Part shown: positions 1 through 64,000 of the stretch, in pieces
How positions within the stretch are numbered: the stretch's first letter is position 1
How the letters are laid out: the number at the start of each line of letters is the position of its first letter
Origin: Cryobacterium sp. M96
GTDB lineage: Bacteria > Actinomycetota > Actinomycetes > Actinomycetales > Microbacteriaceae
Direction of reading: 5' to 3'
Assembly (NCBI RefSeq): GCF_002929845.1
Contig: NZ_PJJS01000047.1
Location: forward strand, 1-64,000
DNA length: 64,000 bases
Notes under the pieces: model-generated
What the model was told of the DNA's origin: nothing
The model's input: the letters and a program-made list of their open reading frames with translations, nothing else
The model's database searches: none
Made by a program: the position numbers and the translations under genes

Positions 1-66
1 GCCTCGGCGGCCACAAACCAGTGCTCCCCGGCCGGGATTAACCCACGGAAGCAGCAGGAGAGCCAG

Positions 67-85
67 AATCTCCGTCGAATTCGTT
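67..85. repeat. Right arm of the 85-bp inverted-end element (copy 1, half)
   Basis: The sequence is the right arm, AATCTCCGTCGAATTCGTT, of a family seen complete three more times in this window. A left arm would be expected near position 1 but is absent there, so this copy is solitary, longer than the others, or its left end lies outside the window. It sits about 85 bp beyond the stop codon of the winged-helix gene. I see no gene in positions 1-168. Confidence 0.75.
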
Positions 86-168
86 CGAGGAGAGTCGCTG
101 TAAGGCCCCAAAAACCCCAATCGGCGAACCCTCATCGCCCACGGCGGCGGGACTCACACAGCGGGAAG

Positions 169-873
169 CTAGAAGACGTCCGGGCTCGGCGTGCTCGATT
201 GGCGGATCGACACGTCGGCGTGCCGGTCGAAGCGGTAGCCGACCCCGCGCACGGTGCGCACGATGTCTTCGTAGCGACCGAGCTTGGCGCGCAGGCGACG
301 CACGTGCACGTCGATGGTGCGCTCATTCGGCGCGTCTTCCTCGTCGGAGGCGTTCCACAGCTTGGCGATCAGTTCGGCACGCTCGATGGTGCGGCCTTCG
401 CGGAGCACCAGGTACTGCAGCAGCTCGAATTCCTTGTAGGTGAGCGCCGCGGTCTCGCCGTCGAGGATGACTCGCTTACGGGAGATGTCCACCACGACGC
501 CGCCGAGTGCGCGGTCGGGGTCGTCTGTCACAGTGCGGTGCCGGGCCAGCGCAGTCGGGTCCTGCAGGGCGAGGCGCACGACGTCGACGTCGCGTCCACC
601 GGCTCCGGCGGGCGCCAGTGCGACGGCGGCATGAGTCTCCGCGGTCGGCGCGATGGTTCCGGTGAGGGCTTTGAGCGCCTCGACGATGCGGCTGAGGCTG
701 GTCCCGGCCGCGGCGGCCGTTGCCTCGTCGATGCCGACGTAGAAAACGAAGCCGCGGGCCTGAGTGCCCTCGGGCACGGCGCGGATGCGGGGTGCGGCGG
801 GCGTCGGAACGGCCTGGCGTTCGAGGCGTGCGGCCTGGGCCGAGCGGGCGGTGTCAATGTGGGCAAGCGACAT
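169..873 (-). CDS. Winged-helix (OmpR/PhoB-type) DNA-binding regulator without receiver domain
   Basis: A 234-residue protein whose C-terminal half (about residues 125-216) is a trans_reg_C winged helix: it has the TYKEFELLQYLV segment, the recognition-helix region NERTIDVHVRRLRAKLG and the wing motif VRTVRGVGYRF. The N-terminal 110 residues do not show the phospho-acceptor Asp pocket of a response regulator and I do not recognise them, so this looks like an orphan regulator. The ATG at 873 was chosen because AAGGA lies about 9 nt upstream; the frame stays open further upstream but without a ribosome site. It follows upp on the same strand after a 518-bp gap that holds a likely promoter and a 21-bp palindrome. 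Targets unknown. Confidence 0.85.
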   Translation of the reverse strand: MSLAHIDTARSAQAARLERQAVPTPAAPRIRAVPEGTQARGFVFYVGIDEATAAAAGTSLSRIVEALKALTGTIAPTAETHAAVALAPAGAGGRDVDVVRLALQDPTALARHRTVTDDPDRALGGVVVDISRKRVILDGETAALTYKEFELLQYLVLREGRTIERAELIAKLWNASDEEDAPNERTIDVHVRRLRAKLGRYEDIVRTVRGVGYRFDRHADVSIRQSSTPSPDVF

Positions 874-1151
874 GAGAGTAATCCTTGGCTGGGGTACTGC
901 AGGTGAACCCGACGCTGAGGAGCTGTTCCGGGTTCGAAAAAGTGCGGCCGGTGAGGCCTGGAGGGAGCGAGAGGGGCTCCGGAGTTCAACCAGCCGGCCG
1001 CGTGAAGTCAGCGGGGCGGGAACTCGGCGAGGTGTTCGCTGCTTAGCGGGACATTCGGCAACACGCACAGCAGCTGCCGGGCATCACCATGCCGGCAGTC
1101 CCGGGGGCCTCGAAGGAGGTCTGGGGGCGTGCGCTCGTTGTCATAGTTGCG

Positions 1152-1181
1152 AGTAAAGCCCACTGTTACGGCGTGTGTCAA
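1152..1181 (-). promoter_or_regulatory. Candidate promoter of the winged-helix regulator
   Basis: On the minus strand a consensus -35 TTGACA (1181-1176) is followed after 18 nt by TTTACT (1157-1152). A start here would give a leader of about 270 nt. Judged by eye only. Confidence 0.4.
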
Positions 1182-1282
1182 TTCTGCAACCAAGGATGAC
1201 GCCGTGTGACACGCATCACGTTCGGTGGCTCCGCGGTGGATCGGAGAATCCACCGCGGATCGCGAAAGCATGAAAGTTTCCA

Positions 1283-1303
1283 TGATGAAATTTGATTTCA
1301 TCA
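1283..1303. promoter_or_regulatory. 21-bp perfect palindrome, candidate operator
   Basis: TGATGAAAT, three spacer bases, then ATTTCATCA: two 9-bp arms with perfect symmetry in an AT-rich patch of otherwise GC-rich DNA. It lies upstream of the candidate promoter of the leftward regulator gene. Its symmetry and size fit a dimeric repressor or activator site; the regulator is not known. Confidence 0.5.
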
Positions 1304-1316
1304 AAGATTCTTGAAT

Positions 1317-1340
1317 ATGCCGGGTACTGGCGCCCGGCAT
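1317..1340 (-). terminator. Stem-loop downstream of upp
   Basis: ATGCCGGG and CCCGGCAT form an 8-bp stem with an 8-nt loop about 50 bp after the upp stop. Only short T runs follow on the minus strand, so termination may be weak. Confidence 0.45.
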
Positions 1341-1391
1341 GTCGCAGGACCTGCGGTGTCCGCCGCCCGACGGAATTGGTGCTCGCTAGAG

Positions 1392-2024
1392 CTAGACCAA
1401 ACCGTAGAGGCGGTCGCCGGCGTCACCGAGGCCGGGAACGATGTATCCGTGCTCGTCAAGCTTGTCGTCGACGGCACCGAGAACGATGGTCACTTCGCGG
1501 CCCTCGAGGGCCTTCTCGACCGCGGCGAGCCCCTCAGGCGCGGCGAGGATGCAGATGGCCGTGACATCGACGGCGCCGCGGTCGAAGAGGAACTGGATGG
1601 CTGCGATCAGCGAACCGCCCGTGGCCAGCATCGGGTCGAGCACGAAGCACTGGCGGTCGGAGAGGTCGTCGGGCAGGCGCTCCGCGTAGGTGGCGGGCTG
1701 AAGGGTCTCCTCGTTGCGGGCCATGCCGAGGAAGCCGACCTCTGCCGTCGGTAGCAGTTTGACCATGCCCTCGAGCATGCCCAGACCGGCGCGGAGGATC
1801 GGCACGACGAGCGGCTTGGGGTCGCTGATCTGCACGCCGCGGGCCTCGGAGACCGGGGTCTGCACGGTCACGTCTTCGACTCGCACGCCGCGGGTCCCCT
1901 CATAAGCGAGGAGGGTCATCAGCTCTTCGACAAGTGACCGGAAGATCGGCGACGGCGTGTTCTTGTCTCGGAGTACCGTGAGTTTGTGGGTGATCAGGGG
2001 GTGGTCGGCTACGTGGACTCGCAT
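1392..2024 (-). CDS. upp: Uracil phosphoribosyltransferase
   Basis: Converts uracil and PRPP to UMP in pyrimidine salvage; cytosolic. At 210 residues it has the usual family length. The PRPP-binding loop is [13 protein letters not shown] (residues 127-139), and the flexible region [10 protein letters not shown] (about 74-83) and the C-terminal GDAGDRLYG uracil-binding segment are present. The ATG at 2024 stands 6 nt after a TAGATT -10 hexamer, so the transcript is probably leaderless. It is divergent from tadA. Confidence 0.97.
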
Positions 2025-2036
2025 AGGCTCAATCTA
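2025..2036 (-). promoter_or_regulatory. Leaderless promoter of upp
   Basis: A -10 hexamer TAGATT (2036-2031) with 6 nt to the ATG. Confidence 0.6.
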
Positions 2037-2058
2037 CTAGTCGGGGAGGGGAACGTAG

Positions 2059-2538
2059 ATGGGCGAGGTCGATCGCCGGCACAGCGAATGGATGCGGCTC
2101 GCGCTCTGCGAGGCCCGCGCTGCCCTCGAAACGGGGGATGTGCCCGTCGGTGCGGTGGTGCTGGACCCGTCCGGCCGTGTGATCGGCCGCGGACGCAACG
2201 AGCGCGAAGCGCTGCAGGATCCCACCGGCCACGCCGAGATCGTCGCCATCCGTCACGCTGCCGCGTCCCTGGGGGACTGGCACCTGACCGGCTGCACCCT
2301 GGTGGTGACGTTGGAGCCCTGCGTGATGTGCGCGGGCGCGATCCTGGCCGCACGGGTGCCGGTCGTGGTTTTCGGCGCGTGGGACGAGAAGGCCGGCGCC
2401 TCCGGATCGGTCTACGACGTGCTGCGTGACCGCCGGCTCAATCACCGCGCTGAGGTCTACGCCGAGGTCGACGCTGACGAATGCGGGGAACTGCTCAGGG
2501 CGTTCTTCGCGGACCCAGACCGTCGAGCCATTCGCTGA
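2059..2538 (+). CDS. tadA: tRNA adenosine(34) deaminase
   Basis: Deaminates the wobble adenosine of tRNA-Arg(ACG) to inosine. The 159-residue protein carries the cytidine/deoxycytidylate deaminase zinc site: HAE at residues 58-60 (zinc His and catalytic Glu) and PCVMC at 87-91 (two zinc Cys). A GGGGAGGGG ribosome site precedes the ATG. Its last 44 bp overlap the 3' end of the convergent amidotransferase gene. Confidence 0.95.
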   Translation: MGEVDRRHSEWMRLALCEARAALETGDVPVGAVVLDPSGRVIGRGRNEREALQDPTGHAEIVAIRHAAASLGDWHLTGCTLVVTLEPCVMCAGAILAARVPVVVFGAWDEKAGASGSVYDVLRDRRLNHRAEVYAEVDADECGELLRAFFADPDRRAIR

Positions 2539-3208
2539 ACATGGACCTGGAAGCGTTCTGCATACCGCTGGAGTAACGTTCGCGTTCGCGGCGCAGGTCG
2601 CCCACGTCGAAGCCCTCGGCGGCCACCTCCGCCTCCGAGGCCGCCAGCCACACCTCGTGCATCTCCTCGGTGACCTCCGGGTGGAACTGCACGGCCAGCG
2701 CCCAGTCTCCGATCCCGAAGGCCTCATTGCCGTACTGGGGGGACCCGGCGAGCCGTGTCACCCCGTCGGGCAGGTCGAACGTGTCGCTGTGCCACTGGAA
2801 GACGGGTACGCCGCTGACGTGCCGCAGCGGGGAGGTCGCCCCGGCCTTCGTGGGCTCCACGGAACGGTAGCCGATCTCGTTCGTCGGCCCGCGGTAGACG
2901 CGGGAGCCCAGGGCGTTCGCCATCAGCTGCGCACCCAGGCACACGCCGAAGACGGGCAGAGAGGCGCCGAGCCGCTGCGTGAGCAGGTCGATCTCGGCGT
3001 GCAGCGCGGGGAACTCGTCGGCCTCGTAGACCCCCATCTCGCCGCCGAGAACGACCAGCAGGTCGGCTTCCCGCGGGTCGAGGGCGCGCACATCCTCCTT
3101 GAGCGTGTCGACGTAGCGAATGGAGTAACCGTGCTCCCGCAGCACCGGTTCGAGGTTGCCGAGGTGGATCGTGTCATCGTGGCGCAGGACGACCGCGGTG
3201 CGGGTCAC
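2495..3208 (-). CDS. Class I glutamine amidotransferase (GMP-synthase-like domain)
   Basis: A stand-alone GATase1 domain of 237 residues. The catalytic triad is visible: the nucleophile C90 in FGVCLGAQL, and H176 and E178 in VQFHPEVTEE. Such proteins hydrolyse glutamine or a related gamma-glutamyl amide; the acceptor is unknown. The start codon overlaps the stop of the upstream CDF gene by 4 bp (ATGA), so the two are co-translated. The 3' end overlaps tadA on the other strand. Confidence 0.88.
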   Translation of the reverse strand: MTRTAVVLRHDDTIHLGNLEPVLREHGYSIRYVDTLKEDVRALDPREADLLVVLGGEMGVYEADEFPALHAEIDLLTQRLGASLPVFGVCLGAQLMANALGSRVYRGPTNEIGYRSVEPTKAGATSPLRHVSGVPVFQWHSDTFDLPDGVTRLAGSPQYGNEAFGIGDWALAVQFHPEVTEEMHEVWLAASEAEVAAEGFDVGDLRRERERYSSGMQNASRSMFSEWLDGLGPRRTP

Positions 3209-4167
3209 TCGCTGCCTTTGATGACGATGGTGTCGGTGGGCGGCGTGCGGCGGTTGGGGTCGAAGAACAGGTCCGGCTCGAGGTAGATGACGCGGGCCGC
3301 CGGCACGGCCTCGCGGATGCGGGTTTCGACGGTGTTGATGCCCGCTGCCACATGGGAGAAATGGCTGTCGGCCTCGAAGGCGATCTTGGCGGCGACGAGC
3401 AGTTCGTCCGGGCCGAGGTAAAGGGTCTTGAGGTGGATGATCTTGCGCGTCTCCGGACCGGCCAGGATGGCACGCTCGATGGCCGCGGCATCCGTTTTAC
3501 CGGCGCCTTCGCCGACGAGGAGGCTCTTGGTCTCTACGCCGAGGACCACGGCGACCAGGACGAGCAGTACGCCGATGAACAGGGTGCCGATGGCGTCCCA
3601 GACGGGCTCGCCGGTGATGATGGTGAGGCCGACGGCGAGGAAGGCGAAGACCAGGCCGGCGAGAGCGGCGATGTCTTCGAGCAGCACGACGGGCAAGTCG
3701 GGCGCCTTCGCGTGCCGCACGAACTGCACCCAGCTTTGGTTGCCGCGCACGAGGTTCGATTCCTGGATGGCGGTGCGAAGTGAGAAGGACTTGAGGCCCA
3801 TGGCGACCAGCAGCACCACGATGGGCAGCCACGGCACGTCGAGCGGGTGCGGGTCCTGCAGCTTCCGCACACCCTCGTAAAGGGAGAAGACGCCGCCGAC
3901 GGAGAACAGGATGATCGACACCACGAACGCGTAGACGTAGCGTTCCCGGCCGTAGCCGAACGGATACTCCTTGTCGGCTTCCTGCTTGGCCTTGCGACCG
4001 CCGATGAGCAGAAGCACCTGATTTCCGGAGTCGGCCAGGGAGTGCACGCCCTCGGCGAGCATCGAGGAGGAACCGGAGAATGCCCAGGCTACGAATTTCG
4101 TGATCGCGATCCCCAGATTGGCGAGGAGTGCCGCCACGATTGCTTTGTTCCCGCCAGAAGTGCTCAT
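3205..4167 (-). CDS. Cation diffusion facilitator family transporter
   Basis: A 320-residue inner-membrane protein with about six hydrophobic helices followed by a cytoplasmic domain, the CDF layout. Helix II has the metal-site pattern H42-S-L-A-D46 (HSLADSGNQ). The GRKAKQEADKEYPFGYGRERYVY stretch after it is typical of the ZnT9-like branch. It probably exports Zn2+ or a similar divalent metal by proton antiport; the metal cannot be read from sequence. The ATG at 4167 is 6 nt after a TAGGAT hexamer. First gene of a two-gene unit with the amidotransferase. Confidence 0.9.
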   Translation of the reverse strand: MSTSGGNKAIVAALLANLGIAITKFVAWAFSGSSSMLAEGVHSLADSGNQVLLLIGGRKAKQEADKEYPFGYGRERYVYAFVVSIILFSVGGVFSLYEGVRKLQDPHPLDVPWLPIVVLLVAMGLKSFSLRTAIQESNLVRGNQSWVQFVRHAKAPDLPVVLLEDIAALAGLVFAFLAVGLTIITGEPVWDAIGTLFIGVLLVLVAVVLGVETKSLLVGEGAGKTDAAAIERAILAGPETRKIIHLKTLYLGPDELLVAAKIAFEADSHFSHVAAGINTVETRIREAVPAARVIYLEPDLFFDPNRRTPPTDTIVIKGSE

Positions 4168-4179
4168 GGGGCAATCCTA
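4168..4179 (-). promoter_or_regulatory. Leaderless promoter of the CDF gene
   Basis: TAGGAT (4179-4174) with 6 nt to the ATG. It lies back-to-back with the proC promoter. Confidence 0.55.
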
Positions 4180-4217
4180 GAATGCACACCAGACGGACCC
4201 GGCACAGGGGGCGAAAG

Positions 4218-4229
4218 TAGACTCGTCGG
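4218..4229 (+). promoter_or_regulatory. Leaderless promoter of proC
   Basis: TAGACT (4218-4223) with 6 nt to the ATG; no ribosome site in between. Confidence 0.65.
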
Positions 4230-5078
4230 ATGACTTCGACTGCAACCACCACACTGCCCGCCATCGCGTTCCTCGGCGCCGGATCGATGGCGAGGGCCGT
4301 TCTGACCGGGCTGCTGAACCCGAATGTGACCGTTCTGGGCGGCATCCGGGCAACCAACCGCTCCACGGCGAAGGCCGACGAACTCGCAGGAATCCCCGGC
4401 GTCACCGCCTGGGCCACCGCCGACGAGCCCACGGCCAACCGCAAGGCCGTTGCCGGCGCGCGCATCGTGATCGTCGCCGTGAAGCCCGTCATGGTCCTCG
4501 ACCTGCTGGCCGAGATCGCCGACAGTCTCGAACCGGGCACGCTCGTCATCAGTGTCGCCGCCGGCGTCACCATCGCCACGTTCGAGGCGTCGCTGCCCGA
4601 ATCCGTGTCGGTCATCCGCTCGATGCCGAACACGCCGGCCCTCGTCGGCAAGGCCGTCACCGGGCTGAGCGCCGGCACGCGGTCCAGCGACACCGATCTC
4701 GAGCTCGCGAGGTCCCTCTTCGGCACCGTCGGCGACGTCCTGGTCGTGCCGGAGGAGAAGCTCGATGCCCTCAGCACCATCTCCGGGTCAGGTCCGGCCT
4801 ACGTTTTCTACCTGATCGAGCAGCTCACCGCCACGGCGATCGCCAAGGGTTTCACCCCGGAGGAGGCCGCGGTCATGGTGAACGGCACCTTCCTCGGTGC
4901 GACGAGCCTGCTGGTGGCATCCGACCTGTCCCCGACGGAACTGCGCCGCCAGGTCACAAGCCCGAGCGGCACCACCGAGCGTGCCGTGTGGGAGCTGGAA
5001 AAGGGCGGGATCAAGGACCTGTTCGACCGGGCGACGGATGCCGCACTCGCCCGGGCCCGCGAACTCGCCGGCCACTAG
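4230..5078 (+). CDS. proC: Pyrroline-5-carboxylate reductase
   Basis: Last step of proline synthesis: reduces P5C with NADPH. The 282-residue protein begins with the Rossmann motif FLGAGSMARAVL (about 12-23) and keeps the dimerisation and active-site signatures SGSGPAYVFYLIE and QVTSPSGTTERAV. The transcript appears leaderless. The stop codon lies next to a short 16-bp tandem repeat shared with the end of the convergent trkA-like gene. Confidence 0.96.
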   Translation: MTSTATTTLPAIAFLGAGSMARAVLTGLLNPNVTVLGGIRATNRSTAKADELAGIPGVTAWATADEPTANRKAVAGARIVIVAVKPVMVLDLLAEIADSLEPGTLVISVAAGVTIATFEASLPESVSVIRSMPNTPALVGKAVTGLSAGTRSSDTDLELARSLFGTVGDVLVVPEEKLDALSTISGSGPAYVFYLIEQLTATAIAKGFTPEEAAVMVNGTFLGATSLLVASDLSPTELRRQVTSPSGTTERAVWELEKGGIKDLFDRATDAALARARELAGH

Positions 5079-5118
5079 AACTCCAGGCCATGAGAACTCC
5101 AGGCCCCTAGAACTCCAG
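5078..5118. repeat. Tandem 16-bp repeat at a convergent gene junction
   Basis: GAACTCCAG occurs at 5078, 5094 and 5110, the first two extended to GAACTCCAGGCC. The last copy is the end of the trkA-like coding region, so the repeats look like duplicated copies of its final codons. Confidence 0.6.
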
Positions 5119-5778
5119 CGACGCGAACCGCTCGATGTCGGACTCGGTGCCGGAGACGATGATCAGGTCCTGGTCGGTGATGACCGTCTTCTCGGTGGCG
5201 TAGGTGAAGGGGCGGTCGGGGCTCTTCACGCCGACCACGGTGACGTTGTACTTGCGGCGCAGCCCGGATTCGGTCAGGTTCAGGCCCCGGATCGACTTGG
5301 GCGGGATCATCTTGACCAGGGCGAAGTCGTCGTCGAATTCGATGAAGTCGAGCAGGCGTCCGGAGACGAGGTGCGCCAGGCGTTCGCCTGCCTGTGCCTC
5401 CGGGAAGACGACGTGGTTCACCCCGATGCGCTCGAGGATCGTGCCGTGCGACTTGGAGATCGCTTTCGCCCAGATTTGCGGGATCCCGAGGTCGACCAGA
5501 TTCGCCGCGATCAGCACACTGGCCTCGACGGACGAGCCGACGGCGCAGACGGCGATCGAGAATTGCTGCGCGCCGATCTGGCGAAGCGCTTCCAGGGAGG
5601 TGGCGTCGGCCTGCACCGCGTGCGTGACGCGTTCGGACCACTTCTGCACGAGGACCGCGCTGTCGTCGACGGCGAGCACATCCCGTCCGAGCCGGTCGAG
5701 TTGCCCCGCGGTGGCCGCGCCGAACCGGCCGAGGCCGATCACGAGCACCGGTGCGTCGTGTTTGAAGCGGTCAGCCAA
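5107..5778 (-). CDS. TrkA/KtrA-type regulatory subunit of potassium uptake
   Basis: A cytosolic RCK protein of 223 residues. The N-terminal RCK_N half has the nucleotide-binding motif VIGLGRFG (about 13-20) and an acidic end of beta2 (AVDDS); the C-terminal RCK_C half starts near residue 140. It gates the membrane partner in response to bound nucleotide. The ATG overlaps the end of the upstream TrkH/KtrB gene by 8 bp, confirming an operon. The single RCK unit fits KtrA rather than the two-unit TrkA of enterobacteria. Confidence 0.93.
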   Translation of the reverse strand: MADRFKHDAPVLVIGLGRFGAATAGQLDRLGRDVLAVDDSAVLVQKWSERVTHAVQADATSLEALRQIGAQQFSIAVCAVGSSVEASVLIAANLVDLGIPQIWAKAISKSHGTILERIGVNHVVFPEAQAGERLAHLVSGRLLDFIEFDDDFALVKMIPPKSIRGLNLTESGLRRKYNVTVVGVKSPDRPFTYATEKTVITDQDLIIVSGTESDIERFASLEF

Positions 5779-7213
5779 CGATGGGTCTCTCTTCCGGACG
5801 GGAGAACAACTGCCTGCTCTGGCTCGCGGCGAGGGCAGCCGCGAGGGTCACTGTACCAATCCTGCCCATGAACATGGTTGCCGCCAGCACATACACTCCG
5901 GCCGGAGGCAGTTCGCCGGTCAGGCCCGTCGACAGGCCGCAGGTGGCGAACGCGGAGATCACATCGAAGAGCACCTGGTCGAACGGCGCGTTGGAGATCT
6001 GCAGGATCAGGATGCTGGACACGGCAACCGTCGTGGCGCCCCACAGCACCACGCTGACCGCGAGCCTCAGGATGTCGCTGGGGATCCGGCGGCCGAACGC
6101 TTCCATCTGGCTTCGTCCGCTGGCCTCGGCGAAGGCGGCGAGGAAGAGGATGGCAAGGGTCGTCACCTTGATGCCGCCGGCGGTCGACGCGGAGCCGCCG
6201 CCGATGAACATCAGCATGTCCGTGGCGAGCAGGCTCGCCCCCTGCAGGTCGCTGATGTCGATGGTCGCGAAGCCGCCGGACCGGGTCATCATCGACAGGA
6301 AGAGCGACTGGAAGATCGTGTCGCCCACGTTCAGCGACCCGAACGTCTTCGGGTTGTCGAACTCGAGCGCGATGTACACGGCAACGCCGGCCACGAGCAG
6401 CACCACGGTCGTGAAGAGGGTCAGTTTCACGTGCAGCGACCAGCGTCTGGGGCTATGCCAGCCCCGGACGAGGGCGTAGATCACCGGGAAACCCAGGCTG
6501 CCGAGGAAGGCGCCCACCATCAAGGCGCTGAGGAACCAGTAGTCGCTGGCGAACGGGGCCAAAGCTCCGACGTTGGGGGAGAAGCCGCTGTTGGTGAACG
6601 CCATGGCCGCGTAGTACACGCTCTGCCAGAGCGCCTCGCCGACAGGTGTCCCGACCGCGAGGATACGCGGAAAGAGCAGGATAGCCACGACCAGCTCGAT
6701 TACGAAGGCGCTGATCGCGACCGTCACGAGCAGGTTGCCGACCTCGCCCAGGCGAACGGCCTGTCCTTCATTGACCGGTCCGGCATGGATGCGGGAGGGG
6801 TTTGTGTCACTGGCGGCCATCAGCCGGGCGCGCAGGCCCAGGCGCCGGGAAATGACCATTCCCATCAGGGAGGCGAGGGTCAGCACGCCGACCCCGCCGA
6901 TATTGACACCGACCACCACCAGGACATTGCCGAAGGCCGACCAGTGCGTGGCCATGTCCACCGTCGCTAGGCCGGTCACGCAGATCACCGACACCGCGGT
7001 GAAGAGGGCGTCGTGCAGCGGGGTGACGATGCGGTCTGCCGTGGCGATGGGCAGGGAGAATAGGAGGGTGAACACCAGGACCAGCGCGGTGAAAACGAGG
7101 ATGGCGAATCGGGACGGCGAGCTGCGGACCAGACCGTCCACTGAGTCTCGCAACCAGGCGTACCAACTGGTGGGACGCGGTGCGAAGGCGGAGTCCGCCA
7201 TCCGTGTCTGCAC
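5771..7213 (-). CDS. TrkH/KtrB family potassium transporter
   Basis: The potassium-translocating membrane subunit. It has about ten hydrophobic helices and the four pore-loop repeats expected in this family, with selectivity-filter glycines in NSGFSPN, TRSGGFATID, GGGSASTAGGIK and ATCGLSTG. I placed the start at the GTG at 7213 because GGAGG lies 5 nt before it; an ATG at 7201 is the alternative. This gives 480 residues. It is followed by its RCK subunit. Divergent from the ArsR gene. Confidence 0.93.
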   Translation of the reverse strand: MQTRMADSAFAPRPTSWYAWLRDSVDGLVRSSPSRFAILVFTALVLVFTLLFSLPIATADRIVTPLHDALFTAVSVICVTGLATVDMATHWSAFGNVLVVVGVNIGGVGVLTLASLMGMVISRRLGLRARLMAASDTNPSRIHAGPVNEGQAVRLGEVGNLLVTVAISAFVIELVVAILLFPRILAVGTPVGEALWQSVYYAAMAFTNSGFSPNVGALAPFASDYWFLSALMVGAFLGSLGFPVIYALVRGWHSPRRWSLHVKLTLFTTVVLLVAGVAVYIALEFDNPKTFGSLNVGDTIFQSLFLSMMTRSGGFATIDISDLQGASLLATDMLMFIGGGSASTAGGIKVTTLAILFLAAFAEASGRSQMEAFGRRIPSDILRLAVSVVLWGATTVAVSSILILQISNAPFDQVLFDVISAFATCGLSTGLTGELPPAGVYVLAATMFMGRIGTVTLAAALAASQSRQLFSRPEERPIVG

Positions 7214-7275
7214 TGAAACCTCCGACTTGCTCGCGACGAACGGCCGTCGACATGGTATCCCCCACCGGGAATGAG

Positions 7276-7287
7276 TAGCCTTGAGGC
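7276..7287 (+). promoter_or_regulatory. Leaderless promoter of the ArsR-family gene
   Basis: TAGCCT (7276-7281) with 6 nt to the ATG. Confidence 0.5.
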
Positions 7288-7734
7288 ATGGCAGACATCT
7301 TCGGCGTGGTGGCGGATTCGACCCGACGCGAAATTCTACGCATTCTCCTCGAGCGATACAACCAATCGAACACGGCCGGCGGAGAGCTGAGCGTGTCTGA
7401 CATCGTCGACAAGCTCGGCCTGAGCCAGCCAACCATCTCGAAGCACCTGAAGGTGCTGCGCGAAGCGGGCCTGGTGGGCGTGAGAGAAGCCGGTCAGCAC
7501 CGGTATTACCATCTTGACTACGCGCCGCTCGAGGAAATCGAAGACTGGCTGATTCCCTTCCTCAGCGTCGACTTCGATGCCACCGCCGAGGAGCCGACCG
7601 AGGAGACCGAGGGCTTGAAGGTGGAACAGCGGGCATTCGCCGCGGCCATCGGAAAGGCCTTTGCGGAGACATCATACCAAATGGCGCATGCGGTCAAAGA
7701 TGCGAAGCCCCGAAAATGGCGGAGAATCGACTAG
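7288..7734 (+). CDS. ArsR-family winged-helix regulator
   Basis: A 148-residue protein with an ArsR winged helix at about residues 3-85: VVADSTRREILRILLE, the recognition helix LSQPTISKHLKVLREAGLV and the wing REAGQHRYYHLD. No cluster of metal-binding Cys is visible, so the signal is unknown. The acidic C-terminal extension (EEPTEETEG) and a final basic tail are typical of a conserved actinobacterial form. It lies just upstream of bS22 and is divergent from the potassium uptake operon. Confidence 0.88.
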   Translation: MADIFGVVADSTRREILRILLERYNQSNTAGGELSVSDIVDKLGLSQPTISKHLKVLREAGLVGVREAGQHRYYHLDYAPLEEIEDWLIPFLSVDFDATAEEPTEETEGLKVEQRAFAAAIGKAFAETSYQMAHAVKDAKPRKWRRID

Positions 7735-7789
7735 TCGGCGGCGCTTGAGCGCCCGAATGCGCACACCGCGTCGGAGAGTGTTGTTTTTC

Positions 7790-7809
7790 CGGTAGACTGA
7801 TATCTACCG
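7790..7809. promoter_or_regulatory. 7-bp inverted repeat upstream of bS22
   Basis: CGGTAGA, six bases, TCTACCG, about 50 bp before the bS22 start. It could be an operator or a leader hairpin; a T-rich patch (TTGTTTTTCC) precedes it. No clean promoter pair was found. Confidence 0.35.
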
Positions 7810-7857
7810 TGTCTGTCGCGAATCCCGCGGCGAAACCAATTCTTTTGTGAGGTCCGT

Positions 7858-7956
7858 GTGGGTTCTGTAATCAAGAAGCGACGCAAGCGTATGGCGAAGA
7901 AGAAGCACCGCAAGCTGCTTCGTAAGACTCGCCACCAGCGTCGCAATAAGAAGTAG
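7858..7956 (+). CDS. Small ribosomal protein bS22 (AURKAIP1/COX24 domain)
   Basis: A 32-residue, extremely basic protein reading MGSVIKKRRKRMAKKKHRK then LLRKTRHQRRNKK. This matches the bS22 protein found in actinobacterial 30S subunits, related to mitochondrial mS38. The GTG start has a GTGAGG ribosome site. A strong rho-independent terminator follows 36 bp after the stop, so it is a single-gene unit. Confidence 0.93.
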   Translation: MGSVIKKRRKRMAKKKHRKLLRKTRHQRRNKK

Positions 7957-7991
7957 ACGGTTCTGGACCGTTTGAAATAGCTACCGGCGTA

Positions 7992-8022
7992 AGCGCTAGG
8001 CCCCTGGGGTCTAGCGCTTTTT
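7992..8022 (+). terminator. Rho-independent terminator of bS22
   Basis: AGCGCTAGGCCCC pairs with GGGGTCTAGCGCT (13 pairs with one mismatch) and is followed by TTTTT. The right arm overlaps the stop codon of the convergent HAD phosphatase gene. Confidence 0.92.
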
Positions 8023-8733
8023 GCTTGCCCGGGTGGCGGCCGTGATGCTGCCGCGTTTGAGGATCATCACCGGCCAGTGGCGGGCTGCGGCATAGCGGCG
8101 GAGCGTGGCATCCGGATTCACGACCACCGGATTGCCGACCAGGTCCAGCAACGGAATGTCGTTGTGGGAGTCGGAGTAGGCCCAGCAGACGGCCAGGTCG
8201 ACGCCGCTGCGCTCTGCCTGGGCGTTGGCGGCGACGGCCTTGCTGACACCGTGGCAGACACCCTCGGTGAGGCGGCCGGTGAAAATTCCGTCGACGGCCT
8301 CGAGCCTGGTACCGAGCGCGCCAGTGAGGCCCAGCCGTTCGGCGATGACGTCGGCCACCTCCTGGGCGGTCGCGGAGACGAGCCAGACCTCGCGCCCGGC
8401 CTTGAGGTGCGCACGGGCGACGGCGACCGTTTCCGGCCAGAGCCGCCGCAAGAGGCGGGCGTCGAAGATCTCCGTGCTGAGCGCGACGAGTTCGTCCCGG
8501 CTGTAGCCCACGACCACTTCCAGCGCGCGCTCCCGGATGCTCGCGAGGTGCATCCTGTTTTCGCCGACGTAGAGGAATCGGGCCTGTTTCCAGGCGAAGG
8601 AGAGCAGGTCCCGGCCGGTGACCAGTCGTCGCCGCCAGGCACCCACACCGAGGTGGTACAGGCTGGCGCCGCGCAGGAGGGTGTTGTCCACGTCGAAGAA
8701 CGCGATTGCGGGGGCGATGGTGTCTTCGGACAT
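8011..8733 (-). CDS. HAD-IB family phosphatase (SerB-like)
   Basis: A soluble HAD hydrolase of 240 residues. Motif I is DVDNT (D14 nucleophile, D16 acid/base), motif II is the SAT segment, motif III a Lys in VSKAV, motif IV SDSHNDIPLL. This is the SerB-like IB subfamily that acts on phosphoserine or similar small phosphates or phospholipid head groups; the substrate cannot be fixed. The ATG at 8733 is preferred over an upstream ATG because homology-like sequence begins there. Confidence 0.88.
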   Translation of the reverse strand: MSEDTIAPAIAFFDVDNTLLRGASLYHLGVGAWRRRLVTGRDLLSFAWKQARFLYVGENRMHLASIRERALEVVVGYSRDELVALSTEIFDARLLRRLWPETVAVARAHLKAGREVWLVSATAQEVADVIAERLGLTGALGTRLEAVDGIFTGRLTEGVCHGVSKAVAANAQAERSGVDLAVCWAYSDSHNDIPLLDLVGNPVVVNPDATLRRYAAARHWPVMILKRGSITAATRASKKR

Positions 8734-8777
8734 GTGTGCGGTCAAGTCTAGTTGCGTGTTGCGTCGGCGAGCCAGCA

Positions 8778-8789
8778 TAGGCTGGAGCA
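8778..8789 (+). promoter_or_regulatory. Leaderless promoter of the glutaredoxin-like gene
   Basis: TAGGCT (8778-8783) with 6 nt to the ATG. Confidence 0.6.
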
Positions 8790-9059
8790 ATGGCTACTGC
8801 ACTCCTCACCCTGGTCGGCAAGCCCGGCTGTCATCTCTGCGATGACGCCCGGGATCTGGTCGGCAGCGTCGTGACCAAACTCGCCGACGACCCGTCCGCC
8901 CCCGACATCGTGCTCGAAGAGCGCTCGATTCTCGACGACGCCGAGCTGCACGCCCTGTACGTCGAGGACATCCCGGTGCTCCTGCTCAACGGCAAGGTGC
9001 ACAATTACTGGCGCATCGATCCACTGCGGCTGCGCACGGCGCTTCTGGCCGTGCAATGA
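8790..9059 (+). CDS. Glutaredoxin-like protein (DUF836 type)
   Basis: An 89-residue thioredoxin-fold protein with a CxxC site (C14-H-L-C17) right after the first strand (LTLVGKPGCHLC) and the cis-Pro region DIPVLLL. It probably acts in thiol redox exchange in the cytosol. The stop overlaps the start of the next gene by 4 bp. Confidence 0.88.
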   Translation: MATALLTLVGKPGCHLCDDARDLVGSVVTKLADDPSAPDIVLEERSILDDAELHALYVEDIPVLLLNGKVHNYWRIDPLRLRTALLAVQ

Positions 9060-9352
9060 TCCGGCACATCGTCTCCTGGCAACTAGCCCCGGCCGACCCG
9101 GTCCAGAAGGCCGCCGCCGCGGCCGGGATCGCGGTCCGCCTGGAAGGGCTCGTGGGCGTCGTCGACGAGATCCGCTCGCTGCAGGTGGGTTTCGACGTCG
9201 CCGGCGGCTCCAACTGGGACGTCGTGCTGATCGCCGACTTTGACGACCTGGACGCCGTCAACCGCTACCAGGTGCACCCCGCCCACCAGGCGGCGGGAAC
9301 CTTCATCCGTTCCGTCGTATCGTCGAGGATGGCCGTCGATGTCGCCGTCTGA
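9056..9352 (+). CDS. Dabb (stress-responsive A/B barrel) domain protein
   Basis: A 98-residue protein with the dimeric alpha/beta-barrel signature: an N-terminal IRHIVSWQL, a central WDVVLIADF and YQVHPAHQAAG. Members bind small molecules or act on polyketide-like substrates; the function here is unknown. Translationally coupled to the glutaredoxin-like gene. Confidence 0.85.
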   Translation: MIRHIVSWQLAPADPVQKAAAAAGIAVRLEGLVGVVDEIRSLQVGFDVAGGSNWDVVLIADFDDLDAVNRYQVHPAHQAAGTFIRSVVSSRMAVDVAV

Positions 9353-9382
9353 CCGTTCGGCTACGGCCCGTTCGGCTACGGC
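9353..9382. repeat. Tandem 15-bp duplication at the end of aspS
   Basis: CCGTTCGGCTACGGC occurs twice without a gap. The second copy contains the aspS stop codon, so the first copy looks like a duplicated gene end. Confidence 0.65.
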
Positions 9383-10704
9383 TCGAGGCGCGTCGGGCCG
9401 CGGAACAGGTAGGTGACCTCGCGGATGCTGGCCTGGTGCAGCATCAGCATGAGTACCCGGGCGAGGCCCATGCCGAACCCGCCGTGCGACGGAACGCCGT
9501 AGCGGAAGAAGTCGAGGTAGCCCTCGATCTCCTCGGGGTCGATGCCCTTCTCCTTGGCCTGCTCGACCAAAATGTCGATGCGGTGCTCGCGCTGCGCTCC
9601 AGTGGAGATCTCGGTGCCGTTGAAGATCAGGTCATAGCTCTTGGTGATGCTCGCGTCGCCCTCGTGGCGCATGTGGTAGAACGGCCGGATGCTTGAGGCG
9701 TAGTCGGTGAGGAAGACGAACTCGTGGCCGAAGGTCTCGAGCACGTAGGCGGCGATCCGGCGTTCGCCTTCGGGGTCCATGTCGTCGTCATCGCGCGGGA
9801 CCTCGTAGCCGCGGGTCTTGACGATCTCCTTGGCCTCGGCCAGCGGGATGCGCGGGAACGGTGTACTGGGCACGGTGACCTCGACCCCGAAGAGGGCCAG
9901 GACCTCGTCGCCGTGCTTCTCCTTGACGGCCGTGAATCCGGCGACAAGCAGCTCTTCGTGCAGCTGCATGACGTCTTCGTGGCTGTCGATCCAGCTGATC
10001 TCGGAGTCGACGCTGGTGAACTCGGTGGAGTGACGGCTGGTGAACGACGGGTCGGCGCGGAACGCCGGTCCGACCTCGAAGATTTTGCCGAAGCCGGCGG
10101 CCTGGGCCATCTGCTTGAAGAACTGCGGGCTCTGCGCGAGGTAGGCCTTGGTGTCGAAGTACTCCACCTCGAACAGCTCGGCGCGGGACTCGCTCGCGCT
10201 GGCCATCAGCTTCGGGGTGTGCAGCTCAATGAAGTCATTGTCGATCCAGTACGTGCGCAGTGCGTGCTCGAAGGTGGTCTGGAGGCGGAAGATCAGGTTC
10301 TGCTTGGGCTGGCGCAGATCGAGGAAGCGCCAGTCGAGGCGCTTGTCCAGATTGGAGTCGGCCGCGATCGGGGTCTCGGGGATGGCGACCGTGACGACCT
10401 CGAGGGTCGCGAGCTTGATTTCGATGCCGCCGAGCTTGACGCGCTCGTCGTGCTTGAGCTCACCGGTGACGGTGACGAAGCTGCCCTGCGACAGGGTGGA
10501 GATGGTGGTGGCCGGTTCGTCGGCGACGACAATGCCGTCGGCATCCGTGGTGCGCGGGTTCACGAGCTGCACCGCGCCGGATTCGTCGCGCAGCACGACG
10601 AACTGCACCTTCTTCTGGTCTCGGACGGTGTCGACCCACCCGGACACCGTCACGGGTCCGTTGTCGAGGGCGGCCAGGTTCTTGATCACTATGCGCTCAG
10701 TCAC
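9376..10704 (-). CDS. aspS: Aspartate--tRNA(Asp/Asn) ligase, archaeal-type short form
   Basis: A class II aminoacyl-tRNA synthetase of 442 residues, much shorter than the about 590-residue bacterial AspRS because the GAD insertion domain is missing. It has an N-terminal OB fold (SGWVDTVRDQKKVQFVVLRD), motif 2 (FRADPSFTSRHSTEF) and motif 3 (GFGMGLARVLMLML). This form is usually non-discriminating and charges both tRNA-Asp and tRNA-Asn, requiring GatCAB. The GTG start lies 6 nt after TAAACT. Confidence 0.93.
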   Translation of the reverse strand: MTERIVIKNLAALDNGPVTVSGWVDTVRDQKKVQFVVLRDESGAVQLVNPRTTDADGIVVADEPATTISTLSQGSFVTVTGELKHDERVKLGGIEIKLATLEVVTVAIPETPIAADSNLDKRLDWRFLDLRQPKQNLIFRLQTTFEHALRTYWIDNDFIELHTPKLMASASESRAELFEVEYFDTKAYLAQSPQFFKQMAQAAGFGKIFEVGPAFRADPSFTSRHSTEFTSVDSEISWIDSHEDVMQLHEELLVAGFTAVKEKHGDEVLALFGVEVTVPSTPFPRIPLAEAKEIVKTRGYEVPRDDDDMDPEGERRIAAYVLETFGHEFVFLTDYASSIRPFYHMRHEGDASITKSYDLIFNGTEISTGAQREHRIDILVEQAKEKGIDPEEIEGYLDFFRYGVPSHGGFGMGLARVLMLMLHQASIREVTYLFRGPTRLEP

Positions 10705-10716
10705 CGGTCAAGTTTA
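10705..10716 (-). promoter_or_regulatory. Leaderless promoter of aspS
   Basis: TAAACT (10716-10711) with 6 nt to the GTG. Confidence 0.6.
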
Positions 10717-10755
10717 GCCGCACGGCTCTCGGCGTATTCGCGGGTGCCCCCTCCG

Positions 10756-10767
10756 TAGACTGGGAAC
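10756..10767 (+). promoter_or_regulatory. Leaderless promoter of the histidine phosphatase operon
   Basis: TAGACT (10756-10761) with 6 nt to the GTG. Confidence 0.65.
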
Positions 10768-11412
10768 GTGGTAGCCAGACAGGTACATCTCGTGCGGCAC
10801 GGTGAGGTTTTCAATCCCGAGCGCGTTCTGTACGGACGCCTGCCCGGATTCCGCCTCTCCGATCTGGGGGCTCAGATGGCCGAGGCGGCTGCCGCCGATC
10901 TGGTGGAGCGCGGGCGCCCCGTCGCCCGCATCATCTCCTCACCGCTGCAGCGTGCGCAGGAGTCGGCCGCTCCGATCGCGGCTGCCTTCACCCTTCCGGT
11001 CGACATCGACCCGCGCATCATCGAGCCGACCAATTTCTTCGAGGGCAAACGGATGCGGGGCACGGGCGGGGCCTTGCGCGATCCCCGCAGCTGGCACGCG
11101 CTCATCAACCCGCTGCGTCCCAGCTGGGGCGAACCGTTCGACTCGATCGCGAAGCGCATGCTCGCCGCGATCGAGGATGCCCGCAACTCGGTCGACGAGG
11201 GCGACGTCGTGCTCGTCAGCCACCAGCTTCCGATCTGGATGGTGCACCGCGCCCTGGCCCGGCAGCGTTTGCCGCACGACCCGCGCAAACGCCGCTGCGA
11301 CCTGTCGAGCATCACAACCCTGTCCTGGCCCGGCGGCTTCCCCGACGAGACCGGCTACTCCAACCCTGCCCTGTCGCTGCAGGTCGGCGCCTCGGACGTA
11401 GGAGCCGTATGA
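10768..11412 (+). CDS. Histidine phosphatase family (phosphoglycerate-mutase-like) protein
   Basis: A 214-residue protein with the catalytic RHGE motif (residues 10-13), a downstream SSPLQRAQESA arginine site and a second catalytic His in LVSHQLPI. It is a phosphatase of unknown substrate. It is the first gene of the cytochrome c maturation operon in this window; its stop overlaps the next start by 4 bp, an arrangement often seen in related actinobacteria. Confidence 0.88.
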   Translation: MVARQVHLVRHGEVFNPERVLYGRLPGFRLSDLGAQMAEAAAADLVERGRPVARIISSPLQRAQESAAPIAAAFTLPVDIDPRIIEPTNFFEGKRMRGTGGALRDPRSWHALINPLRPSWGEPFDSIAKRMLAAIEDARNSVDEGDVVLVSHQLPIWMVHRALARQRLPHDPRKRRCDLSSITTLSWPGGFPDETGYSNPALSLQVGASDVGAV

Positions 11413-12005
11413 ATCTCCGTCCCCGCGCCGCCGTCACCGCTCTGGTTGCCGTGGCGCTACTGCTGACCGGCTGCTCCGCCGACCCGCTCGCCGAACAGTA
11501 CCGCGAGGGCAGCAGTAAGGGCTTCATCGCCGGTGACGGCAGCTGGACCGAGATCCCGGCCGCCGAGCGCGGCGATCCCATCTCCTGGAGCGGCGCAGAC
11601 GAAAACGGCGACCCGCTCTCCAGCGAGGACTACGCCGGCGAGGTCGTCGTGGTCAACTTCTGGTACGCCAGCTGCGCGCCCTGCCGGGCGGAAGCCCCGG
11701 CCCTGCAAAAACTCAACGAGGAATTCGCCGGCACGGACGCCCACTGGGTCGGCGTCAACGTGCGGGACCAGGCCGCGAACGCGACCGCGTTCAACGAGAG
11801 CTTCGGCATCACCTACCCGTCGGTGATGGACGTCGACAACGGGAGCATGCAGCTCGCGTTCAGCGGCAGCATCCCGCCCAACGCCGTTCCCACCACGCTG
11901 GTGCTCGACCGGTCAGGCCGGGTCGCGGCCCGCATCCTCGGTGCGATCTCGGAGCCCTCCATCCTCGAAACTCTCGTGCGCGACGCGATCGCCGAGGATT
12001 CGTAG
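11409..12005 (+). CDS. TlpA/ResA-like thiol-disulfide oxidoreductase lipoprotein
   Basis: A 198-residue exported lipoprotein: signal peptide ending in the lipobox LLTGC (lipid-modified C22), then a thioredoxin fold with the active site WYASCAPC (C89 and C92). It reduces apocytochrome c cysteines outside the membrane, receiving electrons from CcdA. It overlaps the previous gene by 4 bp and is followed 2 bp later by ccdA. Confidence 0.93.
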   Translation: MNLRPRAAVTALVAVALLLTGCSADPLAEQYREGSSKGFIAGDGSWTEIPAAERGDPISWSGADENGDPLSSEDYAGEVVVVNFWYASCAPCRAEAPALQKLNEEFAGTDAHWVGVNVRDQAANATAFNESFGITYPSVMDVDNGSMQLAFSGSIPPNAVPTTLVLDRSGRVAARILGAISEPSILETLVRDAIAEDS

Positions 12006-12007
12006 GC

Positions 12008-12769
12008 GTGGACAACCCCTTCGGCGAGATCGTCTTCAGCGGCCAGCTCTACCTGGCCATTCCCATCGCCGTGCTGGCCGGGCTCGTCTCGTTCGCCTCT
12101 CCCTGCATCCTCCCGCTCGTGCCCGGCTACCTGGCCTACATCGGCGGCTTCACCGACGGCAGCTCGGCCCCCGCGCGCGGCGACCGCCGGGGCCGCAACC
12201 GTCTGCTGCTCGGGGTCCTGTTGTTCATCCTCGGCTTCACCCTCGTCTTCGTGCTCACCGGTGTCATTTTCGGGGTTGCCGGATTCTGGCTGAACCAGTA
12301 TCGAGATGCGATCACCCGCATCGCCGGCGTCGTGGTAATCCTGCTCGGCCTGGTGTTCGTCGGCCAGTTCGGTTTCGCGCAGCGCAGCGTGAAGGCGACC
12401 TGGAGACCGGGGATGGGCCTGGCCGGCGCCCCTCTGCTCGGCGCGGTCTTCGCCGTGGGCTGGACCCCCTGCACCGGCCCCACGCTCACGGCCATCAACT
12501 CTCTCAGCCTGACCACGGGCTCTCCCTGGCAGGGGGGACTGCTGGCCCTGTTCTACGCGCTCGGGCTGGGCATCCCGTTCCTTCTCATCGCGCTCGGCCT
12601 CAGCTGGGCGACCGGAGCCGTTTCCTTCCTGAAACGGCACGTCAGGGCTATCAACCTGTTTGGCGGTCTCCTCCTCGTTCTCATCGGCGTGCTCATGGTC
12701 AGTGGCGTGTGGAACGCCTGGCTCCTCGACCTGCAAGGAACGATCGGAAGTTATGTCCCGGCCATCTGA
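12008..12769 (+). CDS. ccdA: Cytochrome c biogenesis protein CcdA
   Basis: A 253-residue membrane protein with six hydrophobic helices that carries reducing equivalents across the membrane to the TlpA-like protein. The two redox cysteines are in SFASPCILPLVPGY (C33) and GWTPCTGPTL (C155). GTG start. The last 17 bp overlap resB. Confidence 0.95.
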   Translation: MDNPFGEIVFSGQLYLAIPIAVLAGLVSFASPCILPLVPGYLAYIGGFTDGSSAPARGDRRGRNRLLLGVLLFILGFTLVFVLTGVIFGVAGFWLNQYRDAITRIAGVVVILLGLVFVGQFGFAQRSVKATWRPGMGLAGAPLLGAVFAVGWTPCTGPTLTAINSLSLTTGSPWQGGLLALFYALGLGIPFLLIALGLSWATGAVSFLKRHVRAINLFGGLLLVLIGVLMVSGVWNAWLLDLQGTIGSYVPAI

Positions 12770-14417
12770 CCATTACGACGCCCCGGCCTCCGCGGGAATC
12801 GTGCAACCGCACCTCGGCTTCGCAGGCTGGCTGCGCTGGTTCTGGCGCCAGCTGACGAACATGCGCACCGCGCTGTTCCTTCTGCTGCTTCTCGCGATCG
12901 CCGCCGTGCCGGGATCTCTGGTACCCCAGCGCAGCTCCGACCCGAACGGGGTTACCCAGTACTTCGCCGACAACCCCGACCTCGCGCCGCTGCTCGACAC
13001 GGTTCAGGCGTTCGACGTCTACTCGTCGGCGTGGTTCTCGGCCATCTACCTGCTGCTGTTCATCTCGCTGATCGGGTGCGTCATCCCGCGCACCAAGCAC
13101 CACTACCTCGCGCTGCGGGCCAAGCCGCCGCGCACCCCCGCCCGCCTGTCCCGGCTGGCCGGCTTCACGGCGCGCATCGCTCCGGTCGGCACGGATGCCC
13201 AGGCCGCCGTCGAGTCCGCCCGCAGGCTTCTGAAGACCAGCGGCTACCGGGCGGCCGTCTTCGAGAATCGCGGGGAGACCTCGGTCTCGGCCGAACGCGG
13301 CTACCTGCGTGAAACCGGCAACCTGGTCTTCCACTTCGCCCTGGTCGGCATCCTGATCACCGTCGGTTTCGGTGGCGGCTTCGGGTTCAGCGGCCAACGT
13401 GTACTGGTCGAAGGGCAGACCTTCGTGAACACCCTGCTGGCCTACGACTCGTTCAACCCCGGCCGGTTCTTCAACGACACCAGCCTCACGCCCTATAAAC
13501 TCACCCTCGACAACTTCGACGTCACCTACGAGGAGGAGAACCTCAAGGCCTACGGCCAGCCGATCGACTTCACAGCAGAGGTCACCATCACCCCGCGGGG
13601 TGAGGCCGCAGAGGCCAGCCAGGTGAAGGTGAACGGGCCGGCCCGCACCGGCGGCACCGACGTCTACCTGCTCGGCAACGGCTACGCCCCCACCCTCACC
13701 GTAAAGGACCCGAACGGGGTGGTCGTCTTCACCGACTCTGTGCCGTTCCTGCCGCAGGATGCCAACCTCACCTCCCTCGGCGTGATCAAGGTTCCCGACG
13801 GGCTCGCCGAGCAACTCGGCATGATCGGCTTCTTCTACCCGACCCAGGCCACCGCGGATTCGGGGGCCTTCTTCTCCTCCTTCCCTGACCTCGAATACCC
13901 GCTGCTGACCCTCAACGTCTACTCGGGAGACCTGGGGCTCGACGCGGGCGTGCCGACGTCGGTCTACTCGCTCGACATCGACAAGATGACCCAGCTCACC
14001 GGGGGCAAGACCGGCGTGGAGTCGATCGAGTTGAAGCCGGGGGAAACCCGGGAACTGCCGAACGGCCTCGGGTCCGTCACTTTCGACGACGCCAACCCGG
14101 GGGCGCAGAACGGGGACTTCTCTGGTTCGGTGCTGCGGTTTGCCTCGTTCGACATCCACCACGACCCCACCCAGCTCTGGGTGCTGTCCTTCGCCGTTCT
14201 GGCCCTGCTCGGCCTGCTGACGTCACTGTTCGTGCCACGTCGGCGGGTCTGGGTGAAGGCCGTGCCGGAGCAGGACGGCTCGCTGCGCCTCGAATACGCG
14301 GGTCTAGCCCGGGGCGAGGACCCGACCCTGGAATCCGCCGTCAGCGACCTCGCCGATCGGCACACGGACCTGCTGTTATCCTCCCAATCGGCCACCCCGG
14401 CATCCGAACAGAAATAG
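12753..14417 (+). CDS. resB: Cytochrome c biogenesis protein ResB (CcsB/Ccs1 type)
   Basis: A 554-residue membrane subunit of the System II cytochrome c synthase. It has a helix at about residues 33-55 (TALFLLLLLAIAAVPG), two more near residues 90 and 190, a large extracytoplasmic domain and a C-terminal helix (LWVLSFAVLALLGLLTSLFV), the family layout. The ATG at 12753 was chosen because the family N-terminus (LRWFWRQLTNMRTALFLLL) starts soon after and the overlap with ccdA suggests translational coupling. Confidence 0.93.
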   Translation: MSRPSDHYDAPASAGIVQPHLGFAGWLRWFWRQLTNMRTALFLLLLLAIAAVPGSLVPQRSSDPNGVTQYFADNPDLAPLLDTVQAFDVYSSAWFSAIYLLLFISLIGCVIPRTKHHYLALRAKPPRTPARLSRLAGFTARIAPVGTDAQAAVESARRLLKTSGYRAAVFENRGETSVSAERGYLRETGNLVFHFALVGILITVGFGGGFGFSGQRVLVEGQTFVNTLLAYDSFNPGRFFNDTSLTPYKLTLDNFDVTYEEENLKAYGQPIDFTAEVTITPRGEAAEASQVKVNGPARTGGTDVYLLGNGYAPTLTVKDPNGVVVFTDSVPFLPQDANLTSLGVIKVPDGLAEQLGMIGFFYPTQATADSGAFFSSFPDLEYPLLTLNVYSGDLGLDAGVPTSVYSLDIDKMTQLTGGKTGVESIELKPGETRELPNGLGSVTFDDANPGAQNGDFSGSVLRFASFDIHHDPTQLWVLSFAVLALLGLLTSLFVPRRRVWVKAVPEQDGSLRLEYAGLARGEDPTLESAVSDLADRHTDLLLSSQSATPASEQK

Positions 14418-14426
14418 GCTGTCATC
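14415..14426 (+). promoter_or_regulatory. Candidate leaderless internal promoter of ccsB
   Basis: TAGGCT (14415-14420) with 6 nt to the GTG start of ccsB, inside an otherwise tightly packed operon. It would allow separate expression of ccsB. Confidence 0.45.
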
Positions 14427-15431
14427 GTGAATCTCAACGAGCTCTCCATTCTGAGCCTCTACTCGGCCATGGCGGTCTACGCCCTCGCGTTCATCGCCTT
14501 TTCCTTCGACCTGGCCAAGCGCTCCGCGGCGGTCACCTCCGCCACGGCGGCAGACGCACAGGTGCGCCGGGCCGCATCAGCGCGCGCGGAAGCGGCCGGC
14601 GCGGCGGGCGGAACCACCACCCTCACCCGCATCAGCGCTCGCATCGCGAACGACGCGGTCACCCCCTACGGCCGCTCGGCCAGCCTGCGGGTGGGCGTCT
14701 CGCTCACCGTGCTGGCGTGGCTGATCCACCTGGTGTCGGCGGTGCTCCGCGGCGTGGCCGCCGAGCGCGTCCCGTGGGCGAACATGTACGAGTTCGCGAT
14801 GACGGGCACCCTGCTGATCGTCTCGGTGTTCCTGATTGTGCTGACCCGCGCCGACCTGCGCTTCCTCGGCACCTTCGTCACCGGCATGGTGCTGGTGCTT
14901 CTCGGCATCGCGGCGCTGCGCTTCTACGTCGAGGTCGCGCCCCTGCCGCCGGCCCTGCAGTCGGCTTGGTTGGTCATTCACGTCTTCGTCGCCTCGCTGG
15001 GCACGGGCTTCTTCGCACTCGGTTTCGCCCTCTCGACCGTGCAACTCCTCCAGTTCCGGCGTGAGTCGCTCCTCGCGTCCGCGAAGAGCGGTCGGCTGCG
15101 GTTCCTGGCCACCCTGCCGTCGGCGGCCACGCTGGAGAACCTGGCCTATCGGGTCACCATCATCGGCTTCATCCTGTGGACCTTCACCCTCATGGCCGGC
15201 TCGATCTGGGCCGAACAGGCCTGGGGCCGCTACTGGGGCTGGGATACCAAGGAGGTCTGGACGTTCATCATCTGGACCCTCTACGCGGGCTACATCCACG
15301 CCCGCGCGACCCGTGGCTGGCGCGGATCACGGTCCGCCTGGTTGTCGATCATCGGCTTCGCCGCCGTCATGTTCAACTTCGGCATCGTCAACGTCTTCTT
15401 CAAGGGCCTGCACTCCTACTCCGGCCTCTAG
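14427..15431 (+). CDS. ccsB: c-type cytochrome biogenesis protein CcsB (CcmC/CcsA family)
   Basis: The haem-handling partner of ResB. The 334-residue protein has about eight helices and the tryptophan-rich WWD-type signature WGWDTKEVW at about residues 270-280, which positions haem on the outer face. Last gene of the unit; a copy of the inverted-end element begins 20 bp after the stop. Confidence 0.95.
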   Translation: MNLNELSILSLYSAMAVYALAFIAFSFDLAKRSAAVTSATAADAQVRRAASARAEAAGAAGGTTTLTRISARIANDAVTPYGRSASLRVGVSLTVLAWLIHLVSAVLRGVAAERVPWANMYEFAMTGTLLIVSVFLIVLTRADLRFLGTFVTGMVLVLLGIAALRFYVEVAPLPPALQSAWLVIHVFVASLGTGFFALGFALSTVQLLQFRRESLLASAKSGRLRFLATLPSAATLENLAYRVTIIGFILWTFTLMAGSIWAEQAWGRYWGWDTKEVWTFIIWTLYAGYIHARATRGWRGSRSAWLSIIGFAAVMFNFGIVNVFFKGLHSYSGL

Positions 15432-15450
15432 ACCAGGGGTCCTCGCTCCT

Positions 15451-15535
15451 AACGAATTCGACGGAGATTTCGGCCGGATCGCCGCCAAACAGGCCGAAAA
15501 CCCTCTTCTTGCGCAGAATCTCCGTCGAATTGGTT
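15451..15535. repeat. 85-bp inverted-end intergenic element, copy 2
   Basis: Left arm AACGAATTCGACGGAGATT (15451-15469) and right arm AATCTCCGTCGAATTGGTT (15517-15535), pairing over 19 positions with one mismatch around a 47-nt interior. It fills the space between the convergent ccsB and menC and its right end touches the menC stop codon. Confidence 0.9.
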
Positions 15536-16515
15536 CAGTCGGCGAGTAGCGCGTAGCAGCGGGTCAGGCGGGCCAGCCACCAGTCACGCCGATCGTCCGC
15601 GGCTGCGTAACGCTCCAGCAGCTGCGGGTCGGGGGTCACCCGACGCACCGGGATGCCGCCGTCGACCGGCAGCAGCGGGTCGGTGGTGACATCCGCGGCA
15701 AGGAGCGACGCCGTGCCGAGTCCGCAGTCGAAGTTGAGTTCCGGAATCGCGGCGGCCAGGTGGGCGCCCATCGAGATGCCGACCGAGGTGTCGAGGGCGC
15801 TTGAGACCACGGCGGGCAGCCCGGTCTGGTTGATCAGCGCCAGGGCGGCGCGGATTCCGCCGAGCGGCGCGGCCTTGATCACGAGGATGTCGGCCGAACC
15901 CGTGCGGGCCACCAGCAGCGGGTCCTTGGCGCGGCGTACGCTTTCGTCGGCGGCGACGCCGACGTCGAGGTAGCCGGTGCGGCGGCGGATCTCGGCGAGT
16001 TCCTTGATGGTGGCGCAGGGCTGCTCCACGTATTCGAGGTCGAACTCGTTGAGGGCGTGGATGGCGTGCTCCGCCTCATCGACGTTCCACAGACCGTTCG
16101 CGTCGACACGGATGCGCCCCTCCGGCCCGAGCACACGGCGAACCATGCGCACGCGTGCCACGTCGTCGGCGAGGGTCTGACCGGGGTCGGCGACCTTCAC
16201 CTTGGCGGTGCGGCAGCCGGGGAACCGGGCGAGCACGCCGGCGACCTCGTCGGCGGTGACCGCCGGCACCGTCGCGTTCACGGGGATGCGTCCCCGAAGC
16301 AGGGGCGGCGTGGCCTGCCAACCGAAATCGAGGGCGGCCCGCAGCCAGGTGGCAGCCTCCGCGTCGTCGTATTCGGCGAACGGGGAGAATTCCGCCCAGC
16401 CTTCCGGTCCCTCCACGAGCAGGGCCTCGCGGGTGTCGAGTCCGCGAAACCGCGTCGCCAGGGGCAGGGCGACGACGCGGGCAGTTCTGAGCAACTCAGC
16501 AAGTGGTGGCAGCAT
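15535..16515 (-). CDS. menC: o-Succinylbenzoate synthase
   Basis: Enolase-superfamily enzyme of menaquinone synthesis that dehydrates SHCHC to o-succinylbenzoate. The 326-residue protein has the catalytic KxK pair (K105, K107 in TAKVKV), metal ligands D138 (RVDANG), E164 (YVEQP) and D190 (VAADES), and the second Lys in VIKAAPLGG. It points away from the other men genes. The ATG is 6 nt after CACACT, a poor -10 match. Confidence 0.94.
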   Translation of the reverse strand: MLPPLAELLRTARVVALPLATRFRGLDTREALLVEGPEGWAEFSPFAEYDDAEAATWLRAALDFGWQATPPLLRGRIPVNATVPAVTADEVAGVLARFPGCRTAKVKVADPGQTLADDVARVRMVRRVLGPEGRIRVDANGLWNVDEAEHAIHALNEFDLEYVEQPCATIKELAEIRRRTGYLDVGVAADESVRRAKDPLLVARTGSADILVIKAAPLGGIRAALALINQTGLPAVVSSALDTSVGISMGAHLAAAIPELNFDCGLGTASLLAADVTTDPLLPVDGGIPVRRVTPDPQLLERYAAADDRRDWWLARLTRCYALLAD

Positions 16516-16562
16516 GTTCCCAGTGTGCCAGCCGGGGACTCTCCCGGGGAACGCCGGTCAGG

Positions 16563-16826
16563 TCAGAGCACGTCCTGGTTGAACGCCGCGTCCACCTCGA
16601 GATCGATGTCCGGGCCGTTGTGCGGCTTGACGTTGAGAATTGCGAAGGGGATGCCCGGCGCGATCAGCAGGTAGGCGTCTTCAAAGCGCCCGCCGCCACT
16701 GTTCACCCGCAGCCAGTAGGGCTTCCCGGCCAGGAACGCGGTCTCAACCTCGGTCTGGATGGACTCCAATGACCGGCCGCCTAACGAGTACTCCGCGCCG
16801 CCGTAGACAATATCGACTCGGATCAC
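16563..16826 (-). CDS. Uncharacterised small protein
   Basis: An 87-residue protein beginning VIRVDIVYGGAEYSLGGRSLESIQTEV. I do not recognise a named family. It looks like a small mixed alpha/beta domain with a hydrophobic centre (YLLIAPGIPFAIL) and no membrane helix. The GTG at 16826 was chosen because GAAGGA lies 6 nt before it. It follows the DUF7882 gene by 29 bp on the same strand, suggesting one transcript. Confidence 0.7.
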   Translation of the reverse strand: MIRVDIVYGGAEYSLGGRSLESIQTEVETAFLAGKPYWLRVNSGGGRFEDAYLLIAPGIPFAILNVKPHNGPDIDLEVDAAFNQDVL

Positions 16827-16855
16827 GCTTCGTCCTTCACCAGTACTGTCGCGGG

Positions 16856-17152
16856 TCAATGTGGTTCCGGCACGAGCTGGAGGCCCCCGGAGGAATTGGC
16901 CGAAAGCATGAGGGCTTCGATCCATTCGCGGTTGAGGCTGGGGGAGCGCCCGCCGAAATACTTATAGGCCAGGGGTATCGCGGGATGCAGCCAGATCGTG
17001 CTGCGGCCGTCGCCGCCCTGGGGGTCGTCTCGCCACGTGAAATAGAAACACTCGCCGCGTCGCAACTTCGCCCCGATGACGACCTGGATATGGGCGAGGA
17101 CCCGGTCGTCGAAATCTGCTGTCAGAGACGAGTTGTACGTGAGCTTGCCCAT
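16856..17152 (-). CDS. DUF7882 family protein
   Basis: A 98-residue cytosolic protein of unknown function with the family pattern MGKLTYNSSL, FDDRVLAHIQVVIGAKLRRG, FTWRDD, STIWLHPAIPLAYKYFGG. Relatives are common and multi-copy in Microbacteriaceae and sometimes carry a misleading DNA-ligase label. A GGGGGAT ribosome site precedes the ATG. It lies between an uncharacterised small gene and a sigma-factor gene. Confidence 0.8.
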   Translation of the reverse strand: MGKLTYNSSLTADFDDRVLAHIQVVIGAKLRRGECFYFTWRDDPQGGDGRSTIWLHPAIPLAYKYFGGRSPSLNREWIEALMLSANSSGGLQLVPEPH

Positions 17153-17237
17153 ATATCCCCCGATAACAAAGTTCTAAGTGAGAATAGCGTGAAGTCGCCA
17201 GCACCGCTACGCTCCGTTCAGGGGGGACGGCCGAGGT

Positions 17238-18025
17238 TCAGTCCCGCAGGTACCGCTCGAGTCGGAGGACCTTCAGCAGGGCCAGTGCGCGCTTCTCGAT
17301 CTGGCGCACCCGCTCCCGGGTCACGCCCTGAACGACGGCGATCTGGTCCAGCGTTTGGGGCGCGCCCCCGTCGAGACCGAACCGGGACATCAGGATCGAC
17401 CGCTCCCGCGGCGGCAGGGCATTCATGTAGAAAACGATGTCCGAAGCCCGCATGGTGAGCACGGCGTGCTCCTCGGGCTGGGCCATGCCGCGGTGGACGG
17501 CTTGGCGGATCCAGCGGGTGGCGTGAGTGGAGCATTTGTAGCCGGTCATGAAGTCATATTTTTCGACGGCGCGGACGAGGCCGATGTTGCCGTCCCGCAC
17601 GAGGCCCATGATGGGCATTCCGCGTCCGGAGTAGTGCTTGGCGATGCTGTCCACCAGGCGCAGATTCGCTTCGATGAAGTGGTTCTTCGCGCGGCGGCCG
17701 TCATGGGCAATCCAGGCCAGCTCGCGGGCCAAGGACGGGTCGTCGACTCCGTGGAACAATTTTTCGACGGCGAACAGCCCGACCTCGATGCGCTGCGCGA
17801 GGGTCACCTCATCGATGGCGGTGAGCAGGGGCCCCTGCCGATGCGGCGCAGGTAGTCGCCGAAGGCATCCGTCGATGTGCTGTAGCGGGAGGGAGCGGTC
17901 GACGGAGCGGAGGTGAAATTCGCTGACGCTGACGCTGACGCCGGGGTCGGGGGCTGATTCGCGGCCGGTGGCGGTCGGGAGCTTGAGTGCTCCGGGGGCT
18001 GGGTCTCTTGCGTGGCCGTGCTCAT
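17238..18025 (-). pseudogene. Sigma-70 family RNA polymerase sigma factor with a frameshift
   Basis: The N-terminal part reads in one frame from the ATG at 18025 to TDAFGDYLRRIGR (region 1.2). The rest, from QGPLLTAIDEVTLAQRIE, reads in another frame to the stop at 17238. One extra C in the CCCC run at 17832-17835 (complementary G run on the coding strand side) would restore RRIGRGPLLTA. Region 2 (FIEANLRLVDSIAKHY, THATRWIRQAVHRGMA) and region 4 (PRERSILMSRFGL, TRERVRQIEKRAL) resemble primary sigma factors, but only about 20 residues separate them, so region 3 is nearly absent. The ATG overlaps the upstream stop as ATGA. It could be a real mutation, a recoding site or a sequencing error. Confidence 0.82.
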
Positions 18026-18294
18026 CGCAGTGCCGTTCCGCTGGGTGCCGGACGGAGGGCGAGACTGGCCGTGGCGCGGTCAAAGGATGAGAAGTACGCT
18101 CGCTCCCGGGGGCGGCCGAAATCCGTCACTTCGAAGGCGTCGTCCACGCGCTGGATGAAGCCGACCAAGGCGGCCGGATCGCCGTCCGCGATCATCCGGT
18201 CGCTGATGCGCCATTCCGTGGGGGAGAGTTCGTTGATCCCGATATTTCTCGCGGGTGGGGTGGGGATCGTTTTTCGTGTGCCATTGTCGGCCAT
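18022..18294 (-). CDS. Uncharacterised protein upstream of the sigma factor
   Basis: A 90-residue soluble protein, MADNGTRKTIPTPPARNIG at the start and a C-terminal half with ISDRMIADGDPAALVGFIQR and GRPRERAYFSSFDRA. No family recognised. ATG at 18294 chosen for GGAGG 5 nt upstream. Its stop overlaps the sigma-factor start by 4 bp, so the two are co-translated; it may be the sigma factor's regulatory partner, but nothing in the sequence proves that. Confidence 0.72.
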   Translation of the reverse strand: MADNGTRKTIPTPPARNIGINELSPTEWRISDRMIADGDPAALVGFIQRVDDAFEVTDFGRPRERAYFSSFDRATASLALRPAPSGTALR

Positions 18295-18323
18295 CACTGC
18301 CTCCGAGTATTTTTTAATAGCTC

Positions 18324-18352
18324 AGTACACAGGGTGGAAACGACGGCCTCAA
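18324..18352 (-). promoter_or_regulatory. Candidate promoter of the sigma-factor operon
   Basis: TTGAGG (18352-18347), 17 nt, TGTACT (18329-18324) on the minus strand, about 30 bp before the start of the 90-residue gene. Confidence 0.5.
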
Positions 18353-18439
18353 GGGGCTTGACTTTGCCGCTCAAACGGGGATGCCAACCAGCTTCCGAGA
18401 GGCCCATGGCCAGCCGCATTCCGGCGCCGCAGGCCCGCG

Positions 18440-18451
18440 TAGGCTGGGTGC
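18440..18451 (+). promoter_or_regulatory. Leaderless promoter of menB
   Basis: TAGGCT (18440-18445) with 6 nt to the ATG. Confidence 0.6.
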
Positions 18452-19363
18452 ATGATCGAACAGGTTTCCGAAATCTTCGACCCGACCCAGTGGCAGGAAG
18501 TCGCGGGCTTCGACCGCCTCACCGACGTCACGTACCACCACGACGTGACTGGGAGGATCGCCCGGGTGGCGTTCAACCGGCCCGAGGTGCGGAACGCGTT
18601 CCGCCCGCACACCGTCGACGAACTGCACGCCGCCCTCGAGGACGCTCGCGTCAACCCGCGCATCGGGGTGGTGCTCCTGACCGGCAACGGACCCAGCCCG
18701 AAGGACGGCGGTTGGGCGTTCTGCTCGGGCGGGGACCAACGCATCCGAGGCCGGGATGGCTACAAGTACGCCGAGGGAGAGACCGCGTCCGGGATCGACA
18801 CGGCACGCGGCGGCCGGCTGCACATCCTCGAGGTGCAGCGGCTGATCCGGTTCATGCCCAAGGTTGTCATCGCGGTCATCCCCGGCTGGGCGGCCGGCGG
18901 CGGGCACTCCCTGCATGTGGTCTGCGACCTCAGCATCGCCAGCGCCGAGCACGGCAAGTTCAAGCAGACGGACGCCGACGTCGGCTCCTTCGACGCCGGC
19001 TACGGCAGCGCCTACTTCGCCCGCCAGGTGGGGCAGAAGACCGCGAGGGAAGTGTTCTTCCTGGCCCGCGAGTACTCCGCGCAGCGCGCCTTCGAGATGG
19101 GGGCCGTGAACGCCGTGGTGCCGCACGGCGAACTCGAGGTGGAGGCGCTGGATTGGGCCCGCACGATCCTGACCAAGTCGCCCACCGCCATCCGGATGCT
19201 GAAATTCGCTTTCAACGCCGTGGACGACGGCCTGGTCGGCCAGCAGGTGTTCGCCGGGGAGGCCACCCGCCTGGCCTACGGCACCGACGAGGCGGTCGAG
19301 GGGCGTGACGCGTTCCTGGAGAAGCGCGACCCCGACTGGGGTCCCTACGACTGGCAGTTCTAG
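18452..19363 (+). CDS. menB: 1,4-Dihydroxy-2-naphthoyl-CoA synthase
   Basis: Crotonase-fold enzyme that closes the naphthoquinol ring from o-succinylbenzoyl-CoA. The 303-residue protein contains the oxyanion-hole segments WAFCSGGDQRIRG and GWAAGGGHSLHVVCDL and the family C-terminus (RDPDWGPYDWQF). Followed 6 bp later by menE. Confidence 0.96.
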   Translation: MIEQVSEIFDPTQWQEVAGFDRLTDVTYHHDVTGRIARVAFNRPEVRNAFRPHTVDELHAALEDARVNPRIGVVLLTGNGPSPKDGGWAFCSGGDQRIRGRDGYKYAEGETASGIDTARGGRLHILEVQRLIRFMPKVVIAVIPGWAAGGGHSLHVVCDLSIASAEHGKFKQTDADVGSFDAGYGSAYFARQVGQKTAREVFFLAREYSAQRAFEMGAVNAVVPHGELEVEALDWARTILTKSPTAIRMLKFAFNAVDDGLVGQQVFAGEATRLAYGTDEAVEGRDAFLEKRDPDWGPYDWQF

Positions 19364-19369
19364 GCGACC

Positions 19370-20548
19370 ATGTTCCGTCGGCTGAGGGTGGTGCCGGTCG
19401 GTGACCCGCTCGACCTGATGACCCCGTTGCGCCTCGCGCTGGCCGACACCGGCGACGCCGTGCTGCCGGTACCCGGCCGGCAGGAGGCCGCCGGGCGGCT
19501 GAGCCTGGTGCGCGTGCCCCGTCAGGTGGCCGTGGTGATCGAGACGTCCGGATCGACGGGTGTGCCCAAGCGCGTGATGCTCAGCACCGACGCCCTGCTG
19601 AGCAGCGCCGCCGCCTCCAGCGTGCGCCTCGGCGGCTCCGGTCAGTGGCTGCTGGCCCTGCCCGTGCACTACATCGCCGGGGTGCAGGTGCTCGTGCGCT
19701 CGATCGTGGCCGACACCGTCCCCGTCGTGCTGCCGAGCGGCCACTTCGACCCGGCCGTGTTCGCCGCCTCAGCCGGGCGCCTCACCGAGCCGCTGCGGTT
19801 CACCGCCCTGGTTCCGGTGCAGCTGGCCCGGCTGGTCGCCGCGGCCGCAGACGACCCTCATCTGCTGGCCGCGCTACGCCGCTTCGACGGCATTCTGGTC
19901 GGCGGCCAGGCGCTGCCGTCGCTGCTCGCCGAGCGGGCCGTCGACCTCGACCTGCACGTGTTCGCCACCTACGGCTCGTCGGAAACTTCCGGCGGTTGTG
20001 TCTACAACGGCACCCCGATCGGCAACTCCGAGGTGCGCGTGGTCGATGGGCAGCTGGAGATCGCGGGCTCCGTGCTCGCCGAGGGGTACCTCGGTGACCC
20101 CCCGCGCACCAGCGACCGCTTCCTCGAGGTGCACGGGGGACGCTGGTACCGCACGGGTGACCTGGGCGAGGTGGATGCCGCGACGGGCCTCGTGCGCGTG
20201 CTCGGGCGAGCCGACAACGTGATCATCTCCGGCGGCGAGAAGGTGTCGCTCGACGCGGTCGAGCGGGTCGTCCGGTCGCTGCCGGGCTTCGGCGAGGCCG
20301 TGGCGGTGGGGCGGCCCGACGTCACGTGGGGCCAGGTCCCGGTGCTGGTCGTGCCGGCGGAACCCGGTGCGGAACCCGGTGCGGCCGGCCTCCCCGAGGA
20401 CTCCCTCGAGAGAATCGGGGAAGCCGTGGCATCCGTGCTGGGCAAGGCGGCCAGGCCCGCGTGCCTCGTGCGGGTCGCGTCGATCCCGCAGCTTTCCACC
20501 GGCAAACCCGACCGTCTTGCCCTGGGCCGGATGATCGCCGATCTCTGA
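19370..20548 (+). CDS. menE: o-Succinylbenzoate--CoA ligase (AMP-binding)
   Basis: Activates o-succinylbenzoate to its CoA thioester. At 392 residues it is a compact ANL enzyme. It has the P-loop IETSGSTGVPKRVML (about 59-73), the A5 motif FATYGSSETSG, the hinge YRTGDLG and IISGGEKVSLDAVE. The position directly after menB supports the role. A short tandem run of ACCGAGCC follows the stop. Confidence 0.93.
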   Translation: MFRRLRVVPVGDPLDLMTPLRLALADTGDAVLPVPGRQEAAGRLSLVRVPRQVAVVIETSGSTGVPKRVMLSTDALLSSAAASSVRLGGSGQWLLALPVHYIAGVQVLVRSIVADTVPVVLPSGHFDPAVFAASAGRLTEPLRFTALVPVQLARLVAAAADDPHLLAALRRFDGILVGGQALPSLLAERAVDLDLHVFATYGSSETSGGCVYNGTPIGNSEVRVVDGQLEIAGSVLAEGYLGDPPRTSDRFLEVHGGRWYRTGDLGEVDAATGLVRVLGRADNVIISGGEKVSLDAVERVVRSLPGFGEAVAVGRPDVTWGQVPVLVVPAEPGAEPGAAGLPEDSLERIGEAVASVLGKAARPACLVRVASIPQLSTGKPDRLALGRMIADL

Positions 20549-20584
20549 GCTGCCGAGCTACCGAGCCACCGAGCCACCGGCACG

Positions 20585-20596
20585 TACTATGAAGGC
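20585..20596 (+). promoter_or_regulatory. Leaderless promoter of menA
   Basis: TACTAT (20585-20590) with 6 nt to the GTG. Confidence 0.55.
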
Positions 20597-21619
20597 GTGG
20601 CACACGGAGCGCGGCCGGTCAGGCCCTCACAACAGCGATTGAATCCCTCGGCAGCGACCTCTTCGGCGGCCCGGAACGGGAGGTCGGGCAACCCGGCCCG
20701 GCGGAACGCCCCCGCCGGCCGCGGCCCGGCGCGAATCGGACCGGCCACGGCAGGAGACTGGGTCTCCGGAGCACGCCTGCGCACCCTCCCGCTGGCTATC
20801 GCACCGGTGGCCCTCGGCACCGGTGCGGCGATCGTCGTGAGCGGCCCCGGCGTCTTTCATCCGGTACGAGCGGTGCTCGCCCTGATCGTGGCCCTGTGCC
20901 TGCAGATCGGCGTGAACTACGCCAACGACTATTCCGACGGTATCCGCGGCACTGACGCCAACCGGATCGGCCCGGCCCGGCTGACCGGCGGCGGAGCCGC
21001 CCAGCCCCGTGCCGTACTCACGGTGGCCCTTGCATTCTTCGCGCTCGCCGCGCTCGCCGGCCTGACCCTGGTGGTGCTGACCGGTCAGTGGTGGCTGCTG
21101 CTGGTGGGTGTCCTCGCCATCATTGCGGCCTGGTTCTACACCGGCGGACGCAAACCGTATGGCTACTTCGGTCTCGGCGAGGTCTTCGTCTTCGTGTTCT
21201 TCGGCCTTGTGGCCACCGTCGGTACCACGTATGTGCAGGTCGGCACCGTGAACACCGAAAGCTGGCTGAGCGGTGTCGGGATCGGCCTGATCGCCATGGC
21301 CGTGCTGATGGTCAACAACCTGCGCGACCTGGAGCCGGACCGGGCATCCGGCAAACGCACCCTCGCGGTGCTGATCGGGAGCATGGCGTCGCGCGTCGTG
21401 TTCTGCCTGTTCCTGCTGCTGGCGTTCGCGATCGTCGCCTTCTTCGCGGTCTTCTACCCGCTGGCCTGGCTGACGTTTTTCGTGCTGCTGCTGGCGGTGC
21501 CGGCCGGGTTGATCACGGTGACGGCGACGACCTCGACCGAACTGGTGCTGGCCCTCAAGCTGACCAGCGTCTCGGCGTTGGCCTACGGGCTGCTACTGGC
21601 TCTCGCGTTCGCGCTGTAG
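20597..21619 (+). CDS. menA: 1,4-Dihydroxy-2-naphthoate polyprenyltransferase
   Basis: UbiA-family membrane enzyme that attaches the polyprenyl tail to DHNA. The 340-residue protein has the first Asp-rich motif NYANDYSDGIRGTD and the second NNLRDLEPDRASGKRT, with about eight helices. The first 55 residues are basic, disordered and unlike the family core; the GTG at 20597 is supported by the leaderless hexamer. The last 27 bp overlap the convergent DUF4229 gene. Confidence 0.94.
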   Translation: MAHGARPVRPSQQRLNPSAATSSAARNGRSGNPARRNAPAGRGPARIGPATAGDWVSGARLRTLPLAIAPVALGTGAAIVVSGPGVFHPVRAVLALIVALCLQIGVNYANDYSDGIRGTDANRIGPARLTGGGAAQPRAVLTVALAFFALAALAGLTLVVLTGQWWLLLVGVLAIIAAWFYTGGRKPYGYFGLGEVFVFVFFGLVATVGTTYVQVGTVNTESWLSGVGIGLIAMAVLMVNNLRDLEPDRASGKRTLAVLIGSMASRVVFCLFLLLAFAIVAFFAVFYPLAWLTFFVLLLAVPAGLITVTATTSTELVLALKLTSVSALAYGLLLALAFAL

Positions 21620-21904
21620 GTCGGCATCGGCCGCCCGCGCATCGGCCCGGTCGAGGGCAGCATCCTCGGACACGGCGTCGGGGTGCGCCGACTCCGTATC
21701 GGGGTGCCGCGCCTGGTAGAGGCCCAGCGCGACCTTCTCGCGAGGCTTCCGCAAGAAGATGAAGGAGAGCGAGGCTCCGATCACAGCGGCGGCGATCGCG
21801 GCAAGCCACCACTCGATCCGGAGGAAGAGCATCACGGCGAGCGGAACGGCGAACAGGAGCACGCGGAAGACCGAATAGGACACCCAGGCGGGAACAACAT
21901 TCAT
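21593..21904 (-). CDS. DUF4229 domain membrane protein
   Basis: A 103-residue protein with two hydrophobic helices (about 5-26 and 29-49) and a charged tail, matching the DUF4229 layout (VPAWVSYSVFRVLLFAVPL, FLRKPREKVALGLYQAR). Function unknown. The ATG at 21904 is set by TAAACT 6 nt upstream rather than the GTG at 21910. It is commonly found beside menA in actinobacteria. Confidence 0.85.
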   Translation of the reverse strand: MNVVPAWVSYSVFRVLLFAVPLAVMLFLRIEWWLAAIAAAVIGASLSFIFLRKPREKVALGLYQARHPDTESAHPDAVSEDAALDRADARAADADLQRERESQ

Positions 21905-21916
21905 GGCCACAGTTTA
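21905..21916 (-). promoter_or_regulatory. Leaderless promoter of the DUF4229 gene
   Basis: TAAACT (21916-21911) with 6 nt to the ATG. Confidence 0.55.
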
Positions 21917-21963
21917 GATCGCCGGGCTGTGCGCTCACTCACCGATCTCACGGGTGGGAGCCA

Positions 21964-21975
21964 TACACTGTGGGA
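21964..21975 (+). promoter_or_regulatory. Leaderless promoter of the PLDc_N gene
   Basis: TACACT (21964-21969) with 6 nt to the ATG at 21976. Confidence 0.55.
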
Positions 21976-22461
21976 ATGGTTCGCCTGTGGTTCGCTCTTG
22001 GAGTCGTCGTCGTCGTCCTCACCGTCTACGCGCTGGTGGATTGCGCGCTCCTGCAACGATCCCGGGTTCGCGGGCTACCACGCTGGGTGTGGATGTTCGT
22101 GATCGTGCTCATTCCCGTGATCGGGCCGGTACTGTGGCTGCTGATCGGCCGCGGCCGTGCCAGCACGGGCAAGATCGTGCGATCGTTCGCCCCCGACGAC
22201 GACATCGACTTCCTCAAGGGTCTGGACCGGGCCACGTCCGACCAGGAACGACTCCGTGCCCTCGAGCAGGAGCTTGCCGACTTCGACGCTCCGGATCCCC
22301 GGGACCTCGGTGCGGCAGGAACCACCGACACGACAGGAACCTCCGGCACGACCGGTCAGGGCGGTAAGGGCAGTCAGGCCGGCCAGAACGGCCAAGCCGG
22401 GTTCGATCCGAAAAAATCCGAGCCGGGCGAAGGCGACCTGCCTGGCCGGCGGGATGCCTGA
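21976..22461 (+). CDS. PLDc_N domain membrane protein
   Basis: A 161-residue protein with two N-terminal helices (WFALGVVVVVLTVYALVDC and WVWMFVIVLIPVIGPVLWLLIGRGR), the cardiolipin-synthase N-terminal (PLDc_N) arrangement, but no catalytic HKD domain. The tail from about residue 110 is low-complexity Gly/Thr/Gln. A GTG at 21970 is an alternative start. The end overlaps menD by 8 bp, so it may be co-expressed with the menaquinone genes. Confidence 0.82.
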   Translation: MVRLWFALGVVVVVLTVYALVDCALLQRSRVRGLPRWVWMFVIVLIPVIGPVLWLLIGRGRASTGKIVRSFAPDDDIDFLKGLDRATSDQERLRALEQELADFDAPDPRDLGAAGTTDTTGTSGTTGQGGKGSQAGQNGQAGFDPKKSEPGEGDLPGRRDA

Positions 22462-24190
22462 CATCGCGTCGAGCGGTAGCCCGGCCACAGACTTCAGCTT
22501 CTCTCTCCTGGGTGAATTCGTGCGTCTGGGCGTGCGCGACCTGGTTCTCAGCCCGGGCGCCCGGTCGCAGGCCCTTGCTTTGGCCGCCGCCGAACTGGAG
22601 CGGATCGGGCTGATCCGGCTGCACGTGCGCCTCGACGAGCGCGGCGCGGGCTTCCTCGCCCTCGGCCTAGCCGTCGAGGCCGGCCGGCCGGCGCTGGTCG
22701 TCTGCACCTCGGGCACGGCCGTGGCGAACCTCCACCCCGCGGTGCTCGAGGCGCACCACTCGGGGGTGCCCATGATCCTGCTGACGGCCGACCGGCCGAG
22801 CGAGCTGCGCGGCATCCGTTCGAACCAGACCACCGTGCAGCCCGGTCTATTCGGTGTGGCGACGCGCCTGTGCGTGGATGCGCCCGCACCGGAGGGTGCG
22901 GCCGGCGAGCACGCCGACGCCATTGCCCTGGCTCGACGGGCGACGGATGCCGCCACCGGCGCCACCTCGCTCGATCCGGGCCCGGTGCAGCTCAACCTGG
23001 CGTTCCGGGAGCCGCTGTCGGCGCCGGTGGCGCTGACTCCCGAAGCGATCTCCGGCCCGGTCGGACTCGCCGAGTCGGCCGCGGTGCTCGCCGCGCCCGT
23101 CGTGGACGCTTCCCCGACCGAACCGGTCTTCCCGGTCACGGGCGGACCGCGTACCGTGGTCATCGCCGGCACGGGCGCCGGCCCCGAGGCCGAGGAATTC
23201 GCGCGTACCGGCGGCTGGCCGCTGCTGGCCGAGGTGTGCAGCGGCGCCCGGTTCGGCCCGAACCTCGTCTCCGCCTACCGCGAGTTGCTGCTGGCCTCCG
23301 ACCTCGGCGGGCGGGTCGAGCGCGCTGTCGTGTTCGGTCACCCGACGCTCAGCCGTGAGGTGCCGGCCATGATCGTCCGCGAGGGTGTGGAGACCATTGT
23401 GGTGGCTCCCACCGGCACCGAATGGTTCAACCCCGGACACCGGGTGCGCGTATTCGCCCGCGCCGCCACCCCAGACGCCGTGGCCATCGCAGCGGCCGGC
23501 AGCCCCGAGGGGCGGGAATGGCTGGGCCGCTGGGTGATGTCCAGCCGGCACCTGTTGGCCGCGGGAGCCGCCCGCGAATCGATCCCGATCGGTGATCGCG
23601 GAATCACCCGCGAAGAGCTGGCCGCCATGCGCGCGCCGGTCACCCGGCCCATGCTCGTGGACGCCGTCTGGCGCGCCTCCTGGCCGCACGACCGTCTCGT
23701 TTTCGGTGCCTCCCGGTTGGTGCGGGTGGCCGACCGCCGCGTTCCCGGCAAGAAGATCTCCGTGCACTCCAACCGCGGCCTGGCCGGCATCGACGGCACG
23801 GTCGCCACGGCCGTCGGCATCGCCCTGGCCAGCCAGACCGGTCCGACGCCGCAGTCCACCGGGGTCACCCGCCTGGTGGTCGGCGACCTCACCCTGCTGC
23901 ACGATGTCGGGTCGCTCTTGCTCACCCCGGGGGAGGCGCTGCCGCGGCTCCAGATCATCGTCGGCAACGACGGCGGCGGCACCATTTTCGACGGTCTGGA
24001 GGTGGCGGCATCCGCCCGCGCCGACGCGATCAACCGGGTTCTCTTCACCCCGCAGCAGGCCGACGTCGCCAACCTCGCCGCCGCCTACGGCTGGTCATAC
24101 GGTCTGGCGGCCACCCGGAGCGACCTCGAGCGCGCGCTGACCGCGCCGCACGCGGGGCCGAGCATCCTCGAGGTTCCGCTGGTTCGCTAG
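22454..24190 (+). CDS. menD: 2-Succinyl-5-enolpyruvyl-6-hydroxy-3-cyclohexene-1-carboxylate synthase
   Basis: Thiamine-diphosphate enzyme that joins isochorismate and 2-oxoglutarate. The 578-residue protein has the N-terminal PYR domain with SPGARSQALALAAA and the RLDERGAGFLALG segment containing the catalytic-type Glu, and a C-terminal PP domain with HSNRGLAGIDGTVATAVG and VVGDLTLLHDVGSL. The ATG at 22454 is where family similarity begins. Confidence 0.96.
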   Translation: MPDIASSGSPATDFSFSLLGEFVRLGVRDLVLSPGARSQALALAAAELERIGLIRLHVRLDERGAGFLALGLAVEAGRPALVVCTSGTAVANLHPAVLEAHHSGVPMILLTADRPSELRGIRSNQTTVQPGLFGVATRLCVDAPAPEGAAGEHADAIALARRATDAATGATSLDPGPVQLNLAFREPLSAPVALTPEAISGPVGLAESAAVLAAPVVDASPTEPVFPVTGGPRTVVIAGTGAGPEAEEFARTGGWPLLAEVCSGARFGPNLVSAYRELLLASDLGGRVERAVVFGHPTLSREVPAMIVREGVETIVVAPTGTEWFNPGHRVRVFARAATPDAVAIAAAGSPEGREWLGRWVMSSRHLLAAGAARESIPIGDRGITREELAAMRAPVTRPMLVDAVWRASWPHDRLVFGASRLVRVADRRVPGKKISVHSNRGLAGIDGTVATAVGIALASQTGPTPQSTGVTRLVVGDLTLLHDVGSLLLTPGEALPRLQIIVGNDGGGTIFDGLEVAASARADAINRVLFTPQQADVANLAAAYGWSYGLAATRSDLERALTAPHAGPSILEVPLVR

Positions 24191-24239
24191 GTTTGCCGGG
24201 GCGTCTGCGGGACACTGATCCTGTAACGAAGGGTGCACC

Positions 24240-25106
24240 GTGGCTGGACGTAGCGAGCAGGAATTCTGGGCCGGGGAACCGGGGGCGTTGCTGCGGGTGA
24301 CGCCGGGGTTCCGGCTCGCGGGCGTGGACCCCGCCTCGACGCCCGGCTTCGACGGGGTGGAGAAGGACAGCGCGGATGAAGCGCTGGCCTCCGGGGCCGG
24401 CGTGCTGTCGGACCTGCAGGAGATGCTCTTCGCGAACAGCCGGTCCGGCGACCCGCGCCGCGTGCTCCTCGTGCTGCAGGCCATGGACACGGCCGGCAAA
24501 GGCGGCATCGTGCGCCACGTCGTCGGCGCTGTCGACCCCCAGGGCATCCGTCTGTACGCGTTCAAGGCGCCCACGGAGGTGGAACGGTCCCACGACTTCC
24601 TCTGGCGGGTGCGCAAACGGCTGCCCGACGCCGGCTTGATCGGGGTCTTCGACCGTTCACACTATGAGGATGTGCTGGTCGGCCGCGTACGCGCGCTGGC
24701 CCCGGCGGCGGAGATCGAGGAGCGCTACGGCCTGATCACCCGGTTCGAGCAGGAACTCGTCGACGCCGGCACGACGATCGTCAAGGTCATGTTGCACATC
24801 GGCTCCGACGACCAGAAGGAGCGCCTGGCCGAGCGGCTGGAACGCGCGGACAAGCACTGGAAGTACAACCCGGGCGACATCGAGGAACGCATGCAATGGG
24901 CCGCCTACCAGGAGGCGTACCAGCTCGCCCTCGAACGCACGTCGACCGTTGCCGCGCCCTGGTTCGTAGTTCCGGCCGAGAAGAAGTGGTACGCCCGCCT
25001 GGCCGTGCAGCACCTGTTGATCGACGCCCTGCAGCGTCTCGACCTGACCTGGCCGTCCGCGACCTTCGACGTCGAGGTCGAGAAGGCCCGCCTCGCCGCG
25101 ACCTGA
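24240..25106 (+). CDS. ppk2: Polyphosphate kinase 2 family protein
   Basis: Transfers phosphate between polyphosphate and nucleotides. The 288-residue protein holds the P-loop-like VLQAMDTAGKGGIVRHVV, the lid region FDRSHYEDVLVGRVRAL (Walker B type Asp) and the WKYNPGD segment of one-domain PPK2 enzymes. Whether it makes ADP or ATP cannot be decided by eye. GTG start with GAAGGG before it. It is convergent with menF. Confidence 0.93.
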   Translation: MAGRSEQEFWAGEPGALLRVTPGFRLAGVDPASTPGFDGVEKDSADEALASGAGVLSDLQEMLFANSRSGDPRRVLLVLQAMDTAGKGGIVRHVVGAVDPQGIRLYAFKAPTEVERSHDFLWRVRKRLPDAGLIGVFDRSHYEDVLVGRVRALAPAAEIEERYGLITRFEQELVDAGTTIVKVMLHIGSDDQKERLAERLERADKHWKYNPGDIEERMQWAAYQEAYQLALERTSTVAAPWFVVPAEKKWYARLAVQHLLIDALQRLDLTWPSATFDVEVEKARLAAT

Positions 25107-25122
25107 GTGTGTTCGTTCGGTC

Positions 25123-25150
25123 GAGAGTGGCCCGCGGAGCGGGCACTCTC
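25123..25150. terminator. Stem-loop between convergent ppk2 and menF
   Basis: GAGAGTGGCCCGC pairs with GCGGGCACTCTC (one bulged G) around a GGA loop. There is no T run, but the position between convergent ends fits termination or transcript-end protection. Confidence 0.5.
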
Positions 25151-25194
25151 GCCCGGAGCGGGGATCCTCGCTGCGCGGAGTCTGCGGAGGCTTC

Positions 25195-26427
25195 TCAGCC
25201 GAAGGCCTCCACGACGGGGCGGAACTTCATGCGGGTTTCGGCGAGCTCGCGCTCCGGCTCGGAGTCCAGCACGATGCCGCAGCCAGCGTAGGCCGTGACG
25301 CTGCCGGCGGGGCTGACCTGGGCGCAGCGCAGGGCGATTGCCCACTCGCCGTCGCCGTCGGCGCCGACCCAGCCGACCGGGCCCGCGTAACGGCCCCGGT
25401 CAAACGGCTCGAGTTCGCGGATCAGGGCGAGCGCCGTCCCGGTGGGCGTGCCGGCGACCGCGGCCGTCGGGTGCATGGCGGCGATCAGGTCGAGCGAGTT
25501 CGATCCGTCGCTCAGGGTGCCCTCGACATCCGTTGCCAGGTGCCAGAGGTTCGGCAGCTTCACGGTGAACGGGATCTCGCTGGTGATGAGGTGAGAGGTG
25601 TGCGGGCGGAGCGAGGCCAGCACGCTCTGCACCGCGAAGGCGTGTTCGTCGCCGTCCTTGGCGGAGGTGGCCAGCTGGAGGGCTGCCTCCAGGTCGGAGG
25701 CGGCATCCGCGCCCCGCGACATCGTGCCGGCGAGCACGCGGGCGTTGACCTCCCCGTGGTCGGCGCGGATGAGGGTCTCCGGGCTGGAGCCGACGAGGCC
25801 GTCGACCGCGTAGGTCCAGCAGTCGGGGTAGCCCAGCGCCAGCTCGCTGACGGCGCGGCGCAGGTCGGATTCCGCCGGCAGCCGCCCGACCAGGTCGCGG
25901 GCCAGCACGACCTTGTTGAGGTCTCCGGAGGCGATGCGGGACACGGCTTCGCCGACCGCGTCGCGGTACCCGGCGGGCGGCAGCGCGCCCGGCAGCAGGG
26001 AGATGCGGTATTCGGTGCCGAGAGGACGGCGAGCCAGGGGAATCTCCGGCGGCGTGGTGCCGGTCGGCCAGATGCGCGTCACCCAGCATCGGCCGTTGTC
26101 GCGCCCGATGACGACCTGCGGCACGATCAGCACGCTGGTCTGGGCCGAGGAGGCGTCGAAGGCGAAGGCTCCGAAAGCGAGCAGGCCCGTGCCGGTGCTT
26201 TCGATCGGGTCGGACACGGTGGCGGCGGCCGCGACGTCGCGCCAGGCGGTGGCGGCATCCGTCAGCCGGGTCGCTCCGGAGAACTCGAGCCGCAGGGCCG
26301 TGCCGATGCCGGCCAGACCCTGGTTGCGCCGCATCCAGAGCAGCGGTGCTCGGGTGTCGAGCAGAAGAATCAGTTGGCGGATGTCGGCGATGGGGGTGGT
26401 TTCAACCGTTAGAGCCTGAGCATTCAC
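25195..26427 (-). CDS. menF: Isochorismate synthase
   Basis: Chorismate-utilising enzyme that feeds MenD. The 410-residue protein has the family C-terminal core: NKVVLARDL, SPETLIRADHGEVNARVLAGT, KDGDEHAFAVQSV, HPTAAVAGTPTG and the final GCGIVLDSEPERELAETR. The GTG at 26427 is preferred to the ATG at 26433 because TAGGCT sits exactly 6 nt before it. In this men-rich context it serves menaquinone rather than a siderophore. Confidence 0.93.
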   Translation of the reverse strand: MNAQALTVETTPIADIRQLILLLDTRAPLLWMRRNQGLAGIGTALRLEFSGATRLTDAATAWRDVAAAATVSDPIESTGTGLLAFGAFAFDASSAQTSVLIVPQVVIGRDNGRCWVTRIWPTGTTPPEIPLARRPLGTEYRISLLPGALPPAGYRDAVGEAVSRIASGDLNKVVLARDLVGRLPAESDLRRAVSELALGYPDCWTYAVDGLVGSSPETLIRADHGEVNARVLAGTMSRGADAASDLEAALQLATSAKDGDEHAFAVQSVLASLRPHTSHLITSEIPFTVKLPNLWHLATDVEGTLSDGSNSLDLIAAMHPTAAVAGTPTGTALALIRELEPFDRGRYAGPVGWVGADGDGEWAIALRCAQVSPAGSVTAYAGCGIVLDSEPERELAETRMKFRPVVEAFG

Positions 26428-26439
26428 CTGCATAGCCTA
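26428..26439 (-). promoter_or_regulatory. Leaderless promoter of menF
   Basis: TAGGCT (26439-26434) with 6 nt to the GTG at 26427. Confidence 0.6.
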
Positions 26440-26480
26440 TGCCAGAGGCTGTGAAGAGCCCGGCGTGTCCGCGGGCAATC

Positions 26481-26492
26481 TAGACTGTGGGA
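26481..26492 (+). promoter_or_regulatory. Leaderless promoter of menG
   Basis: TAGACT (26481-26486) with 6 nt to the GTG at 26493. Confidence 0.65.
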
Positions 26493-27218
26493 GTGAGTAG
26501 AGCAGACCTCAATAAGCAGCCCGAGCAGGTCGCTGCCATGTTCGATCAGGTCTCCACCCATTATGACCGCACGAATGCCGTTCTCTCGGTAGGGAACGCG
26601 GCCCTGTGGCGGATGGCCGCGACCCGCGCCGTGAACCCCCGGCGCGGCGAACGCATCCTCGACATCGCCGCCGGAACGGGCACGTCCAGCGTCGCGCTGA
26701 CGAAGACGGGCGCGCACGTTGTGGCCGCCGACTTCTCGGAGGGCATGATCGCGGTCGGCCGTTCACGCCACGCGGACAATCCGCAGGTCGAGTTCGTTCA
26801 GGCCGATGCCACCGCGCTGCCGTTCGCCGACAACGAGTTCGACGCCGTGACCATCTCGTTCGGCCTGCGCAACGTGGTCGAGCCCAAGAAGGCCCTGGCC
26901 GAGTTCTACCGGGTGACCAAGCCTGGGGGGCGCGTCGTGATCTGCGAGTTCTCCACGCCGCCGTTCGCACCGATCCGGCTGGGCTACTTCGCCTACCTCA
27001 CTCGCGTGATGCCGATGATCGTAAAGCTCGCGTCCTCCAACGCGGAGGCGTACGACTATCTGGGCGAGTCGATCGCGGCCTGGCCGAATCAGCAGACCCT
27101 CAGTGCCTGGCTGCGGGAGGCGGGCTTCGACGCCGTCGCCTACCGCAACCTGACCTTGGGTATCGTGGCACTGCATCGCGGCATCAAGCCGACGGATGCG
27201 TCAAACGCACCGTCTTGA
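26493..27218 (+). CDS. menG: Demethylmenaquinone methyltransferase
   Basis: Class I SAM methyltransferase (UbiE/MenG family) that makes the last step to menaquinone. The 241-residue protein has motif I DIAAGTGTSSVAL, VVAADFSEGMI, ADATALPFADNEFD and the family signature ISFGLRNV. The GTG at 26493 is set by the leaderless hexamer; an in-frame GTG 6 nt upstream lies within the promoter. Confidence 0.95.
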   Translation: MSRADLNKQPEQVAAMFDQVSTHYDRTNAVLSVGNAALWRMAATRAVNPRRGERILDIAAGTGTSSVALTKTGAHVVAADFSEGMIAVGRSRHADNPQVEFVQADATALPFADNEFDAVTISFGLRNVVEPKKALAEFYRVTKPGGRVVICEFSTPPFAPIRLGYFAYLTRVMPMIVKLASSNAEAYDYLGESIAAWPNQQTLSAWLREAGFDAVAYRNLTLGIVALHRGIKPTDASNAPS

Positions 27219-27238
27219 ATCCTCCCAGATCCGATCGT

Positions 27239-27250
27239 TAGGCTGACAGA
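27239..27250 (+). promoter_or_regulatory. Leaderless promoter of the polyprenyl synthase gene
   Basis: TAGGCT (27239-27244) with 6 nt to the GTG. Confidence 0.6.
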
Positions 27251-28321
27251 GTGAAACCGAGCATGCCCCTGTTCCGTCGCGGCTCATCCGTGACGAGCCA
27301 GCTCGGCCTCAGCGATCGCATTTTCTCGACCGCCCAGGACCGTGGCCTCGCCGCGGGCATCGACGGGGGAATCGACCAGGTCGAGGCCAGTCTGCTCGCC
27401 GAGGTGACCTTTGCCGACGAGATCGCGAACGTCACCAGCCGCTACCTGCTCAACGCGGGCGGCAAGCGCGTGCGCCCCATGCTGGCGCTACTCACCGCCC
27501 ACCTCGGCAGCGGCAACCACGCGGACGTCATCACCGCGGCCACCGCGATCGAGATCACCCACCTGGCCTCGCTCTACCACGACGATGTGATGGACGACTC
27601 GGACAAACGCCGCGGGGTGCCGAGCGCGCAGACCGTGTGGGGCAACTCGGTGGCGATCCTGACCGGGGATCTGCTCTTCGCCCGCGCCAACCAGCTGATG
27701 GCACGGCTGGGCGAACGGGCCATCCGTTTGCAGGCCGACACCTTCGAGCGCCTCGTGCTCGGCCAACTGCACGAGACCGTCGGTGCGCAGCCCGGCCAGG
27801 ACCCCGTGGAGCACTACATCCAGGTGCTCGCCGACAAGACCGGGTCGCTGATCGCGGCGGCCGCCCAGGCGGGCATCATCTTCTCCGACGCCCCCTCCGA
27901 GTTCGAAAAGCCGGTGATCGCGTTCGGCGAGAAGATCGGCGTCGCCTTCCAACTCATCGACGATGTGCTTGACCTCTCCCCGCAGCCGGAGGAGACCGGC
28001 AAGGTGCCCGGCACCGACCTGCGCGCCGGGGTGGCCACCCTCCCGCTGCTGCGCCTGCGCGAGCGCGCCCCGCACGACGCCGACGCCGCCGCCCTGCTCG
28101 AACGCCTCGAACGCGACGTGATGGCCAGCAACGGCGTCGCGACCGCTGCGGCGGACTCCGCGATCACCGCGCTGCGCGAGCACGACGTGACCGGGCAGAC
28201 CCTCGCCGAGGCGCACGGCTGGGCGCATGACGCGGTCGAAGCCCTCGCCCCGCTGCCGGACGGCTCGGTCAAGAAGGCCCTCACCCGTTTCGCCGACACG
28301 ATCGTTGAACGATCCAGTTAG
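27251..28321 (+). CDS. All-trans polyprenyl diphosphate synthase
   Basis: Makes the prenyl chain used by MenA. The 356-residue protein shows the first Asp-rich motif DDVMDDSDKRRG and the second LIDDVLDLS, plus NAGGKRVRP. The residues before the first Asp-rich motif (THLASLYH) are small or aromatic; chain length cannot be fixed by eye, but its place after menG points to the menaquinone side chain. Followed 23 bp later by the reductase gene. Confidence 0.93.
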   Translation: MKPSMPLFRRGSSVTSQLGLSDRIFSTAQDRGLAAGIDGGIDQVEASLLAEVTFADEIANVTSRYLLNAGGKRVRPMLALLTAHLGSGNHADVITAATAIEITHLASLYHDDVMDDSDKRRGVPSAQTVWGNSVAILTGDLLFARANQLMARLGERAIRLQADTFERLVLGQLHETVGAQPGQDPVEHYIQVLADKTGSLIAAAAQAGIIFSDAPSEFEKPVIAFGEKIGVAFQLIDDVLDLSPQPEETGKVPGTDLRAGVATLPLLRLRERAPHDADAAALLERLERDVMASNGVATAAADSAITALREHDVTGQTLAEAHGWAHDAVEALAPLPDGSVKKALTRFADTIVERSS

Positions 28322-28344
28322 ACGATCAAGCTAGAAAGGCTTCC

Positions 28345-29730
28345 ATGACCAAGTTGCGATTGGCCATTGTCGGCGCGGGACCTGCGGGTATCTACGCCGC
28401 CGACATCTTGCTCAAGGCGGAACGGAACTTCGAGGTTTCGATCGACCTGTTCGACCACCTGCCGGCACCCTACGGACTTGTGCGCTACGGCGTCGCCCCG
28501 GACCACCCCCGGATCAAGGGCATCATCACGGCCCTGCGCGATGTGCTCGACCGCGGCGACATCCGCGTCTTCGGCAACGTGCGGTTCGGTATCGACATCA
28601 CCCTCGACGATCTGAAGAAGCACTACAACGCCGTCATCTTCGCGACCGGGGCCGTGCGCGACGCCGACCTGGACATCCCGGGCATCGACCTGGACGGGTC
28701 CTACGGGGCCGCCCGGTTCGTGAGCTGGTTCGACGGGCACCCCGACGTGCCGCGCTCCTGGCCGCTGGAGAGCCAGGAGGTTGCCGTCATCGGCAACGGC
28801 AACGTGGCGCTCGACGTCGCACGTATGCTCGCCAAGCACGCCGACGACCTGCTGAGCACCGAGATTCCGACGAACGTCTACGAGGGACTCAAGGCATCGC
28901 CGGTGACGGATGTGCACGTGTTCGGCCGCCGTGGACCGACCTCCGTGAAGTTCACCCCGCTGGAGCTGCGGGAACTCGGCGACCTGCCCGATGTGGACAT
29001 CGTCCTCTACGACGAGGACTTCGACTACGACGATGCCGCGCGGGACGCCGTGGCCAGCAACAAGCAGGTCTTCGTGATCGACAAGGTTTTGAACAAGTGG
29101 CGGGAGCGCCCGGCCGGCACGGCCAGCCGCCGCCTGCACCTGCACTTCTTCGCCAAGCCCGTAGAGATCGTCAACGACGGCGAGGGCCGGGTCGGCGCCA
29201 TCCGTTACGAACGCACCACCCCCGACGGGCAGGGCGGCGTCGTCGGCACCGGCGAGATCCGCCAGCTCCCGATCCAGGCCGTCTACCGCGCCGTGGGTTA
29301 CTTCGGGTCGCCGCTGCCGGGCGTTCCCTTCGACAGGAAGCACGGCGTGATCCCCAACCGGGAGGGGCAGGTTCTCTGGAAGGGCGACCCATCGTTCGGA
29401 TCGAAGAGCGCCAACACGCAGCTGTACGGCGTCTACGCGACCGGGTGGATCAAACGCGGACCGGTCGGGCTGATCGGGCACACGAAGTCCGACGCCATGG
29501 AGACCGTGCGGCACCTGATCAACGACCTCGGCAACTGGTGGCGCCCGGATTCGCCCTCGGAGCAGAGCATCGTGGACCTGCTCGACGAGCGAGGGGTGCA
29601 ATACACGAACCTCGACGGCTGGCACCGGCTCGATCAGCACGAGCTCGCGCTCGGCTCCGACGAGGGTCGCGTGCGGGTCAAGGTCGTTCCCCGCGACGAG
29701 ATGGTCACGATTTCCCGCGGCGTGAGGTAG
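28345..29730 (+). CDS. Ferredoxin/flavodoxin--NADP+ reductase (FprA/adrenodoxin-reductase type)
   Basis: A 461-residue FAD enzyme passing electrons between NADPH and ferredoxin. FAD-binding motif VGAGPAGIYAADILL (about 10-24) and a second nucleotide motif VAVIGNGNVALDVARMLA (about 148-165), and the C-terminal GWIKRGPVGLIGHTKSDA typical of FprA. An AGAAAGG ribosome site precedes the ATG. Confidence 0.93.
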   Translation: MTKLRLAIVGAGPAGIYAADILLKAERNFEVSIDLFDHLPAPYGLVRYGVAPDHPRIKGIITALRDVLDRGDIRVFGNVRFGIDITLDDLKKHYNAVIFATGAVRDADLDIPGIDLDGSYGAARFVSWFDGHPDVPRSWPLESQEVAVIGNGNVALDVARMLAKHADDLLSTEIPTNVYEGLKASPVTDVHVFGRRGPTSVKFTPLELRELGDLPDVDIVLYDEDFDYDDAARDAVASNKQVFVIDKVLNKWRERPAGTASRRLHLHFFAKPVEIVNDGEGRVGAIRYERTTPDGQGGVVGTGEIRQLPIQAVYRAVGYFGSPLPGVPFDRKHGVIPNREGQVLWKGDPSFGSKSANTQLYGVYATGWIKRGPVGLIGHTKSDAMETVRHLINDLGNWWRPDSPSEQSIVDLLDERGVQYTNLDGWHRLDQHELALGSDEGRVRVKVVPRDEMVTISRGVR

Positions 29731-29736
29731 GCGCGC

Positions 29737-30369
29737 GTGGCGCCCTGGCTGTCGATTGTCGCCGGTCTGGTCGGCGCCGCACTCGGGGTTTTCCTGACCG
29801 GGATTGCCGAACGGATGCTGCGCATCCGCCGCCGCTTCGCCTGGCCGGTGCGTGCCGCGGTGACCGTGTCGACCGGCCTGCTGGTCGCCCTGGTCGTGTG
29901 GGAGTTCGGGGTCGGGTGGGAGCTGCCGGCGTATCTGTACCTGGCACTGATTGCCGTGGTGCTCAGCGTCGTCGACATCAACGAGAAGCGTCTGCCGAAC
30001 GCGTTGGTCTACCCCTCGCTGATCGTGCTGCCGATACTGTTGACGCTCGCGGCGGCGGCATCCGGGGCCTGGCAGGCCCTGCTCGGGGCCTTCCTTGGGG
30101 GTGCCGCGCTGTTCGCGTTCTATCTCGTGCTCGCCCTGATCTCGCCCGGCGGCATTGGCATGGGCGACGTGAAGCTGGCCGCCGTGATCGGCCTTGCGCT
30201 CGGCTACCTGGGCTGGACCCCGTTTCTCGTCGGTGCTTTCGGCGCCTTCCTGATCGGCGGCCTGGTCTCGTTGGTTGCCCTGACGCTTCGCCGGGTGACC
30301 CTGCGGGGCTCCATCCCGTTCGGGCCGTCCATGCTCGCCGGGGCCTTCCTGGGCGTGCTGTTTGCCTGA
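29737..30369 (+). CDS. A24-family prepilin peptidase
   Basis: Membrane aspartic protease that trims Flp prepilins and pseudopilins. The 210-residue protein has about six helices and the two catalytic Asp sites: SVVDINEKRLPN (after LYLALIAVVL) and GIGMGDVKLA. The N-terminal methylase domain of larger enzymes is absent, as in TadV/CpaA. GTG start. It lies just before the Flp pilus operon. Confidence 0.92.
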   Translation: MAPWLSIVAGLVGAALGVFLTGIAERMLRIRRRFAWPVRAAVTVSTGLLVALVVWEFGVGWELPAYLYLALIAVVLSVVDINEKRLPNALVYPSLIVLPILLTLAAAASGAWQALLGAFLGGAALFAFYLVLALISPGGIGMGDVKLAAVIGLALGYLGWTPFLVGAFGAFLIGGLVSLVALTLRRVTLRGSIPFGPSMLAGAFLGVLFA

Positions 30370-30753
30370 ATTTTCCCCCCCGGCGGGGGCCAGGACGTTC
30401 GCTGAAACGGGGCTACGGTGATGCTGTCACCGACCCTACGGCGAGTTCGCTTCACCCGAGGAGTACCTGTGTACCCGAATCTTCCTGCCCGCGGCGCGCC
30501 CGGAGACACCTCCCGCGCGATTCCCTGAGCCACTCGAACTGACCGGCCCGAACCCGAATGACGGCCTCGCTCGCGACAAGCCCACGTCGCGGGTCATTGT
30601 CACGCCGCTTTCGGATTTCATCTAGCGCTCATTCAGCTACCCCTAAGACAGGGACCCCCCCTTTTGGGGCGTAGTGAGGTTTTCTCGACGAACGTAGCTT
30701 GTGGTCATTCGCTCGGCCGACCTGGCCGGCCCACACAGAACGGAAAACCCGAG
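30370..30753. other. Leader region of the Flp pilus operon
   Basis: No gene seen. It contains a GC hairpin just after the peptidase stop (CCCCC...GGGGG near 30376-30390), a second 6-bp hairpin CGGTGA/TCACCG (30416-30432) and a run ACCCCCCCTTTTGGGGC near 30653. I looked for a cyclic-di-GMP riboswitch and did not see one. No clean promoter found. Confidence 0.5.
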
Positions 30754-30948
30754 ATGAAGTTCTACACCAAAATTCAGGCCCTCATGAACAGCCTGCGCAC
30801 CGACGAAGAGGGCGCCACCGCAGTGGAGTACGGCCTCATGGTCTCGCTCATCGCCGTCGTCATCATCGGCGCTGTCGGCGCAATCGGCCTCGCCCTGACG
30901 GGGATGTTCAATGGCGTTGCGGTCGACCTCGGCGGCACCCCCGGCTAA
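30754..30948 (+). CDS. flp: Flp family type IVb pilin
   Basis: The pilus subunit: 64 residues with a class III signal, cleavage between G20 and A21 in EEGATAVEYG (E25 is the conserved Glu at mature position 5), and then the hydrophobic helix LMVSLIAVVIIGAVGAIGLAL. The ATG at 30754 is preferred to an upstream start at 30664. First gene of the pilus operon. Confidence 0.95.
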   Translation: MKFYTKIQALMNSLRTDEEGATAVEYGLMVSLIAVVIIGAVGAIGLALTGMFNGVAVDLGGTPG

Positions 30949-31083
30949 CCGACGCGTGCCCGGCGGAACATGATCCGCCAGAACCCCGTGCGCCGGCGGC
31001 GGCTTGCCAAAACGAGCCGCCGCCGCCCGCACTCACCCCCGACTTTCACCCGCAACGCCAGGCCTACCCGAAGGGGCCACCAA

Positions 31084-31473
31084 ATGATGCGTTTCCTCCA
31101 TCGACGAGGCGAACGCGGCGCTGCCGCCGTGGAGTTCGCGCTCGTGCTGCCCATTCTCCTGCTGCTGGTGCTCGGCCTCATCGAGTTCAGCCGGCTCTAC
31201 AACATTCAGATTTCGCTGTCAAATGCGGCCCGCGAGGGCGCCAGGAACATGGCGATTCACAACAGCCAGTCGACGGCCAAGGCCGCGGCCATCGCCGCCG
31301 CCCCGTCAATCAGCCCGAGCATGTCGGGCGGCCAGATCTCGATCACGCCCGCGGCGTGTGCCGCCAACCAGGCCGTCACGGTCACCATCACCTACAGCGT
31401 GTCACTTCTGACCGGTTATTTCGGCACCACGCTTCCCCTGACCGGCAAAGGAGTCATGCTGTGCGGTGGTTGA
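31084..31473 (+). CDS. tadE: TadE-like pseudopilin
   Basis: A 129-residue TadE protein with RGERGAAAVEFALVLPIL (prepilin-type segment; conserved EF at the helix start), one transmembrane helix and a short extracytoplasmic domain. AAGGGG precedes the ATG. It overlaps tadG by 13 bp. Confidence 0.93.
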   Translation: MMRFLHRRGERGAAAVEFALVLPILLLLVLGLIEFSRLYNIQISLSNAAREGARNMAIHNSQSTAKAAAIAAAPSISPSMSGGQISITPAACAANQAVTVTITYSVSLLTGYFGTTLPLTGKGVMLCGG

Positions 31474-32510
31474 ATCGTGGGCTTCGTTCCGAGCGCGGTG
31501 CGAGCGCTGTGATGGTCGGTATCCTGCTCGTGCCTCTGCTGGGGTTCGTGGCGATTGCAGTCGATGTCGGGGCCCTCTACGCGGAACGCGCACAGCTTCA
31601 GAACGGCGCGGATGCCGCCGCCCTCGCCATCGCCCGCGACTGCCAGGACGGTGACTGCACCGATCCGGCCGGCGCCGCCGCGCGCTTCACCAACGACAAC
31701 GCGAATGACGGCGCCGCCAACGTGCTGGCACCGAGCATCAGCATGGCTAACAAGACCGTGACGGTCTCCGACAGCACCCGCGTCGCCGGCACCAATGCAG
31801 GGGCCATCAGTCACCCCTTCGCCCGGTTCATCGGCGTCGACCCTACGACCGTAGGCGCGACCGCCACGGCGCAGTGGGGCGGCCCGGGGTCCGGCCCCGT
31901 GCTCGCGCTCGCGCTGTCCTGGTGCGAGTTTCAGGAGTCGTTGGCGGCGTCGGGCAAACATGTGACCATCCGCACCGACACCAACAAGATCTGCAAGCAC
32001 GCTCCCTCAGAGGAAGTCATCCCCGGGGGATTTGGTTGGCTTGACAACGCCAACGCCTGCGTGGCGATCGTCAACTTGAGTCTCAACCTTGACGCGGCCG
32101 GGCAGCTCTGGGTGGGCAGCGACGCCGGCGGGAGTGTGAACACCGACTGCAAGTCGAAGCTGGAAAGCCTCAAGGGCACGACGGTGCTGGTGCCGATCTA
32201 TGACCGCGTTCGTGGCACGGGAACCAACGCCGAGTATCGCATCTTCGCCTTTGCCGGGTTCACCATCACCGGCTGGAACTTCCCGTCCACCAAGGTCCTC
32301 GATCCACTGGCCCCGCTCTGCCCCGCCGCAGCCCCAACAGCTCCCAAGGCTCCCAAGGACCCCAAGGCCCCTAAACCCTGCGATGAAAGCGACAAGAGCA
32401 ATAACTGGAACGGCATCCAGGGCTACTTCAATAAATGGGTCTCCATCGACGGGGCGTTCGGACTGGGCGGGCCTCAACTCAACGCAACCAGCGTCAACCT
32501 AATCAAGTAG
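31461..32510 (+). CDS. tadG: TadG-like pilus assembly protein
   Basis: A 349-residue protein with the N-terminal RSERGASAVMVGILLVPLLG segment and helix, then a Flp-operon TadG domain (DVGALYAERAQLQNGADAAALA) outside the membrane. Cysteines at both ends of the extracytoplasmic part suggest disulfides. GTG at 31461, AAAGGAG upstream. A Pro/Lys-rich repeat (APKDPKAPK) lies near residue 296. Confidence 0.9.
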   Translation: MRWLNRGLRSERGASAVMVGILLVPLLGFVAIAVDVGALYAERAQLQNGADAAALAIARDCQDGDCTDPAGAAARFTNDNANDGAANVLAPSISMANKTVTVSDSTRVAGTNAGAISHPFARFIGVDPTTVGATATAQWGGPGSGPVLALALSWCEFQESLAASGKHVTIRTDTNKICKHAPSEEVIPGGFGWLDNANACVAIVNLSLNLDAAGQLWVGSDAGGSVNTDCKSKLESLKGTTVLVPIYDRVRGTGTNAEYRIFAFAGFTITGWNFPSTKVLDPLAPLCPAAAPTAPKAPKDPKAPKPCDESDKSNNWNGIQGYFNKWVSIDGAFGLGGPQLNATSVNLIK

Positions 32511-32518
32511 GAGCTGCA

Positions 32519-33256
32519 ATGAAAACCCGACTCATTGGCGCGATCCTCGCGATCGTTCTGGCCATCGTTGGCACCGTCGTGCTCACCGGTTACGTGAACG
32601 GCGCCGACGCGCGAGCAGCCGACGGCGCCGAGTTCGTATCGGTCTACCTGGTCGCCGATGAGATCCCAGCCGGCACCGAGGCGAGCGCGATCACCGACCT
32701 CATCACCGCGAAGCAGATCCCGGCCCTCGCCGCGGTGCCGGGCCGGGTGACGAAGCTGAGCGACCTGGAGGGCCTGGTGGCGGACACCGCACTGATGCCC
32801 GGCGAGCAGCTGCTCGAGTCTCGCTGGGTGACGCCCGCCACGCGGGCGGCCAGCGGAGACGTCGCACTGCCGGAGGGAATGCAGGCGGTCAGCATCGCCC
32901 TTCCCGTCGAGCGGGTGGTCGGCGGCACGATCAAGCCGGGCGACACCGTCGGCGTCGTGATTTCCGCCACCATCAAGGGCGCTGACGGCGCCGAAGACAC
33001 GCCAATCAGCAGGCAGGTCTTCCACAAGGTGCTCGTCACCGCGGTACGCGAGGGAACCAGTACGCCCCCTGCCGACGGAGCGGACGCGGCAGCCGAGGCA
33101 GCCGAGACCGTCATGGTCACTCTCGCTCGGCCGACCGCAGATATCCAGAAGTTGGTTTGGGGCAAGGAATTCGGCAGCGTGTGGCTCACCATCGAGCCGA
33201 AGACGGCTGATGAGACCGGTTCAGCGGTCGTCGACGGAAGCGTCGTGTTCCAATGA
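32519..33256 (+). CDS. RcpC/CpaB-like pilus assembly protein
   Basis: A 245-residue protein with one N-terminal membrane helix (LIGAILAIVLAIVGTVVL) and an SAF-type domain (YLVADEIPAGTEASAI) followed by the RcpC domain (PVERVVGGTIKPGDTVGVV). In Gram-negative Tad systems it supports the secretin; here there is no secretin, so it probably acts in the wall or at the membrane. Confidence 0.9.
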   Translation: MKTRLIGAILAIVLAIVGTVVLTGYVNGADARAADGAEFVSVYLVADEIPAGTEASAITDLITAKQIPALAAVPGRVTKLSDLEGLVADTALMPGEQLLESRWVTPATRAASGDVALPEGMQAVSIALPVERVVGGTIKPGDTVGVVISATIKGADGAEDTPISRQVFHKVLVTAVREGTSTPPADGADAAAEAAETVMVTLARPTADIQKLVWGKEFGSVWLTIEPKTADETGSAVVDGSVVFQ

Positions 33257-34260
33257 GCCGCCCACGACTGAGCCCCTGGCGTGACGGGGTGCTGGGGTCG
33301 GTAGCGCAGACGGCCTCGGCCGTCGGACCCGGCGACGAAGCCCGGGATGGCAGCTCGGGCGAGATCGGGCTAGCGGATGTCACCGCACTCGACGACCGGT
33401 CGGCAGCCGATGAGCAGGAACCGTCCACCCTCGAACCCCCCACCCTCGATCCGCCCACGACCGAGGAGACTCCGGAGCCGGAGGTCATCCCGCGCCAGAC
33501 CATCGCGGTGGTGGCCGCCAAGGGCGGTGTCGGCAAGACGACGATCGCGACCAACCTGGCCGTCGGCCTCGCCAAGCTGGCCCCGCTGTCGGTGGTGCTC
33601 GTCGATGCCGATGTGCAGTTCGGGGACGTGGCCATGGCCCTGTCGCTGACACCCGGACGCTTCCTGCCGGATGCCGTCACCGCCGTCGCGGCCAACGACG
33701 CCATGGTGCTCAAGGCCTACCTCACCCCGCATCCGGACGGCTACTACGTCGTGTGCGGCGCGGAGTCGCCGGCCGACGGGGACCGGGTCACCGGCGAGCA
33801 GCTCGGTCACCTGATTCGCCAACTCGCCGGGATCTTTCGGTTCGTGATCATCGACACGGCGCCCGGCCTGGGTGAACACGCGTTGGCCGCCCTCGAGGCT
33901 GCCACAGACGCCGTATTCCTCTGCGACATGTCCGTGCCGGGTGCACGCGGCCTGCGCAAGGAGCTCGCCGTTCTCGCCACCATCGGCATCATGCCGCCGG
34001 CCCGTCATGTCGTGTTGAACTTCGCCGACCGGGTGAGCGGGCTGAGCGTGAAGGACGTCGAGGCAACGATCGGTGTGCCGGTGGACGTCGCCGTTCCCCG
34101 ATCGAGCCTGGTGACGCTGTCCACGAATCGTGGCATTCCGCTGCTCCAGAACGGAAAGAAAAATCCAGCGTCGGCTGCCCTCACGGACTTGGTGCGCCGA
34201 TTCGACCCCAGCGCGTCACTCAAACGCGGTCGCTTGCATCGAAGGGTGGTTGTCGCATGA
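33253..34260 (+). CDS. tadZ: TadZ/CpaE-like ParA-type ATPase
   Basis: A 335-residue MinD/ParA-like ATPase that localises the pilus machine. The deviant Walker A is AAKGGVGKTT (about 91-100), with VDADVQFGDV and IDTAPGLGEHAL. The first 80 residues are an acidic, Pro-rich linker instead of a receiver-like domain. Coupled to both neighbours by 4-bp overlaps. Confidence 0.93.
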   Translation: MSRPRLSPWRDGVLGSVAQTASAVGPGDEARDGSSGEIGLADVTALDDRSAADEQEPSTLEPPTLDPPTTEETPEPEVIPRQTIAVVAAKGGVGKTTIATNLAVGLAKLAPLSVVLVDADVQFGDVAMALSLTPGRFLPDAVTAVAANDAMVLKAYLTPHPDGYYVVCGAESPADGDRVTGEQLGHLIRQLAGIFRFVIIDTAPGLGEHALAALEAATDAVFLCDMSVPGARGLRKELAVLATIGIMPPARHVVLNFADRVSGLSVKDVEATIGVPVDVAVPRSSLVTLSTNRGIPLLQNGKKNPASAALTDLVRRFDPSASLKRGRLHRRVVVA

Positions 34261-35741
34261 AACTGACCGACCGAGTGGAGGCGGCACGCCGCGATGGTCC
34301 ACTGCACAAGCTCGACAAGAAGACCGGCAACGGCAACCTCTCTGCATCGAGGGCGGTGACGGACGTTGCCCTTCAACCCTCCACCGAGGCCACAGCTGCA
34401 CCGGAGGCAGAGGCTCCCGCTCCGGAACCCGCGCCCATCCCGGCGCCGCCGCTTGACCCACTGGCAGAACTCAAGGAACGGGCGGCACAGGAACTCTTCG
34501 GCCGTATCGGCACGCGCCTGAACGACCCGAGCCTGAGTGAGGAACAGCTGCACTCGTATGCCAGGGCCGAACTCGGCAGCATCGTCGCCGCCGAACAGGT
34601 TCCGCTCAGTCCGGAGGAGCGCACCCGGCTGATCGCCGAGATCGGTGCCGACGTGCTCGGGTTCGGCCCGCTGGAGGCACTGCTCGCCGACGTCGGCGTG
34701 ACCGAGATCATGGTCAACGGCCACGAGCAGATCTTCGTCGAGCGTGACGGCCAGCTCAGCCGCAGCGCTGCCCGCTTCACCAGCGAGGCCCAGCTGCGCC
34801 GGGTGATCGAGCGCATAGTGTCGAAGGTCGGGCGCCGCATCGACGAGTCGTCGCCGCTGGTGGACGCGCGCCTCGCCGACGGCTCGCGGGTGAACGCGAT
34901 CATCCCGCCGCTCGCGGTCGACGGCTCCTCGCTCACGATCCGCAAGTTCGCGCGCGAACCTTTCACCGTGAACGACCTCGTCGGCTTCGGCACGCTGAGC
35001 GCCGAGATGGCCCAGGTGCTGGATGCCTGCGTGAAGGCCAAACTCAACATCATCGTCTCCGGTGGCACCGGAACCGGGAAGACGACGCTGCTCAACGTGC
35101 TCTCCGCCTACATCCCCTCCAATGAGCGCATCATCACCATCGAGGACGCGGTGGAGCTGCAGCTACAGCAGGACCATGTGATCCGGCTGGAATCCCGGCC
35201 GGCCAACATCGAGGGTAAAGGCGAGGTCACCATCCGTGACCTCGTGCGCAACTCCCTCCGGATGCGGCCGGACCGAATCGTGATCGGCGAGTGCCGCGGT
35301 GGCGAGAGCCTGGACATGCTGCAGGCGATGAACACCGGGCACGAGGGATCGATCTCGACCGTTCACTCGAACTCGCCGCGCGACGCGATCGCCCGGCTCG
35401 AAACCCTCGTGCTGATGGCCGGAATGGACCTGCCGCTGCGCGCCATCCGAGAGCAGATCTCGTCGGCGATCGATGTGATCATCCAGATCACCAGACTCAA
35501 GGACGGCACCCGTCGGGTCACGCACGTGACGGAGGTCCAAGGCATGGAGGGTGACATCGTCACCCTGCAGGACGCCTTCGTCTTCGACTACAGTGCCGGC
35601 GTCGACGAGGCCGGACGCCTGCTCGGCCACGCGGTGGCGACCGGGGTGCGGCCCCGGTTCGCCGACAAATTCCGGGACCTCGGAATTCCGTTGTCCCCGA
35701 GCGTGTTCCAGGCCAACCTCGTCACCCGGAGCCAGAGATGA
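34257..35741 (+). CDS. TadA/CpaF-type secretion ATPase
   Basis: The motor of Flp pilus assembly: 494 residues, GSPE family. Walker [13 protein letters not shown] near residue 270, Asp box ITIEDAVEL, Walker B-type [12 protein letters not shown] near 344 and the His box [13 protein letters not shown]. The N-terminal 90 residues form a variable linker rich in Ala/Pro/Glu. Not to be confused with the tRNA deaminase gene tadA at the start of the window. Confidence 0.96.
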
Positions 35742-36694
35742 ATGAGCTGGCCCTCTACGGAGGAATCGCCGCCGCGCTGATCGCCCTGTTCGTGATCGTC
35801 TTCCTGGTGATCGCACCACCACGGCCCCGGGTGCCGCTGGAACGCCGTCGAGCGCCGGGTGCGGTGGACACGTCGACCCTCACCCGGGTGACTGACCGCA
35901 CGGTCGAGGCCATCGAGGGTGCGATCCTTCGTCGCGGCCGCGCGCCGTTCACCGCGGAGGAACTGGAACAGGCCAGCATCCGGATGCAGCCGTCCGGCTT
36001 CGTGCTCATGGTGCTCTCGACGTCGACCGTGCTGGCCCTGACCGGCCTGCTCTTGGGGAACGGCACCTTCTGGGCGATACCGCTCCTGGCGACCTTCGCG
36101 GCGCTCGGCCCGATCGGAGCGAAGGTGTTTCTTCACGTGCGGGCGGGGCAGCGTCGCGCAAAGTTCGCGGAACAGCTCGACGAAACCCTTGCGCTTCTGG
36201 CCGGCGGCCTGCGGGCCGGTCACAGCCTGCTGCGGGCGGTGGACGCGGCCTCCCAGGAGACGCCGTCGCCGTCGGCGGACGAGTTGGCTCGGGTCGTGAA
36301 CGAGACTCGCATCGGCCGGGACCTCGGTGATGCTCTCGACAACACCGCCACCCGGATGCGGAGCGAGGACTTCCAGTGGGTGGCGCAGGCGATCGCCATC
36401 AACCGTGAGGTCGGCGGCAACCTGTCCGAGGTGCTCGACCGGGTGGGCCACACCATCCGGGAACGCAACGAGATTCGTCGCCAAGTGAAGTCGCTCGCCG
36501 CCGAGGGAAAGATGTCAGCCTGGGTGCTGATCCTCTTGCCGATCGGGGTGTTCACCTTCTTGCTGCTGACGCAGCCGAACTACTTCGCCGGTTTCTTCGG
36601 CAGCATCTGGGGCATCGCCGCCCTAGTCGTCGCCGCCATCCTGCTCGTCGCCGGCTCATTGTGGATGATGGCCGTCGTCAAGGTCAAGTTCTAG
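35738..36694 (+). CDS. tadB: TadB-like inner-membrane platform protein
   Basis: A type II secretion F-domain protein, 318 residues: one N-terminal helix, two central helices, the F domain with AEQLDETLALLAGGLRAGHSLL, and a paired C-terminal helix region. Coupled to the ATPase gene by a 4-bp overlap. Confidence 0.94.
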   Translation: MNELALYGGIAAALIALFVIVFLVIAPPRPRVPLERRRAPGAVDTSTLTRVTDRTVEAIEGAILRRGRAPFTAEELEQASIRMQPSGFVLMVLSTSTVLALTGLLLGNGTFWAIPLLATFAALGPIGAKVFLHVRAGQRRAKFAEQLDETLALLAGGLRAGHSLLRAVDAASQETPSPSADELARVVNETRIGRDLGDALDNTATRMRSEDFQWVAQAIAINREVGGNLSEVLDRVGHTIRERNEIRRQVKSLAAEGKMSAWVLILLPIGVFTFLLLTQPNYFAGFFGSIWGIAALVVAAILLVAGSLWMMAVVKVKF

Positions 36695-36703
36695 GAGAAT
36701 CCA

Positions 36704-37573
36704 GTGCCTTCACTCATCGCAATCCTTGCCTCGCTGGCCGTTGCCGGCGGGTTCGCGGTCCTGGTCGGCATCCTCGTCGGCGGTCGCGCCGCCAAGCCGA
36801 TCACCGACCTCGGGGATGCAGGTCTAAACCTCGTCGGGACGACCGCAGCGCGCGTCAGACGGGGTCGAACGATGCGCGAACTGGCCCCCCGCGGGTACCT
36901 CGGGATGCTCGACCGCAGGCTGGCGCTCGCCGGTCGGCCCCCGGCCTGGACCATCGACAAGATCCTCATCGCCAAGCCGCTCGCGGGCACCGCCGGTGCG
37001 CTCCTGGCGCTCCTGTGGATCAGCGGGGACCCGGTCCCGACGCGATTCGTGCTCGGTGCGCTCCTTGTGGTTCTGTGCTTCTTCGTGCCCGACCTTCTCC
37101 TGATCAGCCGCGGGCAGGAGCGACAAGAGAAGATCCAGAACGCCCTGGCCGACACCCTTGACCAGATGACGATCGCCGTGGAGGCCGGCCTCGGCTTCGA
37201 GGCCGCCATGGCCAAGGCGGCGACGAACGGCAAGGGGCCGCTCGCGGAGGAATTCATCCGCACCCTGCAGGACATGAGCATCGGCCGCACCCGAACGCAC
37301 GCCTATCAGGCGCTCGGCGACCGCACCTCGTCATCGGACCTGCGCCGGTTCACCCGGTCGGTCATCCAGGCCGACACCTACGGCATCGCGATCGCGGACG
37401 TGCTCCGGGTGCAGGCCGGGGAAATGCGCCTGCGCCGCCGTCAGCGCGCCGAAGAGAAGGCGATGAAGATCCCGGTCAAGGTGCTCTTCCCACTCATCTT
37501 CTGCATTCTGCCGGTGCTGTTCATCGTGCTACTCACCCCAGCCGTGCTGAGCATGATCGAAGCGTTCTCCTGA
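36704..37573 (+). CDS. tadC: TadC-like inner-membrane platform protein
   Basis: The second F-domain protein, 289 residues, with NALADTLDQMTIAVEAGLGF and paired helices at both ends of the F domain (LFPLIFCILPVLFIVLLTPAV near the C-terminus). Last gene of the operon; copy 3 of the inverted-end element starts 27 bp after its stop. Confidence 0.94.
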   Translation: MPSLIAILASLAVAGGFAVLVGILVGGRAAKPITDLGDAGLNLVGTTAARVRRGRTMRELAPRGYLGMLDRRLALAGRPPAWTIDKILIAKPLAGTAGALLALLWISGDPVPTRFVLGALLVVLCFFVPDLLLISRGQERQEKIQNALADTLDQMTIAVEAGLGFEAAMAKAATNGKGPLAEEFIRTLQDMSIGRTRTHAYQALGDRTSSSDLRRFTRSVIQADTYGIAIADVLRVQAGEMRLRRRQRAEEKAMKIPVKVLFPLIFCILPVLFIVLLTPAVLSMIEAFS

Positions 37574-37599
37574 ACCTCGCCGGAGCCGAACGCGCCCCT

Positions 37600-37684
37600 A
37601 ACGAATTCGACGGAGATTCTGCTGTAAAAACACGCTTTGAGGCACTTCCGCGGCGAAATCGGCAAAATCTCCGTCGAATTGGTG
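37600..37684. repeat. 85-bp inverted-end intergenic element, copy 3
   Basis: Left arm AACGAATTCGACGGAGATT (37600-37618) and right arm AATCTCCGTCGAATTGGTG (37666-37684). Interior sequence is different from the other copies. It lies between convergent tadC and yajQ. Confidence 0.9.
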
Positions 37685-37699
37685 AATGCAGGCGTGGGC

Positions 37700-38188
37700 C
37701 TAGCGGAAATTGACGAACTGCAGGGCCACGTCGAGGTCTTTGCCCTTGAGCAGGGCCATGGTGGCCTGCAGGTCGTCGCGGCTCTTCGAGCTGACCCGCA
37801 GCTCGTCGCCCTGGATCTGGCTCTTGACGCCCTTGGGGCCCTCGTCGCGGATGATCTTATTGATCTTCTTCGCATTTTCCTGGTCGATCCCTGCCTTCAT
37901 CGAGGCCTCGATCCGAAACTCCTTGCCCGAGGCGAAGGGATTACCAGCGTCCAGGCTGCGCAGGGAGATGCCGCGCTTGATCAGCTTGGATTCGAAGACC
38001 TCGAGGATAGCCTTGACGCGCTCCTCGGAGTTGGCCTTCAGGAGCACCTTTTCGCCGCTCATCTCGATCGAGGCGCCGACATTCTTGAAATCGTAGCGCT
38101 GTGCGACCTCTTTGTGCGCCTGGTTGAGGGCGTTGTCGACCTCCATCGGGTCTACCTTGCTGACGATGTCGAACGTTGAGTCTGCCAT
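37700..38188 (-). CDS. YajQ family nucleotide-binding protein
   Basis: A 162-residue DUF520/YajQ protein with two ferredoxin-like halves; it begins [21 protein letters not shown] and ends [22 protein letters not shown]. Members bind cyclic-di-GMP or nucleic acids; the ligand here is unproven. The ATG is 7 nt after TACTAT. Confidence 0.95.
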
Positions 38189-38201
38189 GCCTGCAATAGT
38201 A
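38189..38201 (-). promoter_or_regulatory. Leaderless promoter of yajQ-like gene
   Basis: TACTAT (38201-38196) with 7 nt to the ATG. Confidence 0.5.
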
Positions 38202-38213
38202 CCCAGTGGGTGC

Positions 38214-39230
38214 CTATTCGCCCGGCCGGGCAGTGCTGGAGCGCACGAGGAGCTCGAATGGCATGGGAGTGTTCAGGGACGAGAGCTGGTTCTGGCCCGG
38301 ACGCAGCCGGTCCAGCAGGATCTCGACGGCCTTCTCGCCTTGCCCCTGCGGAAACTGGGCGATCGTGGTGAGGCCGAAGAAGTCCGCGAGTTCGTGGTCA
38401 TCGATTCCGATCACGGACACGTCCCGTGGCACGACGAGGCCGAGGTCCCGTGCCGCAAGGATGACTCCGATCGCCATCTCGTCTGAGCCGGCGAATACGG
38501 CGCTCGGCCGACCGCGCGGGTTGCCAAGAAGTTGAATGGCCGCTTGGTAGCCGCTTTTCATCGTGAAGTCCGCAGGCCTGAACAATTCGGCAGCCGGAGT
38601 GATTCCGGCTGCCGTCAGGGCTAACTCATAGCCGACCCGGCGGTTGGTGGGAAGATGGAAGTCCCGGTCGACGTCCTCATTTCCGCCGATGTGTGCGATC
38701 CGTGTGTGGCCCAGGGAGAGGAGATGTTCCGTGGCGAGCCTGGCCACGGCAACATCGTCGATCGTGAGCGTGCGAACACCCTCGATCGGGCCGCCGACGC
38801 CGACCAGCGGCTTGTCGAGTGCGTGCAGGGTGGCGACTTCGGTCGTGGTCAGTTCGAGCGAAATCGCGATGACAGCATCCACTCTCTGACGCAGCAGGAA
38901 ATGGTTGAACACGATGCGGCGCTCGCCTCCGCCGCCGGTCAGGCTGAACAGGGTGAGGTCAAAGCCGTTCTTCAAGAGGGATTTCTGCGCACCCTCGACA
39001 ACGCTGGAGAAGAACCAGCGGTCAAGGAACGGAACGACGACACCGATGTTCTTCATCCGGCCGGAGGCGAGACTCGATGCCGTGGACGAGACGACGTAGC
39101 CGAGTTCCCCGGCGGATGCTTCGACCTTTAAACGGGTGGCAGGGGATACATGGCCGTTGCCGCTGAGTGCGCGCGAAACAGTGGCGGTAGAGACGCCCGC
39201 GTGGCGGGCGACGTCATCGATGCCTACCAT
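38214..39230 (-). CDS. LacI-family transcriptional regulator
   Basis: A 338-residue repressor. N-terminal helix-turn-helix [20 protein letters not shown] (residues 3-22), hinge with [14 protein letters not shown], then a periplasmic-binding-protein fold for a sugar ligand. No sugar gene adjoins it, but the operators in front of malE and the alpha-glucosidase 5.5 kb away match the LacI/GalR half-site rule, so this is the best candidate in the window for control of the maltodextrin genes. AGGA lies 5 nt before the ATG. Confidence 0.92.
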
Positions 39231-39236
39231 GAGGTT

Positions 39237-39288
39237 CCTATCGGGAATGAAGTTGAGTCATCTCCGATCATATCCACCGTCCGATAGG
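39237..39288. promoter_or_regulatory. Spaced 8-bp inverted repeat upstream of the LacI gene
   Basis: CCTATCGG (39237-39244) and CCGATAGG (39281-39288), exact complements 36 bp apart, directly before the LacI start codon. It could be a paired operator for autoregulation by looping or a long-loop leader hairpin. Confidence 0.4.
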
Positions 39289-39382
39289 TACCGGACGTGC
39301 CGATTTCTCACTGGGGACCAAAACCTTGTATTCTGACTGAGCGTCTCCGGTCACGTGTTTTGCATATGGTCGGGTGCGTACT

Positions 39383-39464
39383 GGCAAGTTACCCAAGTGG
39401 CCAAAGGGATCTGACTGTAAATCAGCCGTCTTAGACTTCGGGGGTTCGAATCCCTCACTTGCCA
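39383..39464 (+). tRNA. tRNA-Tyr (GTA)
   Basis: Acceptor arms GGCAAGT and ACTTGCC pair perfectly, discriminator A at 39464. The anticodon loop is CTGTAAA (anticodon GTA). A long variable arm (CCGTCTTAGACTTCGG region) marks it as class II. The T arm is GGGTTCGAATCCC. CCA is not encoded. Confidence 0.96.
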
Positions 39465-39483
39465 CTCTCTCTTCCGCATCATT

Positions 39484-39495
39484 TAGCGTTGCACC
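39484..39495 (+). promoter_or_regulatory. Leaderless promoter of the inositol-monophosphatase-like gene
   Basis: TAGCGT (39484-39489) with 6 nt to the ATG. Confidence 0.45.
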
Positions 39496-40329
39496 ATGAC
39501 CACACGTGCCTCAGCCGGATTGCTTCGCCTCGCCCAGGACACCGCGCTCGCCGCGGGGCAAATGGCTGCCCGGCGGAGAACTGTCGGGGTGCAGGTCGCC
39601 GCGTCGAAGTCCTCCCCGGAGGACGTCGTGACCCTGGCCGACCGGGAAACCGAGTCGCTGATTCGGGCTCTCCTGGCCGACGCCCGGCCCGATGACGGTT
39701 TCTTAGGAGAGGAGTCGGCGGCCACCCGCGGCACATCCGGCCTGACCTGGGTCGTGGACCCGATCGACGGCACCGTCAATTACCTCTACGGTTTTCCGGC
39801 CTGGGCGGTTAGTATCGCCGTCGTCGAGGGTGACCCCGATCCGGCCACCTGGACCACGCTGGCCGGCGCCGTCTACAACCCGACCGGTGACGAGCTGTTC
39901 ACCGCGGCAGCAGGTGACGGGGCATGGCTGGGCGTCCGCCGGCTGCAGGTGCTGACGGACGTGCCGCTGTCGCTGGCGTTGCTGGGCACCGGTTTCTCCT
40001 ATCGCGCGGCCGAAAGAGAGCGGCAGGCGGACGTCGTGCGGGGCCTGATCGGCGAGGTACGGGACATCCGTCGCATCGGGTCGGCCGCACTCGACTTGTG
40101 TTCGGTTGCCGCCGGGCGGTTGAACCTCTATTACGAGCGCGGGCTGAGCCCCTGGGACCACGCGGCCGGCGCGCTGGCGGCGCGCGAGGCCGGCGCTCGA
40201 GTCGGTGGCTTCGGAGCCGACCGTGAGGGTATGGGCCTGCTCATTGCCGGGGCTCCCGACCTTTATCGGGTCTGCCAACCCCTTCTGGCCAAACTTTTCG
40301 ATGACTTCATGGCCGACGCGGAAGCGTAG
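39496..40329 (+). CDS. Inositol monophosphatase family protein
   Basis: A 277-residue Mg-dependent phosphatase. Metal-site motifs: GEESAAT, WVVDPIDGTVNYLYG and WDHAAGAL. Likely substrates are inositol-1-phosphate or related sugar/nucleoside phosphates; not decidable here. Confidence 0.93.
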   Translation: MTTRASAGLLRLAQDTALAAGQMAARRRTVGVQVAASKSSPEDVVTLADRETESLIRALLADARPDDGFLGEESAATRGTSGLTWVVDPIDGTVNYLYGFPAWAVSIAVVEGDPDPATWTTLAGAVYNPTGDELFTAAAGDGAWLGVRRLQVLTDVPLSLALLGTGFSYRAAERERQADVVRGLIGEVRDIRRIGSAALDLCSVAAGRLNLYYERGLSPWDHAAGALAAREAGARVGGFGADREGMGLLIAGAPDLYRVCQPLLAKLFDDFMADAEA

Positions 40330-40605
40330 GCGACTGAACCGCTTCGAACGAGACGGATGCCGCGGAAACACCGGTGACCGACGTGCTCGTGGCGGCCCGG
40401 GGAGATCGCCGGAAACGGAGGCAGTGCCCCTTTTTCGGGTGTCATTCTGCTTCGAAGAGTAGGGATAACCGGCCTCCGGGCGGTAGCCTGTACTGATTCG
40501 TTACTTTGGTTGAGGCCAAGACGACTATCTTCTTCTGTCCAATGCGCCGAAAGAACCGATCCTTTGCTCCCTCACTCCTCTAGCTCGGCTGCCTCGGTGC
40601 CGGGT

Positions 40606-41790
40606 GTGAGTGACCCTGAAACGAAGCCCCTCACGCGTCGCGAACTGCGCGAGCGCGAGCGGATGTCCGTCCCGGTGCTGGACATTCCAGGCTCCGCGGT
40701 CACCGACGCGCCGACCGCCGCCGATCCCGCTGGTGCCGGGCCGTCGACGCCGGACCTCGACCTTCTGGTCGCCGCGAGCCTCGCTGAACCCGAATTCGAG
40801 TCCGTGACGATCGCTGACTCGGACCGCCTGATCGCCGCGCCGGCCGCCGCCGACGCTCCGGTCTCCGACGTGGACCGGCTGCAGACGGCCATCTCCGCCG
40901 TCACGACGTCCACGGAGATCCCCTTCCCCACCCGGGCGCAGCGGCGCGCGGAACAGCCCGCCTCCCGCCCCCGCCGCGCATCGGCCCGGGAGCGCCTGGC
41001 GCCCGCCGTTCACCCGGCCGCCGCCACCGCGCCGGCACCCCAGCCCCGCACCACCGCGACGGCCCCCGCCAATCGGGTGCGCAAGTTCGCCACGACGGGC
41101 GTCACGATGGTCGCCATGGCCTTCGTCGCCCTGATGGCCGTGGCCACCTCCCTGCCGGCCGAGGCGCTGCTGTCCTCTGCCGATGTGCAGGCCGCCGCCT
41201 ACAACGCGAAGCTGAGCGCCCAGGGCGAACCCGCCCAGACGCTCTCCATGACCGGCGGAGCGGACACCATCTCGGTCGAGCGTGACGGCTACGAGTCGAA
41301 GACCATCGCCGAGGTCGCAGCGGCCAGCGGCATCCGGATGGAAGCGACCTTCACGAACAACCCGAACGGCACCGTGCAATGGCCCTTCTCGGTGGGCGTG
41401 CACATCGGTGACGAGTTCGGCTTCCGCGACTGTGCGGGCTGCTCCTCCAACCACGGCGGTCAGGACTTCAACCCGGGCCTGGGCGCGCCGATCCAGTCGA
41501 TCGCCGACGGCGTCGTGCGCTACGCCCAAGACGGCGAAGGCAGCCTCGGCGTGCACATGATCATCGACCACATGATCGACGGCGAGCTCGTCTCCAGTGT
41601 CTACGCGCACATGATCCACGGCTCGATGCTCTTCAAGACCGGCGACGTCATCACGGTCGGCCAGGTCATCGGCCAGGTCGGCGACACCGGAATGTCCACC
41701 GGCCCGCACCTGCACTTCGAGATCCGCGTCGGCGGCAAGGACGGCACCAAGGTCAACCCGCTCGTCTGGCTGTACGCCAACACGAACTAG
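40606..41790 (+). CDS. M23 family metallopeptidase with membrane anchor
   Basis: A cell-wall hydrolase of about 394 residues. It has a cytoplasmic Arg/Glu-rich segment (TRRELRERER and later FPTRAQRRAEQ), a proline-rich linker, one membrane helix (VTMVAMAFVALMAVATSLP), and a C-terminal LytM domain with HGGQD near residue 283 and HLHFE near 367, the zinc ligands. The start is uncertain: the GTG at 40606 precedes the conserved SDPETKPLTRRE segment; the same frame is open to a TTG at 40510, and no ribosome site is obvious for either. Confidence 0.88.
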   Translation: MSDPETKPLTRRELRERERMSVPVLDIPGSAVTDAPTAADPAGAGPSTPDLDLLVAASLAEPEFESVTIADSDRLIAAPAAADAPVSDVDRLQTAISAVTTSTEIPFPTRAQRRAEQPASRPRRASARERLAPAVHPAAATAPAPQPRTTATAPANRVRKFATTGVTMVAMAFVALMAVATSLPAEALLSSADVQAAAYNAKLSAQGEPAQTLSMTGGADTISVERDGYESKTIAEVAAASGIRMEATFTNNPNGTVQWPFSVGVHIGDEFGFRDCAGCSSNHGGQDFNPGLGAPIQSIADGVVRYAQDGEGSLGVHMIIDHMIDGELVSSVYAHMIHGSMLFKTGDVITVGQVIGQVGDTGMSTGPHLHFEIRVGGKDGTKVNPLVWLYANTN

Positions 41791-41817
41791 TTCGACCCCG
41801 ACACGGGCCAGCTGGGA

Positions 41818-42717
41818 CTAGCCGGCCGCCTCGGCCTTGGTCTCGTCCTCAGGCTCGGTCACTGGCGCGGACTCGGGCGGGGACTCGGCGGTCCGGGCGC
41901 GGCCGATGGCCGCGAGGAGGCCCTCTGGCAGCGCCAGCTGCGACAGCCCGGCGATCTCGAGCAGGTGGGTCTCTCCGCTGCCGTCGGGCTCCATGGCCAG
42001 GACCTGGTCGTGCAGGCCCTCCATTTTCAGGTCGAGGCGATTGGCGGCATCCGCCGCCTGCTTGAGGTCGCCCACCAGATCCACCGGAACCGCCCCGTGG
42101 TACTTGTAATAGATCTTGTGCTCGAGACTCGCCCAGAAGTCCATCGCGACCGTTCGGATCTGGATCTCGACCGTGACCTCGTCGACCCGGTCGGACAGGA
42201 AGACGGGGATGTCGACGATCAGGTGCAGGCTCTTGTAACCGTTCGGCTTCGGGGCGGCGATGTAGTCCTTGACCTCGAGCACCGTGACGTCGAGTTGGCT
42301 GGTGAGCATGTCGAGAATGCGGTACGTGTCCGAGATGAAGCTGCAGGTGATGCGGATGCCGGCGATGTCTTGGATCTGGGCGCGAATGTCGTCGAGGACG
42401 AGCGGGCAGCCCTTGCGGACGGCCTTCTTCAGGATCCCGTCGGGTGTCTTTAGCCGAGAGTTGACGTGCTCGATCGGGCTGTAGTCGTGGATGGAGGCGA
42501 ACTCCTCCTTCAAGATGTTGATCTTCGTCATCATCTCGTCGGTCGCGAACTTGTATGCCAGCATGAACCGGGTCAGTTCTGTCGTGAGCTCGCGAAGTTC
42601 GGCGAGATCCCCGCGCGTCGGGGCCGCCTGGTCGGCTTTGGTGTCGGTGTCGGTGTCGGTGCCGGGTCCCGGTTCGGTTCCGTGTTCGGTTCCGCTGTCG
42701 ATCCCCGTGCCGGTCAC
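41818..42717 (-). CDS. Small alarmone synthetase (RelA/SpoT domain, GTP pyrophosphokinase)
   Basis: A 299-residue single-domain (p)ppGpp synthetase of the YjbM/YwaC type, without HD hydrolase or regulatory domains. Motifs: DIAGIRITCSFISDTYRI, KPNGYKSLH and VEIQIRTVAMDFWASLEHK. The N-terminus is Thr/Asp/Gly-rich and the C-terminus acidic. The GTG at 42717 has AGAAGGAG 5 nt upstream. Confidence 0.93.
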   Translation of the reverse strand: MTGTGIDSGTEHGTEPGPGTDTDTDTKADQAAPTRGDLAELRELTTELTRFMLAYKFATDEMMTKINILKEEFASIHDYSPIEHVNSRLKTPDGILKKAVRKGCPLVLDDIRAQIQDIAGIRITCSFISDTYRILDMLTSQLDVTVLEVKDYIAAPKPNGYKSLHLIVDIPVFLSDRVDEVTVEIQIRTVAMDFWASLEHKIYYKYHGAVPVDLVGDLKQAADAANRLDLKMEGLHDQVLAMEPDGSGETHLLEIAGLSQLALPEGLLAAIGRARTAESPPESAPVTEPEDETKAEAAG

Positions 42718-42852
42718 TGCTACTCCTTCTATGCGCTCCCCGTTCAGGCGACGCCCTTCGATTGTCCCATGGCGGCGCTGCGGGGTCACTGATCGCGTCG
42801 CCGGAGCACGCGGCATCCGTCGCCTTCGAGCGCCGTTCTGCCCCGTGCCCCG

Positions 42853-42936
42853 AACGAATTCGACGGAGATTTTGCTCTAGAACTGGGTTTTGAGCTCTAA
42901 ACCGGCCGTTTCGGGCAGAATCTCGTCGAATTCGTT
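42853..42936. repeat. 84-bp inverted-end intergenic element, copy 4
   Basis: Left arm AACGAATTCGACGGAGATT (42853-42871); right arm AATCTCGTCGAATTCGTT (42919-42936) lacks one C of the consensus. Interior again unrelated. It lies beyond the 3' end of the alpha-glucosidase gene, between two genes in tandem. Confidence 0.88.
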
Positions 42937-42961
42937 TGGGCAAACGCCCCTGGGGTGGGGG

Positions 42962-44629
42962 CTAGGCGCGCAGCCAGACGGTGGTGTCGCCGGGGAGCGT
43001 GTTGCCGGGCAGCGGGCCGCTGGCGAGGAGGAGTTCGCCGGCAGGCAGAGGCACGGATGCCGCGCCCGTGTTCGCGACGACCGTCACCGCGCCGTTGCGC
43101 AGCGCCACGATCTCGTCAGCGTGGCCGTCCAACCACTCCACCGAGCCCAGCCCGAGGGCGTGCTCCCGGCGCAGGCCCAGGGCCAGCGTGTACAACTCGA
43201 GGGTGGAGCCGGCGACGCCGACCTGCGCGTCGCGGGCGAGGCCCGCCCACTCGTCCGGCTGCGGCAGCCAGCTCTCGGCCGAGGGGCCGAAGCCGTAGGA
43301 GGGAGCGGCGGCTTCCCAGGGGAGCGGCACGCGGCATCCGTCACGGCCGTAGCGCTCTCCGTTGGTGCGAAACCAGGTGGGGTCTTCGCGTGCGGAGTCG
43401 GGCAGGTGGATGACCTCGGGTAGACCCAGTTCCTCGCCCTGGTAGAGGTAGCTGGAGCCGGGCAGTGCGAGCATGAGCGCCGAGGCGGCCCGGGCCCGGT
43501 GCAGGCCGATCACGCTGTCGGGCAGGTCGGGCGTCGTCGGCCCGATACCGTGGCCCTGCAGGTTCTCGTGGTTGAGCGCGAGCCGGGAGGCGTGGCGCAC
43601 GACGTCGTGGTTGGAGAGCACCCAGGTGCTCGGGGCACCAACTGCGCCGAACGCAGCGAGGGAATCGTCGATGACGCGGCGGAGGGCCGGGCCGGCCCAA
43701 GCCGTCTCGAGGTAGGCGAAGTTGAAGGCCTGGTGCATCTCGTCGGGGCGCACCCACTCGGCGACGTGGCTGAGCGGATCGACCCAGGCCTCGGCCGCGA
43801 GGATGCGGTCGCCCGGGTACTCGTCGAGGATGAGGCGCCAGTCGCGGTAGATCTCGTGTACACCGTTCTGGGCCCAGTAGGGCGCGGTTTCGGGCCACTC
43901 GGTGATGATGCCTGACCCCTCCGTCGAGGCACCGCCCATGCTGCCGCCCGCGACCGGAGGCGTGTAGTCGGGAAGACCGGTCGCTTTGATCATGCCGTGC
44001 GCGACGTCCACCCGAAAACCGTCCGCCCCGCGGTCGAGCCAGAACCGGAGCACATCGCGGAATTGCGCCTTCACCCATTCGTTGTCCCAGTCGAAGTCGG
44101 GTTGTGTGGTGTCGAAGAGGTGCAGGTACCACTGGCCGGGAGTGCCGTCCGGGTTCGTGACGCGGGTCCAGGCATTGCCGCCGAAGACGGAATCCCAGTT
44201 GTTCGGGGGAAGGTCGCCGTGTTCGCCCTGGCCATCACGGAAGATGTAATGCGCGCGCTCCTCACTGCCCTCGGCGGCGGCGAGGGCAGCTTTGAACCAC
44301 GGATGCTCACTTGAGGAGTGGTTTGGCACAAGGTCAACGATCACGCGGATGCCCAGCTCGTGTGCCGTGTGCTGCAGGGTGTCGAAGTCATCGAGCGTGC
44401 CGAAGAGAGGGTCGACATCGCAATAATCGGCCACGTCGTAACCAGCGTCGTTCTGCGGTGACGTGTAGAACGGCGAGAGCCAGATGGCGTCTATCCCGAG
44501 AGCCCGGAGAGCAGGGAGACGATTGGTGATGCCGATTAGATCGCCCATCCCGTCACCGTTGGCGTCCGCAAAGGACCGAGGATAGATCTGATAGATAACT
44601 GCGGTTCGCCACCACTCTGAGCCTGTCAT
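42962..44629 (-). CDS. GH13 alpha-glucosidase (oligo-1,6-glucosidase type)
   Basis: A 555-residue cytosolic GH13 enzyme that releases glucose from imported malto-oligosaccharides. Conserved regions: DLVPNHSS, GFRVDVAHGM (nucleophile D208), ILAAEAW (acid/base E280) and LSNHDVVRH (transition-state Asp near 343). Calcium-site-like DANGDGMGDL near residue 22 fits the oligo-1,6-glucosidase group. It is divergent from malE and shares its LacI-operator region. Confidence 0.94.
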   Translation of the reverse strand: MTGSEWWRTAVIYQIYPRSFADANGDGMGDLIGITNRLPALRALGIDAIWLSPFYTSPQNDAGYDVADYCDVDPLFGTLDDFDTLQHTAHELGIRVIVDLVPNHSSSEHPWFKAALAAAEGSEERAHYIFRDGQGEHGDLPPNNWDSVFGGNAWTRVTNPDGTPGQWYLHLFDTTQPDFDWDNEWVKAQFRDVLRFWLDRGADGFRVDVAHGMIKATGLPDYTPPVAGGSMGGASTEGSGIITEWPETAPYWAQNGVHEIYRDWRLILDEYPGDRILAAEAWVDPLSHVAEWVRPDEMHQAFNFAYLETAWAGPALRRVIDDSLAAFGAVGAPSTWVLSNHDVVRHASRLALNHENLQGHGIGPTTPDLPDSVIGLHRARAASALMLALPGSSYLYQGEELGLPEVIHLPDSAREDPTWFRTNGERYGRDGCRVPLPWEAAAPSYGFGPSAESWLPQPDEWAGLARDAQVGVAGSTLELYTLALGLRREHALGLGSVEWLDGHADEIVALRNGAVTVVANTGAASVPLPAGELLLASGPLPGNTLPGDTTVWLRA

Positions 44630-44660
44630 GAAAAGAAACCCTACGGCATTCTCGTGACTA

Positions 44661-44674
44661 TGGAAGCGCTTGCA
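44661..44674. promoter_or_regulatory. LacI-type operator upstream of the alpha-glucosidase gene
   Basis: TGGAAGCGCTTGCA has the near-palindromic LacI/GalR core with central CG. It lies 32-45 bp upstream of the GH13 start codon on the minus strand, where a -10-like CATAGT is adjacent. Confidence 0.7.
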
Positions 44675-44727
44675 GGCCTGCGGGCTAAGCGCATCACCTG
44701 CTCAAGATTCAGATCCGGCTATTTCAG

Positions 44728-44756
44728 TTGTCAATGGTTCCGATACTTGCTATAAA
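44728..44756 (+). promoter_or_regulatory. Promoter of malEFG
   Basis: TTGTCA (44728-44733), 17 nt, TATAAA (44751-44756): the best sigma-70 type promoter in the window. The operator begins at the next base. Confidence 0.82.
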
Positions 44757-44770
44757 TGTAAACGCTTGCA
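44757..44770. promoter_or_regulatory. LacI-type operator over the malE transcription start
   Basis: TGTAAACGCTTGCA directly follows the -10 box and so covers the start point. Binding there would block transcription of malEFG. It shares the CGCTTGCA half with the site at 44661. Confidence 0.82.
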
Positions 44771-44802
44771 TAAATTTTCAATGTCCTGAGAAAGGCACAC
44801 CA

Positions 44803-46041
44803 ATGATGGTGAACATGAAAGGTCTCGTCGCTGCCGGCGCAGTAGTGGTCGCAGCGTCCCTCGCATTGTCCGGATGCTCCGGCGGGGCCTCTCCGCAGGG
44901 TGGCGAGGGCGATAAAGCCGCCGCCAACACCTTGACGGTTTGGGTCGATGCTGACCGCGGCACGGTCCTCAAAGACGCGGCGGCGGCATTCACGAAGGAA
45001 TCCGGCGTCAAGGTAAAACTCATCCAGAAGGACTTCCCCAAGATCCAGGAAGAGTTCATCGCCCAGGTTCCGACCGGCAAGGGCCCCGACATCACGATCG
45101 GCGCCCACGACTGGATCGGGAACCTCGTCTCGAACGGCGTGCTCAAGCCCGTCGAACTCGGCGATACGACCGCTGACTTCCAGCCGGTCGCCGTCACCGC
45201 GATGACCTTCGAGGGCAAGACCTACGGTGTCCCCTACTCGATCGAGAACATCGCCCTCCTCCGCAACACGGCCCTGGCGCCGACCGCGCCGGCGACGTAC
45301 GCGGACATGGTCGCCGCCGGCACCGCCGCCGGCACTGAGTTCCCGTTCCTCGTGCCCGTTGGACCGGAATCGGACCCGTATCACCTGTACCCGTTCCAGA
45401 CCTCGTTCGGCGCCCCCGTGTTCGGCACCAACTCCGACGGCAGCTACAACGCCGAAGACCTCTCGATCGGCAACGCCGGTGGAGAGGCCTACGCGGCCTG
45501 GCTCGCATCCGAAGGCGCCGCAGGGCACCTCAGCGTGAACATCACCAACGACATCGCCAAAGAGAAGTTCAACGCCGGCGCATCGCCGTTCTTCCTCTCC
45601 GGTCCGTGGAATGTCCCGGATGCCCAGAAGGCCGGCATCGACGTCGCGATCGACCCGATCCCGACCGCCAGCAGCAACCCTGCCCAGCCGTTTGTCGGCG
45701 TGCAGGGCTTCTTCGTGAGTGCGAAGACCAAGAACGCTCTCGCTGCCAATGAGTTCCTGGTGAACTACATCGGCTCCGAAGAGGTGCAGACCGCGCTCTA
45801 CGAGGTCGGCGGGCGCCCGCCCGCGCTGACCAGCGCCTTCGAGGCAGCTGCCGCCGACCCGATCACCGCCGGTTTCGGTACGGTCGGAGCAACCGCCGTT
45901 CCGATGCCGAACATCCCGCAAATGGGCAAGGTCTGGCAGTTCTGGGGCGTCACCGAGGCCGCGATCATCGCGGGCGAGGGTGACCCGGCAGCGCTGTGGC
46001 AGAAGATGACCGGCGAAATCCAGGGCGCCATCGCGAAGTAA
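44803..46041 (+). CDS. malE: Maltose/maltodextrin ABC transporter substrate-binding lipoprotein
   Basis: A 412-residue exported lipoprotein with signal peptide and lipobox ending LALSGC, then an extracellular solute-binding family 1 fold (LTVWVDADRGTVLKDAAAAF, GPDITIGAHDWIGNL, VGVQGFFVSAKTKN). The ATG at 44803 has AAAGG 7 nt upstream. Nearby malF, malG and two GH13 enzymes support maltodextrin as substrate. Confidence 0.94.
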   Translation: MMVNMKGLVAAGAVVVAASLALSGCSGGASPQGGEGDKAAANTLTVWVDADRGTVLKDAAAAFTKESGVKVKLIQKDFPKIQEEFIAQVPTGKGPDITIGAHDWIGNLVSNGVLKPVELGDTTADFQPVAVTAMTFEGKTYGVPYSIENIALLRNTALAPTAPATYADMVAAGTAAGTEFPFLVPVGPESDPYHLYPFQTSFGAPVFGTNSDGSYNAEDLSIGNAGGEAYAAWLASEGAAGHLSVNITNDIAKEKFNAGASPFFLSGPWNVPDAQKAGIDVAIDPIPTASSNPAQPFVGVQGFFVSAKTKNALAANEFLVNYIGSEEVQTALYEVGGRPPALTSAFEAAAADPITAGFGTVGATAVPMPNIPQMGKVWQFWGVTEAAIIAGEGDPAALWQKMTGEIQGAIAK

Positions 46042-46046
46042 CACCG

Positions 46047-46077
46047 TGTGCCCGGCTTCATCAGGGGGCCGGGCACA
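46047..46077 (+). terminator. Stem-loop between malE and malF
   Basis: TGTGCCCGGC and GCCGGGCACA make a perfect 10-bp stem with an 11-nt loop, without a T run. In binding-protein operons such a hairpin usually protects or partly terminates the malE transcript so that the binding protein is made in excess. Confidence 0.7.
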
Positions 46078-46137
46078 GCGTGCTCCCTCACCGCACATCA
46101 GGCAAGGTTGCCGGCAGGCGCCAGAGAACGGACGAAG

Positions 46138-47775
46138 ATGCCCACCCCACGAACAGGTCGCGATCGCACCGCGCGCGACAACTCGCTGGTCACCCAGTGG
46201 AGGCAATCCAAGCGGGCGGGACGAATTGCCGAGGCGGCGTCCGTCGGGATCAAGATTCTCCTGGTGAAAATTCTGCTCCTCGGTATCGTCGACGCAATCA
46301 GCGTCTACGCTCTCTTCGTGCTCTTCCTGAAACAGGACTGGGTCATCTTCGGACTCGTTCTGGCAGTCACCCTGATCGTCAACTGGATCTACTTCAGCAA
46401 AAACGCTCTGCCGGCCAAGTACCTCACCCCCGGCCTGATCTTCCTCGTGATCTTCCAGATCTTTGTTGTGGGCTATTCCGGCTACATCGCGTTCACGAAC
46501 TACGGCACCGGGCACAACAGCACCAGGGCGGACGCGGTCGCATCACTCATCGCCTCCGCGCAGCAACGAGTGCCGGACTCGGTCGCGTATGACATCACCG
46601 TGATCGAGCAACTGGGTGCCTACAGCCTCCTCGTCACCGACCCTGACGGCCGGATCAGCGTCGGCGGCACCGACGCGCCCCTGCGTGAAGTCACCGATGC
46701 CGAGACGGATGCCGACGGCGTCGCCACCGCACTTCCCGGCTACACCTCGCTCAAGTTCAGCGACATCGCTGCCAATCAAGAGGTCATCGCGGCCCTCTCG
46801 GTGCCGCTCACCGACGACCCGAACGAGGGGGTGCTCCGCACCCCGGACGGCTCAAAGGCCTATCTCGACCTGTCCGATCTGGTCTACGACGAGGCCGCGA
46901 GAACGATGACGAACACCACGACGAACGTCGTCTACGCCGAGGACGGCACGGTCGGAGCGTTCGCCGCGGAGGACGGTACCGAACTGCGCCCCGGCTGGAA
47001 AGTTGAGGTCGGATTCGATAACTTTGCCCGTGCGTTCGGCACGGAATCCATTCGGGGGCCGCTGATCAACGTGACCCTGTGGACCTTTGCCTTCGCTTTC
47101 CTTTCTGTCGCCACCACGTTCGCGCTCGGGCTCTTTCTGGCGCTGGTCTTCAATGACCTGCGGATGCGCGGACGCAACGTCTACCGCGTCGTCTTGATTC
47201 TTCCCTACGCGTTCCCGGCATTCCTGTCCGCGCTGGTCTGGGCTGGGCTGCTCAACCCGCAGTTCGGCTTCGTCAACCAGGTGCTGTTCGGCGGGGCGGA
47301 AATACCCTGGCTCACAAACGAGTGGCTGGCCAAATTCAGCATCATCTTCGTGAACCTGTGGCTCGGCTTTCCCTACATGTTCCTGGTCTGCACGGGTGCT
47401 CTTCAGTCGATTCCCGGCGAGTTGCAGGAGGCAGCAACGGTCGACGGGGCGCGGCCCTGGCAGGTGTTCCGGCTGATCAAGCTTCCGCTGCTGCTCGTGT
47501 CGGTGGCCCCGCTGCTCATCTCGTCGTTCGCGTTCAACTTCAACAACTTCAACCTCATCTACATGCTCACCAATGGCGGGCCGAGAGACGTTACCGCGGG
47601 AGTGAATGTCGGTGCGACCGACATCCTCATCTCGATGGTCTACAAGGTCGCCTTCGTCGGTGCGAACCGCGACTACGGATTGGCGAGTGCGTTCTCCATC
47701 ATCATTTTCCTGCTGGTCGCGATCGTGTCGATCATCAGCTTTAGGCAGACCAAGGCACTAGAGGAGCTGAACTGA
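46138..47775 (+). CDS. malF: Maltose/maltodextrin ABC transporter permease MalF
   Basis: A 545-residue membrane protein. Three N-terminal helices are followed by a large extracytoplasmic domain (about residues 130-290, rich in Asp/Thr), as in MalF P2 loops, then the five-helix permease core with the EAA motif EAATVDGARPWQVFRLIKLP that contacts the ATPase. No ATPase gene is present here, so a shared MsiK-type ATPase is likely. Confidence 0.94.
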   Translation: MPTPRTGRDRTARDNSLVTQWRQSKRAGRIAEAASVGIKILLVKILLLGIVDAISVYALFVLFLKQDWVIFGLVLAVTLIVNWIYFSKNALPAKYLTPGLIFLVIFQIFVVGYSGYIAFTNYGTGHNSTRADAVASLIASAQQRVPDSVAYDITVIEQLGAYSLLVTDPDGRISVGGTDAPLREVTDAETDADGVATALPGYTSLKFSDIAANQEVIAALSVPLTDDPNEGVLRTPDGSKAYLDLSDLVYDEAARTMTNTTTNVVYAEDGTVGAFAAEDGTELRPGWKVEVGFDNFARAFGTESIRGPLINVTLWTFAFAFLSVATTFALGLFLALVFNDLRMRGRNVYRVVLILPYAFPAFLSALVWAGLLNPQFGFVNQVLFGGAEIPWLTNEWLAKFSIIFVNLWLGFPYMFLVCTGALQSIPGELQEAATVDGARPWQVFRLIKLPLLLVSVAPLLISSFAFNFNNFNLIYMLTNGGPRDVTAGVNVGATDILISMVYKVAFVGANRDYGLASAFSIIIFLLVAIVSIISFRQTKALEELN

Positions 47776-47776
47776 C

Positions 47777-48685
47777 ATGCAGGTCAACAATCGGGAGACT
47801 AGCGACCGCATCGTCGTGAGAAATTCGTCATTCCAGTTCAAGCGCTGGTTCAAAGCAACGGGATGGCGCCACCTGATCGGCGTGTTCATGGCCGTGTTCT
47901 CGGCGTTCCCCCTTGTCTACGTGCTCTCGGCAGCGTTGCAACCCGGTGGCACCCTGATCACCGCAAATGGGCTATTCAGCGAGGTGAGCCTCGGCAGCTT
48001 TGTGACGCTCTTCAACCTGCCCCAACAGCCATACGCCGCCTGGTACGGCAATACCCTGATCATCGGAGTGATCACCTCGATCGGCACGGTTTTTTTGGGG
48101 GCCCTTGCGGCATATTCCTTCTCCCGGATGCGTTTTTTCGGTCGCCGGGGGGGACTGCTCACGCTCGTACTGTTGCAGATGTTTCCCCAACTGTTGGCTG
48201 TCGTCGCGATATTCCTTCTGCTCAACGGCATCTCTGATATCTTCCCGGCGATCGGACTGGACTCGCAGGTCGGCCTGATCATGGTCTACCTCGGCGGGGC
48301 TCTTGGGGTGAACACCTACCTGATGTACGGATTTTTCAACACGATTCCCGCTTCGATCGACGAGGCCGCCAAGTTGGACGGTGCTGGTCACGCTCGCATC
48401 TTCTTCACGATCATCCTGCGACTGGTCGCACCCATTTTGGCGGTCGTCGGTCTCCTCTCTTTCATCGGCACGACGAACGAGTTCGTCATCGCGAGCATCG
48501 TGCTGATCAGCCCCGAGAATCAGACCCTCGCGGTGGGCCTCTACCAGTTCGTGTCTCAGAAATTCTCCACCAACTACTCGGTCTTCGCGGCCGGCGCCGT
48601 GCTCGCGGCCCTGCCCGTGATGGCCCTGTTCCTCTGGCTGCAGAAGTACATCGTCGGTGGCCTGACCGCCGGATCGGTGAAGTAG
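47777..48685 (+). CDS. malG: Maltose/maltodextrin ABC transporter permease MalG
   Basis: A 302-residue permease with six helices and the EAA loop DEAAKLDGAGHARIFF. It follows malF by 1 bp and ends 7 bp before the GH13 gene. Confidence 0.95.
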   Translation: MQVNNRETSDRIVVRNSSFQFKRWFKATGWRHLIGVFMAVFSAFPLVYVLSAALQPGGTLITANGLFSEVSLGSFVTLFNLPQQPYAAWYGNTLIIGVITSIGTVFLGALAAYSFSRMRFFGRRGGLLTLVLLQMFPQLLAVVAIFLLLNGISDIFPAIGLDSQVGLIMVYLGGALGVNTYLMYGFFNTIPASIDEAAKLDGAGHARIFFTIILRLVAPILAVVGLLSFIGTTNEFVIASIVLISPENQTLAVGLYQFVSQKFSTNYSVFAAGAVLAALPVMALFLWLQKYIVGGLTAGSVK

Positions 48686-48692
48686 GGCGCGC

Positions 48693-50564
48693 ATGCTCCC
48701 GCACCACGACGGGTCGGCCCTGTACGTCTCGGACCAGGCGCCGCGGCCGGGCGACACGGTCGGCGTGCGGGTGCGGGTGCGGGTGCCGGAGGCATGGGGC
48801 GCCGTCGCATCCGTGCACGTGCGTTCGACGCCCGACCGGGAACCGCGCTTCCACGACGCCCGCCTACTCGGCGCGGCGGAGGGCTGGCGGTGGTGGGAGG
48901 CCGAGGTCGAGATCCTGAACCCGGTCAACGGCTACCGGTTCCTGATCAACCGGGCCGACGGCGGGCACTGGTGGCTGAACGCCGCCGGGGTGCATTCCTT
49001 CGAGACCGTCGACGCGGAGGACTTCAAGCTGCTCAGCCATCCGGCACCGCCGGACTGGGTCGCGTCGACCGTGATGTACCAGATCTTCCCGGATCGTTTC
49101 GGGCGTTCCACGGCCGCCGCGCTGCGCGAGAAGCCGACCTGGGCCGTGCCCGCGGCGTGGGGTGACCCGGTAGCGGCGGAGCAACCGGCCCGTTCGCACC
49201 AGTTCTACGGTGGGGACCTCGACGGCATCGTCCTGCACCTGGACCACCTCGAACGGCTCGGCGTCACCCTGCTCTACCTGACACCCGTGTTCCCGGCCGG
49301 CTCGAGCCACCGCTACGACGCGCGGAGCTTCGACGTGGTCGACCCGGCACTGGGCGGCGACGCTGCCCTCGTGCGGCTGGTCGAGGCTGCCCACGAGCGG
49401 GGCTTCAAGGTGATCGGCGACCTCACCTCGAACCACTCCGGCAACCGGCACGAGTGGTTCCGGGCGGCGCACCGTGCCCCGGATGCCGTCGAGAGCGCCT
49501 TCTACTACTGGCTCGACGACCGGCACGAGGACTACGCGTCCTGGCTCGGCGTACCCAGCCTGCCGAAGTTCAACTGGACCTCGATCGAGCTGCGCCGCCG
49601 GTTCATCGAGGGCCCGCAGTCGGTGGTGGCGAAGTGGCTGCGGGCCCCCTACCACCTCGACGGCTGGCGCATCGATGTGGCGAACATGACCGGCCGCCTG
49701 CAGGGGGAGGACCTGAACGCCCTGGTGCGGCAGACCATCCGCCGCACCATGATCGCGGAGAACCCCGACACCATCCTGCTCGGCGAATCGACCAATGATG
49801 CCTCGGACGACTTCCAGGGCGACGGCTGGCACGGCGCGATGACCTATACGACCTTCACCCGACCGGTGTGGAGCTGGCTCTCGAAGCCGCACAGCCCCTC
49901 GACATTCTTCGGGCTGCCCTACGGCACCATCCCGCTGACCGACGGGCGGGCGTTCGTGGACGCCCACCTCCGGTTCACGGCCGGCTACCCCTGGCGCACT
50001 CGCCTGGCTACAATGAACGCCCTCGACACGCACGACACTCCAAGGTTCCGCACCCATGCGATCGACGGGGGAGTGGCCGTCGCCTTCGGGCTGAGCGCGA
50101 CCCTGCCGGGCATCCCGGTGGTCTTCGCCGGCGACGAATTCGGCCTGGCCGGCGACGACGGCGAGGGCTCGCGCACGCCCATGCCGTGGGATACGGCGGG
50201 TGACTCCGAGGTGGCGGCCACAATCGACCTGTACGCGGCGCTGATCCGCTTGCGCACCGCCCACCCGGCCCTGAACGGCGGCGGGATGCGCTGGGTGCAC
50301 GTGGGTGCGGATGTGCTCGTCTACGTGCGCGAGTGTGCGGAGGAGTCGGTGCTGTTGGTCGCGGCCCGCGCCGCGTGCGCGGTGACACTGCCGCTCGGGT
50401 CCGTGGCGGGGGAGCCGACCCGGCTCCTGGGCGACGCCGCCGTCAGCGTGGCGGGCAGGCGCATCCGTCTGGAAACGGACGGGCCGAGCTTCACCGCGTG
50501 GGCGCTGCCGGGGGTTTCGGTGCCCGATTCCACCCCACGGTCATCGAGCCGGCCGACTTGGTGA
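48693..50564 (+). CDS. GH13 maltodextrin-degrading enzyme (neopullulanase/cyclomaltodextrinase-like)
   Basis: A 623-residue glycosidase with an N-terminal beta-sandwich (about 1-115) and a GH13 barrel: YQIFPDRFGRS, GDLTSNHSGNRHEWF, GWRIDVANMTG (nucleophile near residue 328), ILLGEST (acid/base near 365) and DTHDTPR. The N-domain plus YQIFPDRF pattern fits enzymes acting on cyclic or branched maltodextrins inside the cell. It ends the malEFG operon. Confidence 0.92.
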   Translation: MLPHHDGSALYVSDQAPRPGDTVGVRVRVRVPEAWGAVASVHVRSTPDREPRFHDARLLGAAEGWRWWEAEVEILNPVNGYRFLINRADGGHWWLNAAGVHSFETVDAEDFKLLSHPAPPDWVASTVMYQIFPDRFGRSTAAALREKPTWAVPAAWGDPVAAEQPARSHQFYGGDLDGIVLHLDHLERLGVTLLYLTPVFPAGSSHRYDARSFDVVDPALGGDAALVRLVEAAHERGFKVIGDLTSNHSGNRHEWFRAAHRAPDAVESAFYYWLDDRHEDYASWLGVPSLPKFNWTSIELRRRFIEGPQSVVAKWLRAPYHLDGWRIDVANMTGRLQGEDLNALVRQTIRRTMIAENPDTILLGESTNDASDDFQGDGWHGAMTYTTFTRPVWSWLSKPHSPSTFFGLPYGTIPLTDGRAFVDAHLRFTAGYPWRTRLATMNALDTHDTPRFRTHAIDGGVAVAFGLSATLPGIPVVFAGDEFGLAGDDGEGSRTPMPWDTAGDSEVAATIDLYAALIRLRTAHPALNGGGMRWVHVGADVLVYVRECAEESVLLVAARAACAVTLPLGSVAGEPTRLLGDAAVSVAGRRIRLETDGPSFTAWALPGVSVPDSTPRSSSRPTW

Positions 50565-50618
50565 TAATATTTACCGGTTGCCGAAATTTGGCTTGGTTTT
50601 CGTTCACACGGATGCTTC

Positions 50619-50690
<72 letters not shown>

Positions 50691-50723
50691 CTGGCTTGGA
50701 AGCTCTTGCAGCCGACAGGTCGT

Positions 50724-50797
50724 GGCGGGGTAGCTCAGTTGGTTAGAGCACACGGCTCATAATCGTGGTGTCGCGGGTTCAATTCCCGCTCCCGCTA
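50724..50797 (+). tRNA. tRNA-Met (CAT), elongator type
   Basis: Acceptor GGCGGGG with TCCCGCT (G-U at both ends), D arm AGCTCAGTTGGTTAGAGCA, anticodon loop CTCATAA, T arm GCGGGTTCAATTCCCGC. The anticodon stem lacks the three G-C pairs of an initiator. The sequence after it is unlike the preceding core genes. Confidence 0.93.
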
Positions 50798-50802
50798 CAC
50801 AT

Positions 50803-50849
50803 AAAGGCCCTTTGACCAGGAATTCTGTCGGTCACTGGGCCTTTCTTTT
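50803..50849 (+). terminator. Terminator after the tRNA pair
   Basis: AAAGGCCC pairs with GGGCCTTT, with an inner GACC/GGTC pairing, followed by CTTTTT. Confidence 0.85.
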
Positions 50850-51149
50850 TGATCCGATGCCACCCAGCTCTGCTCTAGACTGAGTTTCGGGCAATGCTTC
50901 GTTGCGCGTCCAATCGGTCCCGCTTCTCGCAACATTTCGGTGAGGGACGGCCAGGAACTTGCCGAGCGACCACTGAAACGCATGTGAGCGGGATTTCCTT
51001 ACGGATGGGCCAAATGCGACTCCTGCCAGAGTAGGCCGCGCAGTCCGGTTCCGAGGGGGAGGTGCCGTCGGAGTTTCCCCTAGGACGCTCCCGCCGGGGT
51101 GCCGGCACCCCAACCATATTGACCCCTGAAATCTACATCGCCAGGGGCC

Positions 51150-51600
51150 GGTGAGAGGGCGGTCGAGAGCAGGGTGTATGGGAGCGCCGACGGGTGCCTC
51201 TTCGTAGATTTCGACCTGACCGGCGAATTCCAGCTCGACCTGAGCGACGCCCTCGCACAGCGTGATTTCACCCATCGTGAACGAAGTCGTTCCGTGCGGG
51301 ATGGGCTCCACGCCGCCGATGTCCCAGAGCACGATTTGGAATCGCCCGGTATCCGGGTAGTCGCGCCCAAGATTCAGGAAGGCATCGTCGTTCGAGTTGC
51401 CGCTACCGGCTAGCGGTCCGCACACATGCATGAGTCATGCCGGCATAGTTGCCAGCCTCGTTCCTCGCGAAACCGCTCCCGGGCTGGTTCTCCACGGTGG
51501 AGGCGTCGACCAGTGACCCGGCAGTGCCGTCCGAGCAAAGGCCGTCCTCGCTCAGAAGAGCGATGGCCTCTCGTCCGATGTACTGCGTCCAAGAGTCGCA
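51150..51600 (-). pseudogene. Remnant of an OB-fold-like protein gene
   Basis: On the minus strand two frames together give a protein-like text: NEAGNYAGM in one frame, then VCGPLAGSGNSNDDAF, LGRDYPDTGRFQIVLWD and EGVAQVELEFAGQVEIYEE in another, with the switch near 51430. The second block resembles OB-fold-like domains of actinobacterial exported or mobile-element proteins, by my recollection only. The 5' part is cut near 51600 where the SSB remnant begins. Sequence 50850-51150 shows no gene I can support. Confidence 0.5.
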
Positions 51601-51604
51601 GGTC

Positions 51605-51841
51605 TCAGGGCACGAAGCTGGCGCCCTTCGCGAACCGGGCGACCGCGCGGTCGGCGGTGGCGCGGTAGGCGACGAGGTCGTGGAAGCTCGGCTCGAGCAT
51701 GGTGAAGTCGCCGCTTTCTTCGCGGCGGAAGTGCGGCTGTCGGATTCGCACGTAGAAGCGGGTGTCGCCGCTCTCGGTGACGGATTGCTGTGGCTCCGAG
51801 GCGATGAAACCTGACAGGGAGTGTTGGGTGAGAAGTGCCAT
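51605..51841 (-). pseudogene. Truncated single-stranded DNA-binding protein (mobile-element type)
   Basis: From the ATG at 51841 (AGGAGG 9 nt upstream) the frame encodes 78 residues, LSGFIASEPQQ, TRFYVRIRQPHFRREESGDFT, TFHDLVAYRATADRA-like text ending RFAKGASFVP. It matches the N-terminal half of SSB-like proteins found on plasmids and integrative elements of Microbacteriaceae, but stops where the OB fold should continue, right at the junction with the next remnant. Confidence 0.62.
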
Positions 51842-52303
51842 GGGACTTGACCTCCTGTGATCGGGCGGATCCTCGTGATTTGCGCTCACTACGAGGTGCG
51901 CCGCACACACCTGTTGCGCGATTGGACCCTGCAAGGCGTTCCTGCGCCGTATCCGCATAAATCGTTTGACAAAGCAAAGAGAAATCAAGTCACTCCGCTT
52001 GGCTGACCGGGTGATCCGCGGGCTTGTCGTGAGTCGGCGCGCGCATCAGCGGTCCGCTGTCTGCTCGGTTCGCGGGTAGCCCCTGAGCACTGGGGCGTGC
52101 GTTCCACCTTCACCGCCTTGCGACGAAAAACTGGAGGGGCTGCGCGGAGCATGATCGCGACGCGGCGGCTCGAGCGCTGCGATGAGCGCATTCTTGGCGC
52201 GTGCTTCTCTCATCGCGCGCTGGGACTGGCTTTCAGAGGCTGCTGAGGCGGTACGCGGATCTGCTTTGCCGCCAATCCGTCATGGGAGAAACCATAGAAA
52301 CTC

Positions 52304-52332
52304 TTGACATTATCGGTTCAAAAAAGTGTAAC
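52304..52332 (+). promoter_or_regulatory. Promoter of murR-murQ
   Basis: TTGACA (52304-52309), 17 nt, TGTAAC (52327-52332). Confidence 0.75.
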
Positions 52333-52341
52333 TTTGTTACA
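52327..52341. promoter_or_regulatory. Palindrome overlapping the murR -10 box
   Basis: TGTAAC, TTT, GTTACA: a perfect 6-bp inverted repeat over the -10 element. It is a natural operator for autorepression by MurR. Confidence 0.6.
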
Positions 52342-52388
52342 GGCTCGGGATGGCCCCGAGACTGCAACCCGAGGGGAGGAGGGCGCCC

Positions 52389-53342
52389 ATGACACCCAAG
52401 AAGGACTACAGGCATGCTCCTGATCGTGGCGTCTCGACCGATGCTAGGCGTGAGCTCATCGGACCAACCACTCCGGCTCCGTCAGATGTGGTCGCGAGGC
52501 TCCGGGCGATGTTGCCTGGCCTGACCCCGGCGGAGGGCCGGATCGGGCGGGTCCTGCTGTCTGACACCACGGCGGCGTCGGCTCTGACAGTCAACGAGCT
52601 CGCCGAATGCGCGTCGACGAGCACCGCGAGCGTGGTCCGCACCGCTCGGCGTCTCGGTTTTGACGGATACCCGCAGCTCCGGCTCGCGCTGGCTGCGCAG
52701 GGTGGTGCGAACCACGACGGTGGTGTCCCGGTGGGCGCCGACATCGCCGACGGCGACCGGATCGGCGTGGTGTTGACCAAGCTGGCCGCGTTCGAGTCTG
52801 AACAGCTCCGCGCCACCGCCGAACTCGTCGATCCCGTCGCCCTGGAGAAAGTGATCAATTTGATCCGGGCTGCTCGCCGGATCGACGTGTATGGCATCGG
52901 CGCGTCTGGCCTGGTCGCGGAGGATCTAACTGCGAAATTGAACCGGGTCGGACTGGTCGCCCGGGCGTACACCGAACACGACGCGGCGATGGTCAGCGCT
53001 TCGCTGCTCGGCCGCGCCGACCTGGCCATCGGCGTTTCCCACTCGGGAGAGAACCCCGGCACCGTCGCGCCACTGCAATCGGCCCGGTCGACCGGCGCCG
53101 GCACGGTGGCCATCACTGGCGCCGCCCGCTCCCGATTGGCGGCCCACGGCGAACACGTCTTGGTCACCGCGGGTCGAGAGTTTGGCTTCCGTTCCGCAGC
53201 GATGGCCAGCCGCACTGGGCAGCTCCTGCTCGTCGACGCCATCTTTGTCGGCGTCGCACAAACGCTACCCGGTGCCCGAGCCGCGCTGGAACGCACCTAC
53301 GCCGCCGTCACCTCTCATCCGGGACGAAACAAACAACCATGA
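52389..53342 (+). CDS. murR: MurR/RpiR-family transcriptional regulator
   Basis: A 317-residue regulator: N-terminal RpiR helix-turn-helix (LTVNELAECASTSTASVVRT, about residues 66-85) and C-terminal SIS sugar-phosphate domain (DVYGIGASGLVAEDL, GVSHSGENPGTV). Probably senses N-acetylmuramic acid 6-phosphate, given murQ next to it. GGAGGAGGG lies 5 nt before the ATG; the upstream ATG at 52350 lacks one. Its stop overlaps a possible murQ start. Confidence 0.93.
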   Translation: MTPKKDYRHAPDRGVSTDARRELIGPTTPAPSDVVARLRAMLPGLTPAEGRIGRVLLSDTTAASALTVNELAECASTSTASVVRTARRLGFDGYPQLRLALAAQGGANHDGGVPVGADIADGDRIGVVLTKLAAFESEQLRATAELVDPVALEKVINLIRAARRIDVYGIGASGLVAEDLTAKLNRVGLVARAYTEHDAAMVSASLLGRADLAIGVSHSGENPGTVAPLQSARSTGAGTVAITGAARSRLAAHGEHVLVTAGREFGFRSAAMASRTGQLLLVDAIFVGVAQTLPGARAALERTYAAVTSHPGRNKQP

Positions 53343-53377
53343 ATAGCTTCAACAACACCAGGAACAGGGACAACACC

Positions 53378-54274
53378 ATGGCACTCGCCACATTGGGCAC
53401 CGAGACCGCAAATGACCACACCACTGACTTGGACACGATGTCCGTCGCGGACCTGCTCACCGTGATGAACCAAGAGGACCGCACAGTCCCGGTTGCGGTG
53501 GCGGCGGCACTACCGGCGATCGAGAACGCAGTAAATGCGATTGTGGGCGCCCGCCGCCGCGGCGGACGGCTGATCTACCTAGGTGCCGGCACCAGCGGCC
53601 GACTCGGGGTGCTGGACGCCGTCGAATGCCCACCGACGTTCGGTACCGACCCCGGGGAAGTCCTCGGGCTTATCGCCGGCGGGGAGCGTGCGTTCCTCCA
53701 GGCCGTCGAAGGTGCCGAAGATGATCCCGACCTCGCGGTGAACGACCTGCGGGCAGTCGGACTCACCGTCGCTGACGTGGTCGTCGGCATCGCCGCCAGC
53801 GGCCGAACCCCCTATGTCATCGGCGGTCTGGACCATGCCCGAAGCGTTGGGGCGGCCACCGTCTCCGTCGCCTGCAATCTCGGCGCGGAGATCAGCAGAC
53901 ACGCCGATGTCGCCATCGAGGTCGACACCGGACCCGAGGTCCTGACCGGCTCTACCCGGCTGAAGGCAGGCTCGGCGCAAAAGCTGGTGTGCAACATGCT
54001 CTCCACCGCCAGCATGATCCGCACCGGAAAAGTCTTCCACAACCTGATGGTCGACGTCCAACCCACGAACGCCAAATTGGTCGACCGGGCCCGCCGCATC
54101 GTCAGCGACGCCACCGGGGCGGATCCGGATACCGCCGCCGCTGCAATCGATCAGGCCGGCGGACATGCCAAGACCGCCGTGGTCATGCTGCTCACCGACA
54201 GTGATTTCCCCACGGCCACCGCTCGCCTCGAACAGGCTCTCGGCGACGTCCGCACCGCCATCACGTCACCCTGA
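53378..54274 (+). CDS. murQ: N-acetylmuramic acid 6-phosphate etherase
   Basis: Cleaves the lactyl ether of MurNAc-6-P to give GlcNAc-6-P during cell-wall recycling or use. SIS fold with IYLGAGTSGRLGVLDAVECPPTFG-like core (catalytic Glu in AVECPP) and GIAASGRTPYVIGGL. The ATG at 53378 (AGGG upstream) gives 298 residues, the usual length; an ATG at 53339 overlaps the murR stop and adds 13 residues. Confidence 0.95.
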   Translation: MALATLGTETANDHTTDLDTMSVADLLTVMNQEDRTVPVAVAAALPAIENAVNAIVGARRRGGRLIYLGAGTSGRLGVLDAVECPPTFGTDPGEVLGLIAGGERAFLQAVEGAEDDPDLAVNDLRAVGLTVADVVVGIAASGRTPYVIGGLDHARSVGAATVSVACNLGAEISRHADVAIEVDTGPEVLTGSTRLKAGSAQKLVCNMLSTASMIRTGKVFHNLMVDVQPTNAKLVDRARRIVSDATGADPDTAAAAIDQAGGHAKTAVVMLLTDSDFPTATARLEQALGDVRTAITSP

Positions 54275-54394
54275 GCGAACCGTAACCCACTGCCGCGGGT
54301 CGCATCGTGTGTCACGGGCGTGCATCGCTGACGACCATAACAACTCTCGATTCGTCTGCAGTTCCCCGCACGTCACACTCCAGGAGACACCGCC

Positions 54395-54690
54395 ATGCCC
54401 GAAAACATCCTCAGCCCCCTGCGCGGCACCGTGGTTTCGCTCGGCGATGTTCCCGACCCCGTGTTCGCCCAGGAAATCGTCGGCGGGGGAGTGGCATTCA
54501 ACCCTCCCCGGAAATCGGCCCCGTGACGGCTCGTGCGCCGGTAAGTGGCACCCTCGTCCGGGTCCAGCCGCACGCCTTCGTCATCCAGTCCACGTCGGGG
54601 ACCGGGATCCTGGTCCACCTTGGCATCGACACGGTTCACATGAATGGCGAGGGCTTCGAGGTGTTGGCCACCGAAGGGTCCACCGTTCGC
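54395..54690 (+). pseudogene. PTS glucose-type EIIA, frameshifted and truncated
   Basis: From the ATG at 54395 (AGGAG upstream) the frame reads LSPLRGTVVSLGDVPDPVFA and GGGVAFNPP, then stops at 54526. The next frame continues VTARAPVSGTLVRVQ, GTGILVHLGIDTV (active His) and FEVLATEGSTVRG. One more C in the run at 54506-54509 would join them as FNPPPEIGPVTA. Similarity stops near 54690, about 35 residues early. It is the natural partner of the EIIBC gene at 61138. Confidence 0.85.
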
Positions 54691-54883
54691 GGGCGGTGTG
54701 GCGTTGGACCTGCTTCTGCTTATAGCGCTGTGGCCGCAGTGGGGCAGGGATCCACCAGTGCGATGGATGGAGCGAGGATAGGCCATCTTTCCAATAGCTG
54801 AGGATGTGCTCGGCAACCCGGGTGACCAGTTCAGAATTAAGCGCCGCCAATTCCAAACCGGACACCCATCGAGTAATACTCAC
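54690..54883 (-). pseudogene. Unrecognised gene fragment abutting the EIIA remnant
   Basis: On the minus strand a frame starting GTG at 54883 gives MSITRWVSGLELAALNSE, LVTRVAEHILSYWKDG and LSSLHPSHWW before it runs into the antisense of EIIA at about 54690. The text looks coding but I cannot name it. Both genes seem cut at the same junction. Confidence 0.35.
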
Positions 54884-54897
54884 GCGGGGCCGGTCTG

Positions 54898-55495
54898 CTA
54901 GCGCACGATGTTCGTGCGGCGGGTGCTGCCGGTCCGGCGGAATTCATGCTGTTCTGCATCTTGTTCTTCGCCTGCTCGGCCTGTTCTTTCACGCTGGGAG
55001 CGTTCTTGGCCTGTTCTTTCATCTTCGGGGCTTCTTCCTCGGCTTGACGAGGTAGGACTCCCAGCGGGCCTGTATGGGCTTGATCAGGCCGCCGAGGGCG
55101 CCCTGGATGAGGGTCTTCATGCCCGCGGCAACGGCCGCGGCGATGACGATGATCTTCGGCAGAAAGCGATGATCCCGGCGAGCAGATCACTAACCGGGTT
55201 GGGTCCGAATACTCCGAATGCAAACTGTAAAGCGAACAACACCAGCATGTACTACAGAATCTTTGAGATGATGTCCGACGCGTCCATGGACGAGCTGGTC
55301 AAGGCCTTTTTCACACCGCCGCGCTCCATAACGCGGTCAAAGTCCACCTTTCCGGGCAGCTTCGCCAGTGTCTTGGAGATCAGCTTCGCCACGATCAAGC
55401 CGACGATCACAATGACCAGGAACAACAGAAGCTTCGGGACAAAAGTCGAGAGCAGCCAGCCCAACTGCAAGGGCGCTGGTGAATTCGTTTTGCAT
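54898..55495 (-). pseudogene. Decayed small-conductance-channel-like (TM helix) membrane protein
   Basis: GGAGG stands 5 nt before the ATG at 55495. Pieces in changing frames: MQNEFTSAL, then GWLLSTFVPKLLLFLVIVIV and GLIVAKLISKTLAKL, a TAG at 55252-55254, then LFALQFAFGVFGPNPVSDLL, a frameshift near 55162, AAGMKTLIQGALGGLIKPIQ, another shift near 55045, then EEEAPKMKEQAKNAPSVKEQ and TRRTNIVR with TAG at 54898. The order matches actinobacterial conserved-TM-helix proteins, with a middle part missing after LGGL. At least four lesions make it nonfunctional. Confidence 0.75.
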
Positions 55496-55665
55496 GTCAA
55501 CCTCCAGAGTTGGGTCGCGCCGATTGGTCGGCAGGGTCACTTCGTGTGTCGCGCCTGTCCTAAGTGAAGGGGCGCGTTACGATGCGAACCGAGCGCAAGA
55601 GTGCCACACCTCAAAGACGCAGCTACCGGCCGTTTCGTCACGCTCGGCGGAAAATGGCCGTACTT

Positions 55666-55995
55666 CTAGCCGATGCTGGCAACCGTCACAGAGATGGTGT
55701 TGATGGGGGCAAGCGCCAAAATGGCGGGATTCGCGGCGATCGTGTCATGCACACGTCGGCACACTCCGGTGGATGACGCTGCGTCGGCGACGCCGATTCT
55801 CGCGGTCACGCTCAGGCTGGCCTTTCCCGTCGTCACGGCAACTAGTTTCGGTGCCTTTTCCCGCTGCGTAAGGGCATCGACAACAGACCCGACAATCGTG
55901 ACGACGATCGGCGTGGTCGGGTACAAGGCTGTCACCCCCGCGACAGACCTTACGATAACTTCGAGATTCCCTGCGAGCTCGGCGGCATCCGTCAT
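55666..55995 (-). CDS. Small protein of the Asp23-associated stress operon
   Basis: A 109-residue protein, TDAAELAGNLEVIVRSVAGV at the start, with Val/Ala/Thr-rich beta-strand-like segments and a VCRRVHDTIAANP helix. It recalls small Asp23-cluster proteins but I cannot name it. The ATG overlaps the upstream gene's stop by 4 bp. The frame is intact although its neighbours are damaged. Confidence 0.6.
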   Translation of the reverse strand: MTDAAELAGNLEVIVRSVAGVTALYPTTPIVVTIVGSVVDALTQREKAPKLVAVTTGKASLSVTARIGVADAASSTGVCRRVHDTIAANPAILALAPINTISVTVASIG

Positions 55996-56516
55996 GGTGT
56001 TGCTTCTTCTTCGCCGTGCTCTGGCTTAGTGAGGTAGATGTCGCGAATGATCACGTCGATGCCCGCGATGGCGAGCTCGGTGTGGGTGCGTAGCGCGCCG
56101 ACGAGCGTGTCTCGCAACTTGTCGGCAAAGGGGGGAATGTTCTCACCCTTGCAGGCCCTGGCATCGACCGTGACCGTGATCGGAGCTCCCAGCACAGTGA
56201 GCTCCCCGTCGAGCCGGCATCGACCCACGATGAGGTTGTCGACGGTATCGCCTGCCGCGCGAACGAGTCCGCGGACAGCTCCCTCGGTGACGAAGAGTTG
56301 CGCGTTCGGCGACGGGTGCGAGATGGGGATGTCGCGCCCGGACCGGACGTCGAGCACGATCCTGTCCGGGATGGCGGTGACCCAGTTGTCGTCTCGGGCC
56401 GGTTGCTCTTCTGCCTCATCCCGGAGCAGCGTGCTCATTGCGCCGCGCAGGCGCTCAAGGGAGGCCATCGCCATCTGGCACGCAGCCGATGTGTCGATCG
56501 ACGGGTCGGTGGGCAT
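55992..56516 (-). CDS. Asp23/Gls24-related protein, probably missing its normal N-terminus
   Basis: From the ATG at 56516 the frame gives 174 residues with an Asp23-like core (GAVRGLVRAAGDTVDNLIVG, RCRLDGELTVLGAPITVTVD). The same frame runs upstream as NDEPDLLDGHTIDELSDYLD, which looks coding but has no start. A GTG at 56632, overlapping the sigma-factor stop as GTGA, would supply one if a base were restored near 56620. The 5' end has therefore probably frameshifted. Confidence 0.6.
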   Translation of the reverse strand: MPTDPSIDTSAACQMAMASLERLRGAMSTLLRDEAEEQPARDDNWVTAIPDRIVLDVRSGRDIPISHPSPNAQLFVTEGAVRGLVRAAGDTVDNLIVGRCRLDGELTVLGAPITVTVDARACKGENIPPFADKLRDTLVGALRTHTELAIAGIDVIIRDIYLTKPEHGEEEATP

Positions 56517-56628
56517 CTTGCCTCGGTCGAGGTAGTCGCTGAGTTCGTCAATGGTGTGGCCATCAAGGAGGTCAGGTTCGTCATTTGACTCGTACCAGGC
56601 CGGGGGTGAGGCGGGCGTTTCCTAGTCG

Positions 56629-57194
56629 TCACCGCCAGGCCTCCATCTCGCGAATCAAAGTTTCGCGGGCGCTAGCAAGCAGCCCGCGAACGGTAGAAAG
56701 GGGTAAGTCGAGTTCCTCAGCGATCTCCGAATAACGGTAGTCCCCAAACTCTCTAGGTCCCAGCGTTGTCGTTGATCCTCCGGAAGGGCGGACAAGACTT
56801 GGGAGAGTGCCTCGTTACACGAACGCGCCTCCACTATCTGCGTCGGTGAATGGTCCTCCGATGCGGGCACGCCGACGTCGTCGAGGTTGGAGTTCTGCCG
56901 CCGCGCGCGGATTCGATCAATGCTCTTGTGGCTGGCGATGCGCATCAGCCAACTTCTTACCAGCGCAGAATCTTTCAAGGTCGATAGCTTCGCCCATGCC
57001 GTGATGAACGTGTCCTGTACGACATCGCCTTCATCGTGGCTGCAGCCCAGGTTGCGGGTCGCGTGCGCGCGTACCTACGGGCCGTGCCGTCGCACAATCA
57101 CTTCGAATGCTCGAACGTCTCCGTCAACAGCGCGGTCCACCAAGGTGCGGTCGTCGGCGTGGGCCAGCAGTGCCCTGCTCTTGCTATCTGAAAT
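56629..57194 (-). pseudogene. ECF-type sigma factor, nonsense and frameshift mutations
   Basis: Read on the minus strand: SRALLAHADDRTLVDRAVDG, DVRAFEVIVRRHGP, TAG at 57075-57077, then DEGDVVQDTFITAWAKL (region 2), RSWLMRIASHKSIDRIRARR and LSALPEDQRQRWDL, a one-base shift near 56755, then EFGDYRYSEIAEELDLPLST and VRGLLASARETLIREMEAWR (region 4) to TGA at 56629. The likely start is an ATT at 57194 with GAGGGG just before it, where relatives would have ATG. It heads the leftward stress operon. Confidence 0.75.
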
Positions 57195-57314
57195 GTTTGC
57201 CCCTCGATTCGCTGGGAACTGTAGCACCGGGTGTGACGAACGCGTCGTGGCATGCGTCTACATATTAAGCATTGCAATACGTCCCGTTCAGGGGACACGA
57301 ACAAGGAGCCTCCC

Positions 57315-57752
57315 ATGGCAGATCTCACCAGACCTACTCTTTCCACCGCACCGAACTCCGCCTCGGCGACCCCCGGCCGCGGCAAGACCGTGATCAACGA
57401 CGCTGTGGTGGCAAAGATCGCCGGCATTGCAGCCCGTGAGGTCAGTGGTGTGCACGCTCTTGGCGGCGGAGCCGCCCGGGCGCTCGGTGCCATCCGCGAT
57501 GCCCTGAACACCTCGGACGTGAGCCAGGGCATCAACGTGGAGGTCGGAGAAACTCAGGTCGCGGCCGACGTCACCATTGTCGCGGAGTACCCCATGGCCC
57601 TGCAGGATGTGGCCGAGCGGGTGCGGTCTGCCGTGATCCGTGTGATCGAAGATCTGGTTGGAATGGAGGTCACCGAGGTGAACGTGAACATCAACGACGT
57701 GTACCTGCCGACCGACGACAAGGACGAGAAGTCCGAGGCTCGGGTTCAGTGA
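57315..57752 (+). CDS. Asp23/Gls24 family envelope stress response protein
   Basis: A 145-residue Asp23-domain protein: KTVINDAVVAKIAGIAAREV, SGVHALGGG, VEVGETQVAADVTIVAEYP, MEVTEVNVNINDVYLP. Asp23 proteins form membrane-associated layers anchored by AmaP. AAGGAG lies before the ATG. First gene of a five-gene operon with 4-bp overlaps throughout. Confidence 0.93.
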   Translation: MADLTRPTLSTAPNSASATPGRGKTVINDAVVAKIAGIAAREVSGVHALGGGAARALGAIRDALNTSDVSQGINVEVGETQVAADVTIVAEYPMALQDVAERVRSAVIRVIEDLVGMEVTEVNVNINDVYLPTDDKDEKSEARVQ

Positions 57753-57943
57753 GCACCTTGGCGAAAACGGGGGCTGTGTTCGGAGCCGTGCTTGCTCTGA
57801 CGTGGCTGGTCCTTGGCTTTTGGCCATGCGTGTTCGTGGCCGCGGCCATGGCGGTCGGCGCGATCGTCGGGCGGATTATGGACGGAAAGCTGAGCGTTGC
57901 GAACCTGGTTGACGCATTCCGGGGCAAGCGGTCGTCGTCATGA
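57749..57943 (+). CDS. DUF2273 membrane protein
   Basis: A 64-residue protein with two helices (FGAVLALTWLVLGFWPCVFVAAA and AVGAIVG region) and a basic tail, the DUF2273 pattern always linked to Asp23 genes. GTG start inside the previous gene's end. Confidence 0.9.
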   Translation: MSTLAKTGAVFGAVLALTWLVLGFWPCVFVAAAMAVGAIVGRIMDGKLSVANLVDAFRGKRSSS

Positions 57944-58341
57944 CAACCCTCAGTTCCGAAACAGCGGCCCGTCATACGCTATCGCCGACGGTGCTCAAAA
58001 ACGGCCGGACCACCGTCTCGACTCGTGCTTTGAATCGGTTAGTGTGTGCGGTCGCGGCGGACGCTCTGGGCGTTGACCCCTCGGCGGTCGGTGCCGAGAT
58101 CACCGATGATCAGGGCAACCTCGCCCTCACAGTCAGCGCCCCCATCCGGGTCGTTGCGCTCACCCGTGTGCACCGGGATCCCTCCGTCGTGACTCGCATC
58201 GGGGGCACGATTCTGGAGCGGGCCGAGCGCGCCAGGCAGCACATTCATTACCGGGTGGGCGAGTTGACCGGTTCTACCCTGTCCCGGGTGACCGTGCGGC
58301 TCACCGGTGCCGACATTCGACCAGAGGGCCGCGTGCGATGA
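57940..58341 (+). CDS. Second Asp23/Gls24-like protein
   Basis: A 133-residue protein with a divergent Asp23 fold: TVSTRALNRLVCAVAADALG, NLALTVSAPI, GGTILERAERARQHIHYRV, STLSRVTVRLTG. Encoded between DUF2273 and DUF6286 genes as in other actinobacterial stress operons. Confidence 0.82.
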   Translation: MTTLSSETAARHTLSPTVLKNGRTTVSTRALNRLVCAVAADALGVDPSAVGAEITDDQGNLALTVSAPIRVVALTRVHRDPSVVTRIGGTILERAERARQHIHYRVGELTGSTLSRVTVRLTGADIRPEGRVR

Positions 58342-58919
58342 CTAAGTATCGTTCCACCTACCAACGGATCAGCCGTCGCGAGCTTTACTCGCCGCGTTCG
58401 GTTGCAGCGATCACTCTCGCGATCCTGGCCATCGCCGCCTGCCTCTGGCTCATGATCGAGATCGTGTTGAACCTGCTCGGCCGGCCGGGGCTCCTCGCGA
58501 CCCCCGCGGGTATGGCGGGCGCGGTCGCAGGCGTTTCCTCTGCACCGCCCGTGTTCGTGGGCGGGCTCGGCCTCACCGGCGCCCTCATCGGGCTGCTTCT
58601 CCTTGTCGTGGCTGTCACTCCTGGCCGGCGATCTCGCCATCTGCTCGAGACCGAACGGGCCGCGACCATCGTCGACAACGAGGTGATCGCATCCGCGTTG
58701 GCTCGTGAAGCGGCCCGCGTCGCTGGGTTGGCCCCAGACAACGCGCGGGTCACCGTGACCCCCCGTAGCGCCACCGTGCACCTCACTCCTACCTCTGGAA
58801 CGGCGATCGATCAGCAGGCGGTGCTAACGGCCGTGCGCGAACAGATTGAGGCTTTTGGATTGCTGCGTTCCCTGCACGCGAAGGTCGTTGTTGTCTCCAC
58901 GGGGAGGGTGGGCGGATGA
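58338..58919 (+). CDS. DUF6286 domain membrane protein
   Basis: A 193-residue protein with an N-terminal RRELYSPRSVAAITLAILAI helix, a second helix (LIGLLLLVVAVTPGRRSRH) and an extramembrane domain with SALAREAARVAGLAPDNARV. Function unknown; conserved in Asp23 operons. Confidence 0.85.
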   Translation: MTKYRSTYQRISRRELYSPRSVAAITLAILAIAACLWLMIEIVLNLLGRPGLLATPAGMAGAVAGVSSAPPVFVGGLGLTGALIGLLLLVVAVTPGRRSRHLLETERAATIVDNEVIASALAREAARVAGLAPDNARVTVTPRSATVHLTPTSGTAIDQQAVLTAVREQIEAFGLLRSLHAKVVVVSTGRVGG

Positions 58920-59536
58920 ACTCCACCAATCGCATCCTCAACCGCATCTTTGTTTTCCTGGTCGGACTCCTCGTCTTGACCGGTGGCGCGACCCTGGCCC
59001 TGGTGGCACTTGTTCCGCTCGTCCGCGACAGCTGGACGAACGCAACTCGTGTTGGCATCGATAGGGCAACCCGGTGGCTTCAGGCCACCCCCTTTCCCGA
59101 ATCCTTGATCCCGGTCAGCGGCAGCTGGTTATGGCTCATCGTCCTCGCCGCTGGAGTGCTGCTCATCGCGGTGCTGGTCACCTTCTGCCTGCGTCAAGGC
59201 CAAGGGCACACCGGCCGGATCGTCTCACTAAACGGAAAAACCAGCAGTGGCGCGGTTGTCATCGAGTCGAGAGTGGCCGAGCACGCCATCCAAGATGCTC
59301 TCACAAACCGACCGGAACTTGTTGCCTCCCACGTCTCCACCTACCGCGTCAAGAACCAGTCAGCACTGAAGGTGGCCATCACCTGCCGCCGAGGAATCTC
59401 ACCTCGGGAAGCCAGCCGGATTGTCAACGAGGTGCTCTTTTCCTTCGATAATCTCCTCGGCCTACAGCTCCCCGCCCTCGTGCAGATTAGCGGCGGCTTC
59501 CGCGCGCGAACGACCAATGCCGCCCGCATCCGCTGA
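58916..59536 (+). CDS. amaP: Alkaline shock response membrane anchor protein AmaP
   Basis: A 206-residue protein with two helices (FVFLVGLLVLTGGATLALVA, WLWLIVLAAGVLLIAVLVTF) and a cytoplasmic Asp23-like C-terminal domain. It anchors Asp23 proteins to the membrane. Last gene of the operon. Confidence 0.85.
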   Translation: MNSTNRILNRIFVFLVGLLVLTGGATLALVALVPLVRDSWTNATRVGIDRATRWLQATPFPESLIPVSGSWLWLIVLAAGVLLIAVLVTFCLRQGQGHTGRIVSLNGKTSSGAVVIESRVAEHAIQDALTNRPELVASHVSTYRVKNQSALKVAITCRRGISPREASRIVNEVLFSFDNLLGLQLPALVQISGGFRARTTNAARIR

Positions 59537-59627
59537 TGACTCACCGGCTCACAGAAGTCATCTGACGGCGGTCAGCCGTGCTCCCTCAACCGGCAACATC
59601 CACCGATTTTCGATAGGGAGTCACGCC

Positions 59628-60509
59628 TTGACGAACCAAAACGACAACCCAAGGACGAAATACATCACCGGCGGCAACCCCAAGCAGGAACAGAGTCAAC
59701 CCGGCCTGACCGAGGCGACTAAGCCCCACCCGGATCGTGGCGAAGACACCTACCATGGCGCCGGAAAACTTGTCGGGAGGCGGGCACTCATCACAGGCGG
59801 CGACTCAGGCATCGGCCGGGCCGTGGCCATCGCCTACGCCAAAGATGGTGCCGATATTGCGATCTCCTACCTGCCTGACGAACAGACGGATGCCGAATTC
59901 ACGGCAGAGCAGATCCGGGCCGCCGGCCGCACCGTCCTGCTCATCCCGGGCGACATCCGCGAGGAAACCCACTGCGTCAACCTCGTAAAGGATACCGTGG
60001 CAACCCTCGGCGGCTTGGATATCCTGGTGCTCAACGCCGCCTACCAAAAAAACCGGAACGGTCCAGAAAACCTGTCAACGGCAGAATTCGACCGGGTCTT
60101 CAAAACCAATCTTTATGCGACTCTGTGGATCGCGCGCACCGCCATCCCGCACCTCTGGCCGGGAGCATCGATCATCTCCACGTCATCAATCCCGGCATCG
60201 AGCCCCGCACAGGTGTTGATCGACTATGCCATGACCAAAGCCGCACTCGTAGCGTTCACACGGGCGCTCGCCCAAGAATTAGGCCCAGCCGGGGTTCGGG
60301 TCAACGCAGTCGCGCCCGGGCCAGTCTGGACGCCGCTTATCCCCGTAACTTCATGGCCAGACAAGCTGTCCACTCTCGGTCGGGAAACCCCACTGGGCCA
60401 GGCAGGACAAACAGCCGAACTCGCCGCCGCCTACGTTTTCCTAGCCTCACCCGAAGCGTCCTACATTTCAGGTTCCGTAGTGCCCATAACGCGCAGCCGC
60501 AGTTTCTAA
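59628..60509 (+). CDS. Short-chain dehydrogenase/reductase (general-stress YhdF/YdaD-like)
   Basis: A 293-residue NAD(P)-dependent SDR with the long N-terminal lead (KYITGGNPKQEQSQPGLTEA) of stress-related members, cofactor motif ITGGDSGIGRAVA, NAAY, and the active-site Y-x3-K in DYAMTKAAL. The TTG at 59628 has AGGGAG 7 nt upstream. The last residues (PITRSRSF) depart from the usual VTGG-type end, perhaps a late frameshift. It follows the stress operon. Confidence 0.88.
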   Translation: MTNQNDNPRTKYITGGNPKQEQSQPGLTEATKPHPDRGEDTYHGAGKLVGRRALITGGDSGIGRAVAIAYAKDGADIAISYLPDEQTDAEFTAEQIRAAGRTVLLIPGDIREETHCVNLVKDTVATLGGLDILVLNAAYQKNRNGPENLSTAEFDRVFKTNLYATLWIARTAIPHLWPGASIISTSSIPASSPAQVLIDYAMTKAALVAFTRALAQELGPAGVRVNAVAPGPVWTPLIPVTSWPDKLSTLGRETPLGQAGQTAELAAAYVFLASPEASYISGSVVPITRSRSF

Positions 60510-61137
60510 GAGTCGAGCGAAAACTCGGACCCTGTGGCGCACGCGCTACACGCAAGTCTACGAAAGAGCCCAGCCGTATTCCTGCTTCTAACGAGGATCG
60601 CGGCAATTGTGCGGATAGCCAAGTCAGCGAGATTGATTCAGCGGACACGGGATTACGCTTTTTTTTTTGAGGCTCCTGACTCTTCCGTGGGTCGGCTCCG
60701 GCCGGCTATTGTCGCTCCGAACACTTCGGCCACCGCCGTCCTCGCGATAGTTACGGTCGCACAGGCGTTACCCGCCACATACGGCGCACCCGTGTGGTTC
60801 CGACAGGGTCGTGGCCTGCCTGACTCCGTTACTGAGGGACTACAACTTACGGTTTCAAAATAACTACATCAACTGCAAAATGGTCCACTCGTTTAAGTGC
60901 ATCAGAGCCACACCTGATCTCCCCGGTGACCAGTGCGCAGCAGCGCAGCAGAGATTTCAGCCTGGGGATTGTCGAAACCTGCCGTCAACAACGCAGACGA
61001 GTGGTGAAAATAATTACCTCTTGACTCCTAAGTCTGTGAAAGCTATTTTCATATTACGACATAATTTTGTAGCCCGGGTTCTCCATCCCGCTAGGAGCCC
61101 CGTGCAACCCCGCACTTTGCTCGAAAGGACATCAGTC
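60510..61137. other. Gap between the SDR and the EIIBC gene
   Basis: No gene supported. It contains a run of ten T (60659-60668), which may end the SDR transcript although no good hairpin precedes it, and an AT-rich promoter region for the EIIBC gene near 61010-61060. Mixed base composition suggests degraded DNA. Confidence 0.5.
61021..61049 (+). promoter_or_regulatory. Promoter of the EIIBC gene with a small inverted repeat
   Basis: TTGACT (61021-61026), 17 nt, TATTTT (61044-61049). TGAAA/TTTCA (61037-61051) forms an inverted repeat over the -10 box, different from the murR palindrome. Confidence 0.5.
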
Positions 61138-62670
61138 ATGGCCGACTCACGAGTCATCGCAGACCAGTTGCTCATTGGTCTGGGCGGCGCCGAGAACATC
61201 ATCGACGTCGAGAAATGTATGACCCGATTGCGTGTCGGCGTCCGTGACCAGGATCGAGTCGATGTCGCCGCACTGCGTGCGATCGCCGGGGTGCTCGCCG
61301 CGCTGCCCGGCGATAACTGCCAGATCGTGCTAGGCCCGGGTCTGGTCGACCGGGTGGCCATCGACGTGGAGTCGGCCCTCAGCGCCGCCCGCGCGGAAGG
61401 GTCGGCTGCCTCCTCGGCCGCTCAGCTGGCCGACAAAGGTGCGGCCATCCGGCAACAGAACAAGCAGCGCAACAACACCCCGGTCAAGAACGCTCTGAGG
61501 CGCATCTCCAACATCTTCGTCCCACTGATCCCCGCGCTGATCGCCTGCGGACTCATCGCCGGCATCAACGGAATCCTGACCAACCTGGCCACAAGCGGCC
61601 AGGTTCCGTGGTTGGCCACCCTGTCTCCGATCTTCAGCGTCATGTCCAGCGGGTTCTTCGCCCTACTCGCCGTGTTCGTTGCGATGAACGCTGCCAAAGA
61701 GTTTGGCGGCACACCCATCATCGGCGGCGTTATCGGGGGAATCATTGTGGCTCCTGGAGTCGCAAACATCGTCGTCTGGGGTCAGCAACTGGCCCCCGGC
61801 CAGGGAGGGGTTCTCGGCGCCATGGCCGCCGCCATCCTGGGCGCCTACGTCGAGCGGTGGGCCCGCAGATGGGCGCCCGACGTGCTCGCCTTGTTCATCG
61901 TGCCCACGTCGACCGTGCTGATCGCCGGCCTCGCCGCCCTGTTCCTCCTGATGCCGGCCGCCGGCTGGGTGTCTATCCAGATCGGTATCGGCGCCACCTG
62001 GCTGCTGAGCACTGCGGGTGTCTTCGCTGGCTTCGTCCTCGGCGGGCTGTTCCTGCCGTTGGTGATGACCGGGTTGCACCAAACACTCACCCCTATCCAC
62101 ACCACCCTGATCGAACAGGTCGGTTACACCACCCTGCTGCCGGTCCTGGCCATGGGCGGCGCCGGCCAAATCGGTGCCGCCATCGCCGTGTTCTTCAGGC
62201 TCCGCCGCAACACCAGCATCGGACGTACCATCAAGAGTGCACTGCCCGCAGGATTCCTCGGCGTTGGCGAGCCACTCATCTACGGCGTCACCCTGCCGCT
62301 GGGCCGCCCCTTCATCACCGCTTGCATCGGCGGCGCATTCGGCGGCGCAGTAATCGGCCTATTCGATCAGCTCGGCTACACCGTCGGCGCGATCGCCATC
62401 GGCGCCAGTGACGTCTCGCTGTTCCCACTGCTCCAGGGCAGCCAGGGCTGGGGCGCCGCCGCACTCGGCTACGCTTGCGGCCTGATCGTCGCCTACACCG
62501 TGGGATTCTTCGCCACCTGGTTCTTCGGGTTCACCCGCGACCAGCTGGTACGCCTGAACACCGACGACACTATCGACGCAGGATTGGTGCCCGCCGACGA
62601 CGTCCCAGAGGGGACGGACGACCCCGCCGATCAGATCCCCACCCTGGCCGGCTCCCACCACCGCTCCTGA
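61138..62670 (+). CDS. PTS EIIBC component, N-acetylmuramic acid (MurP-like) or beta-glucoside type
   Basis: A 510-residue PTS permease. EIIB domain with the phosphorylated Cys27 in DVEKCMTRLRV, a charged linker (about 85-115), then the EIIC domain with about ten helices (FVPLIPALIACGLIAGING, GGTPIIGGVIGG, GVGEPLIYGVTLP). No EIIA is fused, so it needs a separate glucose-type EIIA. The murR-murQ-EIIA set 6.4 kb away points to N-acetylmuramic acid. AAAGGA precedes the ATG. Confidence 0.92.
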   Translation: MADSRVIADQLLIGLGGAENIIDVEKCMTRLRVGVRDQDRVDVAALRAIAGVLAALPGDNCQIVLGPGLVDRVAIDVESALSAARAEGSAASSAAQLADKGAAIRQQNKQRNNTPVKNALRRISNIFVPLIPALIACGLIAGINGILTNLATSGQVPWLATLSPIFSVMSSGFFALLAVFVAMNAAKEFGGTPIIGGVIGGIIVAPGVANIVVWGQQLAPGQGGVLGAMAAAILGAYVERWARRWAPDVLALFIVPTSTVLIAGLAALFLLMPAAGWVSIQIGIGATWLLSTAGVFAGFVLGGLFLPLVMTGLHQTLTPIHTTLIEQVGYTTLLPVLAMGGAGQIGAAIAVFFRLRRNTSIGRTIKSALPAGFLGVGEPLIYGVTLPLGRPFITACIGGAFGGAVIGLFDQLGYTVGAIAIGASDVSLFPLLQGSQGWGAAALGYACGLIVAYTVGFFATWFFGFTRDQLVRLNTDDTIDAGLVPADDVPEGTDDPADQIPTLAGSHHRS

Positions 62671-62745
62671 AATCTCAGCTCTCGCCTACTTCGAACACCG
62701 CCCCCGACGTACTCTCAGGGGCAGGCGTTGTGTTGCCGCCCACCG

Positions 62746-63015
62746 CTATCTCCCAGGGTGGTACGAGAACCGAGTGAGATTGCGGGTGTCGCAGGCGCGA
62801 AAGCGAATTCCGCGGCCGAGCGATTCATAGGCGGTCTGACTTGTCGCGACCAGGCTCACCAGGTATCCGCACTCGGCGATGTGCCGCGAGTCGGGTGCAC
62901 AGTTAGCTCTCGCTCCCATCACCTCGAGCACCTGCCGGCGGATCTGCCCTGCGGAATAGGCCACGGCGCCGTGTGCGTCGGGGACCGCACAGCCCGTGAT
63001 GATCAACAGCCTCAC
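62746..63015 (-). CDS. Possible small hypothetical protein
   Basis: A frame of 89 codons from a GTG at 63015 (VRLLIITGCAVPDAHGAVAY, QIRRQVLEVMGARANCAPDS, LVSLVATSQTAYESLGRGIR). Codon usage looks coding, but there is no ribosome site and no family match I know. The frame continues upstream to 63087. Confidence 0.35.
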   Translation of the reverse strand: MRLLIITGCAVPDAHGAVAYSAGQIRRQVLEVMGARANCAPDSRHIAECGYLVSLVATSQTAYESLGRGIRFRACDTRNLTRFSYHPGR

Positions 63016-63206
63016 AGCACCAGTCTGGGCGGGCGCTATAAACAGCCCAAGGCCCCCACCAGACCTAGCACCACCCAAACACGCCACTGGTGGACCCGGC
63101 GGCGTAGCTTTGGCCGTGGTTAGTGGACACAGGGTTATCCGGCTTGAACGAAGACCTCATTCTGGTGAGGAGACTTACCCCAGGCGCGTGGACGAAGTGG
63201 GGATGC

Positions 63207-63662
63207 TCATTCCGTTATCCGATCAGTGGTGGGAAGCCAGGCGATCATTGTGGTGATCGCGCCGACCGCGGCCACGGCGATGCTCACTATGCGCCACGGC
63301 AGCGGCAGGATGGGGGAGCCGTGTTCGGAGACAACCGCCGCAAAAATTAGCAGCGCACTACCCACGCAGAAGGTGGCCGCGCACCACCACCGAGACCACC
63401 ATGCTTTGCGCCATGCGCCAACGGACGCGATCGCCCACCCGACCACCCCGACCGCGAAGATGCTGTACAAGAAAATCCAGGGAACAATCGGGTCAGGGAT
63501 CTTGCCAAACGGTTCGTAGAGCTCCTGGACGTGGGCGGCAATACTGTCACTACTCACTTGGTCGACAGCCATCAAGATGAGGGCCACTACCGTCCCAGCC
63601 AATCCCATACCAACACAGATCGACAACGCGACCTGCCGCGATGCCGTGCGTTCCGTCTTCAT
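63207..63662 (-). CDS. Uncharacterised four-helix membrane protein
   Basis: A 151-residue protein with four hydrophobic segments (VALSICVGMGLAGTVVALIL; IVPWIFLYSIFAVGVVGWAI; WCAATFCVGSALLIFAAVV; IVSIAVAAVGAITTMIAWL). No family recognised. It is divergent from a TetR gene, and such pairs are often regulator and target. Confidence 0.72.
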   Translation of the reverse strand: MKTERTASRQVALSICVGMGLAGTVVALILMAVDQVSSDSIAAHVQELYEPFGKIPDPIVPWIFLYSIFAVGVVGWAIASVGAWRKAWWSRWWCAATFCVGSALLIFAAVVSEHGSPILPLPWRIVSIAVAAVGAITTMIAWLPTTDRITE

Positions 63663-63698
63663 AACACCCCATTCGACAGTGACTATCAGTTGATTGTG

Positions 63699-63728
63699 AC
63701 TATATAAAATTATGGCACTGCAAGTCAA
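63699..63728 (-). promoter_or_regulatory. Promoter of the four-helix membrane protein
   Basis: On the minus strand TTGACT (63728-63723), 18 nt, TATAGT (63704-63699). Confidence 0.65.
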
Positions 63729-63738
63729 ATGCAAGTCA
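63719..63738. promoter_or_regulatory. Tandem TGCAAGTCA direct repeats, candidate TetR operator
   Basis: TGCAAGTCA occurs twice with an 11-bp period, overlapping the leftward -35 box. GTGACTAT also occurs twice nearby (starting near 63679 and 63697). Confidence 0.45.
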
Positions 63739-63757
63739 CTAGTATTATCATGGGGAG

Positions 63758-64000
63758 ATGGCATTAGGATTGCGGGATCGCAAGCGACGCGCGGCGATGC
63801 GTCACATTCAACAGATAGCGTTGGACTTGTTCGACGAGCGTGGCTTCCAGCACGTAATAGTCGAGAACATTGCAGAAGCTGCCGAGGTTTCTCCTTCTAC
63901 GGTCTACCGATACTTCGGCACCAAGGAAGGGATCGTCCTTGCCGATGACTTCGACACCCTGAGCGAGGCCGAACTTGCTGCTGTCATCGACGTCACTGAC
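63758..64000 (+). CDS. TetR-family regulator (5' part, cut by the window end)
   Basis: Reads MALGLRDRKRRAAMRHIQQI, ALDLFDERGFQHVIVENIAE, AAEVSPSTVYRYFGTKEGIV, the TetR_N helix-turn-helix, and continues open to the last base. The ligand domain is outside the window. GGGGAG directly abuts the ATG and TATTAT lies 9 nt upstream, so it may be translated from a very short leader. Confidence 0.88.
   Translation, partial: MALGLRDRKRRAAMRHIQQIALDLFDERGFQHVIVENIAEAAEVSPSTVYRYFGTKEGIVLADDFDTLSEAELAAVIDVTD

Follow-up and report, generated by a model that had tools for sequence, protein, structure and literature searches.

A dispersed intergenic element of Cryobacterium with inverted arms at a fixed distance and a helically phased spacer at gene 3' ends

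The 64,000-nucleotide stretch of Cryobacterium sp. M96 analysed here (the window) carries copies of an element with two inverted arms at a fixed distance and a spacer of drifting sequence and constant 10-bp AT/GC rhythm; the M96 genome carries about 150 such elements. We consider it somewhat probable (roughly 55%) that the element is a two-arm protein site, acting at the DNA level at gene 3' ends, whose phased spacer is bent or wrapped. The initial annotation of the window had noticed the family, and its observation is true and larger than first described.

Anatomy, copy number and placement

A search of the window with the arm AACGAATTCGACGGAGATT, allowing up to three mismatches, gave six matches against 0.01 expected, which bears out the 19-bp inverted ends described initially. 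The three complete copies and one half copy of the initial annotation are all real, the half copy at 67-85 belonging to an element that an insertion sequence has interrupted. The copy at 42,853-42,936 measures 84 bp because its right arm, which reads AATCTC-GTCG, lacks one base pair; the arm search hence missed this arm. In the ORF list a stop codon adjoins all four copies, as had been claimed, and the convergent placement at 15.4 and 37.6 kb likewise agrees with it. The features of the window are as follows.

1-64, no strand assigned: terminal part of an insertion sequence, inside which the contig begins; assigned to ISL3 through a similar end and a transposase piece in locus L256
65-85, no strand assigned: right half of a split element; 65-72 (AGAATCTC) is a putative 8-bp target duplication
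67-85, minus strand: arm match
15451-15535, no strand assigned: complete element between convergent ORFs with stops ending at 15431 and 15535
15451-15469 and 15517-15535: arms of this element, with a 47-bp spacer separating the 15-bp arm cores; arm matches at 15451 (plus) and 15517 (minus)
37600-37684, no strand assigned: complete element between convergent ORFs with stops at 37573 and 37700; arm matches at 37600 (plus) and 37666 (minus)
42853-42936, no strand assigned: element with the right-arm deletion, just past the stop of the minus-strand ORF 42962-44629 in a tandem context; arm match at 42853 (plus)

Rfam, at the gathering score, matched three tRNAs and nothing else in the window, with no match at the element.

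The M96 genome (3.30 Mb in 54 contigs) contains 306 matches to the 15-bp arm core AATTCGACGGAGATT at up to two mismatches, with none for the reversed control, and 94 exact arm pairs, again with none for the control; this exceeds the minimum of about ten genome copies that the initial annotation had set. When GTDB genomes were scanned for the exact pair, all 80 loci among the matches listed (80 of 93) belonged to Cryobacterium, including the species shii, sinapicolor, breve, cheniae, cryoconiti, fucosi, algoricola and algoritolerans. Among 57 Cryobacterium genomes (M96 and 56 relatives of the same genus), 18 have at least ten arm matches at up to one mismatch, 11 have one to nine and 28 have none. 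At the same threshold, 34 of the 149 genomes surveyed have matches, those outside Cryobacterium being G060, with 10, and G070, G080, G091 and G143, with one each. The exact arm pair was absent from IMG/VR, blastn of a single copy matched nothing in plasmids or phages, and among the matches listed by a literature search no such element was described for Cryobacterium or Microbacteriaceae. Two genomes that are near relatives of M96 at the sites compared, G042 and G008, have 40 and 49 arm matches, respectively, against 296 in M96 (up to one mismatch). Such patchy copy numbers, including these low counts, show that the elements are dispensable, and they count against the two-arm protein site. Coordinated decay in G042 and G008 after the loss of a factor was considered and is not claimed; at least 26 of the 40 arm matches in G042 are exact.

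We pooled 176 distinct copies from the loci, four of them attributed to G060 by a changed arm base. The arm cores are separated by 47 bp in 158 copies, by 48 bp in 11, by 49 bp in four, and by 43, 44 and 54 bp in one each. In inverted orientation, the arm consensus is CC[G/T]AAC[G/C]AATTCGACGGAGATT[T/C]TG, the conserved end thus reaching CC[G/T]AAC[G/C] outside the core and [T/C]TG inside it, and the GGAG and CTCC boxes lie 53 bp apart in the main family (family A). An outer T allows the element itself to provide a TAA stop codon. The median distance to a stop codon is 41 bp, and 17 of 183 such distances place the stop at or in the element edge.

Gene calls from a purpose-written codon-usage script allowed us to classify 139 of the 176 copies, namely Cryobacterium copies with two called neighbours, the remainder being too close to the end of a locus or in loci added later. 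Placement is not random, in keeping with the initial annotation: 59 copies are convergent, 70 tandem and 10 divergent, against 34, 156 and 109, respectively, among the 299 gaps of these loci that contain no element and measure 90 bp or more (odds ratios of 5.7 for convergent and 0.14 for divergent gaps). Seven copies extend more than 30 bp into a called gene. The 11 copies classified in G060 divide into four convergent, six tandem and one divergent.

Spacer rhythm, pairing and change at orthologous sites

The interiors, described initially as unrelated, in fact have in common an exact length and a 10-bp AT/GC rhythm locked to the centre. In the profiles of AT content, the first of them drawn from the 45 of 49 cores of length 77, AT peaks fall at core positions of about 15, 24, 34, 44, 54 and 63, and a cosine fit about the dyad gave a best period of 10.1 bp (r 0.94). 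For 94 non-redundant interiors, drawn from the 139 of length 47 (148 cores), the phasing power reached a z of about 48 over within-sequence shuffles, and a circular-shift test of 158 interiors yielded 7.55 against 0.52 for the controls (maximum 1.47 of 300). The phasing recurs in each group, with z values of 29 for 35 M96 copies, 49 for 101 copies in loci of named relatives and 19 for 22 copies of other genomes. A-runs and T-runs are interchangeable at the AT peaks, and the predicted curvature of the 94 copies is 55, versus 26 for shuffled interiors.

Substitutions were counted in 30 of 35 orthologous pairs, kept for an interior identity of at least 0.5, which inflates identity. At the AT peaks, 37 exchanges are W-to-W versus 146 W-S; the flanks, taken from 27 of these locus pairs, have 99 versus 1788. 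Per W site, about 34% of changes at peaks stay W, versus 10% in flanks, a ratio that is indicative since the base compositions differ. The comparison of peak and flank substitutions indicates selection on the AT rhythm. A weak oriented interior consensus can also be fitted (with no null), random oriented pairs being 45% identical; a shared ancestral interior may thus account for part of the phasing, and such a remnant would count against the two-arm protein site.

RNA pairing leaves little trace in these changes. In the 23 interior mirror pairs, pairing relative to the column expectation ranges from z -2.9 to +2.1 and is mostly below it. At 63 arm positions departing from the consensus, pairing is kept in eight and lost in 55, and seven of the eight match fixed variants of G060 (AATTCGAAGGAG) and G003 (CATTCGACGG). 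The outer C/G base is unlike between the two arms in 110 of 167 copies, versus 81.4 expected and a maximum of 100 in 2000 permutations, and unlike bases would be mispaired in a hairpin. An RNA hairpin as the selected feature was rejected for lack of compensation, and the transcript-end structure offered by the initial annotation is disfavoured as a conserved feature, since pairing is mostly lost when arms or interior change. Together with the exchange of A- and T-runs, the absence of compensatory pairing in interior and arms makes the conserved quantity look like DNA shape, not RNA structure.

Orthologs chosen by their flanks (five M96 sites, 11 comparisons) depart from the arm consensus at 12 of 330 positions (3.6%, counting elements with up to seven arm mismatches and leaving out apparent remnants in G008), while their interiors differ from the M96 copy at 191 of 517 (37%). 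Six of the 11 interiors are 0.60-0.85 identical to the M96 copy, which supports descent in place, and five, at 0.45-0.55, are hardly closer than random interior pairs (mean 0.45, sd 0.09), so that descent in place is unsupported there. An arm difference of 9/900 over the 30 orthologous pairs was set aside as biased, most of these loci having been fetched by exact arms; the comparison of sites chosen by flanks takes its place as the fairer one. The 15.4- and 42.8-kb sites were followed in 30 loci each (M96 included) of the 57 genomes, and the 37.6- and 103.8-kb sites in 14 genomes picked as element carriers. The element is missing at many orthologous sites in relatives; at the 37.6-kb site of G042, for instance, the genes meet tail to tail without it. 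By eye, G008 has apparent element remnants at two sites, and three element-less orthologous places presented no clean empty site. The most similar pair of M96 copies (98%) lies inside a duplicated segment, with a right flank 94% identical over 593 bp, and the next most similar pairs reach up to 0.74. Interior subfamilies as a sign of copying were therefore dropped, the 98% pair being a segmental duplication.

Other species have unrelated inverted repeats at the same gene ends; this would be compatible with a general role of hairpins there as well and counts against the protein site. Loci L168, L170 and L181 have GAATGCAGGATGC-armed inverted repeats with about 40 GC-rich interior bases at the site orthologous to 42.8 kb of the window. 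Five element-free Cryobacterium genomes (L220-L239, 80 kb each) contain other, mostly short-loop palindromes, such as GGCGCCGCTACGCGGGTGG in G007 and CGCGAGCCGTGAG in G023, and one inverted repeat in G021 (L227:12750-12824) has 16-bp arms TAACTCCTGCAATTTC and a 43-bp spacer.

Related families and insertion sequences at the arms

Elements with related arms AATTCGAAGGAGA and a total length of 78-79 occur in G060, from another genus of the same family (25 forward and 30 reverse rows). They gave no 10-bp phasing (z 1.4, from the eight of 10 listed copies that are 79 bp long), which counts against the phased-spacer reading. A near-exact pattern scan found matches in five of 398 genomes of the family and in two of 85 genera. 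A further family, B, in Cryobacterium G044, G033 and G026, has arms AATTCAGGAGTTG and a total length of 73-75; we took 15 copies of 73-75 bp and omitted three of 74 bp (one from G033, two from G054). All 10 listed 73-bp copies of family B are phased about the dyad with a period of 10.1 (z 14.6), and their GGAG-to-CTCC distance, counted from the sequences, is 53 bp, equal to that of family A. That both the spacing and the phasing recur where the arms differ is our strongest argument for geometry as the property under selection. Family C (G040, G044 and G033) has arms AATTCAGGAGAT, a total length of 83-85 and, by eye, often a GGACCAGTG box at its centre, which may be a third binding site.

The half copy at the window start has an intact counterpart in G012 (L240:8328), directly preceding sequence that can be aligned with the window from 169 onward (88.6% over 1339 bp). 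Seven similar insertion-sequence junctions were found among the loci, all of which had been fetched for carrying elements.

Window 1-72: junction with the insertion-sequence end
L256:10929-11802: junction with a similar end
L001, L005, L008, L011 and L075: further junctions with a similar end

Six of the seven junctions are at the same arm position, L008 being the exception, and in six a putative 8-bp duplication reads GAGATTTT or GAGATTCT. The arm thus seems to be a favoured target of an insertion sequence, which is placed in the ISL3 family by a piece of its transposase in L256 with matches to the helix-turn-helix and zinc-ribbon families of ISL3. Its insertion accounts for the half copy and for several contig ends. 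At L004:1501-1606, another insertion, presumably IS481-like, abuts CTAG within an element interior and includes a 30-aa piece without a Pfam match. Two G008 elements (L037:1-140 and L218:2054-2191) are interrupted at different interior places by a sequence beginning TGGGGTGACCC.

Protein site and competing explanations

Among the three roles suggested in the initial annotation, the 47-bp spacing, the 10.1-bp phasing and the lack of pairing compensation best match a protein that binds both arms at a set helical distance. We infer a trans-acting protein that would read each inverted arm by its sequence, the arm cores being kept 47 bp and the GGAG/CTCC boxes 53 bp apart. The spacer would be selected for helically phased AT/GC and thus be bendable or wrappable between the two bound arms; its period of less than 10.5 bp would be closer to left-handed (nucleosome-like) wrapping than to gyrase wrapping. 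The element would probably serve as a roadblock or as a topological element acting locally where transcription units adjoin, convergent ones above all. A wider proposal is more tentative and, in our judgement, rather doubtful: a superfamily of sequence-encoded DNA-wrapping sites in some of the Actinobacteria, with AATTC(GAC/A)GGAG arms at a fixed distance and a drifting spacer selected for a nucleosome-like 10-bp rhythm, whose protein would make marked gene ends, above all convergent ones, into small wrapped insulating particles.

The main rival, which we hold to be rather unlikely, is a purely selfish MITE- or REPIN-like element, copied by a transposase; the arms would then be conserved because copying requires intact ends, gene ends would be the sites where insertions are tolerated, and the 10-bp rhythm would help the transposase in synapsis. 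Dispersed copies and patchy copy number favour it, as does the architecture that the element has in common with REPINs and REP doublets, which, in the excerpts consulted, likewise combine inverted ends with a fixed spacing (PMC3116915). These too are dispersed and extragenic, with a pair of conserved ends around a spacer that is constant in length and less conserved in sequence (71 bp between the first residues of the ends in Pseudomonas GI REPINs). The initial suggestion of a REP-like unit mobilised by the host's own transposase finds support in the architecture alone: PF01797 (RAYT, Y1 transposase) matched none of the 57 Cryobacterium genomes at E 0.001, versus five of 14 control genomes, and no target duplication was detected in 175 copies (offsets 0-15, k 2-9), the strongest signals (four copies with four matching bases at offset 0 and five copies with two at offset 1) lying inside the conserved end. 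The element is thus not a REPIN in the strict sense, and a RAYT-mobilised REPIN was rejected on the PF01797 result. Moreover, a REPIN spacer is by definition a hairpin with compensatory changes, according to the excerpted text (PMC3116915), whereas the spacer here is non-compensatory and helically phased, and the arm consensus has, by eye, GGAG inward of a CGAATTCG palindrome and no GTAG of the kind that tags REPs beside a small hairpin. MITEs are also short and dispersed with terminal inverted repeats, but the element has no detected target duplication, probably does not keep its interior sequence, and no transposase with matching ends was seen. Selfish copying is further opposed by arms that are far less divergent than flank-matched interiors, by the 98% pair, which as a duplicated segment is no proof of element-only copying, and by the unpaired arms listed, which revealed no autonomous element. 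CGTC-tagged REPs resemble it in their inverted dimers and similar spacer length, and its right arm has CGTC; unlike them, as far as the excerpts describe them, it lacks, by eye, the 8-9 bp stem, the 4-5 nt loop and the CCA-like tail, and family B arms lack CGTC. The consulted text on these REPs mentions REP-like repeats of M. tuberculosis, and the word Actinobacteria is absent from it. These comparisons draw on parts of PMC3733652, PMC3116915, PMC6379681 and PMC7381226.

Two further explanations seem improbable to us. A strong DNA gyrase (topoisomerase) site, BIME-2-like, would handle supercoils between convergent genes, at whose ends the elements are enriched; in the excerpted account (PMC6379681), the gyrase motif of E. 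coli is degenerate and 130 bp long, with two 47-bp flanks of periodic GC content (period 10.75 bp) around a cleavage centre, and cleavage is over-represented in BIME-2. The element is likewise intergenic and GC-periodic over about 47 bp, and beyond its arms a weak signal is seen at 10.75-11 bp (0.75 vs 0.25, sd 0.13); gyrase stays a rival since its periodic flanks are also 47 bp. The element period is 10.1 rather than 10.75 bp, however, and a single central block lies between two specific 19-bp arms instead of two flanks around a centre, with weak signal outside. We also give little credence to a bidirectional terminator or mRNA 3'-end hairpin, in which the arms would pair in RNA around a neutral loop. 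The position at gene 3' ends, five copies with stable predicted hairpins (z -4.0 to -7.1) and hairpin-type repeats at the same sites in several other species agree with it; against it are the near absence of compensatory changes in arms and spacer, which leaves no sign of selected RNA pairing, the outer position mispaired above chance, and the strand-neutral spacer rhythm. A terminator scan of 28-47 kb gave nine sites against 9.6 in shuffles, none an element, and could not have listed elements as its loops were limited to 3-8 bases.

Among the dispersed repeats of bacteria it is unusual to see ends, length and DNA rhythm preserved and the sequence of the spacer left to drift; REPINs, as far as the excerpts describe those compared, keep hairpins, unlike this element. 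If a protein wraps the elements, each genome would offer some 150 natural replicates of a bending code under selection, together with a direct way of studying gene-end insulation in actinobacteria without RAYT-driven REPs.
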